Source: a virus
Strand: one strand, 5' to 3'
Virus record (IMG/VR): IMGVR_UViG_3300031999_000127
Span: 1-32,414 of that record
DNA length: 32,414 bases
In this document: positions 1 through 32,414 of the stretch, piece by piece
Layout of the letters: each line of letters starts with the position of its first letter
Position numbering within the stretch: the stretch's first letter is position 1
Position numbers and translations under genes: made by a program
Notes under the pieces: model-generated
The model's input: only the letters and a program-made list of their open reading frames with translations
The model's database searches: none
Told to the model about the DNA's origin: nothing

Positions 1-38
1 GTCCCGGCGACCCCAAACTTTTTTGAGATTTGACCCCC

Positions 39-395
39 CTATCCCCATCGCCTATCCTCTCGCGTTGTCTTCTCGGAATGGCAGCTGCGACACAACGATC
101 GCAGATTGGCAGGCTCGTCTTTGCCTCCCCGCCGCCTGCTCTCGATATGGTCGACCACGCTTGCCTTTGCTTGCCTGCCTGCCTTGCTGTGATGCCCGAA
201 AGGATCCGCGCACATGGGATGCCCCACCAGGTATTCGGCCCGGAGCCGGCGCCAGCTTGCGTCATAGCCCCGGACAGCAGCCGTACCCCGCAGCCGTTCG
301 TATTGCTTCGCATGCGCCGGGCACTTGCTTCCACGCCCAGCCACAAGCCCAGCACATCCGGGTATCGAGCAGGGTCTCAGGCTTGTCTTGGGCAT
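39..395 (-). CDS. HNH endonuclease, packaging-associated
   Basis: A 118-aa HNH nuclease of the kind found beside terminase genes in HK97-like phages, where the family is known to assist terminase cleavage of the packaging site. The C-terminal half carries the beta-beta-alpha motif: VVDHI, then R-x-GG-x-D, then NLRSLCRSCHSEKT with the final His and paired Cys. The N-terminus has a CSIPGCAGL Cys pair that could form a second zinc knuckle. Its ATG overlaps the stop of the terminase small-subunit reading frame as TGATG, so translation is probably coupled. The large terminase is expected next, beyond position 1. The 38 bases after the stop show no gene. Confidence 0.88.
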   Translation of the reverse strand: MPKTSLRPCSIPGCAGLVAGRGSKCPAHAKQYERLRGTAAVRGYDASWRRLRAEYLVGHPMCADPFGHHSKAGRQAKASVVDHIESRRRGGKDEPANLRSLCRSCHSEKTTREDRRWG

Positions 396-498
396 CAGCG
401 CTTCCTAGGCGTGAGACCGAACTTGACAAGGAACTCGCATACGGCATGCCTCGCCCTTTGCGCCAACACTTCAGCCTCCTTCAAGTGACGCTCCGCAT

Positions 499-510
499 GG
501 GCTAAAGCCC
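499..510 (-). repeat. Right-end hairpin of the TnpB element
   Basis: The palindrome GGGCTAAAGCCC contains the tnpB stop codon. The core GGCTAAAGCC recurs at the left end, and it lies about 15-20 nt inside the predicted element boundary. In the family such hairpins are bound by TnpA and also form the 3' part of the omega RNA. Confidence 0.7.
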
Positions 511-1644
511 AGCGGCTTCTTGGGGCACGCTCGCCGTAACCGGCCACGTTACGCCCCACGCGCTCCGTCCGAGCGCGAGCAGATTCAGGGCGGCGTTTTC
601 ATCGCGGTCCATCGAGAGACCGCAATCGCAACGCACCCAACGATCTGCCAACGTTAGGTTTTCAAAGACCGCCCCGCAGGCCGAGCAAGTCTTGGAGGTG
701 TAGGCTGGAGGTACCGCCACAACCGTCTTCCCGGCCCATGCTGCCTTGAAAGACAGGTGCTTCCGGAAGTAGCCCCAGCCCGCGTCCAGGATGCTCTTTG
801 CCAAGTGCGGGTTCCGTACCATGTTCGGGATTTGCAGGTCCTCGACTGCAATCCGGTCGTAGCGCGAGATAAGGCCGTAGACCAACTTCTTCAGGAAGTC
901 CGTCCTGCGGTTCGCCACATGCTCATGCTGCCGGGCAACGGCTTGGACCGCCTTGCGACGGTTGGCTCCTCCCAACTTCCGGCGCGCATCCCGGCGTTGC
1001 AAGATGCGCAAACGGGCTTGCTCTGACCGATACCACTTGGGGTTTTCGATGTGTTCGCCGTCGCTCGTGGTGAACAGACTGGTGATGCCCACATCTATCC
1101 CGACCTCGGCCCCGGTCGAGGGCAGAAACTCGGGTTGGGCGTCGCAACTGAAAGAAACGTACCAAGCTCCCGCTTGCCTACGGATGCGGAGGGTCTTGAC
1201 CTCGCCCCCGACTGGCCGGTGCCAGCGTACTGCAATCCGCCCGATGCCCGTGACCTTCAGCCGCCTTCCGTCCAGGCGGAATCCGTTGCCATACTCTTTC
1301 AACCCGAACGAGTCGAAACGGTCGCGCCCGCGGAAGCGAGGATAGCCGGGTTTCTCCCCCGAGTTGATACGACGGAAGAACGCTTGGAAGGCTTTATCCA
1401 GATCGCAGGTTGTGACCTGGAGGATGTGCGAGTGCAATCGCGCCGCCCAGGGATTGTCCCGGCGATGGTCTTTGACCTTCCGCAACTGCGCGTACTTGCC
1501 GACACTCTCTTGTCGGTCGTTCCACGCGGTCTTGCGCTCCTCCAGGCACGCGTTGTACCAGCGGCGGCACGTCTCAAGCGTCGCTTCCAGCTTGCGCTTT
1601 TGGCACTTCGTTGGATAGAGTCGGTAGCGGTAGGTCGCTAGCAT
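502..1644 (-). CDS. tnpB: TnpB RNA-guided nuclease
   Basis: A 380-aa TnpB, the compact ancestor-like relative of Cas12, which in known members cleaves DNA next to a transposon-specific motif using a guide RNA from the right end of the element. All catalytic parts appear intact: RuvC-I Asp184 in GIDVG, RuvC-II Glu268 in IAVEDL, a zinc finger with Cys320/Cys323 and Cys339/Cys341, and the RuvC-III DRDENAALN motif near 346-350. The N-terminal half has the usual RWYNACLEER and PRFRGRDRF motifs. I chose the ATG at 1644 over the in-frame TTG one codon upstream. The last codons and stop overlap the right-end hairpin. No frameshift is seen, so it is likely active. Confidence 0.93.
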   Translation of the reverse strand: MLATYRYRLYPTKCQKRKLEATLETCRRWYNACLEERKTAWNDRQESVGKYAQLRKVKDHRRDNPWAARLHSHILQVTTCDLDKAFQAFFRRINSGEKPGYPRFRGRDRFDSFGLKEYGNGFRLDGRRLKVTGIGRIAVRWHRPVGGEVKTLRIRRQAGAWYVSFSCDAQPEFLPSTGAEVGIDVGITSLFTTSDGEHIENPKWYRSEQARLRILQRRDARRKLGGANRRKAVQAVARQHEHVANRRTDFLKKLVYGLISRYDRIAVEDLQIPNMVRNPHLAKSILDAGWGYFRKHLSFKAAWAGKTVVAVPPAYTSKTCSACGAVFENLTLADRWVRCDCGLSMDRDENAALNLLALGRSAWGVTWPVTASVPQEAAGL

Positions 1645-1659
1645 CAAGGGCCCTTCTAT

Positions 1660-1710
1660 AGGCTAAAGCCTTCCGAGAAGTCCCGCCTTGTCCCCTCCGG
1701 CTAAAGCCGG
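1660..1710 (-). repeat. Left-end hairpins of the TnpB element
   Basis: Two short palindromes with the shared core GGCTAAAGCC: 1660-1669, and CCGGCTAAAGCCGG at 1697-1710 with a 6-bp stem. They lie between the left boundary (1726-1731) and the tnpB start, as expected for IS200/IS605 left ends. Confidence 0.65.
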
Positions 1711-1901
1711 GGGGCTTGCGGCGGGCTTCAATCGGTCAGCCCACGCCTGACAATACTTGGCGAGCGTATCGTGGTCAGCCTCGCTCAAGAGCCCAGCCTC
1801 ATGCAGCTGCCGACTCACACGCTTCCACTCGTGCCGAGCCTCACCTGATAGATTGGATGGACAAGCCAGCAAGCTCTTAGTCATCCATTGCTCCCCAAAC
1901 G

Positions 1902-1935
1902 AAAACGCCCGGCTCCTCGAATGAGAAGCCGGGCG
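1902..1935 (-). terminator. Rho-independent terminator upstream of the terminase gene
   Basis: A 9-bp GC-rich stem, CGCCCGGCT (1906-1914) pairing with AGCCGGGCG (1927-1935), 12-nt loop. On the minus strand it is followed by TTTTCGTTT. It would stop transcripts arriving from the right just before the terminase small-subunit start at 1884, or attenuate expression of the packaging genes. Confidence 0.6.
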
Positions 1936-1999
1936 CTCATCTCCGGCAAAGCCCCCGTCTCCCGTACATGCGGGGGTGCGCAGGTCAGGTTGTCAAGCT

Positions 2000-2027
2000 A
2001 TGCTACCATGAAAGTATCAGTTGTAAA
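2000..2027 (-). promoter_or_regulatory. Possible promoter for the terminase operon
   Basis: On the minus strand, TTTACA (2027-2022) and TAGCAT (2005-2000) are separated by 16 nt, directly downstream of a GGCNN array. The match is moderate, and the terminator at 1902-1935 lies between it and the gene. Confidence 0.3.
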
Positions 2028-2095
2028 GCCACGCCCTGCCTCGCCTTGCCTTGCCCGGCCATGCCTCGCCCCGCCGAGCCCAGCCACGCCCTGCC
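2026..2095. repeat. NNGCC pentamer array 1 (14 units)
   Basis: Fourteen consecutive pentamers with fixed GCC and two variable bases on the plus strand (GGCNN on the transcribed minus strand), 70 bp with no phase break. The variable dinucleotides differ from unit to unit, so this is a period-5 pattern rather than a simple tandem repeat. It begins 6 bp after the stop of the ParB-like gene and lies upstream of the terminase. Confidence 0.9.
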
Positions 2096-2100
2096 ACGGG

Positions 2101-2820
2101 TCAATTCGTCCTCAGAAAGATGCCAATGGCCAACCGAAGCTGTTTCAGGCCATCCATGATCTTCGTGTCCGTGTCGTCGATCAATTCACCGTCGAGCAAC
2201 AGCAGGAGTTGATGGACGTGGAACAGGGGTTCCATGCCAGATAGATGCTCATTGATTTCAGCCTGCTTCTGGTTCAGCAACCGGCCGGCCATGTGGTCGA
2301 TTGACCGCTTCAGGGGGATCAACCCGCGACGGCCCTCCTGGAGCATGGCAACCGGTTCGTCTTCCCCTGAGTTCGCACGGACGGTCAGCCGCCCGACCCG
2401 ACCCTGGCGTAGATCGCCGACCTTTTCGACGGTCAGGCATAGGGCGGCCGCGATCTGGTCTTCAGGAATCTTCAACTCCTCGGCACGCAGGATGCAGCGC
2501 GTCCGGTCGAAGGTCGTCAGCTGCGAGCCGTGTTTCGCGTTCGACCGGACGGCGTCCAGGAATAGGGCGCGCTCGCTGGGATACGTCTTCACTTCACAAT
2601 CAATCTCAATTCCGTCATCACCCGAGAACCTGCGCCAAGCATGCCAACGGTGAACGCCATCCACAATGCGGAACGACTTTGCGTCCACCAGGAGTGGGGG
2701 AAGTTTTGCCCCCGCTTCCAGGGAGCGGACCATATAGCCGATGTTCTGCTCGTCTACATCCCCCCGCGGATAGAGAGTGCCATCGAACACGAGTTTCTGG
2801 GCTTTCACCTTTTGGACCAT
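2101..2820 (-). CDS. ParB/Srx-fold DNA-binding protein
   Basis: A 239-aa protein with a ParB/sulfiredoxin-like N-terminal domain: DGTLYPRGDVDEQNI, PPLLVDAKSFRIVDGVHRWHAW (the GxHR nucleotide-binding loop), then an HTH-like region around IPEDQIAAALCLTVEKV. The classical ENxxR motif is absent (SNAKHGSQLTTFDR stands in its place), so CTP use is uncertain. I chose the ATG at 2820, with SD GGAGGAA 5 nt upstream, rather than the ATG at 2832. GGCNN arrays flank the gene on both sides. Probably a phage regulatory or partition-like DNA-binding protein; its exact role is unknown. Confidence 0.75.
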   Translation of the reverse strand: MVQKVKAQKLVFDGTLYPRGDVDEQNIGYMVRSLEAGAKLPPLLVDAKSFRIVDGVHRWHAWRRFSGDDGIEIDCEVKTYPSERALFLDAVRSNAKHGSQLTTFDRTRCILRAEELKIPEDQIAAALCLTVEKVGDLRQGRVGRLTVRANSGEDEPVAMLQEGRRGLIPLKRSIDHMAGRLLNQKQAEINEHLSGMEPLFHVHQLLLLLDGELIDDTDTKIMDGLKQLRLAIGIFLRTN

Positions 2821-2845
2821 CGTTTCCTCCATTCTTGCTTCATCC

Positions 2846-2915
2846 TTGCCTCGCCTCGCCAGGCCATGCCTAGCCTAGCCCCGCCCCGCCGCGCCAAGCC
2901 CCGCCGCGCCCCGCC
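2846..2915. repeat. NNGCC pentamer array 2 (14 units)
   Basis: Again exactly 14 pentamers and 70 bp in unbroken phase, filling most of the 101-bp gap between the unrecognised gene ending at 2922 and the ParB-like gene starting at 2820. The variable positions are more C/G-rich towards 2915. It would lie in the untranslated leader of the ParB-like gene. Confidence 0.92.
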
Positions 2916-2921
2916 AGTTTG

Positions 2922-3494
2922 CTACTTAATCAATTCGGCGGTGAACTGCCCATACATGCCTTTCCTTTCGGGGCGGTAGTCTCCAATGCCGACCATCTTG
3001 CCTCCGAGGTTCATCACCGTCAATACGTGCTCGGCGGTGATGTAGGTCTCATCGATCTCCAGCGCAATACGGATCGCCCAATCCCGAAACAGTGGCCGCG
3101 CCCGCAGAATGCCCTGGCGTACCACAACCGCCCGCTGGACATTCACCTCGTAGGTCTTGATCGGTTTGCTGGTCTTCGCGTCTTCGATCAAACACAGTTC
3201 CTCGACAGGGAAAACATTGGCCGAGATCGTATCCGCCGCCGAGTACTTGCCAATCTTCATGCGGCTCTTTGAGGCCGCAGTGATGAGGCAACGTCGAATG
3301 CCGATGGCCGGAAAACTATAGCGTCCATCGGCATTGAGATAAAGACCCGCGGCGGCTTCGTCTTTCGGCATCGGAATTTGCTTCGTCTTCATGTCCTTGC
3401 CCGAGCCGCCCGTCATGCCGCTTGGGTTGTGTGTGAGCAAGGGCCGATTGCCAATAAGTCGAAAAAGGTACGTGTTTTTACTATCGGTTGCCAT
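2922..3494 (-). CDS. Conserved phage protein of unknown function
   Basis: 190 aa. The layout (FRLIGNRPLLTHNPSGM near the N-terminus, a central FPAIGIRRCLITAA, RPLFRDWAIRIALEID, and a C-terminal GGKMVGIGDYRPE followed by GQF) is one I recognise from other phages but cannot name. The beta-rich pattern with a glycine loop near the end suggests a nucleic-acid-binding or annealing-type fold; that is inference only. ATG at 3494 with AGGAG 8 nt upstream. Pentamer arrays lie in its leader (3548-3608) and just after it (2846-2915), which ties it to the ParB-like gene as a unit. Confidence 0.75.
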   Translation of the reverse strand: MATDSKNTYLFRLIGNRPLLTHNPSGMTGGSGKDMKTKQIPMPKDEAAAGLYLNADGRYSFPAIGIRRCLITAASKSRMKIGKYSAADTISANVFPVEELCLIEDAKTSKPIKTYEVNVQRAVVVRQGILRARPLFRDWAIRIALEIDETYITAEHVLTVMNLGGKMVGIGDYRPERKGMYGQFTAELIK

Positions 3495-3547
3495 CGTATG
3501 CTCCTGTCTTCCTAAGATGTTTTCGCTAGTCGATCTGGATAGGAAAA

Positions 3548-3608
3548 GAGCCTACCCTGCCTCGCCCTGCCTGGCCCAGCCCCGCCTCGCCAGGCCTGGC
3601 CACAAGCC
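3548..3608. repeat. NNGCC pentamer array 3 (imperfect, about 12 units)
   Basis: Nine perfect units at 3557-3601, one more at 3548-3552 separated by a 4-base unit (TACC), and an out-of-phase AAGCC at 3604-3608. This is a slightly decayed version of arrays 1 and 2. It lies in the leader of the gene starting at 3494. Confidence 0.82.
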
Positions 3609-3787
3609 GAGGGGCCGGGGATAGATTGACATTCTGCAATCGCTCATGCTGGTGCCCCTGCCCGAACAGGGGCGGCAAAGTCCTCAAGCTGTCGGCCCAG
3701 ATTCGTTCCTTTCGTTTTGGATTTCCCCGGCCCCTCACTTCGATAACTCCTGCATCCGCAGATCTTGTTTGTGACGATCCACCTCCA
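3609..3787. other. Intergenic stretch with one hairpin
   Basis: Between array 3 and the coiled-coil gene. It contains a 7-bp stem, GCCCCTG/CAGGGGC, at 3654-3673. Neither strand has a T-run after it, so I do not call a terminator. No supported reading frame. Confidence 0.4.
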
Positions 3788-4084
3788 TCAGAGCGCTTCC
3801 AGTGCAGCGACCCGCACTCCAAGCGCCGCAAGATCGGCCTGCAATTGCAGGATCGCCGTTCTCGCCAGAACGATCTTCCCGTCGATATCGGCCAACCTGT
3901 CGTCAATGACACCGAGCCTCGCCTTAGCTACAATGATCCTGTCATCCATCTCGTCGGCAAATGCCCGGACATCGGCCAGGACAAGCGACAACTGCTGCGC
4001 CGTCTCCTTCAGCGACACAATGAAACGATGGGCCGACTGGACGGCCAATCGATGATCTGTCGGATCGCCAAACGATGGAAACAT
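3788..4084 (-). CDS. Small coiled-coil protein
   Basis: 98 aa, starting MFPSFGDPTDHRLAVQSAHR. The rest is almost entirely heptad-like helix (LKETAQQLSLVLADV, then ILQLQADLAALGVRVAALEAL), so a multimerising coiled coil is likely. The start at 4084 is fixed by a strong SD GAGGAGGT 6 nt upstream; a longer in-frame extension has no SD. It is the last gene of the 4-13 kb minus-strand operon. No known function recognised. Confidence 0.65.
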   Translation of the reverse strand: MFPSFGDPTDHRLAVQSAHRFIVSLKETAQQLSLVLADVRAFADEMDDRIIVAKARLGVIDDRLADIDGKIVLARTAILQLQADLAALGVRVAALEAL

Positions 4085-4097
4085 AGCTGCTACCTCC

Positions 4098-4169
4098 TCA
4101 ACTGCCGGACGGCAGGATGAAAATTCTCGTGCGCCATCGGCCCGCAAGTCTGCCCATGCGGATGTTCAT
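4098..4169 (-). CDS. Possible 23-aa peptide
   Basis: A very short basic frame (MNIRMGRLAGRWRTRIFILP then SGS). Its ATG overlaps the stop of the upstream gene as ATGA and its stop lies just before the SD of the downstream gene. The overlap pattern repeated along this operon is the only support; it may simply be a coupling spacer. Confidence 0.35.
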   Translation of the reverse strand: MNIRMGRLAGRWRTRIFILPSGS

Positions 4170-4495
4170 GCTTGCGCCGCCAGCAGCGCGCTCAACCTCA
4201 GGTCTGCCCGTCTGCCCTTGTAGCAAGCCCTCAACTGCTCACAGAGGTGATCCATGTGCGGCCGCCCGAAGCAATGTACCTTCTCCTGCAACAGAAGTGC
4301 CCTGATGCGCTTCCCATCAGCGTCCCTGGTGATGTTGTGCGCAGGGCAGCAGTCAGCCTTGAACTCCTCTGGGTGTGCGTCTACGAAAGCCAGAGCTCTC
4401 GGGTTGGCCAGGAAGGATTTGTTGAGGATGTGATGGGAATGCTTCCCCGAACTGCAAGGCCGAATGGAGAACGGTGCCACTTCGCAGCGATTCAT
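4166..4495 (-). CDS. HNH-like or zinc-binding phage protein
   Basis: 109 aa. The motif CSSGKHSHHILNKSFL followed by DCCPAHN resembles the Cys/HHI/CPxH pattern of compact HNH-type or recombination nucleases, but the full catalytic set cannot be confirmed by eye. The C-terminus is basic. Its start overlaps the upstream stop as ATGA (4495-4492), so it belongs to the same translation chain. It is the second HNH-like gene of the window and does not closely resemble the one at 39-395. Confidence 0.6.
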   Translation of the reverse strand: MNRCEVAPFSIRPCSSGKHSHHILNKSFLANPRALAFVDAHPEEFKADCCPAHNITRDADGKRIRALLLQEKVHCFGRPHMDHLCEQLRACYKGRRADLRLSALLAAQA

Positions 4496-4647
4496 GTGGG
4501 CTTCTTCTCTGCCAGCCGAGCATCAAGGACCACCGCGAACACCCCGACCTCCCAGGGCTCGCAGCCATCATCCGGATCGTCGCAGTCGCACCACGACGCC
4601 AGGTTGCAGTCCCAGTGATCTCCGCGTTCGCACGCATCGCATTTCAT
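4492..4647 (-). CDS. Small Cys-rich acidic protein
   Basis: 51 aa: MKCDACERGDHWDCNLASWC then DCDDPDDGCEPW. Six cysteines in the first 29 residues suggest a metal-binding knuckle. The true start is the ATG at 4647, which overlaps the upstream stop as ATGA; the SD AGGAG is inside the end of the upstream gene. The longer upstream frame has no SD. Function unknown. Confidence 0.65.
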   Translation of the reverse strand: MKCDACERGDHWDCNLASWCDCDDPDDGCEPWEVGVFAVVLDARLAEKKPT

Positions 4648-4928
4648 GGCTTCTCCTTCCCGGCCTCTGTTGGCCCCTGTGGAGCGAGGGTCGCCAAGTA
4701 TGCCCAATCCTGATCGCTCAACTCCCCGAACGCACTTCCGGCACCATGATGTGCGATATTGATGGCACGCCCGAACCGCTTCAGCCGCCCGCGGTCGGCT
4801 TCCCAGGCGGAGGCGAATCTGTTCGCCACCTCACGCGCCGTCTCAAGCATCATTGAGCCGGGAGGCAGAATAGGCTCGTCCACATCTGCGAACGCGGCGC
4901 GCAGCTCGTCCGGCGTCAGCTCGGGCAT
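4644..4928 (-). CDS. Hypothetical protein with EAGKEK tail
   Basis: 94 aa, mostly helical and acidic at the N-terminus (MPELTPDELRAAFADVDEPI). It ends in LATLAPQGPTEAGKEKP, nearly the same tail as the upstream gene at 4930-5274. The GGGAAGGAGAAG that encodes GKEK doubles as the SD of the next gene. No family recognised. Confidence 0.6.
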   Translation of the reverse strand: MPELTPDELRAAFADVDEPILPPGSMMLETAREVANRFASAWEADRGRLKRFGRAINIAHHGAGSAFGELSDQDWAYLATLAPQGPTEAGKEKP

Positions 4929-4929
4929 C

Positions 4930-5274
4930 TCACTTCTCCTTCCCGGCCTCTTTCGGCCCCGGTGGGGCGAGGGCGGCCCAATAACCCGCGCTTCGCAGGA
5001 TCCCCGCCCCTTCCTCCCAGTCCAGTCCGTCCTCCGATTGGATTGCAGTCTCGATTGCTTGGCACATCCTAATAAATGTGCGGTTGACCTTGACGGGATT
5101 GACCAGCCAACCTATCAACTCGCTGGACAACCAGAAGAGCGCCATGAATAGTGCAACACCGAAAAACTGATGCTCCAACCACAACACGAGAGTACCGATC
5201 ACAAAGGCGGTGCGGCAAAAGGCCACGCAGGCCAAAGCGATAGACATGCACAGCCTAGCTATGTAGTCGCTCAT
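4930..5274 (-). CDS. Small membrane protein with EAGKEK tail
   Basis: 114 aa. Two hydrophobic segments lie in the first 60 residues (IALACVAFCRTAFVIGTLVL and FFGVALFMALFWLSSELIGW), so it is likely a two-pass membrane protein with a cytoplasmic C-terminal domain. The end, LAPPGPKEAGKEK, repeats that of the downstream gene. Starts 3 nt after the stop of the small gene at 5278-5424. Unknown role. Confidence 0.6.
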   Translation of the reverse strand: MSDYIARLCMSIALACVAFCRTAFVIGTLVLWLEHQFFGVALFMALFWLSSELIGWLVNPVKVNRTFIRMCQAIETAIQSEDGLDWEEGAGILRSAGYWAALAPPGPKEAGKEK

Positions 5275-5277
5275 CGC

Positions 5278-5424
5278 TCACTCTCCTCCGGCGGCAGGGT
5301 AGTCGATATCCTCGTGTTTCCACCCCGGCCGATAGTCATGCTTTGCTAATTGGCCCTCCATCAGTAGAGCGAAGGCCCGGACCTCCGGGCGAAGCCGTTC
5401 CAGCGCATCCTTCAATTGCGTCAT
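5278..5424 (-). CDS. Small phage protein of the HD.R.GW type
   Basis: 48 aa. The core FALLMEGQLAKHDYRPGWKH resembles a short segment, roughly LMERKLxxHDxRxGW, that I know from many phage hypothetical proteins, some annotated near nucleotide-hydrolase-like domains. SD GGAGG lies 7 nt before the ATG at 5424, which overlaps the upstream stop as TGATG; an alternative ATG is 3 nt upstream. The gene stops 3 nt before the next ATG. Confidence 0.6.
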   Translation of the reverse strand: MTQLKDALERLRPEVRAFALLMEGQLAKHDYRPGWKHEDIDYPAAGGE

Positions 5425-5672
5425 CATCTCGCCTCCATCTCTCCCTGCCAACGGCACCGGGCCTCGAGCATCTCCTCCAGGCCATCACCGCCCACATGCC
5501 ACTCCCGCCAGGCTGCACAGTCCGCGCACCAAATGTCGGCCGAGCCGGTGATCAGGTGGCCGCTGAAAAGCCGTAGCCGGTGCACGGAGGCGATATTCAC
5601 CACCTGGCCAAGGATGTGCTGGCCGGTGGCGCAGCGCCAGGGGTGAAGACCATTCGGAGAGATCTCAGGCAT
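5424..5672 (-). CDS. Hypothetical protein with Cys pair
   Basis: 82 aa with a central IWCADCAAWREWHVGG, a CxxC near aromatic residues that could bind metal. ATG at 5672 with GGAGG upstream; the 3' end overlaps the next gene. The 81-bp gap before it (5673-5753) has only a 22-aa frame without an SD. Function unknown. Confidence 0.55.
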   Translation of the reverse strand: MPEISPNGLHPWRCATGQHILGQVVNIASVHRLRLFSGHLITGSADIWCADCAAWREWHVGGDGLEEMLEARCRWQGEMEAR

Positions 5673-5753
5673 GCCGCCTCCTTCTGGATCGCTGAATGCG
5701 GTCCAGCTTGATACCTCGTGGCCACATCATCATGAGATTCGGCCACAGCCGAC

Positions 5754-5990
5754 CTACGATGGCTCGCCGGCGCTCGTGCCTCGACAGTTTGCCGCGCGAT
5801 GCCCGATCAGAACCACGTTCCTCAGAATGTTGTCCGTGGCATCCGCAAAGATGACGGGCGAATAAAATCCCTCCGCATCGGGCTCACCGAGCACAACCCG
5901 AAGACGATCACCTCTGTAGTTATAGACACAAAACTCCTGCCAGAATTCCGGCGTCGTGCGGACCTTGATATACGCATCACCTTCAGGCAT
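5754..5990 (-). CDS. Hypothetical protein
   Basis: 78 aa, starting MPEGDAYIKVRTTPEFWQEF, a beta-rich small domain. SD AGGAG is embedded in the end of the preceding gene, with an 8-nt overlap, so it is co-translated with the multi-HTH protein. No family recognised. Confidence 0.55.
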   Translation of the reverse strand: MPEGDAYIKVRTTPEFWQEFCVYNYRGDRLRVVLGEPDAEGFYSPVIFADATDNILRNVVLIGHRAANCRGTSAGEPS

Positions 5991-6888
5991 GCTGTCTCTC
6001 CTTTTCGCGCGTCAGCCGGGCGTAGCGATAGGGCGCGCGCTTCTCGTTATAACGGGGACCCATGAGGCGACCGATGTCGCTCCAGCCCTTGCCCTCGGCC
6101 CGGAAACGGAGCAGACACGCATCCCCTCGGTCCGTCCAGAGTCCCTTGGGGTTCCCAGGGCTACCTTTGCCGCCGGCAACCGACAATCGCTCCACGTCCG
6201 ACCGCAGCACCCACCAGTTGGCCCACCGCCGCGCCGGCAACCTGCCTCGAGCGATCCGGGCGCGGATCGACCCGGAATCCTTCAAACCCACCAGCCGAGC
6301 CGCCTGGCCCGCCGTCAGCCATTGATCCGGCCAGCGCTCGCGCGCCAGCTCGACCAGGCGCCGAAGCCGCCGATCCCGGATCCGTTCGGCCTTGAAGTAG
6401 ATCAAGTTCGCCGGATTGATCAGCCACCGCTCGAAGGTCCTGCGCAGGACCACATGGATGTTGCGGCCGCCCGGCAGGACCCTTCCCGGCAGAATGCCAA
6501 GCTCGATCATGTGGATGATGGTCTTTACACACTTGCCCAGGAGATGGGCAACCCGATGCGCCGTGAGCTCGTGCGACTGCTTCGAGGGCGCCGGCCAGCC
6601 CTGGCGCTTGTAGAGGATCTTGACAGCGATAGCGGAACGGCCGATCCCGGCGCCGATCGCCTCGAAACTCAAATGGCCGAGATTCTTCCGGACGTACTGT
6701 CGTTCCTCCGGCGTCCAGCGATTGGCATTGCCCGTCACCGAAGAGCGTCCAACCTTCCGGCGGAGCACAGCCACCTCTCTCGACTTTTCGGGGAAGCCTC
6801 CAGAGAGCACGGAAGGAGCTGTGCCGTTCGCGAGCAACCCCTCGGTCACCGCCAGATCGATCATGCGCTCGATAGATGTCTTACCCAT
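5983..6888 (-). CDS. Multi-HTH DNA-binding protein
   Basis: 301 aa from the ATG at 6888, which overlaps the end of the ParB gene by 8 nt. Four helix-turn-helix-like blocks can be seen: a Myb/SANT-like block (NRWTPEERQYVRKNLG then SFEAIGAGIGRS), an excisionase/MerR-like block (LTAHRVAHLLGKCVKTIIHM), a third (WLTAGQAARLVGLKDSGSIR) and a last short one (GKGWSDIGRLMGPRYNEKR). This tandem arrangement suggests a sequence-specific regulator or adaptor that binds extended sites; its position directly after two ParB genes makes a role in the same complex plausible. The longer frame upstream of 6888 overlaps ParB coding and is not used. Confidence 0.7.
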   Translation of the reverse strand: MGKTSIERMIDLAVTEGLLANGTAPSVLSGGFPEKSREVAVLRRKVGRSSVTGNANRWTPEERQYVRKNLGHLSFEAIGAGIGRSAIAVKILYKRQGWPAPSKQSHELTAHRVAHLLGKCVKTIIHMIELGILPGRVLPGGRNIHVVLRRTFERWLINPANLIYFKAERIRDRRLRRLVELARERWPDQWLTAGQAARLVGLKDSGSIRARIARGRLPARRWANWWVLRSDVERLSVAGGKGSPGNPKGLWTDRGDACLLRFRAEGKGWSDIGRLMGPRYNEKRAPYRYARLTREKERQHA

Positions 6889-7936
6889 TCCGTCGTCTGC
6901 CTTGGGTCTCTCGGGGTCCCGGGGGATCCCCAGCGGCCCCCCGGGGGCGTGCGAGGCGGGCCAGCATCTCCGGTAGCGGACAACCCGTGCACGCGCTCCG
7001 CACTTCCACGAGAGAGCATGCCCGACAGGTCTCGTCGGCGGCATGGCGCAGCAGCGACCAGGCCGGCTCCTCCAGATGCGGAAAGCTTTGCTCGCGAATG
7101 TCGCAGGCCTGGCAAACCGCCCGGACGGATTGCCTCAGTGAACCCGCGGCGGCCCTGGCCCCCGAGGCGCCGGCGGGGAGATCGCCGCCCAGCATTTCCT
7201 GGGCGAGGACAACCGACGGCATGCGTCCTTGCTGCCGGGCCGACTGGACGCGGCGGTCCTTAGCAGCCGTGACCAGGCTCTCCCGAAGCCGGGCACAGGC
7301 CGCCAGCGATCCCTTCAGCGTCGCCTGGCGCTTGGCGAGCTCGCGCGCCAGACCCTTACGCGCCTCGACATCCTCGATCGACAGCAGCGCGTCGACGATC
7401 CGCGGATCTTTCGTCAGTCGTCCCTCGGCCACCAGCTCCTGGATCTCGGGATCCAGATCCAGCAGGCGCAGCCGGCCGGCGAGGTAGCCCTGCGAATGGC
7501 CCAGCTGCCGGGCAAGCTGCTGGCGGGTAAAGCCTTCCTTGTCGATGAGCTTGCGGTAGTGAAGCGCCTCGCTGATCGGATCCTTGGCGAACCAGAGCGT
7601 CGAGGTGCGGGCCATCACGAGCAGGATGTCGCGCCGCGACAGGTCGCGGCGGATCTCGCACTTGAGCAGGGGCGGCGCCTCGAGCGAGCGGGCCGCCGCC
7701 AGCCGGTAGTTCCCGTCGACCACCAGGAAGTGCGGGCGGTCCCCCGGGACGCCTGGGGCGCCACTCGTAGCAGCCAGGCGGCCGTTGGGCACGATGATCA
7801 GCGCCTGCTCGACGCCGCCCATCTCGCGGATCGAGCGCGCCAGCGCCTCGATCTCCTCCGGCCGGTAGAAGCGGCGCGGGTTGTCCGGATGTGGCGCCAG
7901 CTGGTCGACCGCGAGGAATACCATCTCAGTCGTCAT
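6881..7936 (-). CDS. ParB-like partition/regulatory protein (second copy)
   Basis: 351 aa. N-terminal ParB domain (LAPHPDNPRRFYRPEEIEAL; nucleotide loop VVDGNYRLAAA) and a central HTH (FTRQQLARQLGHSQGYLAGR then LRLLDLD). The ENxxR motif of CTP-binding ParBs is replaced by RTSTLWFAKDPISEA. The C-terminal third is Cys-rich (VCQACDIREQSF, CRACSLVEVRSACTGCPLPE), suggesting a zinc domain in place of the usual dimerisation domain. ATG at 7936 lies 8 nt inside the preceding parB gene and next to a palindrome at 7947-7962 that may be its operator. No ParA is encoded nearby. Confidence 0.85.
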   Translation of the reverse strand: MTTEMVFLAVDQLAPHPDNPRRFYRPEEIEALARSIREMGGVEQALIIVPNGRLAATSGAPGVPGDRPHFLVVDGNYRLAAARSLEAPPLLKCEIRRDLSRRDILLVMARTSTLWFAKDPISEALHYRKLIDKEGFTRQQLARQLGHSQGYLAGRLRLLDLDPEIQELVAEGRLTKDPRIVDALLSIEDVEARKGLARELAKRQATLKGSLAACARLRESLVTAAKDRRVQSARQQGRMPSVVLAQEMLGGDLPAGASGARAAAGSLRQSVRAVCQACDIREQSFPHLEEPAWSLLRHAADETCRACSLVEVRSACTGCPLPEMLARLARPRGAAGDPPGPRETQGRRRNG

Positions 7937-9668
7937 CGTCCCGCTCCGTTTCCGTGGAAACGCCCGGCGCGAACGAGGCGGCCGCCTCCTCCCAATTCTT
8001 GGGGAGCTTGACGCCCAGCGCCTTGGCGATGCCGGCGACGTGCCTGGCGGTCGCCTTCGGTCCCTCCCGCAGGCGGCTGTAGGGCACCACCCGCCCGAGG
8101 ACCTCCGCCGTCACGGCCAGCCGCAGCGCGTGCAAGCGGGCAGCGGCCCCCTGGGGGCCCCCGGGCGGCAGCCTCAGGTCGCGGGAGAAGACCCCGCGCA
8201 GGGCGTGGAAGATCAGCCGCAGCGCTTCGGGCTGGTCGTGGGGAGCGATGGCATCGGCCAGGACGGGAGCGGCGATCTGTCGCAGGAACGCGTTGGCCGC
8301 GTCGGCGCGCTGCTCTTCTACCTGCCGCTTGGCCCGCTCGGCCTCCCAGTCATAGCTCGAACTTGAGGGCTGACGCTTCGCGTCCGCTTTCGCTTTCTCG
8401 GCGGCCTTGCCGATGCGGATGAGCTCGACCATGTAGGAGCCGGTCCCTGGCCATTCGCTGTACTTCGAGACATGGCCGCGCACGCGCAGGCTCTCGTGCT
8501 TCGCCTGCAGCAGCTTCTTCCAGGCAGGATCAAGCCGCCTCCCGCCCGTGCCCGCCCACTCGCCGGGAGCGGTCACGAAGACCTTGCCGTCGCTCGCCTT
8601 ATCGAAGATGGCGATGCCGAGCTGGTTGGAGATCCGCCGCGTTTCCGAGTCGACCCAGGCCTGCCGCTTACCCTCCCAACAGGGCTTGAAGGCGCAGTAA
8701 TGCGCGCCGTCGAGGACCTGGTGCAGCTCGCAGGCGGTGCAGGCCGGCGGGGCCACCAAATGCACGATGCGGTCGGCCAGGTCATGGGAGATGCCGAAGA
8801 GCTGCACCAGGCCGCCGGCGTCCGTGCCGGCAGTCGCAGCCGCCAGCAGGTCATCGAGATGCTTGATTCCCTTGGCGTCTCCCTCAGGGCCGAGGGCCTC
8901 GACCGCGCCAGCCATCGTCGGGACCTTCACTCTGCCCGTGGTCCAGTTCAGCGGCCACAGCCCCTGGCCAGCGACGGGCTCGCCCCCCTTAGGGGATCGG
9001 CCATAATCCTGATGCATGACAAACGTCTTTCGCTCCAGGACCTCGGCCACCACCTCGGTAATGCTGTCGCCGGTTTCGTAGCCACCCTTGGCCAACGTCT
9101 TGGCGACCGTCTCGACGTCCTGCGGCGCAACCTTCTGCAGCGTCAGGAGCTTCCGGGCCGTGTTCTCCGTGATCTCGCCGGCCGCGACCTGGTCCTGCAC
9201 CGGCGCCGGCAGATCCAGCAGCCGCATCCGGTTGCGCACGGCCGAATCGCCCAGGCCGAAGAGCGCGCCGATCTCGGCCGACGTCTTGCCGAAGACATCG
9301 TGGTACGTCTGCATGGCGCGCGCCTCTTCGATTGGGCTCAGGTTCTTGCGCTCCAGGTTCTCGCGCAGAGCCAACTCGAACAGCATCTCGTCAGAGAGCT
9401 CACGGAGCTCGACGGGCATGACATCGAAGTCGCCTGCCCGCTCAACCCGCTCGGCCGACAGCTTCCTGAAGGCCGCCAGCCGCGTGTGCCCGAAAGCCAG
9501 CTGGACCCTGCCTTCCTGCGTGGTATGTAGTCGCCCGACGGGCGTCTGCAGCAGGCCGATCTGTGCGATGGACGCCGCCACGCGCGCAATCTGCTCAGGA
9601 TCTTCTTCCAGGCGGACCTGGAAGGGATTGGCCTCGATATGGTCGAGAGGGACTTGTCGGATCGTCAT
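7926..9668 (-). CDS. parB: ParB partition-like protein
   Basis: 580 aa from the ATG at 9668 (SD GGGGAG). A classical ParB N-terminal half: LDHIEANPFQVRLEEDPEQI, SIAQIGLLQTPVGR, nucleotide loop LAFGHTRLAAF, ENLERKNLSPIEEA (the ENxxR motif), then the HTH KTSAEIGALFGLGDSAVRNR and LRLLDLP-like MRLLDLP. The family binds parS sites and, when it binds CTP, slides as a clamp. The C-terminal 300 residues are unusual: a Cys cluster (PPACTACELHQV, YCAFKPCWEGK) and a helical tail replace the short dimerisation domain. Site 1 lies in its last codons. The larger upstream frame to 9953 lacks an SD and overlaps another gene. Confidence 0.92.
   Translation of the reverse strand: MTIRQVPLDHIEANPFQVRLEEDPEQIARVAASIAQIGLLQTPVGRLHTTQEGRVQLAFGHTRLAAFRKLSAERVERAGDFDVMPVELRELSDEMLFELALRENLERKNLSPIEEARAMQTYHDVFGKTSAEIGALFGLGDSAVRNRMRLLDLPAPVQDQVAAGEITENTARKLLTLQKVAPQDVETVAKTLAKGGYETGDSITEVVAEVLERKTFVMHQDYGRSPKGGEPVAGQGLWPLNWTTGRVKVPTMAGAVEALGPEGDAKGIKHLDDLLAAATAGTDAGGLVQLFGISHDLADRIVHLVAPPACTACELHQVLDGAHYCAFKPCWEGKRQAWVDSETRRISNQLGIAIFDKASDGKVFVTAPGEWAGTGGRRLDPAWKKLLQAKHESLRVRGHVSKYSEWPGTGSYMVELIRIGKAAEKAKADAKRQPSSSSYDWEAERAKRQVEEQRADAANAFLRQIAAPVLADAIAPHDQPEALRLIFHALRGVFSRDLRLPPGGPQGAAARLHALRLAVTAEVLGRVVPYSRLREGPKATARHVAGIAKALGVKLPKNWEEAAASFAPGVSTETERDDDD
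7947..7962. promoter_or_regulatory. parS-like palindrome, site 1
   Basis: CGTTTCCGTGGAAACG, with 7-bp arms around a central GT. It lies inside the 3' end of the first parB gene and 11 nt upstream of the ATG of the second. The outer GTTTC/GAAAC arms and their 4-bp spacing match bacterial parS. It is the exact reverse complement of site 3 at 28541-28556. Confidence 0.65.
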
Positions 9669-9679
9669 GGCGGGCTCCC

Positions 9680-9976
9680 CTACGTACCCTGATCCGGCGT
9701 CGGAAGGGCTTTCTCCCAGCGGCGAGGATCCACCTTCAGAGCCGAGATCTTGATGCACGAGAGCGCCGGCGTTCGGGCGAACTTCGAGGCCCGATCCACG
9801 GCCAGCACGCAGTGCATCTGGCCCGGCGTGTTGAACTCGTAGACGTCGATTCCGGGAAGGGTGAGGACGGGTCGCTGGATGGTGGCCAATGACGCCGGCG
9901 CGTGCCCGATCTCGGAGAAGATAATCACGGTGACCACGAATACAATGAAACATAGACTCAAAAGTCGATTGAACAC
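9680..9976 (-). CDS. Small membrane-anchored protein
   Basis: 98 aa from a GTG at 9976, with SD AGGAGG 5 nt upstream. One N-terminal hydrophobic segment (LLSLCFIVFVVTVIIFSEI) is followed by a small domain with YEFNTPGQMHCVLAVDR and a further Cys. It is probably anchored in the membrane with the domain outside. It lies between the replication and parB genes. No family recognised. Confidence 0.6.
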   Translation of the reverse strand: MFNRLLSLCFIVFVVTVIIFSEIGHAPASLATIQRPVLTLPGIDVYEFNTPGQMHCVLAVDRASKFARTPALSCIKISALKVDPRRWEKALPTPDQGT

Positions 9977-9992
9977 GATTCCTCCTTGCGCG

Positions 9993-10208
9993 CTATTCCA
10001 GGTCGCGCCGCACCCGATCTTGAGGGCCGGGCCGCTCAGCCAGTAGCCCCGGCGCCGGCGGCCCTCCGGGGGGTCGCGGGGCATTGGCCGCCGGCTTCCC
10101 CCCCGGGGGATCGCCCAGCAGGTGCTCGCCGGTGCAGGCCGGATCGTCACAGATGGCGCAGGTCACGCTGCGCGGCCAAACAAACTCCAGCTCTATCGGA
10201 TCAGGCAT
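9993..10208 (-). CDS. Small zinc-knuckle, proline-rich protein
   Basis: 71 aa. Near the N-terminus a CxxC-type knuckle (CAICDDPACTGEHLLGD) is followed by a Pro/Gly-rich, low-complexity tail. ATG at 10208 overlaps the end of the initiator gene by 8 nt, with AGAGG upstream, and the stop comes just before the SD of the next gene. Unknown function. Confidence 0.5.
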   Translation of the reverse strand: MPDPIELEFVWPRSVTCAICDDPACTGEHLLGDPPGGKPAANAPRPPGGPPAPGLLAERPGPQDRVRRDLE

Positions 10209-10950
10209 CGGGAACCTCTTGCACCATGAATTCGACATGGACAACCTGGCCGGTCTGCTGCGCCAGGATCGCCTCAGCGCGGTTCTGGACATTCGCAATC
10301 AACCAGCGCCGGCAGTATTCGTTGGCTGTCGCCACCCGGAGCACCCCGTTCTCGAACCCGGTGGCGGCCGTCGATGCCAGCCAGGTATCCCAGGCCGAAC
10401 GGCCGATCTCCGACTTCAAGGTTTCCAGAACACGGGGCCAGTGCGAATTCTGCCCTGGGGTATCAGCAGGGGGTGCGAATCCCCGGGCGGAATTCGCACC
10501 CATACCCTCAAGTACCTTATATTCCTCAAGAGGAGGAGAATCAGTACTTGGTACTATAAGGTATGGGTGCGAAATGGCTGCGGCGTTTCGCACCCGTGCG
10601 AATTCTGCACCCCCGCCAGATGTGGGGGGTACCGTTTCGGCAACCGCCGTCCCCGAGGAGGGGGGTGCGAAATTCGCACCCCATTTGTAAAACGACCCGA
10701 GGCAGTAGACATGGCAGCCCCTCGGACCTTCCCCGTGGCCGATGCGGAGCTCGTTGGATTTCTCGAGCGGTCCCAGCTGATCCAGCAAGGTCCTGCGTGA
10801 GACACGCGCTTTCTTCGCCAGGTAGTCCAGTGACAGAAACGTTGTGCCGGTCTCACGGTTGATGCTGTCCGCTACCGCCAGCATGATCAGAAGGCGGCTG
10901 CCCTCCTGCTCGCTCAGCTCCCACACCATCGTCAGGGCCGTGTTGCTCAT
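10201..10950 (-). CDS. Replication initiator: winged helix plus DnaA-N-like domain
   Basis: 249 aa. The N-terminal 75 residues form a winged-helix domain (SEQEGSRLLIMLAVADSI, TTFLSLDYLAKKARVSRRTL), typical of phage replication proteins. The C-terminal 80 residues (WPRVLETLKSEIGRSAWDTW through WLIANVQNRAEAIL) match the DnaA N-terminal domain, which in DnaA recruits the replicative helicase. The middle is low complexity because its DNA consists of iterons (10441-10682), so the origin lies within the initiator gene as in lambda O. ATG at 10950 overlaps the upstream stop as ATGA, with SD GGGGAG. No helicase gene is recognised nearby, so it probably recruits the host's. Confidence 0.8.
   Translation of the reverse strand: MSNTALTMVWELSEQEGSRLLIMLAVADSINRETGTTFLSLDYLAKKARVSRRTLLDQLGPLEKSNELRIGHGEGPRGCHVYCLGSFYKWGANFAPPSSGTAVAETVPPTSGGGAEFARVRNAAAISHPYLIVPSTDSPPLEEYKVLEGMGANSARGFAPPADTPGQNSHWPRVLETLKSEIGRSAWDTWLASTAATGFENGVLRVATANEYCRRWLIANVQNRAEAILAQQTGQVVHVEFMVQEVPDA
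10441..10682. other. Putative replication origin with iterons
   Basis: Eight copies of a GTGCGAA core in both orientations: plus at 10441, 10473, 10567, 10596 and 10664; minus within 10489-10501, 10585-10596 and 10673-10682. The last pair forms a perfect 21-bp palindrome (10662-10682: arms GGGGTGCGAA and TTCGCACCCC around one base). Between the two iteron clusters lies an A/T-richer stretch (10503-10563) with related inverted ends (CATACC/GGTATG, CCTTATA/TATAAGG), a plausible unwinding element. The whole lies inside the initiator gene. Confidence 0.72.
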
Positions 10951-11471
10951 GCGTTGGGCTCCCCTGTTTCCTTTGGGGCTGGAAGCGCGCGCAGAATTTG
11001 ACGACCGTCCTCCTCTGCGCCCATCGCTTGAAGAACGTCAGGGAGTCGTCTAAGCACCTGTCCCTTGCCAACGCTGTCAACATAACCTAATTGTTCGTGG
11101 AGGATTCTGCGGTCGGTCGAGGCTATCTCGGCCCCCAAATTCTTTACCCGCGTCTCGTTCTCTGTCGCCCGGCTGACCACATGACGCGCAGCATGTTCTT
11201 TTGTTCCAAGGAACCAGCCACGCCAGTCTCCAACCAGATAGACGCGGTCTCGATGAAGTCGCATCTTCTTCGATGCCTTTCTGATGCGCGACCATACCCA
11301 GTGAGGCACCTCCCCACCATCAAGCCCGAGCTGCTCCAGAAGTTGCGCCTTGGGAATGGCCCGCGCGGGTTCATTGAGGGCACGAACAATATGGCCGTTG
11401 TTGTAGAGATGATTGATGATCTGCCAGGTGAATTCCTCGATTATTTCGGCATTCCATTGTTGCTTGCCCAC
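10947..11471 (-). CDS. Hypothetical DNA-binding-like protein
   Basis: 174 aa from a GTG at 11471, with SD AAGGAG 8 nt upstream. It overlaps the upstream ParB-like gene by 31 nt. The N-terminal half looks like a winged-helix domain (AIPKAQLLEQLGL, HWVWSRIRKASKKMRLHRDR, then VYLVGDWRGWFLG). It directly precedes the initiator gene with an ATGA overlap, so a helper role in replication is plausible but not shown. Confidence 0.6.
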   Translation of the reverse strand: MGKQQWNAEIIEEFTWQIINHLYNNGHIVRALNEPARAIPKAQLLEQLGLDGGEVPHWVWSRIRKASKKMRLHRDRVYLVGDWRGWFLGTKEHAARHVVSRATENETRVKNLGAEIASTDRRILHEQLGYVDSVGKGQVLRRLPDVLQAMGAEEDGRQILRALPAPKETGEPNA

Positions 11472-12271
11472 TTCTCGAACTCCTTTGCTACTGGCTCGAA
11501 TGCGGCGCGCAGTCTTCTGGCAAAGAAAGCGGCCGCCTCCGGCGAGAACTTTCCCTGGCGCAGAGCCACCAGGACATCTTTCTGGAGAACCTCATTCCAC
11601 GCCTTCACATAGCTGATGGCCCATGCAACATCAGATGTCGCCCTCTGGTTCTTCGGGGTCGCGGGTTTCTTCTCGCGAGGTTTCCTCGGCTTCTTCGCGG
11701 CGGCGATGCCGCGCTCTTCGACCGCCGCACGGGCGGTTTCGGTTTTGGCTTTAAGGCAGCGCTTGGCGATAGCCTCTGCCGCGTCTGTCGTGATTTCTCT
11801 GTTGGCAACAGCTCTGGCCGCCTTTGGCGCGTGATCCACGATGAAGTCCGCCCGACCAACAGTGCTTTGCCCAACACCAATCTCGTCCGCCCGCTCTTTC
11901 TTCGTCTTCCGAACGTGTACCGAATCGGTATACGATGCGGCACGGGTATTGATGGCGTCTGTCTTGCGTCTCGCCGTTGCGGTTAGCAGCAGCGACTCGG
12001 CGATGGCCTTCTCCATGCTGCCGAGATGTCGCCTGACGATGTTCATGGATCGCACGAATGCCACGGGATCATCCCCGCGGTATTCCCGCGTCTTCGGCTC
12101 GAGGCCGACTTTCTTCGCGGCACGATAGCGATGCCATCCATCGAGGATCTTGCCTTCATACAGCCAAATGGGTTCAAGTAGACCGCCGCGGATGTCCTCT
12201 GCCATCTGATCGAAGTCGTCTGGCGGCATTTCGGGAAGCAGTTTGCACAGCGGATGCGGTTGCAGATTCAT
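11441..12271 (-). CDS. ParB-like nuclease-fold protein
   Basis: 276 aa. N-terminal ParB domain (HPLCKLLPEMPPDDFDQMAE, ILDGWHRYRAA nucleotide loop, MNIVRRHLGSMEKAIAESLL in place of ENxxR), then an HTH-like block (KKERADEIGVGQSTVGRADF) and a strongly basic Lys/Arg/Pro linker (KKPRKPREKKPATPKNQR). The family often acts as phage regulators. ATG at 12271 with AAGGAG 5 nt upstream overlaps the previous stop as ATGA. It is one of four ParB-fold proteins here. Confidence 0.8.
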   Translation of the reverse strand: MNLQPHPLCKLLPEMPPDDFDQMAEDIRGGLLEPIWLYEGKILDGWHRYRAAKKVGLEPKTREYRGDDPVAFVRSMNIVRRHLGSMEKAIAESLLLTATARRKTDAINTRAASYTDSVHVRKTKKERADEIGVGQSTVGRADFIVDHAPKAARAVANREITTDAAEAIAKRCLKAKTETARAAVEERGIAAAKKPRKPREKKPATPKNQRATSDVAWAISYVKAWNEVLQKDVLVALRQGKFSPEAAAFFARRLRAAFEPVAKEFEKWASNNGMPK

Positions 12272-12483
12272 CTCATCTCCTTATCGGGAACTGTCGGCGC
12301 CAGCATCGCCACCATCAAATGCGGCACCGGCCTGACCAAGAGCAGCTCGTGCAGATCGTTGGGCTCCCACACCAGCGCCGCGAAACTCACAGCCAGGAAT
12401 CTCTCGCCCACGAAGCGCAGCCGTCGTACCGCGGCCACGCTGATCACCGGGACAAAGGCCAGATCCGACGCCAGCGTGGTCAC
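12268..12483 (-). CDS. Hypothetical protein, GTG start
   Basis: 71 aa. The GTG at 12483 overlaps the stop of the small membrane gene as GTGA, and its own stop overlaps the next ATG as ATGA, so translation is coupled on both sides. The sequence is hydrophobic and beta-rich (LAFVPVISVAAVRRLRFVGE, LVWEPNDLHELLLV). The longer frame to 12555 would run through the neighbouring gene. No family recognised. Confidence 0.5.
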   Translation of the reverse strand: MTTLASDLAFVPVISVAAVRRLRFVGERFLAVSFAALVWEPNDLHELLLVRPVPHLMVAMLAPTVPDKEMR

Positions 12484-12569
12484 TCGAACACCATCGCACA
12501 GACCGCCAGCGAGCACAGCAAGAGACCCAGCAGGATCACCAAGCAGTAAATCCACGCGACAGATTTCAT
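12480..12569 (-). CDS. 29-aa single-pass membrane peptide
   Basis: Starts MKSVAWIYCLVILLGLLLCS and ends after a further LAVCAMVFE: one transmembrane helix with hardly any loop. The start overlaps the upstream stop as ATGA, with GGGGAAG 9 nt upstream. Too short to assign; it is typical of small phage membrane modulators. Confidence 0.55.
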   Translation of the reverse strand: MKSVAWIYCLVILLGLLLCSLAVCAMVFE

Positions 12570-13006
12570 AATGGCAACTTCCCCTGTTCCATCGGCTTCA
12601 TCTGGAGCGCGACCAGGCCCCGGTCCTTCTGCGCCGAGATGCGCTGCAGAAGGGACAGGGCCCGGTGATGGTCCTCGTTGAGCGAGGCCTCGAGCTCCTG
12701 GGCGTCCGCCGCCAGGAAGTAACCGAGGCCACTGGAGGAGCTGCAGATGAGCGCTCCGGTGTCATCGCTGCGGCGCAGCTCCTCGATGGCTTTTCGAATC
12801 ACGCGGTCATAGGGATGCGCCGCAGCGTCTTCCGGATTGCCCTCGCCATCAGGGCCGCCGGGAAGCCCGCACCGCACCGTCACCTCGTGCGCCAGCTGCC
12901 AGCGCCCGATGGCGGCTGCCCTGCCGACGTGCCCCATCAGCACGCGCAGCACCGTCCCCGCCACGCCTTCAGCAGTGCCACCGTAGGTCCGCTGCACCGG
13001 GTCCAT
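12566..13006 (-). CDS. Winged-helix-like hypothetical protein
   Basis: 146 aa. The middle (YDRVIRKAIEELRRSDDTGA then LICSSSSGLGYFLA) has the form of a winged-helix recognition helix and wing found in phage proteins of this kind, followed by a helical tail (ELEASLNEDHHRALSLLQRI). Start ATG 13006 has a weak SD. Probably DNA-binding, perhaps regulatory. Confidence 0.6.
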   Translation of the reverse strand: MDPVQRTYGGTAEGVAGTVLRVLMGHVGRAAAIGRWQLAHEVTVRCGLPGGPDGEGNPEDAAAHPYDRVIRKAIEELRRSDDTGALICSSSSGLGYFLAADAQELEASLNEDHHRALSLLQRISAQKDRGLVALQMKPMEQGKLPL

Positions 13007-13025
13007 GCCCTACCTGCGCTGGCGC

Positions 13026-13352
13026 TCAACGGCCATGTGAGCTACGCTTCGGAGGCGAGCCCGTCCTCCGGGGGGCGGCAGGCTGTTCCTCGTCATAGCT
13101 GCCATTGCGGATCTGGGCCATCAGGTGGCGACGGTCCTCTTGGCGGCCTTCGATCACCAGCAACGCATCGCGGATCCAACACAGCATATCGGTGTCGATG
13201 GCCGACAGATCGTCCAGGCCGTTGCGCAGCCAGTAGGGGAGATGGCGTTCCGCTTCGAGCCGTCGCAGGCGCGCGTCCAGATAGAACAGCCCGACGAACA
13301 AGGCGCACAGCGCGAAGCCGACTACAAACGAGAGACCGAATAAGGTCACCAT
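13026..13352 (-). CDS. Single-pass membrane protein
   Basis: 108 aa from the ATG at 13352 (SD GGAGG 7 nt upstream). The N-terminal segment LFGLSFVVGFALCALFVGLF spans the membrane; the rest is a charged, helical cytoplasmic part (LDARLRRLEAERHLPYWL). Overlaps the upstream mini-gene by 7 nt. Unknown function. Confidence 0.6.
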   Translation of the reverse strand: MVTLFGLSFVVGFALCALFVGLFYLDARLRRLEAERHLPYWLRNGLDDLSAIDTDMLCWIRDALLVIEGRQEDRRHLMAQIRNGSYDEEQPAAPRRTGSPPKRSSHGR

Positions 13353-13453
13353 AGGCACCCTCCTGAGACGAGACAGAGGACGAGAATCACGAGGGCAATC
13401 AGGGCCAGGATGTCGATCACCATCAGCCAACGAATGACTCTTCGCATGTTCAT
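13346..13453 (-). CDS. 35-aa single-pass membrane peptide
   Basis: MNMRRVIRWLMVIDILALIA followed by LVILVLCLVSGG: basic N-terminus and one transmembrane helix. SD GGGGGAG 7 nt before the ATG at 13453. It is the first gene of the 13.4-to-3.8 kb minus-strand operon. Confidence 0.6.
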   Translation of the reverse strand: MNMRRVIRWLMVIDILALIALVILVLCLVSGGCLW

Positions 13454-13676
13454 CGGAACTCCCCCGCCAGATCTATGACGCCGGGCCCGGATGGCGCGAC
13501 GATGACTGCAGAGCTGGGGCTGGGGGCCTGGCCCGTTTTCAAAGCCCCCAGCCCTCTCAGAGGAGAAAGGGGTCCGCCAGTTGCGGAGCCCGCTGTGACC
13601 CAGAGGGTGCCGGGTTGCGGGGGACAACCTGGCGGGGGACCTCCGGATCACAGCGCGCGCCGCAAAAGGAGGCGCC
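13454..13676. promoter_or_regulatory. Divergent intergenic region between early operon and integrase
   Basis: 223 bp without a gene. It contains a perfect 11-bp inverted repeat, GGGCTGGGGGC (13517-13527) and GCCCCCAGCCC (13544-13554), and a second, 10-bp pair with one mismatch, CGCTGTGACC (13591-13600) and GATCACAGCG (13646-13655), just upstream of the integrase. These are candidate operators or integrase arm sites. I see no convincing -35/-10 pair. Confidence 0.45.
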
Positions 13677-14579
13677 GTGCAAGACGCAATCAGCCGGTTC
13701 TTATCCAGCCAGCGAAGGCGCTGCTCGCCTTCGACGCTTCAGCAATACGCCTGGTACCTCAATGATCTGCTGGCGTGGCTGCGGGCCGCGGCCCCCGCGG
13801 GCTCGACGGCGCCCAGCCCCCAGGGGATCACGGCAGCAACGCTCGACGCCTGGCTGGCCTCTCGACAGCACTGGGCTCCCTCCACGCAGTACCTGGCCAT
13901 CGTCGCCTGCCGCATGTTTTTCCGTTGGGCGCTGGGCGTTCGGGAGTGCATGGCCGATGATCTGGCCTTGCCGCGGCGCACCACGAAGCCGCAGCGGGCG
14001 CTGACCGAGCTGCGCCTTCAGCAGCTGCTCGCTTCCCTCGACACCTCCCGCCCGAAGGGCATTCGGGATCTGTCACTCATCACCCTCCTGGTGGATACCG
14101 GACTGCGAGCGGCCGAGGTCGCCTCGCTGCGCATCGACCATGTCAACGTCAACGAGCGCACTTTCACCGTCAGGATCAAGGGAGGGACATGGGCCGATGG
14201 CGTCTTCGGCACCTACACCGGCGCCTGCCTGGTCGACTGGTTGGGCATTCGCGGAGATTACGTCCGGCCGACGGTGCAGCAGGTGTACATCGGACTGGGG
14301 GGCTTGACGCCGGGCTGCGGCATGACGGTATGCGGTCTGCGTTCGATGTTCCGCGAGCTCGGCCGCAAAGTCGGTTTTCCCATCAGCACGCACGACTTCC
14401 GGCGCACCTTTGCCACCCTTTCCCTCAAGGGCGGCGCGCCCACCCGCCTGGTGCAGATCGCGGGACGTTGGAAGGATCTGGCGATGGTGGAGCGGTACTC
14501 GCAGAGTCTGACGCCGGCAGATTTTGAGCGCTACAGCCCGGTGAATGCCATCATGGGGATCCGCCCGCCGGTGGATTAG
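13677..14579 (+). CDS. int: Tyrosine recombinase (phage integrase)
   Basis: 300 aa from a GTG at 13677, with AAAGGAGG 5 nt upstream. An N-terminal SAM-like core-binding domain (about 1-100: SPSTLQQYAWYLNDLLAWL) precedes the catalytic domain. Residues seen: Arg144 (TGLRAAEV), Lys168 (RIKGG), His239/Arg242 (HDFRRTFAT), Trp265 in the usual His/Trp position (GRWKD), and the nucleophile Tyr274 (VERYSQS). It integrates or excises the phage at the attachment site directly downstream. It is a plus-strand gene between two minus-strand blocks, so it has its own control. Confidence 0.95.
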   Translation: MQDAISRFLSSQRRRCSPSTLQQYAWYLNDLLAWLRAAAPAGSTAPSPQGITAATLDAWLASRQHWAPSTQYLAIVACRMFFRWALGVRECMADDLALPRRTTKPQRALTELRLQQLLASLDTSRPKGIRDLSLITLLVDTGLRAAEVASLRIDHVNVNERTFTVRIKGGTWADGVFGTYTGACLVDWLGIRGDYVRPTVQQVYIGLGGLTPGCGMTVCGLRSMFRELGRKVGFPISTHDFRRTFATLSLKGGAPTRLVQIAGRWKDLAMVERYSQSLTPADFERYSPVNAIMGIRPPVD

Positions 14580-14586
14580 GCGCGGC

Positions 14587-14644
14587 GACCCGCATCACGC
14601 CCAACGTGAGCAGTTGGTTGGAGGTTCGAGTCCTCCGTGGGTCA
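14587..14644 (+). other. Putative attachment site (attP) with tRNA 3'-half
   Basis: Starting 8 bp after the integrase stop: a perfect T-arm (GGAGG-TTCGAGT-CCTCC, 14620-14636) followed by GTGGGTC-A like an acceptor 3' strand (14637-14644). Phages that integrate into tRNA genes carry such a 3' segment next to int. A GACCCGC at 14587-14593 can pair with the acceptor strand, but only 26 nt separate it from the T-arm, so there is no room for a normal D-arm and anticodon arm; a complete tRNA is unlikely. Confidence 0.55.
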
Positions 14645-14673
14645 TCTGCAGGCGAAACGTAAACTTTCAGTTG

Positions 14674-15144
14674 TTAAGGTGCGCTATGACCTGGGCCCTT
14701 CACCAAAACGGCTGTGCCACTGGCTGCAATCACAAACAGGTTGCCGGCCAGGGTCATGTAGTCGAGATCCATGCCAATGACGGCATTGGCTCCCAACTCG
14801 TGAGCCTTGAACCGGAGGTCATACATTGCGCTCTGGCGAGCCGCGTCAAGTTTCTTTTCGAAGGACGTCGCCCGATCACCCATCAAGTCGGCGAGACTGG
14901 CGCTGAATTCAGAGAGGAAACCTGTGCCCAGGACGATCAGAGAGAATACGGGGCCGAAATACTTCTCGATCTCGCATCCCTGCAACAGTGGCGTCGAAGT
15001 CACCAGAAGCGCATTCAGCCTAGCCTTCTCCTCCAGTTCAATAGCCGCCCGGGGATTTTCTCTGGGGGATTCACATCGAGCGCATGTGTTCGAGGTCGGG
15101 CTATTGTCGAGACCACATTTCCAGCAGTTCCAACGGGTTGGCAT
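14674..15144 (-). CDS. YbjQ-like (UPF0145) protein with zinc ribbon
   Basis: 156 aa. An N-terminal RanBP2-type zinc ribbon (WNCWKCGLDNSPTSNTCARC) is joined to a YbjQ-family domain (ALLVTSTPLLQGCEIEKYFG; AMYDLRFKAHELGANAVIGM; LFVIAASGTAVLV). YbjQ proteins form small pentamer-like assemblies; their role is unclear. ATG at 15144 with AGGAGG 6 nt upstream. Its place between the attachment site and the repressor, as a single gene, fits a cargo (moron) gene that could be expressed in the lysogen. Confidence 0.8.
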   Translation of the reverse strand: MPTRWNCWKCGLDNSPTSNTCARCESPRENPRAAIELEEKARLNALLVTSTPLLQGCEIEKYFGPVFSLIVLGTGFLSEFSASLADLMGDRATSFEKKLDAARQSAMYDLRFKAHELGANAVIGMDLDYMTLAGNLFVIAASGTAVLVKGPGHSAP

Positions 15145-15356
15145 TCGATCCTCCTTCTGTCGGGAACGAATAAGGGGGGACGGATTGCTGTCTAGAGTTT
15201 GGGCATCCCCCGCTCCCCGTGGGGCGGTGCTCCGGAACCGACTGGCCTGCGTAGACTGATCGGTCCCGGAATGACGGTCGCTACGATAAGAGTAGCGGCT
15301 CAGGAGATCCCCCGCACCCGCATTGCTCTGCGAGTCCCCGGGGGATTTCGTTTCCC
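15145..15356. other. Intergenic region with hairpins downstream of the repressor
   Basis: 212 bp without a gene. Hairpins: CGCTAC/GTAGCG (15279-15297) and ATCCCCC/GGGGGAT (15307-15346, long loop), the latter followed on the plus strand by TTCGTTT. One may end the repressor transcript, but the T-run is on the wrong side for it. No promoter for the YbjQ-like gene is clear. Confidence 0.35.
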
Positions 15357-15587
15357 CTAGCCGCTACCGTCGTTCCCCTCTCTGAACAAAGCGCCGACAG
15401 GAACGTCAAGAGCTTGGGAGACTTTCTCTAGCGTATCCAAGGTGACGTTCATGTCATGCCCGGCGGCGAGGCCTTGGGCTGTGGGCCAAGAAAGCTTCGC
15501 TTCCCTCATCAGCCACGATGCGGTCAGCCCACGGTCCCTAAGCAGCTGGGGGATCCGAAGTCGGATCCCGGGCGTCATGGTGATCAC
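15357..15587 (-). CDS. Cro/CI-type repressor, XRE family
   Basis: 76 aa, a single helix-turn-helix domain (IRLRIPQLLRDRGLTASWLM then LSWPTAQGLAAGHDMNVTLD, TLEKVSQALDVPVGALF). There is no C-terminal peptidase or oligomerisation domain, so it is a minimal Cro/CI-like regulator. GTG at 15587 is favoured by GGGAGG 4 nt upstream; the ATG at 15578 is the alternative. It reads away from a divergent promoter pair whose -35 boxes overlap an inverted repeat, the expected position for the immunity switch. Confidence 0.82.
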   Translation of the reverse strand: MITMTPGIRLRIPQLLRDRGLTASWLMREAKLSWPTAQGLAAGHDMNVTLDTLEKVSQALDVPVGALFREGNDGSG

Positions 15588-15607
15588 TTTGCCTCCCGTC
15601 TAACGCC

Positions 15608-15636
15608 AGCATAGCACAGGTGCGGAAACCTGTCAA
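15608..15636 (-). promoter_or_regulatory. Promoter of the repressor
   Basis: On the minus strand: TTGACA (15636-15631), a 17-nt spacer, TATGCT (15613-15608). Near-consensus vegetative sigma factor promoter, 21 bp before the repressor start. The stretch ACAGGT/ACCTGT (15616-15633) inside it could be a second operator. Confidence 0.82.
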
Positions 15637-15665
15637 GTGGGATGTATACACTGGGACTTGACAGG
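15629..15665. promoter_or_regulatory. Operator: inverted repeat over both -35 boxes
   Basis: CCTGTCAAGT (15629-15638) and ACTTGACAGG (15656-15665) are perfect 10-bp inverted repeats 17 bp apart. Each contains one of the two divergent -35 boxes, so a bound repressor dimer pair would block both promoters. Confidence 0.7.
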
Positions 15666-15686
15666 CTATATGTTCTGCTTTATACT
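15658..15686 (+). promoter_or_regulatory. Rightward early promoter
   Basis: TTGACA (15658-15663), a 17-nt spacer, TATACT (15681-15686). Very close to consensus, about 77 bp before the first plus-strand gene at 15763. Confidence 0.85.
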
Positions 15687-15762
15687 GGTGGCAGAGACGA
15701 AATCTCTCCGGGCCGGGATCGACAAGCCCGCACAAGCGTTCTAGGGTCCAATAGGGGACACG

Positions 15763-16128
15763 ATGCACTACGACGCCGCACTCGAGTACCGCAAGGCCCG
15801 AGAAAACCTCATCAAGCTCTATCGCCTCGAGCTCGCCGCCTGGGACGCAGCCCTTCCCGAGACCCAGATCCGGAACTACGGAACCCACCACGGCCTGATG
15901 TTCTCCGGCGACTTCCTGGGCATCGTTGATTTGCTGTCGGCCGACGGCGAAGCGTATGTCGAGTTTCGGAGCGTTCCCGTCCGGCCGGCACGCCGCGAGG
16001 CCTATGGCAGGCGGCCGGATGGACAGATCGAGTATGCCGGCTACCTGCTGAGCGCCGTCGCATGGAAAGCCATGCAGGATGACGGCTTCGATGCCGCTTA
16101 TCACCGCAACCGGAGACGCCGGCCGTGA
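15763..16128 (+). CDS. Hypothetical early protein
   Basis: 121 aa, first gene after the rightward promoter. ATG with AGGGG 6 nt upstream. The N-terminus is helical (DAALEYRKARENLIKLYRLE), then GLMFSGDFLGIVDLLSADGE and a basic end (HRNRRRRP). No family recognised. Its stop overlaps the next start as GTGA. Confidence 0.6.
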   Translation: MHYDAALEYRKARENLIKLYRLELAAWDAALPETQIRNYGTHHGLMFSGDFLGIVDLLSADGEAYVEFRSVPVRPARREAYGRRPDGQIEYAGYLLSAVAWKAMQDDGFDAAYHRNRRRRP

Positions 16129-16340
16129 ACGCCATCGACCCCGTGCTGATCGCCACCCGGGAGGACTTCGTCGAACGCCGCAACGAGGTCTGGCGCGAGA
16201 ACGAGGCGCTGCGTGAGCGCTTGGGCAAAGTGGCGATCTTCCTGGGCTGCGCACAACAGGCGATGGCCCGCGGCGATCCGAAGACCGTCGCCAACTACCT
16301 GCGCATGGCGGAGCAGGCCGCCACAGGGAGAGGATCATGA
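16125..16340 (+). CDS. Small helical protein
   Basis: 71 aa from a GTG that overlaps the upstream stop. The middle is predicted coiled coil (DFVERRNEVWRENEALRERL). Its stop overlaps the next ATG as ATGA. Unknown function. Confidence 0.6.
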   Translation: MNAIDPVLIATREDFVERRNEVWRENEALRERLGKVAIFLGCAQQAMARGDPKTVANYLRMAEQAATGRGS

Positions 16341-16789
16341 CCGAGCGGCGAGCCCAATACGTGGCGGACCGCGTTTCCCGGGAAACGGCCCCAGGGCAAG
16401 ATTCCGACGGATCTCCATCGCCCCAGGAAGGGTTTGTCGAGACTTTCGACAACCTCCAGAACCGCCTGGAATGGTTCCACGGTAGCAAGATGACCTGGCG
16501 CAAGATTGCCGAGCGTTTTCCGGGTGTTTCGGCCGGGACCCTCTGCGATATCGCCAAGGGCCGGGAGCCCAAAGGCGCCGTCATCCGCAAGGCCCTCGGT
16601 TTGCCTCCGCTGGTCCGGGTCCAGGCTCCGGCGGGGATCGACGTCCAGCCGGCGAGCCTGATCGTGCACTCCTCGAGGATCTGTGATTGCGGCTGTAACC
16701 GAAGCTTCGTCCCTGGCCAGGCCAATCAGAAGCGGATCCGGGGGCATCACCGGCCCCGGCGGAAGGGAGGACCCGATGGTCTATCCTGA
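16337..16789 (+). CDS. HTH phage protein with Cys motif
   Basis: 150 aa. Central helix-turn-helix MTWRKIAERFPGVSAGTLCD, then IAKGREPKGAVIRKALGLPP, a form common in phage regulators, where it is followed by a metal-binding end. Here the end has CDCGCNRSF and a basic tail (GHHRPRRKG). The gene includes a parS-like palindrome (16372-16387). The reading frame overlaps the next gene by 14 nt. Confidence 0.7.
   Translation: MTERRAQYVADRVSRETAPGQDSDGSPSPQEGFVETFDNLQNRLEWFHGSKMTWRKIAERFPGVSAGTLCDIAKGREPKGAVIRKALGLPPLVRVQAPAGIDVQPASLIVHSSRICDCGCNRSFVPGQANQKRIRGHHRPRRKGGPDGLS
16372..16387. promoter_or_regulatory. parS-like palindrome, site 2
   Basis: CGTTTCCCGGGAAACG, a perfect 16-bp palindrome. Its core TTTCCCGGGAAA equals that of the Bacillus Noc-binding site, with the outer G/C as in parS. 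It lies near the start of the HTH gene (encoding VSRET) in a different reading phase from site 3. Confidence 0.65.
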
Positions 16790-16913
16790 GGTGATCGATC
16801 GGCGAGTAGATCCCGAAACGGATGAACTGACCCCCGAGGAGCTGGAGACCATCCGTCGCATTGGCGAGGCCTCCCGCACCCGGATCATTGCCATTCTCCG
16901 CTCGGTCCCGTAG
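16776..16913 (+). CDS. 45-aa hypothetical protein
   Basis: MVYPEVIDRRVDPETDELTP, then a helical end (LETIRRIGEASRTRIIAIL). ATG at 16776 with GGGAGG 6 nt upstream; overlaps the HTH gene by 14 nt. Last gene of the first plus-strand cluster. Confidence 0.55.
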   Translation: MVYPEVIDRRVDPETDELTPEELETIRRIGEASRTRIIAILRSVP

Positions 16914-16945
16914 CGTCGGCCCGGCTCCTGAAACGCAGCCCTGTC

Positions 16946-17031
16946 TGTTCTAGCCTGTATAGAACACCAGATTAGAGTATTACTAAATAGGCCGTTGTCC
17001 CTTGACAATGGGCTATTTAGTATGATAAAAT
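16946..17031 (+). promoter_or_regulatory. Promoter with two operator-like palindromes
   Basis: TTGACA (17002-17007), 18-nt spacer, TAAAAT (17026-17031). The -35 lies in the middle of a long near-perfect palindrome (16981-17022: TACTAAATAGGCC and GGGCTATTTAGTA around TTGTC-CCTT-GACAA). Upstream is TGTTCTA/TAGAACA with a 7-bp centre (16946-16966). It drives the second plus-strand cluster, and a regulator other than the CI-like one probably controls it, since the half-sites differ. Confidence 0.65.
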
Positions 17032-17054
17032 ACGGGCAGATAGAGGAGAGCGAA

Positions 17055-17441
17055 ATGGACCGCAAAGCGTATGAGCCGACCCAACGACAGCAGCAGAAAT
17101 GGGCAGCCCTGGCCCCGGCCGCGATGCCCACGGACGATGAGTTCAAATCCGATTGGGCACGGCACCATCACGGGACGACGCGGGGCTGGGGTCTCGGCAA
17201 ACGACAGTGGATCATCCAGAACCTGAGCAACCACCGGGAATACCAGCTGGGGCTGTGGCAGGGGCGAGTGGACGCAGCCCGAGGTCTGGACTACCAGGAG
17301 CCCCACACGGACGACGAGAATGCGAACGCATTCAACCTGGGCTACCACCGTGGTTACACCAGTTACGCCAGCGACCGCAACGGCTGGGACCAAACCACTC
17401 GGCAGCAGTTCGACCAGAAGTATTTGGAGGTGACCCAATGA
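17055..17441 (+). CDS. Hypothetical protein
   Basis: 128 aa. ATG at 17055 with GAGGAGA upstream. Rich in Gln, His and aromatic residues (RHHHGTTRGWGLGKRQW; NAFNLGYHRGYTSYASDRNG). No family recognised. Ends with an ATGA overlap. Confidence 0.6.
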   Translation: MDRKAYEPTQRQQQKWAALAPAAMPTDDEFKSDWARHHHGTTRGWGLGKRQWIIQNLSNHREYQLGLWQGRVDAARGLDYQEPHTDDENANAFNLGYHRGYTSYASDRNGWDQTTRQQFDQKYLEVTQ

Positions 17442-17635
17442 ACGGCCAGCTCTGGGAACCCTGCCCGAAATGCGACACCGAGCCCGTGTGCCTCGATTGC
17501 GGTTACTGCCAACGGCACTGCCGCTGCGCAGCCGACGCGGAACAACGGGAGATGGCCCGCCTGATCAACCGGGATCATCCGGGCGAGTTGAGACGACTGA
17601 TTGAACACCTCGAGAGTGGAGCAAAGGAAAATTGA
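17438..17635 (+). CDS. Small zinc-finger-like protein
   Basis: 65 aa. EPCPKCDTEPVCLDCGYCQR then HCRC gives eight cysteines and a histidine in about 20 residues, enough for one or two zinc sites; the rest is helical. SD TTGGAGG. Probably nucleic-acid or protein binding; function unknown. Confidence 0.62.
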   Translation: MNGQLWEPCPKCDTEPVCLDCGYCQRHCRCAADAEQREMARLINRDHPGELRRLIEHLESGAKEN

Positions 17636-17636
17636 C

Positions 17637-18134
17637 ATGGAAACCACCATCACGCTGCGCACACGCACCCTGGGTTGGGGATACGAGACTCAACCCACCG
17701 GGCACGGCACAGACATCGAGATCCCGACTCGACCCTACCACACCGGCACGTATCGCCAGATCTGCAGCGCTATCCCATCCGACCGCACCTATCAATCGCT
17801 GCGCTCGGGCGGCACGTTCATCAACACGGCGTGGTTCGTTGGCGGCCAGCGTATCGTCGCGATCCGGTTTGCAGACGAGGCCGGAAACCCGAAATGGTAC
17901 GACGGATCGACACCATTTGGAGCCGACCTCATGCGAGATCTCATGGGCGGGGAAACGTTGCGGAGGGGCCTGACGGTTCGCACGGAGACTCGCCGGGGTC
18001 GGCGGCCTCTTTTTCATAACAGCCGACAGGTGCGCATTTCGGCTACGGTCCTACCAGAGCAGGCCGAATGGCTGCGCAACCACGGGGGCTCCGCAACCGT
18101 GCGCCGGCTCATCGCACAGGCCATGAGCTCATAG
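17637..18134 (+). CDS. Protein with C-terminal ribbon-helix-helix-like segment
   Basis: 165 aa. Start ATG at 17637, with AAGGAAA upstream, fits better than the longer frame. The last 35 residues (VRISATVLPEQAEWLRNHGG then SATVRRLIAQAM) resemble a ribbon-helix-helix DNA-binding unit. The first 110 residues are beta-rich and unrecognised. Last plus-strand gene before the bidirectional terminator. Confidence 0.55.
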   Translation: METTITLRTRTLGWGYETQPTGHGTDIEIPTRPYHTGTYRQICSAIPSDRTYQSLRSGGTFINTAWFVGGQRIVAIRFADEAGNPKWYDGSTPFGADLMRDLMGGETLRRGLTVRTETRRGRRPLFHNSRQVRISATVLPEQAEWLRNHGGSATVRRLIAQAMSS

Positions 18135-18156
18135 ATCATGACCCTCCGGGTTAGTT

Positions 18157-18189
18157 ACAAGCCCCCGACTTCAGTCGGGGGTAGTTGAC
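18157..18189 (+). other. IS200/IS605-end-like hairpin
   Basis: CCCCCGACT-TC-AGTCGGGGG (18162-18181), preceded by TTAC and AAG and followed by TAGTTGAC. This is the form of IS200/IS605-type transposon ends, but no transposase gene lies nearby. It may be a solo end or an extra terminator stem. Confidence 0.45.
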
Positions 18190-18211
18190 TCCTCAAGAGA
18201 CCTCCAATAGC

Positions 18212-18241
18212 AGCCCCCGCCTGGTAAAGGCGGGGGCTTTT
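18212..18241. terminator. Bidirectional terminator between convergent blocks
   Basis: A perfect 10-bp stem, AGCCCCCGCC (18212-18221) and GGCGGGGGCT (18229-18238), 7-nt loop, followed by TTTT. It lies between the end of the plus-strand early genes and the end of the minus-strand lysis genes. Confidence 0.8.
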
Positions 18242-18281
18242 CGCCCCGAGGGGTCCCTTCCCTCAGGAGATCGCTCGCGGC

Positions 18282-18671
18282 TCAGCGCGTCTGTGGCTTC
18301 GGGTTGAACAGCTTGTAGACGAACTGGGCCATCGCCAGGATCGTCGCCGCCAGGGTGAAGAAGTTGGGCCAGGTGAAGTCGGCGACTTGCAGTCCGCCTC
18401 CGACCAGTAAGGCGAGAAAGGCGACGATGAAGGAGACGAGGTAAGCAAAGATCAGCGCCGGGATCTGGCTGAGGCCGAAAGCGTGCTTCAGCCAGTCCAC
18501 CAATGGCACATCGATCAGCCCGAGCACGATGCCGGCGATCAGCAGCGCGATCTGCTCAGGACTGAATCCGCTCCCTTCGGCGAGAAACCTGAAGGCGAGA
18601 CTCCACAGCACGAAGACCGCGATGAGGAGAAGTGCCACTCGGCGAACTACGATCCATCGTTTGAGAAACAT
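18282..18671 (-). CDS. Multi-pass membrane protein, possible holin
   Basis: 129 aa from the ATG at 18671 (SD AGGAGG). Three or four hydrophobic segments: VALLLIAVFVLWSLAFRFL, IALLIAGIVLGLIDVPLV, IPALIFAYLVSFIVAFLALL and FFTLAATILAMAQFVYKLF. Its position as last gene of the lysis region fits a holin, but it is longer than most and no holin family is recognised. Confidence 0.5.
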   Translation of the reverse strand: MFLKRWIVVRRVALLLIAVFVLWSLAFRFLAEGSGFSPEQIALLIAGIVLGLIDVPLVDWLKHAFGLSQIPALIFAYLVSFIVAFLALLVGGGLQVADFTWPNFFTLAATILAMAQFVYKLFNPKPQTR

Positions 18672-18721
18672 GGCAACCTCCTGACAGATGAGAATCCGGG
18701 CCCGGGCTCTCTCCTCCATCA

Positions 18722-19486
18722 TCAGTGGATCACATACTGTCCGCGTTCCTCGATAGCCACCTCCTGCGGATCGCCCGAGGGGTTCACGGGGAACCGCATT
18801 CGGGCGCCATTGATATCCCATTCGTCTGGGGACCAATAGATGACTCGATCCCGCCTGCGATCGGTAAACCTGGCGGCATCGAGCCACCAGGAGACATAGT
18901 CGGTCGGCGTCGCTCCGACGAGCTCGTGTGGGTTCACTTTCGAGACCTCGACGCCGTCCAGGCGCCACTTCCCAAGGAAGCCCCAGCGCCTGGCCGTTCT
19001 GTAATCGACCTCGACGACCTCCCTCCGGTGGAACACGCAGCCATAGATGTCGCCGCGCCTCGCGCAATCCACCACGAGGTAAGGTCCCTCCCAGTCGCCG
19101 CCCGGCGGCTTGAGCCAGACATCCTTGCCGATATCCCCGCAGCCCATGAGCGCCACGCCACCCTCATAACCCGAGAGCGAAAGGCCGCGCCATTCCGCCG
19201 TCGCATCCATGAGACCGGGGTTGTAGTAGACGGCCGCCCCGATGCTATAGATTGGAGCCGGCCGGAACCAGGTCTGCCAGTCGACATAGCCCGGTATCCA
19301 TCCGTCCCACGACCAGTAGCCGTTGAGCACATCGTTGTCATCACAGTATCTCCACGACGATTCCCGGTCGCAGGATCCCGGCGTCGCCATCGCTCCCCCC
19401 AGGCGTTCGGGATCCGCCAAGTTCCCAAAGGAGCTTAGCGATCCGACGAGGCCAATGAGGATGAGGGCAGTGAGCAGTTGCTTCAT
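18722..19486 (-). CDS. Secreted protein with possible RlpA-like barrel
   Basis: 254 aa with a signal-like N-terminus (MKQLLTALILIGLVGSLSSF). The middle (GAAVYYNPGLMDATAEWRGL, VALMGCGDIGKDVWLKPPGG, YLVVDCARRGD, VEVDYRTARRWG) has the spacing of a double-psi beta-barrel, as in RlpA and expansin-like proteins that act on peptidoglycan or glycans; this is inference. Several Cys could form disulfides outside the cell. Start ATG at 19486 with GGGAG upstream. It could be a lysis accessory or a lysogenic conversion gene. Confidence 0.55.
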   Translation of the reverse strand: MKQLLTALILIGLVGSLSSFGNLADPERLGGAMATPGSCDRESSWRYCDDNDVLNGYWSWDGWIPGYVDWQTWFRPAPIYSIGAAVYYNPGLMDATAEWRGLSLSGYEGGVALMGCGDIGKDVWLKPPGGDWEGPYLVVDCARRGDIYGCVFHRREVVEVDYRTARRWGFLGKWRLDGVEVSKVNPHELVGATPTDYVSWWLDAARFTDRRRDRVIYWSPDEWDINGARMRFPVNPSGDPQEVAIEERGQYVIH

Positions 19487-19490
19487 CCGT

Positions 19491-19799
19491 CTAGGCTCCC
19501 AGCATATGAGCCAGAACGATACCCAAAAGCGCCAGCATCCCTCCGAAGACGATCGGAAGCCAGAACTTCTCGCTGAGCCATTTGTGCGACACGCCGTTCG
19601 CCTTCTGCACCGTACCTGGATTGGAAATCGGCGGCAACCGGCTGAGCATAACATCGAGCTTCTCGTTCATCTTGTCTTGGTTCTGGACAACAGAGGCCAG
19701 GGTCGATTCGTGGTTCTTGAGCCGCTGATCTGTGCCGCCGATCCAGTTGGCCAGCCAGGCCGGCGCGTTCGAAGGAAGGTGTCCTAGATCATCGGTCAT
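19491..19799 (-). CDS. XhlA-like holin accessory (coiled coil plus TM)
   Basis: 102 aa. A helical segment (QRLKNHESTLASVVQNQDKM) precedes a C-terminal transmembrane helix (FWLPIVFGGMLALLGIVLAH). The form resembles haemolysin XhlA-type proteins, which sit beside endolysins and help holins. ATG at 19799, directly after the endolysin stop, with GGAGGT upstream. Confidence 0.6.
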   Translation of the reverse strand: MTDDLGHLPSNAPAWLANWIGGTDQRLKNHESTLASVVQNQDKMNEKLDVMLSRLPPISNPGTVQKANGVSHKWLSEKFWLPIVFGGMLALLGIVLAHMLGA

Positions 19800-19801
19800 G
19801 C

Positions 19802-20629
19802 TCAGACCTCCGTGGTTGTCAGGATAATGGCCCCCGCCGGGTAGCGGATCTCGACCGGCACCGGGCCGGCAGGAGATGGGGGAGCGGGAGTTCCGAAGAT
19901 CTCGTCGACCCACCAGCGCTTGAAGTAGTCGAGGTCCGCGGGCGGTACGATGCCGCTCAACCGTCCCTTGCTGGTGAATTGCCACCCCACGGTCTGCTCC
20001 GTTGTCGTGCCCTTGCAGAGTCGCGGCGTGAAGTTGTTGCCGATCGGGAGACAGCGATCCGCCTCCTCGAACGTGTACGCCACACGGTAATCCGAACCGA
20101 CCGGCACGAGGTAGGGATAATGAGCCACGATCAGTCGCAGACCGCCCTCCCATCCGTGCACGATCTTCCCGTCCCACCACCAGCCGGCGCTGTATGTCAG
20201 GTGAGCCGCGTCGGGCCGCAGGTTGCCCAGTTGGGCGTCGCAAGCCTTTACATGCGTCGTGATCGTCGCCGCCGGCTGGCCCTGGTCCGTCTCGCAGTCC
20301 AGCATCAGGCACTTCGGCTGGCGAGTTCCCAGGCCCATTCGCCACCAGCTCGCCAGCGTCGCGAGGCTCAGGCCAGGGTTGATGTTCACGTAGGGAATCG
20401 GCTTCATTTCCACACCCTCGGCTTCGCTGTAGTTGTACGCGAAGTCCGGGTCAATCCCGCTCGAGGACCCGGCCAGGCGGATCATGGCGATCTGGATCTC
20501 CGGATGCGCCGCATGGAGAACCGACCAGTTGATCCGGCCCGGCGTCGGATCCGGATCATCCCATGTGCTGTTCTGGTACTTCGAGACATCGATCGCTTTC
20601 ACGAGCTCGGTTAGCGCAGGCCAGGACAT
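19802..20629 (-). CDS. GH25 endolysin (lysozyme-type)
   Basis: 275 aa. A glycoside hydrolase family 25 domain: KAIDVSKYQNSTW with Asp14, CLMLDCETD with Asp111/Glu113 (the catalytic DxE), and the end motif TVGWQFTSKGRLSGI with DLDYF. The family cleaves the MurNAc-GlcNAc bond of peptidoglycan. No signal peptide, so a holin is needed. After about residue 240 there is a Pro-rich linker and a short beta-rich tail, perhaps wall-binding. SD GGAGG. Confidence 0.88.
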   Translation of the reverse strand: MSWPALTELVKAIDVSKYQNSTWDDPDPTPGRINWSVLHAAHPEIQIAMIRLAGSSSGIDPDFAYNYSEAEGVEMKPIPYVNINPGLSLATLASWWRMGLGTRQPKCLMLDCETDQGQPAATITTHVKACDAQLGNLRPDAAHLTYSAGWWWDGKIVHGWEGGLRLIVAHYPYLVPVGSDYRVAYTFEEADRCLPIGNNFTPRLCKGTTTEQTVGWQFTSKGRLSGIVPPADLDYFKRWWVDEIFGTPAPPSPAGPVPVEIRYPAGAIILTTTEV

Positions 20630-20638
20630 CGGATCCTC

Positions 20639-21346
20639 CTAGATCGGCCTCAGCAACTCGCCCCAGCGCCGCTGCAGGATATCGGGCGGCACTAGTCCAC
20701 GCTTTAGGTCATCGAGAAAATGCTTCCACTTCCTGGACGAGAACCACCACATGGCACCACTCGGGGCTGTTGCAAACGATGATGCAGCAATCGCCCAATC
20801 ATCACTAGCCAATGTCCAACTCATCGTTGTGGCCCCCGTGGTTGGCTCGGTTGAACCAGCAGCATCAAGCCCGCCCGCATGATCTACATTCCACCGAAGG
20901 GTTTGGCTTGCATCACAGGTCGGATGGTTGTAGCAGACGACACAATCCGCTACCAGTCCCCCGCCTGTCGTCACCACCGATGCCGCGGCGGAAGATCCTC
21001 CCGCTGTATCAAAATCTAAATAGAGGTCAACTAGACTGGTCCCGAGGAGTGAGATGCAGCCGAAGCCGCGGGAGCAGGCTGCACTCATTGTGACGACGAC
21101 GTTCTGCGCACCCGCCAGAGGAGAGATCTTGTAGTATTTCGCAGCTCTTCGGCTCCCATAGTTTGATTGTCCCTTGAGAGTACATGCCTGACCACCATAG
21201 GTTACGCTCGATACCGTTTCTCCACCACCCGCATCCCAACAGATAGAAACCTCGATAGCGGAAGGAACTCCGACTGGCGTATGTGTCCAGGTCGTCGGGT
21301 TCCCATTTCCGGCAACGCCGGAGGCAGCATCAAAAGTAGCGCTCAT
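20639..21346 (-). CDS. Tail-associated beta-sandwich protein
   Basis: 235 aa, low charge, Ser/Thr/Gly-rich (FDAASGVAGNGNPTTWTHTP, VSSVTYGGQACTL, VVVTMSAACSRGFGCISLLG), in the style of beta-sandwich domains in phage tail fibres and adhesins. The start overlaps the upstream stop as ATGA. Between the tail tip and the endolysin, it may be a receptor-binding accessory. No exact family. Confidence 0.6.
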   Translation of the reverse strand: MSATFDAASGVAGNGNPTTWTHTPVGVPSAIEVSICWDAGGGETVSSVTYGGQACTLKGQSNYGSRRAAKYYKISPLAGAQNVVVTMSAACSRGFGCISLLGTSLVDLYLDFDTAGGSSAAASVVTTGGGLVADCVVCYNHPTCDASQTLRWNVDHAGGLDAAGSTEPTTGATTMSWTLASDDWAIAASSFATAPSGAMWWFSSRKWKHFLDDLKRGLVPPDILQRRWGELLRPI

Positions 21347-21819
21347 GGGTATTGGAAGCCTAGCGTCACGACTAACCCCTTCGGGGCAGTCGTCGGCAAC
21401 TGATCCACATCGATGCGGATAATGTCGTAGGTCACTACGTCATCCTTCGTTGTGTCGATCACATAGGCAGTGGCCGCGTCCTTTGAATTCGTCTCACCCA
21501 CGTCGATCATGATTCGGGTTGACAGTATATCCACGGCATCCGTCACGTTGGCAACTTGGAGCAGGGTTGGGTTGCCGCCCGCGCCCGCCGTGATGTGGAA
21601 GGCATGGCAACTGACGAGGTTCATCCCACTGACGTCGGAAGGGATGTGAAAATATATCTTCCCGTCTCCAGTGACGCAACCATCTGTCGGGGCCATGACC
21701 AACAGGCCAATATAGCGAATCCGGGCATAGAAATACGCATCGTTATCGACAGACTCGTTCTGGTCTGCCGACCGGCCTAGGTCCAGTGGATCGTCTTTGG
21801 TTCGCGGAACATATGGCAT
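21343..21819 (-). CDS. Tail-region structural protein
   Basis: 158 aa, beta-rich (DAYFYARIRYIGLLVMAPTD, DGKIYFHIPSDVSGMNLVSC). ATG at 21819, close to the end of the tail-tip gene. Probably a tail-tip or fibre component from context; no family recognised. Confidence 0.55.
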   Translation of the reverse strand: MPYVPRTKDDPLDLGRSADQNESVDNDAYFYARIRYIGLLVMAPTDGCVTGDGKIYFHIPSDVSGMNLVSCHAFHITAGAGGNPTLLQVANVTDAVDILSTRIMIDVGETNSKDAATAYVIDTTKDDVVTYDIIRIDVDQLPTTAPKGLVVTLGFQYP

Positions 21820-21828
21820 GGCACAGTC

Positions 21829-23358
21829 CTAGAAGGCCCAGCGGCCCGCATCCCAACCGTAAGTGGCGCCCGGAGCCTGATCCCAAATGAAGTAATTGAC
21901 TGTGGCCGCCGGAGCAGGAATGATCTCCACCCACAGCAATGGGCCCTCCTGTTCGAACTTCAGGCGGCAGGCAAACAACTCAATATCCGTGCCTGTCTGC
22001 CCCTCGACGACGGCAAAACGGATGTTGACCTCAGCCGTCATGGCCGCAGTCATGAACTCGTCGGAGAAATTAGCCAGGAAGCGAACCCCCTCGATCTCCC
22101 GCGCGGGGTTTGCCAATTGCTGCTTGAGAGACACCGCATACGCATGCGCCGTGTTCGGATTAACGATTTGTTCCAGTTTCACCGGCAGCAGCAACTCACC
22201 TCTGGCGGCGATCGATGCAGCATCCTCGGCTTCCAGCATCATGGGTTCGTAGGTGTAGATGCCCTTCCCGATGAGTTCAATGAAGTTCACGTAGCCCGAG
22301 ACTGTCCCAGTATTGGTCAGGGTGATCTCGGTGGTGTTGCCCCCAACGTCCAGTGGGAAGATCAGACTGCCAATGAGATCATTCGATGATCCGTCGTCAA
22401 CACTGCCAAACTTGATGTGCGTGCCCCCTACCAGCGGATCCACAACTTCAGTAGCCGAGATGCGTGCACCCGTCGCCGGATCTCTATAAGGGCAGGTCAA
22501 GATCAGTTCTTGGCCCGCTGACAGGGCGAAGGTCTTTTGCAGCTTCCAGATGACCGTAGTGGCAGTAGTGTCAGTCCGGCCAAGGTTGATGTTGGCTTCG
22601 ACCCGGTTCTTAATCTCCTTCCGACTCCACGAAACATCGAGTTCATTCATGGGCGTAGCGCCGGTAGCATCGAGTGTGAACGCGGCAGTAGCCGTCGCGG
22701 GACGCGCGTGTCGATTGTCGAAGCGCAGCGTGCCATCGCCTTCCAGGAAGATATAGCCTCCGCCCTCGTTCCGGGCCAACTTCTGGAACAAGGCCGCCAT
22801 CGTCATCTTCATGCTGTCATCGGTGTCAAAGATCTTGGGCCACGTCTCTTTGCCCTCATCGAAATCAACGGCAGCGGGTTGGATGGGGAAGTCCAGTAGC
22901 GCCGTCGTCAGCGCCTCGTCCGCCCGCTTGCTGGTTTGGATCGCGAGTTGCCCCAGCTTCTGAATGGATGCATAGTCCATCCAATCGTGGCATTCGACCT
23001 CCACTATGGCTTCTTCGAATACACCCGATGTTGGCCGTGCATCCGTCATGACGCCCAGAAATCTCGTGGCGCTGACAAAGGTATCCTGCCGGGTGCAGAT
23101 TACCTTGACCGGCAATCCGTCCACGAACCACGCGGGACAATCCGGGTGGCCGGTCGAGTAGTAGCCGGCCAGGCCGGCCGCGTTGCTGCTCGAGTTGTCG
23201 AGCGCGAAGCTCAGAATGCCGGTATCGGCCACGAGATCCATCGGGCCATTGCCCGGCAAACCGAATTCCCAGACCGGCGCGGGGTCCTGCAGCACGTCGG
23301 GGCATAGGTGCCAGGCCCCGGAATAGTAGAACCAGATGGCGCTGCGGATCTCGATCAC
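21829..23358 (-). CDS. Tail tip / hub protein
   Basis: 509 aa. The GTG at 23358 overlaps the tape-measure stop as GTGA; the longer frame extends into tape-measure coding and is rejected. It starts IEIRSAIWFYYSGAWHLCPD and is beta-rich throughout, with sections typical of tail hub domains (FLGVMTDARPTSGVFEEAIV then EVECHDWM; WSRKEIKNRVEANINL). Its place just after the tape measure is where Dit/Tal-type tail-tip proteins are found in siphoviruses. The C-terminus is aromatic and Ala-rich. Confidence 0.7.
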   Translation of the reverse strand: MIEIRSAIWFYYSGAWHLCPDVLQDPAPVWEFGLPGNGPMDLVADTGILSFALDNSSSNAAGLAGYYSTGHPDCPAWFVDGLPVKVICTRQDTFVSATRFLGVMTDARPTSGVFEEAIVEVECHDWMDYASIQKLGQLAIQTSKRADEALTTALLDFPIQPAAVDFDEGKETWPKIFDTDDSMKMTMAALFQKLARNEGGGYIFLEGDGTLRFDNRHARPATATAAFTLDATGATPMNELDVSWSRKEIKNRVEANINLGRTDTTATTVIWKLQKTFALSAGQELILTCPYRDPATGARISATEVVDPLVGGTHIKFGSVDDGSSNDLIGSLIFPLDVGGNTTEITLTNTGTVSGYVNFIELIGKGIYTYEPMMLEAEDAASIAARGELLLPVKLEQIVNPNTAHAYAVSLKQQLANPAREIEGVRFLANFSDEFMTAAMTAEVNIRFAVVEGQTGTDIELFACRLKFEQEGPLLWVEIIPAPAATVNYFIWDQAPGATYGWDAGRWAF

Positions 23359-25175
23359 TTCACCCTCTCGACCGCGTCCCGCACGATGGTCGGCAACGTC
23401 CGATTGAGCTTGGCAATCTCCCGGCGCACCAGGCGCAACTCGTCGACCGTGTCCTGGCCCGTCTGGCGTGTCTCGAGCACCTGCATACGTCCCTGTTCGG
23501 AGGCGGCGGCACTGGCCGCGGCCGGAATCGAGGCCACCAACGCAGCGCTCTCGGCCGCGGCGGCCTGTTGAACTTCCTCCATCAGGTTCGCCAAGGGCCC
23601 CCCAGCACCTTCTGCACCGACTTCCGCAAGCGCCGCCGAGATGGCCGGCGGGTTGGCACCATACGACGTCGGCGGGATGTAGTATCCACCGCTGGGCACG
23701 GCCCCGGATAGCTCGTAGGCTCCCCCCACTCCCACCAGGCCGTCGATCATGACGCCCGCGGCGCCGGCCTGGATGCCCTGGGGGGCCAGCGAGGCGAGCA
23801 GGCGCGTCGACTCTTCGTGCGGATGGACGTAGCCGGTCGGGTCGATGAGCTCGTAGCCCCGCTCGCCGACCAACGTCCACTCCGGCGTAAGCTGGCCGCC
23901 GTGCTGATCAACTCTGTACTTGCCCCCTCCTGGCGCCGGTATACTGGGACTGCCGCCGCCGTACACGTCAATGTGGTGGGTGACTTCGTACAAGTGCGTC
24001 GTCATCCCGTCCTTGTCCCCGAAAAGGTTGACGAGGGCCTCCAGCGAAGCCTTGTCCGTATCAATCTGCCCACCGAGAAGCCCGAAGCCTGTGGTCGCAT
24101 CCGTCAAGATCGGGATGAGCTTATCCTGGCCGGTGCTGTGCAGAAATCCGAGCATGCCGGCATACTCCTCCACGGATACGATCCCGTCCTCGGTGACGGC
24201 ATTCCATGCCGCCGAAGTTGCCCCCGCCAGCAGCGCTTCTCGCGTCCAATCCTGCATGCTGGTCGTAGCACTGGCGGCGGCTTCGGCTGCATCCTCCATC
24301 GGGCTGACGAATTTGGTCTCGACATTCTCCTGGATGACCTCGAAGGCTTCCTGCACCTCCTCGTCGCTCAGCCCGAGAATCGCGCCGCGTGCGTTCTGCA
24401 GAGGCTCGACGGCGCGCGTCCGGATCGCCTCCTCCACGGGATCCAGGCCCTGGGTCTCGAAGAAGCCGACCCAGGCTTCCCACAGACTGATGTTGCCTTG
24501 CAGAAGATCGGACAACGCCATCAGGGGCGGGTTGATCGACTGGGCGATGCTGCCGCCGACGGTCAGCCCGAGATTCTTCCAGGTGTCCGTGAGCTCGTCG
24601 AGCTCGGCGCGGTTCCGCTTCGCCAGCTCGTACTCTCGCTGCGTCACCACCTGACCTTCCCCCATCGTGTCGATGTAGTTGCGCAACTCGTCGTTGGTCA
24701 GCTGGTCAAAGACCGGGATCAGATCAGCGCCTGCCCTGCCCAGGAGCGACGTCGCCAAGGCCAGTTTCTCGGCGGGATCCTTGGCGGCATTCAGCCTCTC
24801 TCGAACCGCCACAAGACCCTCGATCGAGGGATCGATGCCCTCCTTCGACATCTTCTTGAACGCGGTTTGCAGCGAAGTCAGGGGCACGCCAAGATCGCCG
24901 GCCATCTCGGTGAGGGCGCTGGCCTCTTCAGTCGTTGTGCCGAGTTTGGCGGCGAAGTCGCCGATCGTCAGCGTGTACTCTTGCCAATCGCCGAACAGCT
25001 TGGCGCCCGCCACGGCCATGCCGGCAATCGCCCCCGCAGCTATACCGGCAGGAGCGACGACGCTGGTGATGTCCAGGCCGAGCTTCTTCAAGCCATCGCG
25101 CACCTGGCGCATGGTCGGGCTGAGCTCGTCCTTGCCAGTGAGAATGACGCGCAGAGTCTCAGCGGGAACGGGCAT
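23355..25175 (-). CDS. Tape measure protein
   Basis: 606 aa. N-terminal tape-measure start (VILTGKDELSPTMRQVRDGL), hydrophobic patch (APAGIAAGAIAGMAVAGAKL), TMP domain (FAAKLGTTTEEASALTEMAG), long helical middle, and the common C-terminal piece EWTLVGERGYELIDPTGYV. It sets tail length and is injected. At about 1.5 A per residue it implies a tail near 90 nm, short for a siphovirus. The ATG at 25175 overlaps the end of the frameshifted chaperone by 17 nt. Confidence 0.9.
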   Translation of the reverse strand: MPVPAETLRVILTGKDELSPTMRQVRDGLKKLGLDITSVVAPAGIAAGAIAGMAVAGAKLFGDWQEYTLTIGDFAAKLGTTTEEASALTEMAGDLGVPLTSLQTAFKKMSKEGIDPSIEGLVAVRERLNAAKDPAEKLALATSLLGRAGADLIPVFDQLTNDELRNYIDTMGEGQVVTQREYELAKRNRAELDELTDTWKNLGLTVGGSIAQSINPPLMALSDLLQGNISLWEAWVGFFETQGLDPVEEAIRTRAVEPLQNARGAILGLSDEEVQEAFEVIQENVETKFVSPMEDAAEAAASATTSMQDWTREALLAGATSAAWNAVTEDGIVSVEEYAGMLGFLHSTGQDKLIPILTDATTGFGLLGGQIDTDKASLEALVNLFGDKDGMTTHLYEVTHHIDVYGGGSPSIPAPGGGKYRVDQHGGQLTPEWTLVGERGYELIDPTGYVHPHEESTRLLASLAPQGIQAGAAGVMIDGLVGVGGAYELSGAVPSGGYYIPPTSYGANPPAISAALAEVGAEGAGGPLANLMEEVQQAAAAESAALVASIPAAASAAASEQGRMQVLETRQTGQDTVDELRLVRREIAKLNRTLPTIVRDAVERVK

Positions 25176-25592
25176 GCTTCATTTCCTCCCTATAAACGAG
25201 CCAGAGCTTCCACCATCGAGCAGTCATGCGATTCTCGATGACCTCCGGCAGCACACGGAACTCTCGGGCCGCTTCGAGCACCAGCAACGCGTACGGCGGC
25301 GCCGCATGGTTTCTCAGCGCGTTGCGGATTTGCCGCCTAAAGGGTCGGGCACGGCTGCCAGCTTGTAACCCATCAATTGCAACACGCTGTTGCGGAACTC
25401 GGTCACCGAAAGATCGAGCAACGCTTCTCGGGCCTCTTTCCGATCTTCGGGCTTGAGCACATAGCTCAACAGATGCTCGACCGATTCATCCACCGCCCGT
25501 GAGGTAGCAGAGACTTCAAGCAAAACTGCCAGCTTCCGCCTGCGCCGCAGGTAGCCCGGCTCATCCTCATCAGGAAGCTTCCACTCGATCAC
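25159..25592 (-). CDS. Tail assembly chaperone GT, -1 frameshift product
   Basis: The G frame (25592-25314) continues in the -1 frame after the heptamer C-CCT-TTA at 25344-25338, giving a fusion of about 144 aa. The added part reads RRQIRNALRNHAAPPYALLV, then LEAAREFRVLPEVI and ends WWKLWLVYREEMKHARSR. Many tailed phages make G and GT in this way; GT binds the tape measure and tail tube. The T frame has no start codon with an SD, so frameshifting is the best reading. Confidence 0.78.
25314..25592 (-). CDS. Tail assembly chaperone G
   Basis: 92 aa from a GTG at 25592, which overlaps the tail-tube stop as GTGA. Helical (PGYLRRRRKLAVLLEVSATS, then VEHLLSYVLKPEDRKEAREA). Ends AAVPDPLGGKSATR. Position between tail tube and tape measure fits the lambda gpG role. 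Confidence 0.75.
   Translation of the reverse strand: MIEWKLPDEDEPGYLRRRRKLAVLLEVSATSRAVDESVEHLLSYVLKPEDRKEAREALLDLSVTEFRNSVLQLMGYKLAAVPDPLGGKSATR
25338..25344 (-). promoter_or_regulatory. -1 ribosomal frameshift site CCCTTTA
   Basis: The canonical X-XXY-YYZ pattern, in phase with frame G (GA-C CCT TTA GGC). It lies 9 codons before the G stop, and the -1 frame is open from there to 25159. Confidence 0.78.
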
Positions 25593-26545
25593 GGCAGCAC
25601 CAGCGAAGCGCCCCAGCAACTGAGAAATGTAGCGTCGCTGCTGAAGACCGGCGTCAGATCGAGCTCCACCGTGGAGACGCCGTCGTTGTCGGTGAACAAC
25701 ACAGGGGCAGCCAACAGATGGCCGGCCATGTCCAGCGTCAGGATGCTGGTGGCCAGCGAATCGGTCGCCTTGATTCGGACGGCATAGGCCCCCGGCGACA
25801 CGGTTTGCGCCAGGGCCGCGTCCAGGATGTCCTGCATGGCCGACGTCATCTCGAGCACCAGCCGCAGGCTGCCACCCCACTTGCCGTGACGGAACGAGCT
25901 GGGATTGAGCGAGCCGAGATGCCAGACCAGCTTGCGGTCGACGGTGATGTTGGCCTCGAAGCTGAAGGCCGTGTTGAGAATCTCCGTGTTCCCGATGGGC
26001 CCGCCAATCGGGTCGAGGTACAGCTGGCAGTGGTGACCCATCGCCAGCACGACCGCATCGTCTGTCAGGACTTCCAGGATGTCGTCTGTCACGCCCTTGC
26101 CCATCAGGTGCGCCGTGAACGTCAGGGGCCCATTGGTCGGCCCCTGGATGCGCAGGCTGTCCAGAATGGCTCCGCCCATGCTGTACGTCACATCCTCCTG
26201 GCCGTGGCACAGCAAGAAGCTGCGAATGGCGACGGCCGCATCCAGATCGGCCAGGTAGGTATAGGGCGGCGTGGCGTCGATCCCGAACAGGGCGTCCAGC
26301 CAGTGACGGAAGTGGGAGTAACACACCACCCCCGACACTTCGGCCTCGCCCGAGAGCTTATTGACCGAGGCGATGTACGCCGGCATGGTCGTGCCGCGCT
26401 TGTCGGGGATCTGCGCCGCCTCGACATGAGGTGTGATCCGGCAGTCGGTAATGCCGACGAGCTGGACCGTGGGAGCGGCCAGGTCGCCCCAGACCGCCTC
26501 CAGGCCAAGTTGTACCTTCTCGAGAGAGGGAATATAGTCAGCCAT
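25589..26545 (-). CDS. Major tail tube protein
   Basis: 318 aa. ADYIPSLEKVQLGLEAVWGD, PDKRGTTMPAYIASVN, VVCYSHFRHWLDALFG and a beta-rich remainder fit a two-domain siphovirus tail tube subunit. ATG at 26545 with AAGGAGG. Directly before the tail chaperone genes, as expected. Confidence 0.75.
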   Translation of the reverse strand: MADYIPSLEKVQLGLEAVWGDLAAPTVQLVGITDCRITPHVEAAQIPDKRGTTMPAYIASVNKLSGEAEVSGVVCYSHFRHWLDALFGIDATPPYTYLADLDAAVAIRSFLLCHGQEDVTYSMGGAILDSLRIQGPTNGPLTFTAHLMGKGVTDDILEVLTDDAVVLAMGHHCQLYLDPIGGPIGNTEILNTAFSFEANITVDRKLVWHLGSLNPSSFRHGKWGGSLRLVLEMTSAMQDILDAALAQTVSPGAYAVRIKATDSLATSILTLDMAGHLLAAPVLFTDNDGVSTVELDLTPVFSSDATFLSCWGASLVLP

Positions 26546-26592
26546 AGTGCCTCCTTGTTCTTACCGGCACCGCAAAGCAGACCCTCAAGGCG

Positions 26593-27042
26593 CTAGCGGT
26601 TCACGGTAATTTTGATCGTAAGATCATCCACCGCCGCGTACGTCGGCGTTCCGACGGCGCACAGCTGGCCGAATAGACTCGTCCCGCCGGCGACCAGCGT
26701 GAAGTCGAAGTCGCAGTCGACCGATGCCACATTGTTGTCGGCACCGGGCCCGTAGTCGGCGGCCAGGATGTGGATCACGCCCAGGCAGTGCTGGTTGTCG
26801 GCGTCACTGGGATCCCACGCGGCGTTATCCGCCGTGGGGGTGAACGTCTGGTCGTACAGCCACAGATCCAGGACCGCCGCCTGCTTGGCATCGTCCACGA
26901 TCACCACCTTGGTGATCTTGCCGTCGCCTTTGTAGATCGAGGCAGCATTGGCGAAGGTCAGCAGTCCGCCGACAGCATCTCCGGCAGCGTAGGCGCCGGC
27001 CGTGATGGTCGGCGTTTGGATAATTTCGCGGCTCTTGCTCAT
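26593..27042 (-). CDS. Virion structural protein (tail/neck region)
   Basis: 149 aa. TKVVIVDDAKQAAVLDLWLY, FTPTADNAAWDPSDADNQHC, LTIKITVNR: a beta-sandwich form I recognise from other phage structural genes without a firm function. Probably a small decoration or fibre-like component; it lies between the neck genes and the tail tube. Confidence 0.6.
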   Translation of the reverse strand: MSKSREIIQTPTITAGAYAAGDAVGGLLTFANAASIYKGDGKITKVVIVDDAKQAAVLDLWLYDQTFTPTADNAAWDPSDADNQHCLGVIHILAADYGPGADNNVASVDCDFDFTLVAGGTSLFGQLCAVGTPTYAAVDDLTIKITVNR

Positions 27043-27058
27043 GGTCCTGCCTCCTTCT

Positions 27059-27478
27059 TCATGTGAGAAATTCTTCGATCCCGACGAGGGTATCCACCGC
27101 CCAGAAGTCGGTGGCCGCCCAAGGCACGGGCCCGAGTTGGAAGACTACGGTCACGATGACGCTCTCTGCCGTCGGCGCCTTCAAGGCCCTGACGGCCGCG
27201 CCATACTCTTCGACGTAGGTCAGTAGCTCATTGGCGCACTGCTCGATTCCCGAGCCGGCCACCACGGGCTGCCACAGGCAGAGATCCCGGACGTGCCACA
27301 GCGTTTTGCTCAGGCTGCCGATGGCGATGAAACCCTGGTCACCCTTGGTGCTGGGCAGCAGCAGGCGCATGGGGCAATCCTCCGCCCGCACCGTCAGCTT
27401 GATCTCATCCAGATTGCGACAGCCGATGTCGCCCACCGCCATCTCGGACATCGCCTCATAGATCTGCCGCAGGCTCAT
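27059..27478 (-). CDS. Tail terminator / neck protein
   Basis: 139 aa from the ATG at 27478, which overlaps the upstream stop as ATGA. MSLRQIYEAMSEMAVGDIGC, then LWQPVVAGSGIEQCANELLT and VVFQLGPVPWAATDFWAVDT. Position after the connector fits a tail terminator (gpU-type), but similarity cannot be confirmed. Confidence 0.5.
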   Translation of the reverse strand: MSLRQIYEAMSEMAVGDIGCRNLDEIKLTVRAEDCPMRLLLPSTKGDQGFIAIGSLSKTLWHVRDLCLWQPVVAGSGIEQCANELLTYVEEYGAAVRALKAPTAESVIVTVVFQLGPVPWAATDFWAVDTLVGIEEFLT

Positions 27479-28032
27479 CCCACCCTCACGCGCTTGTAGG
27501 GCGCCAGAAGCAATTGGATGTCCCTGGGGAACGCGTTGGGCAGCATGAACACGCCGCCTTCCATCACCATCGGCCGGTCGCCGTCCGTCGATTCTCTCTG
27601 GTGATACATCCACAGGGTCAGTCGCAGGCAGGCCTGCACGATCGGCGCCGGCGGCGTCAGGCTGTAGGCCCAGTGGCCGGTGACCACGGTCGGATCCGGC
27701 CAGGTACCCTCGGCCCGAACGATGCGGTAGTAGGGCGGATCCCTCGGGATCAGCGTCACCACCGGATCATCCGTGATGGTCGGCGTGGAGCACAGATCGC
27801 CATCCAGCCATAGCGTGCGCCCGGCCCCCCGGGGGGGCAGCAGGCCGTTGTCCTCGGTGAACGTATGAGCGACGGCTTCGGCGCCCTCGACGATGCCGAA
27901 GACGCGGTGACAGAAGCCGTCGATCATCGCCGAGGCGGTGGAGAGCAGGGTTTCCAGCAGCGCATCTCCCTCTTCGGTCGGGTGCGTGAAGATGCCGTAG
28001 CTATGCAGCAGATCGATCTCGGCGTAATCCAT
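27475..28032 (-). CDS. Head-tail connector, gp6-like
   Basis: 185 aa. The start DYAEIDLLHSYGIFTHPTEE, then LLSTASAMIDGFCHRVFGI, and PIVQACLRLTLWMYHQRES followed by a helical end, fit the HK97 gp6/YqbG-type connector, which forms a ring below the portal. ATG at 28032, 3 nt after the upstream stop. Confidence 0.72.
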   Translation of the reverse strand: MDYAEIDLLHSYGIFTHPTEEGDALLETLLSTASAMIDGFCHRVFGIVEGAEAVAHTFTEDNGLLPPRGAGRTLWLDGDLCSTPTITDDPVVTLIPRDPPYYRIVRAEGTWPDPTVVTGHWAYSLTPPAPIVQACLRLTLWMYHQRESTDGDRPMVMEGGVFMLPNAFPRDIQLLLAPYKRVRVG

Positions 28033-28035
28033 GCT

Positions 28036-28419
28036 CTACCTACCCTCCCAAACGGCTTGAATGCGAGCCCGCAGCTTGCGCATCAGCTCGGGAAGCTCCG
28101 CCCGGGCGGTGGGCAGCAGCAGCTTCCAGCCGCGCCGTTTGGCCCGTGCACGCTGATAGCTCGAGCCGTGCATCCAGCCCGCATACACCGCCAGGTTGCC
28201 CACCTCCAGGTATCCGGGAAACACCGTCTGATACCACGAGGCGCCCAGGTGCCCGGTGCGCACGGAGCCCGGCACGGGGGCGGGGTAGGCTCCCGCCTTG
28301 CGCTGGATCGCCTCGCCCGTCTCCGCCAACAGCGGCCCGGCGAGGTCCTGCAGATTGAGACGGTCGAGCTTCTGCAGCAGCCTGCCCAGCTGGGCACTAT
28401 CGAGCTTGAGTTCCACCAT
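28036..28419 (-). CDS. HK97 gp10-like neck protein
   Basis: 127 aa. MVELKLDSAQLGRLLQKLDR, IQRKAGAYPAPVPGSVRTGH-L-G-A-S-W, then AGWMHGSSYQRARAKRRGWK: the form of the HK97 gp10 family, with the conserved TGxLxxSW section. It acts at the head-tail joint. Confidence 0.8.
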   Translation of the reverse strand: MVELKLDSAQLGRLLQKLDRLNLQDLAGPLLAETGEAIQRKAGAYPAPVPGSVRTGHLGASWYQTVFPGYLEVGNLAVYAGWMHGSSYQRARAKRRGWKLLLPTARAELPELMRKLRARIQAVWEGR

Positions 28420-28439
28420 GACGTCGCCTACTCTCCGGC

Positions 28440-28697
28440 CTAGCCAGCCTTGCGCTTGCGGCGCGGCTTCGATTCGGCCATCGTTTCCTCGGGCTCGCCC
28501 AGCGCCTCCGATTCGACCGGTACGGGCGATACCTCAGGGGCGTTTCCACGGAAACGCGGGGTGACCTCTCGCTCCAACGGGACGGCCCGGCCGCGGCTGA
28601 CCAGTACGTACGCCTCGGCCTCTGGCAGGTCCAGGACCTGGCCGCGTTGGTAGATTCCGCTCCCGTCCGTCACATTGATCAGCATCCGGATTCGCAT
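28440..28697 (-). CDS. Small head-region protein
   Basis: 85 aa from the ATG at 28697, fixed by a perfect AGGAGGTGAT SD. The N-terminal 45 residues (MRIRMLINVTDGSGIYQRGQ, VLDLPEAEAYVLVSRGRAVP) form a small domain common in phage head regions; the remainder is acidic, then basic (ESKPRRKRKAG). It contains palindrome site 3. Confidence 0.68.
   Translation of the reverse strand: MRIRMLINVTDGSGIYQRGQVLDLPEAEAYVLVSRGRAVPLEREVTPRFRGNAPEVSPVPVESEALGEPEETMAESKPRRKRKAG
28541..28556. promoter_or_regulatory. parS-like palindrome, site 3
   Basis: CGTTTCCACGGAAACG, the exact reverse complement of site 1, with GGG also shared before it. Here it encodes PRFRGN in another phase than at sites 1 and 2, so shared peptide cannot explain it. 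Confidence 0.65.
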
Positions 28698-28713
28698 CCG
28701 ATCACCTCCTGCC

Positions 28714-29187
28714 TCACGCCGGATGGCCGACGGCATAGCCGGTCACCGAGAACGTGAAACTCGCCGCCACGCCGCCGCCGTCGACGATCGTGTAGCGCCC
28801 GCGCAGCTGTGCGCCGAACAGGGCCGGCCGCACGGCGCCGGCGGCCGCGTCGGCCGTCACATCGATCACCGCCGTGCCCGGGTTGGACGGATCCAATACG
28901 GCGAAGAACTTCTTGGCCCCGCCGTTCCCCAACACCTGGGTGAAATGCACCGCATTCAGCCAGGTGGCCGCGTCGGCCGCCAGCACGTCGACGTAGACAT
29001 CCAGCGTGTCGGTGCCTTCGCTCGCCGCCGCGGTGACATCGAGCAACAGGCAGAAGCGCGAGCGCTCGCCCTGCACGATGGCCGCCGTGCCGGTCTGGGC
29101 TACGCCGGCCCCACGGGCCGCCGAGGCGAACAGTGTCAGCGTCTCGCCCTGGATCAGCTCAACGCCTCGTGGACCCTTGATGGTCAT
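28714..29187 (-). CDS. Virion structural protein
   Basis: 157 aa, Ala/Val/Thr-rich, beta-type (GVELIQGETLTLFASAARGA, DTLDVYVDVLAADAATWLNA). ATG at 29187 with GGAGGTG upstream. Probably a head decoration or fibre-like protein from its place among head genes. Confidence 0.6.
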   Translation of the reverse strand: MTIKGPRGVELIQGETLTLFASAARGAGVAQTGTAAIVQGERSRFCLLLDVTAAASEGTDTLDVYVDVLAADAATWLNAVHFTQVLGNGGAKKFFAVLDPSNPGTAVIDVTADAAAGAVRPALFGAQLRGRYTIVDGGGVAASFTFSVTGYAVGHPA

Positions 29188-29224
29188 GCATCACCTCCGG
29201 GGGGCGATGAGGCCCCCCTCAGTC

Positions 29225-29935
29225 TTACGCATTGATCTGGACGACGCGTATCCAGTCGATCTCGAGATTCTTCCCGGCGCCGGCCGCGCCGCTCAGGAAG
29301 TGCATCACCGGCGACAGCCATTCGGTGTCGGGCAGATTGGTGACCGCCGGCCGCGTGCCCTGCACGCCGTTCACCCAGAAGTCGGCGTAGGTCCCATCGA
29401 AATAGAATTCGAGGACGTAATCCGTTGCAGCTGCAACGGTTAGCGCTGCCGTCTCGGTCTCAGTCGAAGCCTTTTCCAGCACGAAGTTGCAGGTCGTCAC
29501 ACCATCAACCTTCCGGAAGTAGATCCCATCCGTGACGCCGCCGAGCGCGTCCGTTGTGGTGATGGCCAGGCCCAGCAGGAAATCGCTTTGAGTCGCCTCG
29601 CTCACCTGGAACTTCACGCCGCAGTACAGCGGCTTGCCGCTGGCCAGCTTGAAGGCCTCGCCCAGCAGCTGCACGTTGGCGCCGTCGTTCTCGTTGGCGT
29701 CGGCGGTGATCACCAACGCCCCGCCGTCGGCGCCCGCCTTGAGCGCCACCGTCGTCTCGCCGGCGCCGGCCTCAACCAGCGTCGCCAGCCAGCCGGCCAT
29801 CTGGTCGGCCGCCGAGAACGGCGTGCCGACGAAATCCTCCAACAGCTTGGCCACGTTCGGCCCGAAGGCGTCGAACCAGCGCTGGCCATCGTGATACACC
29901 AGCGCCCCGTGCACCCATTTCATATTCAGGCCCAT
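29225..29935 (-). CDS. Lectin-like virion protein
   Basis: 236 aa. The second half (YCGVKFQVSEATQSDFLLGL, YFRKVDGVTTCNFVLEK, YVLEFYFDGTYADFWVNGVQ) has the form of a concanavalin-like sandwich, as in phage capsid or tail carbohydrate-binding proteins. SD GGAGG. Perhaps a surface-exposed head fibre. Confidence 0.62.
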   Translation of the reverse strand: MGLNMKWVHGALVYHDGQRWFDAFGPNVAKLLEDFVGTPFSAADQMAGWLATLVEAGAGETTVALKAGADGGALVITADANENDGANVQLLGEAFKLASGKPLYCGVKFQVSEATQSDFLLGLAITTTDALGGVTDGIYFRKVDGVTTCNFVLEKASTETETAALTVAAATDYVLEFYFDGTYADFWVNGVQGTRPAVTNLPDTEWLSPVMHFLSGAAGAGKNLEIDWIRVVQINA

Positions 29936-29962
29936 CGTCGCACCCTCCTTTCGAGTGGTGCA

Positions 29963-29990
29963 TCCCAGAGGGGAAGTTTCCCCTCTGGGA
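29963..29990. other. 13-bp perfect hairpin in the head operon
   Basis: TCCCAGAGGGGAA and TTCCCCTCTGGGA around a 2-base centre. There is no T-run on the minus strand, so it is more likely an RNA-processing or stability element, or a partial terminator, between two virion genes. Confidence 0.55.
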
Positions 29991-30023
29991 CAACTAAGGG
30001 ATCAGCGGATCGACGCCCTCAGA

Positions 30024-30494
30024 TCAATCGATAATCACCGAAGGCGTGCTCGCCTGCGGGTAGCGCGGCAGGACGAAGGCGAAGATCTGGATGGTGTTGC
30101 CGGCGTTGCCGCCGGCGTCGGCCAGGTAGATGCAGTCATAACCGGCCGAGAACTTGGCCGGATCCCACTCGATCACGGCCAGCACCGGGTTCTGCGTGGC
30201 GGGGTCGATGTCCAGGCTGGCGGCATCCGTCTGGCGTACCAGCGCGTCCGATGTCGTGCCGGCGTCGATGTCCTTCCAAATCGGGCAGGTCTTGGTCACT
30301 GCCTGGTTGGTGGCCGAGGCGACATCCGTCGCCTCTTGCAGGGTCAGTGTCAGGTCGGTGTCGTTGGCCCCCGCATGGAAGATCAGGAACCACATCTTCT
30401 TGGCGTTCTTGCACGAGATGGTGTCGCAGAGGACCGCATTGGCTGCTCCATTGAACAGCAACACCGGTTTGAGATTCTCAGGAATGCCGAACAT
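30024..30494 (-). CDS. Virion structural protein (likely head decoration)
   Basis: 156 aa, starting MFGIPENLKPVLLFNGAANA and including KKMWFLIFHAGANDTDLTLT and AVIEWDPAKFSAGYDCIYLA. This is a form I know as a structural protein next to capsid genes. Immediately downstream of the major capsid protein, consistent with a decoration protein. Confidence 0.62.
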   Translation of the reverse strand: MFGIPENLKPVLLFNGAANAVLCDTISCKNAKKMWFLIFHAGANDTDLTLTLQEATDVASATNQAVTKTCPIWKDIDAGTTSDALVRQTDAASLDIDPATQNPVLAVIEWDPAKFSAGYDCIYLADAGGNAGNTIQIFAFVLPRYPQASTPSVIID

Positions 30495-30615
30495 CGTTGT
30501 CTCTCCTGGGCCGGCATATCCTTCCCCGGCCTCATGGATCCCTCTTGCGAGGGGCTGGGCCCGGCTCCCAGGACGCGAGAGCCGGGCATCACGGATGGCA
30601 ACTCAGGTGCCCGGT
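30495..30615 (-). other. Spacer with hairpins after the capsid gene
   Basis: 121 bp. GCCCGGCTC/GAGCCGGGC (30560-30588) and TGCCCGGTTTACCGGGCA (overlapping the capsid stop, 30609-30626). No T-runs. These may stabilise the capsid mRNA or slow polymerase. No gene. Confidence 0.45.
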
Positions 30616-31917
30616 TTACCGGGCAGCCAGGGTCACGAACGGCGAGAGCGTGTTGCTGCCCTTCGCCGGCGTGAGCGGCGCATTCCAGATCGGCTCGCCG
30701 TCCACCCGGTACACGAACCGGAACGTGGTCTCGTCGGTCAGGAAGGCGACGTGGATCGAGCTGGCCGTCTGGATGTCGCCCTTGTCGGCCAGCAGGTACT
30801 GGCTGAAGTCCGCCAGCACGATGTCGCCCACATCGCCGAGCGTGGCGCAGTGCTCGAAGATCATCACCGGTCGCCCCTTTATCCGGCCATAGGGCGCCTC
30901 GGACAGGCCGCCGGCCGGCATGTAGGCCGGGATCCCGAATGCCCCGGAAGGCACCGAGAGCAGATCGAGCTGGGGCTCGACATCCTGGTTGATCAGCCAG
31001 ATCGCGTTCGCCCGCGATCGGGCCCACATGCGCGCCCACATTTTCGAGATGTTCTCGGCCACCACCGTGTCGGCCGCCTGGCCGGCTTCTTTGGCCACCG
31101 TGATCATCGCCCCGCTGGGCACAATCCCCAACGGCTGGCCGGCGCCCGTCCCCTCGAAGATCGCCCGATCGACCAGGAAGCCGAACTCCTCGGGGAAGGC
31201 CTGCATGATCACACTCTCCAGCGCAGCCGCGTCCTGCAGCAGCTCGTCGGTGGCGTAGCACACACCAATGAGCTTCTCCAACTTCAGATCGATCGCGCGG
31301 AACTTCGGCTTGGTGGCCAGCTTGGTGCCGGCCTCATTCAGCCAGTAAGCCAGCACGCCGCCCCAGCGGCTGCCATCTACCCGGCTCGTCTCGTTGACGG
31401 CATTGATGCGCACACCATTCGAGCCCGCCGAGATCTTGAACGGTGTGCAGCGTCCCGGCAGGACGCCGGTCTCGTGGATCTTCTGGACCAGCGTAGTGGA
31501 GAAGTCGGTCTGAACCAGGAACCCACCTTCCGACGGGATGCCCTCGTTCAGCCCCAGGGCCCGCACCTCGAACAGGCGCTGATCCACATCTCGCCCATTC
31601 GACTTGTAGAACTTGGCCACGGAGATCAGCTGCTCACCCAGGCTGTGGAACGGTCCCTTGCCGGCCGCCCCCAGGGGCTGCACCGGATCCGGCCGGGTGG
31701 GCTCATTCAGCGGCGCGACGAGTTGTGTTTCGAGGGCGGTCATCTGCTGGGCCCGCTGGACCTGCTCGCCGAGCGAGGTCACCTCGGCCATCATGCGATC
31801 CCATTCGGTCTTCTCTTCGGCCTTGAGATCGCGTTTCTCGTCGTCGGCTTTCTTCAGAAGCGCGCGGGCCTCAGCCGCCAGCTTGGCGCGCTTCTCGAGT
31901 AGTTCGCGGAGGTTCAT
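30616..31917 (-). CDS. Major capsid protein, HK97 fold
   Basis: 433 aa. An N-terminal delta-domain coiled coil (NLRELLEKRAKLAAEARALL; EKRDLKAEEKTEWDRMMAEV) is normally removed by the protease, perhaps near residue 100-120. The mature part has SEGGFLVQTDFSTTLVQKIH, LIGVCYATDELLQDAAALES, FLVDRAIFEGTGAGQPLGIV and MIFEHCATLGDVGDIVLADF, all typical of the family. It builds the icosahedral shell. Confidence 0.95.
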   Translation of the reverse strand: MNLRELLEKRAKLAAEARALLKKADDEKRDLKAEEKTEWDRMMAEVTSLGEQVQRAQQMTALETQLVAPLNEPTRPDPVQPLGAAGKGPFHSLGEQLISVAKFYKSNGRDVDQRLFEVRALGLNEGIPSEGGFLVQTDFSTTLVQKIHETGVLPGRCTPFKISAGSNGVRINAVNETSRVDGSRWGGVLAYWLNEAGTKLATKPKFRAIDLKLEKLIGVCYATDELLQDAAALESVIMQAFPEEFGFLVDRAIFEGTGAGQPLGIVPSGAMITVAKEAGQAADTVVAENISKMWARMWARSRANAIWLINQDVEPQLDLLSVPSGAFGIPAYMPAGGLSEAPYGRIKGRPVMIFEHCATLGDVGDIVLADFSQYLLADKGDIQTASSIHVAFLTDETTFRFVYRVDGEPIWNAPLTPAKGSNTLSPFVTLAAR

Positions 31918-31946
31918 GCTTCACCATCCTTCCTTGCGATTTTTTC

Positions 31947-32414
31947 CTACAGTCGTTCGGCCAGCTCGAGCTGGCGCCGCAGGTTGGCCAGCGCATTGGG
32001 CTGGTCGTCCTGCAGGCCTTCCGCCGGGTGGGCCGCTGGGCCCGGCGCGGCGGCGAGCCGTCCGTGTACATCGCTCAGCAACTGCTCAAGCAGTTGCACA
32101 TCAGCCTCGGTCATTGAGGCGATGTCCAGCCGACTCAGTGTCTCGCTCAGGCTACGTACCGTGGCGATTGTCTGCGGGTAGGCCGGGAACACAACCAGGC
32201 TGACATCCCGCAATTCCACTTCCACCAGAGTTCGGATTTCCTCAGCGGGCATATGATCCCATTCCTCGCGTACGACTCTGAAGGAAAACGACATTTGCGA
32301 AATGTCGCCTCTTTCCATGCTGATCATGAGATCCTTTGCCGATTGCGTCTCGGGCGGCAGGATTTCGATGGCCAACCCGATGTCATCTTCCGCGAGTTTC
32401 AAGGTGCCCGCTTT
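31947..32414 (-). CDS. Prohead protease, C-terminal part (cut by window edge)
   Basis: At least 156 codons, open to the right edge. AGTLKLAEDDIGLAIEI and GDISQMSFSF with the expected nucleophile Ser, then VELRDVSLVVFPAYPQT, are signatures of the HK97 family (S78) prohead protease; the catalytic His lies outside the window. It matures the scaffold domain of the capsid protein. The C-terminus has a Pro/Ala linker and a helical tail. The portal is expected upstream. Confidence 0.92.
   Translation of the reverse strand, partial: KAGTLKLAEDDIGLAIEILPPETQSAKDLMISMERGDISQMSFSFRVVREEWDHMPAEEIRTLVEVELRDVSLVVFPAYPQTIATVRSLSETLSRLDIASMTEADVQLLEQLLSDVHGRLAAAPGPAAHPAEGLQDDQPNALANLRRQLELAERL

Follow-up and report, generated by a model that had tools for sequence, protein, structure and literature searches.

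Period-5 GGY arrays of an uncultured tailed phage are very probably guide tracts of a VIPR system

Three arrays of five-nucleotide units in a stretch of viral DNA are, with high probability, the guide (repeat) parts of vrRNAs; the VIPR system to which they would belong is that of a tailed phage with an integrase gene. The stretch, referred to as the window, comprises 32,414 nucleotides (positions 1 to 32,414 of IMG/VR record IMGVR_UViG_3300031999_000127). VIPR is a CRISPR-like, phage-carried weapon that was described very recently (bioRxiv 2026.04.26.720920, PMC13142463). According to the preprint it consists of a phage-encoded RAMP protein, Vipr, and of vrRNAs with 9-16 YNNGG repeats, and DNA is recognised by NN pairs with one base skipped between them, the 1-nt-skip code (PMC13142463). 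The kind of system is already known and the window locus is a new member of it. The assignment is based on the arrays themselves, the homology and fold of Vipr, the association and common strand of both in relatives, and hypervariable guides beside a conserved protein. Formation of an RNP, the 1-nt skip and repression are inferred from experiments with SUSP1 and would apply here by analogy (PMC13142463).

Read along the minus strand, the locus consists of array 3, vipr (2922-3494), array 2, the ParB-like gene (2101-2820), array 1 and a terminator-like hairpin:

3554-3603, minus: array 3 (vrRNA repeat tract 3), 10 NNGGY units in the leader of the vipr gene; NN order 5'->3' GT CA CT GA GG TG CA AG GA AG
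3495-3553, minus: leader from array 3 to vipr with a predicted hairpin (-13.5 kcal/mol, z -1.9) and the ribosome-binding site AGGAG
2922-3494, minus: vipr, 190-aa Vipr protein, phrog_4652, Cas7-like RAMP fold, C-terminal Gly-rich loop GIGDYRPERKGMYG
2848-2917, minus: array 2 (vrRNA repeat tract 2), 14 units, begins 4 nt past the vipr stop codon; NN order 5'->3' CT GG GC GG TT GC GG GG TA TA AT CT GA GA
2101-2820, minus: ParB-like gene, 239 aa, start at 2820 behind GGAGG; candidate Vipr-accessory protein (vap)
2028-2097, minus: array 1 (vrRNA repeat tract 1), 14 units, begins 3 nt past the stop codon of the ParB-like gene; NN order 5'->3' GT AG GT TG TC GG GA AT CG AA AA GA AG GT
1900-1937, minus: strong, GC-rich hairpin of 16 predicted pairs, then TTTTCGTTT; terminator-like operon end

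A preliminary description of this DNA had placed three arrays in three successive gaps around the genes 2922-3494 and 2101-2820 and had counted 14 units without phase break in arrays 1 and 2. Both points were confirmed from the sequence, and array 3 is free of phase breaks as well. The GGC that was then called invariant is read on the minus strand and holds for 14, 14 and 9 units; array 3 extends from 9 GGC units (3559-3603) to 10 (3554-3603) once GGY is allowed, its last unit AGGGT being a GGT, and the invariant element is GGY. Because arrays 2 and 1 begin 4 nt and 3 nt after stop codons, the arrays fill the intergenic gaps. Their existence is confirmed and chance is far from explaining them: when the window was shuffled 200 times with dinucleotides preserved, no NNGGY run exceeded 5 units, a length reached once, and there was no further run of at least 4 units elsewhere in the 32,414 nt. 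Each array contains 7-9 different NN among its 10-14 units; a microsatellite formed by slippage, with units alike and few variants, was rejected on this ground and on the different behaviour of low-diversity arrays. With 14, 14 and 10 units of constant GGY and hypervariable NN the window agrees with the 9-16 YNNGG repeats of VIPR, and as in VIPR the intergenic arrays flank vipr on its own strand.

The protein encoded by 2922-3494 has the further hallmarks of VIPR, i.e. it is a small (~20 kDa) RAMP homologue with an RRM core and a Gly-rich loop. It is 25% identical to the SUSP1 protein (KT454805.2 28474-29061; BLASTP E 6e-16). When the window Vipr alone was searched against the PDB, the sole match was 36pp, 'SUSP1 Vipr protein' (E=6e-10), and 36pp matched the 58-member Vipr profile with E=1.6e-42. 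All 58 aligned Vipr relatives matched phrog_4652, and G165, G169, R174 and G182 are conserved. The AlphaFold model of the window Vipr had a mean pLDDT of 94. The best 50 PDB structure matches listed for it were gRAMP and Cas7-like subunits from CRISPR complexes of types III and VII; Foldseek gave E down to 1.3e-6 with a TM-score of only ~0.5 for Cas7-like subunits. A protein search of IMG/VR found no close relative of the window Vipr.

The association of arrays and Vipr was followed in public sequences with a pattern of ten GCCNN units, which yielded at least 120 loci in IMG/VR and at least 120 in bacterial and archaeal genomes. Most viral arrays listed had degenerate NN, and most cellular arrays listed were simple low-diversity repeats. 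Clustering of the predicted proteins of the listed loci returned one family in 62 loci that includes the window protein 2922-3494. Array and Vipr occur as a pair in at least 88 loci, and Vipr family genes shared the strand of the GGY array in 206 of 206 gene-array pairs of the listed loci. Because Vipr was detected with a profile built partly from the same viral loci, the positive rate of 88/115 listed loci with diverse arrays (at least 7 different NN; 83/108 viral and 5/7 cellular) is not independent, while the zero rates, 0/107 listed loci with low-diversity arrays (at most 4 different NN) and 0/30 loci fetched for another reason, are independent.

Vipr genes from a protein search of other genomes often, not always, had GGY arrays within ~1.5 kb. 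Two Vipr loci without GGY arrays (L292 and L303, ~1275-1340) carry a period-5 array of the consensus nnGAC instead. Vipr relatives of Planctomycetota (L305-L309) are without a GGY array of at least 6 units within ~1.5 kb, some showing degenerate period-5 traces. A Solibacteraceae MAG (L214 5222-5286) has a diverse 13-unit GCCNN array in a genome without a Vipr match.

The preliminary description had taken a length of 14 units to be fixed. This proved to be coincidence, as array 3 has 10 units and the arrays nearest Vipr in 62 Vipr loci range from 6 to 30 units and do not cluster at 14. Furthermore, two relatives with 98% identical Vipr, L110 and L114, carry arrays of 9, 10, 9 and 8 units and of 10, 10, 10, 9, 9 and 14 units, respectively; their NN are unrelated and their 3' tail is identical. 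Varying length and unrelated NN beside a near-identical Vipr are what replaceable guides would show, and speak against a ruler. The arrays of both relatives are staggered (L110 2114-2291, L114 1621-1950; minus-strand string positions), with one base too few at the junction of successive guides (GGC A GGC) and an invariant tail after the last staggered array.

By analogy with SUSP1, minus-strand transcription of the window locus would produce RNAs that each comprise a run of NNGGY units. Copies of Vipr would polymerise along such an RNA, each gripping the GGY of one unit and leaving its two free bases exposed. The resulting complex would then bind double-stranded DNA with matching NN pairs, one base being skipped between them, and the bound gene would be silenced, probably in rival phages or prophages. 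Of the earlier proposal of a 5-bp rhythm selected for a protein filament, the part retained as the best reading is a protein that binds and oligomerises along the repeat; a free-standing DNA rhythm is abandoned, the bound molecule expected being RNA. Both flanked genes had been implicated, and one of them, Vipr 2922-3494, encodes the expected binding protein. The two positions regarded as 'free' would carry information by specifying the DNA target under the published 1-nt-skip code (PMC13142463).

For SUSP1, DNA binding guided by vrRNAs was demonstrated, and the skipped base was reported at the wobble position (PMC13142463). Should targets be coding and the skip fall on their wobble base, NN frequencies would be expected to resemble codon positions 1-2 on either strand. 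This was assayed with 3,753 units from 114 loci, with genes predicted simply as the longest ORFs. NN fit codon positions 1-2 better than positions 2-3 in 82/114 loci, than positions 3-1 in 106/114, than the all-phase average in 93/114 and than a GC-matched model in 95/114, and the bootstrap intervals of the log-likelihood differences excluded zero. The window alone, with 38 units, does not separate positions 1-2 from 2-3. Across the 114 loci NN composition is consistent with wobble skipping and would lend independent support, without known targets, to NN as codon positions 1-2 of coding targets.

Under the 1-nt-skip code the guides decode to these candidate targets:

array 1: ACnCTnTCnTTnTTnCGnATnTCnCCnGAnCAnACnCTnAC
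array 2: TCnTCnAGnATnTAnTAnCCnCCnGCnAAnCCnGCnCCnAG
array 3: CTnTCnCTnTGnCAnCCnTCnAGnTGnAC

In the search for a natural target of the three guides, exact 10-12-unit cores had no match in IMG/VR, and 8-unit cores occurred at 5, 8 and 17 places. The places found with arrays 1 and 2 agreed at 16-21 of 28 positions in all, i.e. at chance level outside the core. Some 8-unit-core places read as coding motifs, GGYYILED (methyltransferase-like), LDGWHRDS (tail-fibre-like) and ISPDQTLT, and are suggestive only as targets. The array 1 target gave nothing in 297 Desulfobacterota genomes with 3 mismatches allowed. Obtained ahead of any host assignment, these negative results are all weak evidence. No skip rule gave an excess when 246 arrays were decoded locally against 2 Mb of loci; the 3-nt skip rule picked up only the arrays themselves.

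A structured invariant 3' tail after the repeats is described for the SUSP1 clade (PMC13142463). A common sequence is not evident among the 3' tails of the three window arrays, and one of these tails folds into a hairpin. The predicted hairpin in 3495-3553 is weak evidence for a vrRNA tail. Folding of 1890-2027, the region with the hairpin 1900-1937, gave a z of -3.2; the hairpin was not listed by a consensus scan. A search of 1600-4300 for known RNA families and hammerhead ribozymes returned nothing above the gathering score. Because the arrays lie directly in gene leaders, their release as separate small RNAs is not assured.

The ParB-like protein 2101-2820 matched phrog_1033 (4e-12), and its profile matched solved ParB proteins (7e-5). 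Its family is present in 7 listed array loci, always on the strand of the array, and its position suggests that it is probably an accessory protein (vap). VIPR systems are described with such accessory genes, vap1-6, acting at DNA. Three more ParB-like genes are found in the same phage (6881-7936, 7926-9953 and 11441-12271, minus). We consider it possible, if rather unlikely, that the guide tracts double as the 5' leaders of both genes, vipr and the ParB-like one, without any common tail, one RNA being both guide and regulatory leader. Vipr loading would then set its own expression, and the ParB-like protein may start at the guided site, spread along the DNA and silence more of it. Leader arrays, lack of a common tail and a ParB-like partner may together constitute an architecture beyond the main text of the preprint (PMC13142463).

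An alternative use of the leaders would be autoregulation, with Vipr binding GGY in its own mRNA leaders at a TRAP-like 5-nt pitch and controlling translation while NN is neutral. Both vipr and the ParB-like gene do have an array in their leader, in one case with 27 nt left to the start codon, and the searches found no target. Yet in relatives 4-12 staggered arrays stand in a row outside any leader, NN composition tracks codon positions 1-2, and guided DNA binding has already been demonstrated for SUSP1 vrRNAs (PMC13142463). Thus we consider neutral NN very improbable. Similarly, the location of the ParB-like gene between arrays 2 and 1 and the habit of ParB proteins to bind DNA clusters might suggest centromere- or iteron-like DNA sites for 2101-2820 with a 5-bp half-turn rhythm. 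We give this little credence, because the ParB-like family is present in only 7 examined array loci vs 62 with Vipr, and because NN that vary from unit to unit and between near-identical phages are unusual for a fixed binding site.

Slippage, acting neutrally on a GGC-rich pentamer, would account for unit numbers that differ among relatives, and bacterial genomes do contain genuine pentamer arrays of low diversity. On the other hand, GGY is kept while NN takes many values, the strand is fixed, and Vipr accompanies the diverse arrays and none of the low-diversity ones among the listed loci. The same three observations uphold the earlier preference for selection over slippage, which itself we regard as practically negligible. 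Of the random unit numbers and neighbours that the preliminary description expected from neutral slippage, related genomes show varying unit numbers, but their neighbouring genes are not random.

The phage is uncultured, tailed and integrase-encoding; because of the tyrosine recombinase/integrase gene at 13677-14579 (plus strand) it is probably temperate. Directly downstream of the VIPR locus lies a gene for a TnpB-family RNA-guided endonuclease (502-1647, minus; NCBIfam guided_TnpB, 1.8e-87), whose product is 57.5% identical to a Geobacter anodireducens plasmid protein. Vipr and TnpB searches for the host in Desulfobacterota, Fibrobacterota and Planctomycetota gave distant relatives only, or nothing at threshold.

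With these arrays a puzzling repeat is identified, very probably, as the guide RNA of a phage weapon that is programmable, CRISPR-related and of a new class, and guides of uncultured phages would become readable as lists of candidate attacked genes. Cas7-family RAMPs such as Csm3 and type VII Cas7 share with Vipr the fold and the lining up of protein along a guide RNA. They read a continuous spacer, whereas a VIPR guide is read as NN pairs. In contrast to these systems, neither cas genes nor a CRISPR array were recognised among the scanned genes of the window: a tandem-repeat scan found no CRISPR-like repeat family, and Cas proteins were absent from the scanned genes except for the TnpB/Cas12f-like 502-1647, called TnpB by NCBIfam.

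Escherichia phage SUSP1 (ALH47069.1, KT454805.2, PDB 36pp, PMC13142463) has a homologous Vipr. Both systems are phage-borne, with GGY/NN arrays on either side of vipr and on its strand, and with a small accessory gene. The window differs in that its accessory protein is ParB-like and not similar to that of SUSP1, its arrays are mostly GGC instead of GGT and sit in gene leaders, a shared 3' tail is not evident, and the phage encodes an integrase. A VIPR locus on a Fibrobacterota MAG contig (CAISVC010000518.1, L147) has common tail TTTATTTTCTTTAACAA after two arrays, in contrast to the window with no evident shared tail, and arrays of 12/15/7 units compared to 10/14/14. Yet it has the same order array-vipr-array-ParB-like-array, with 38% identity for Vipr and 48% for the ParB-like protein.
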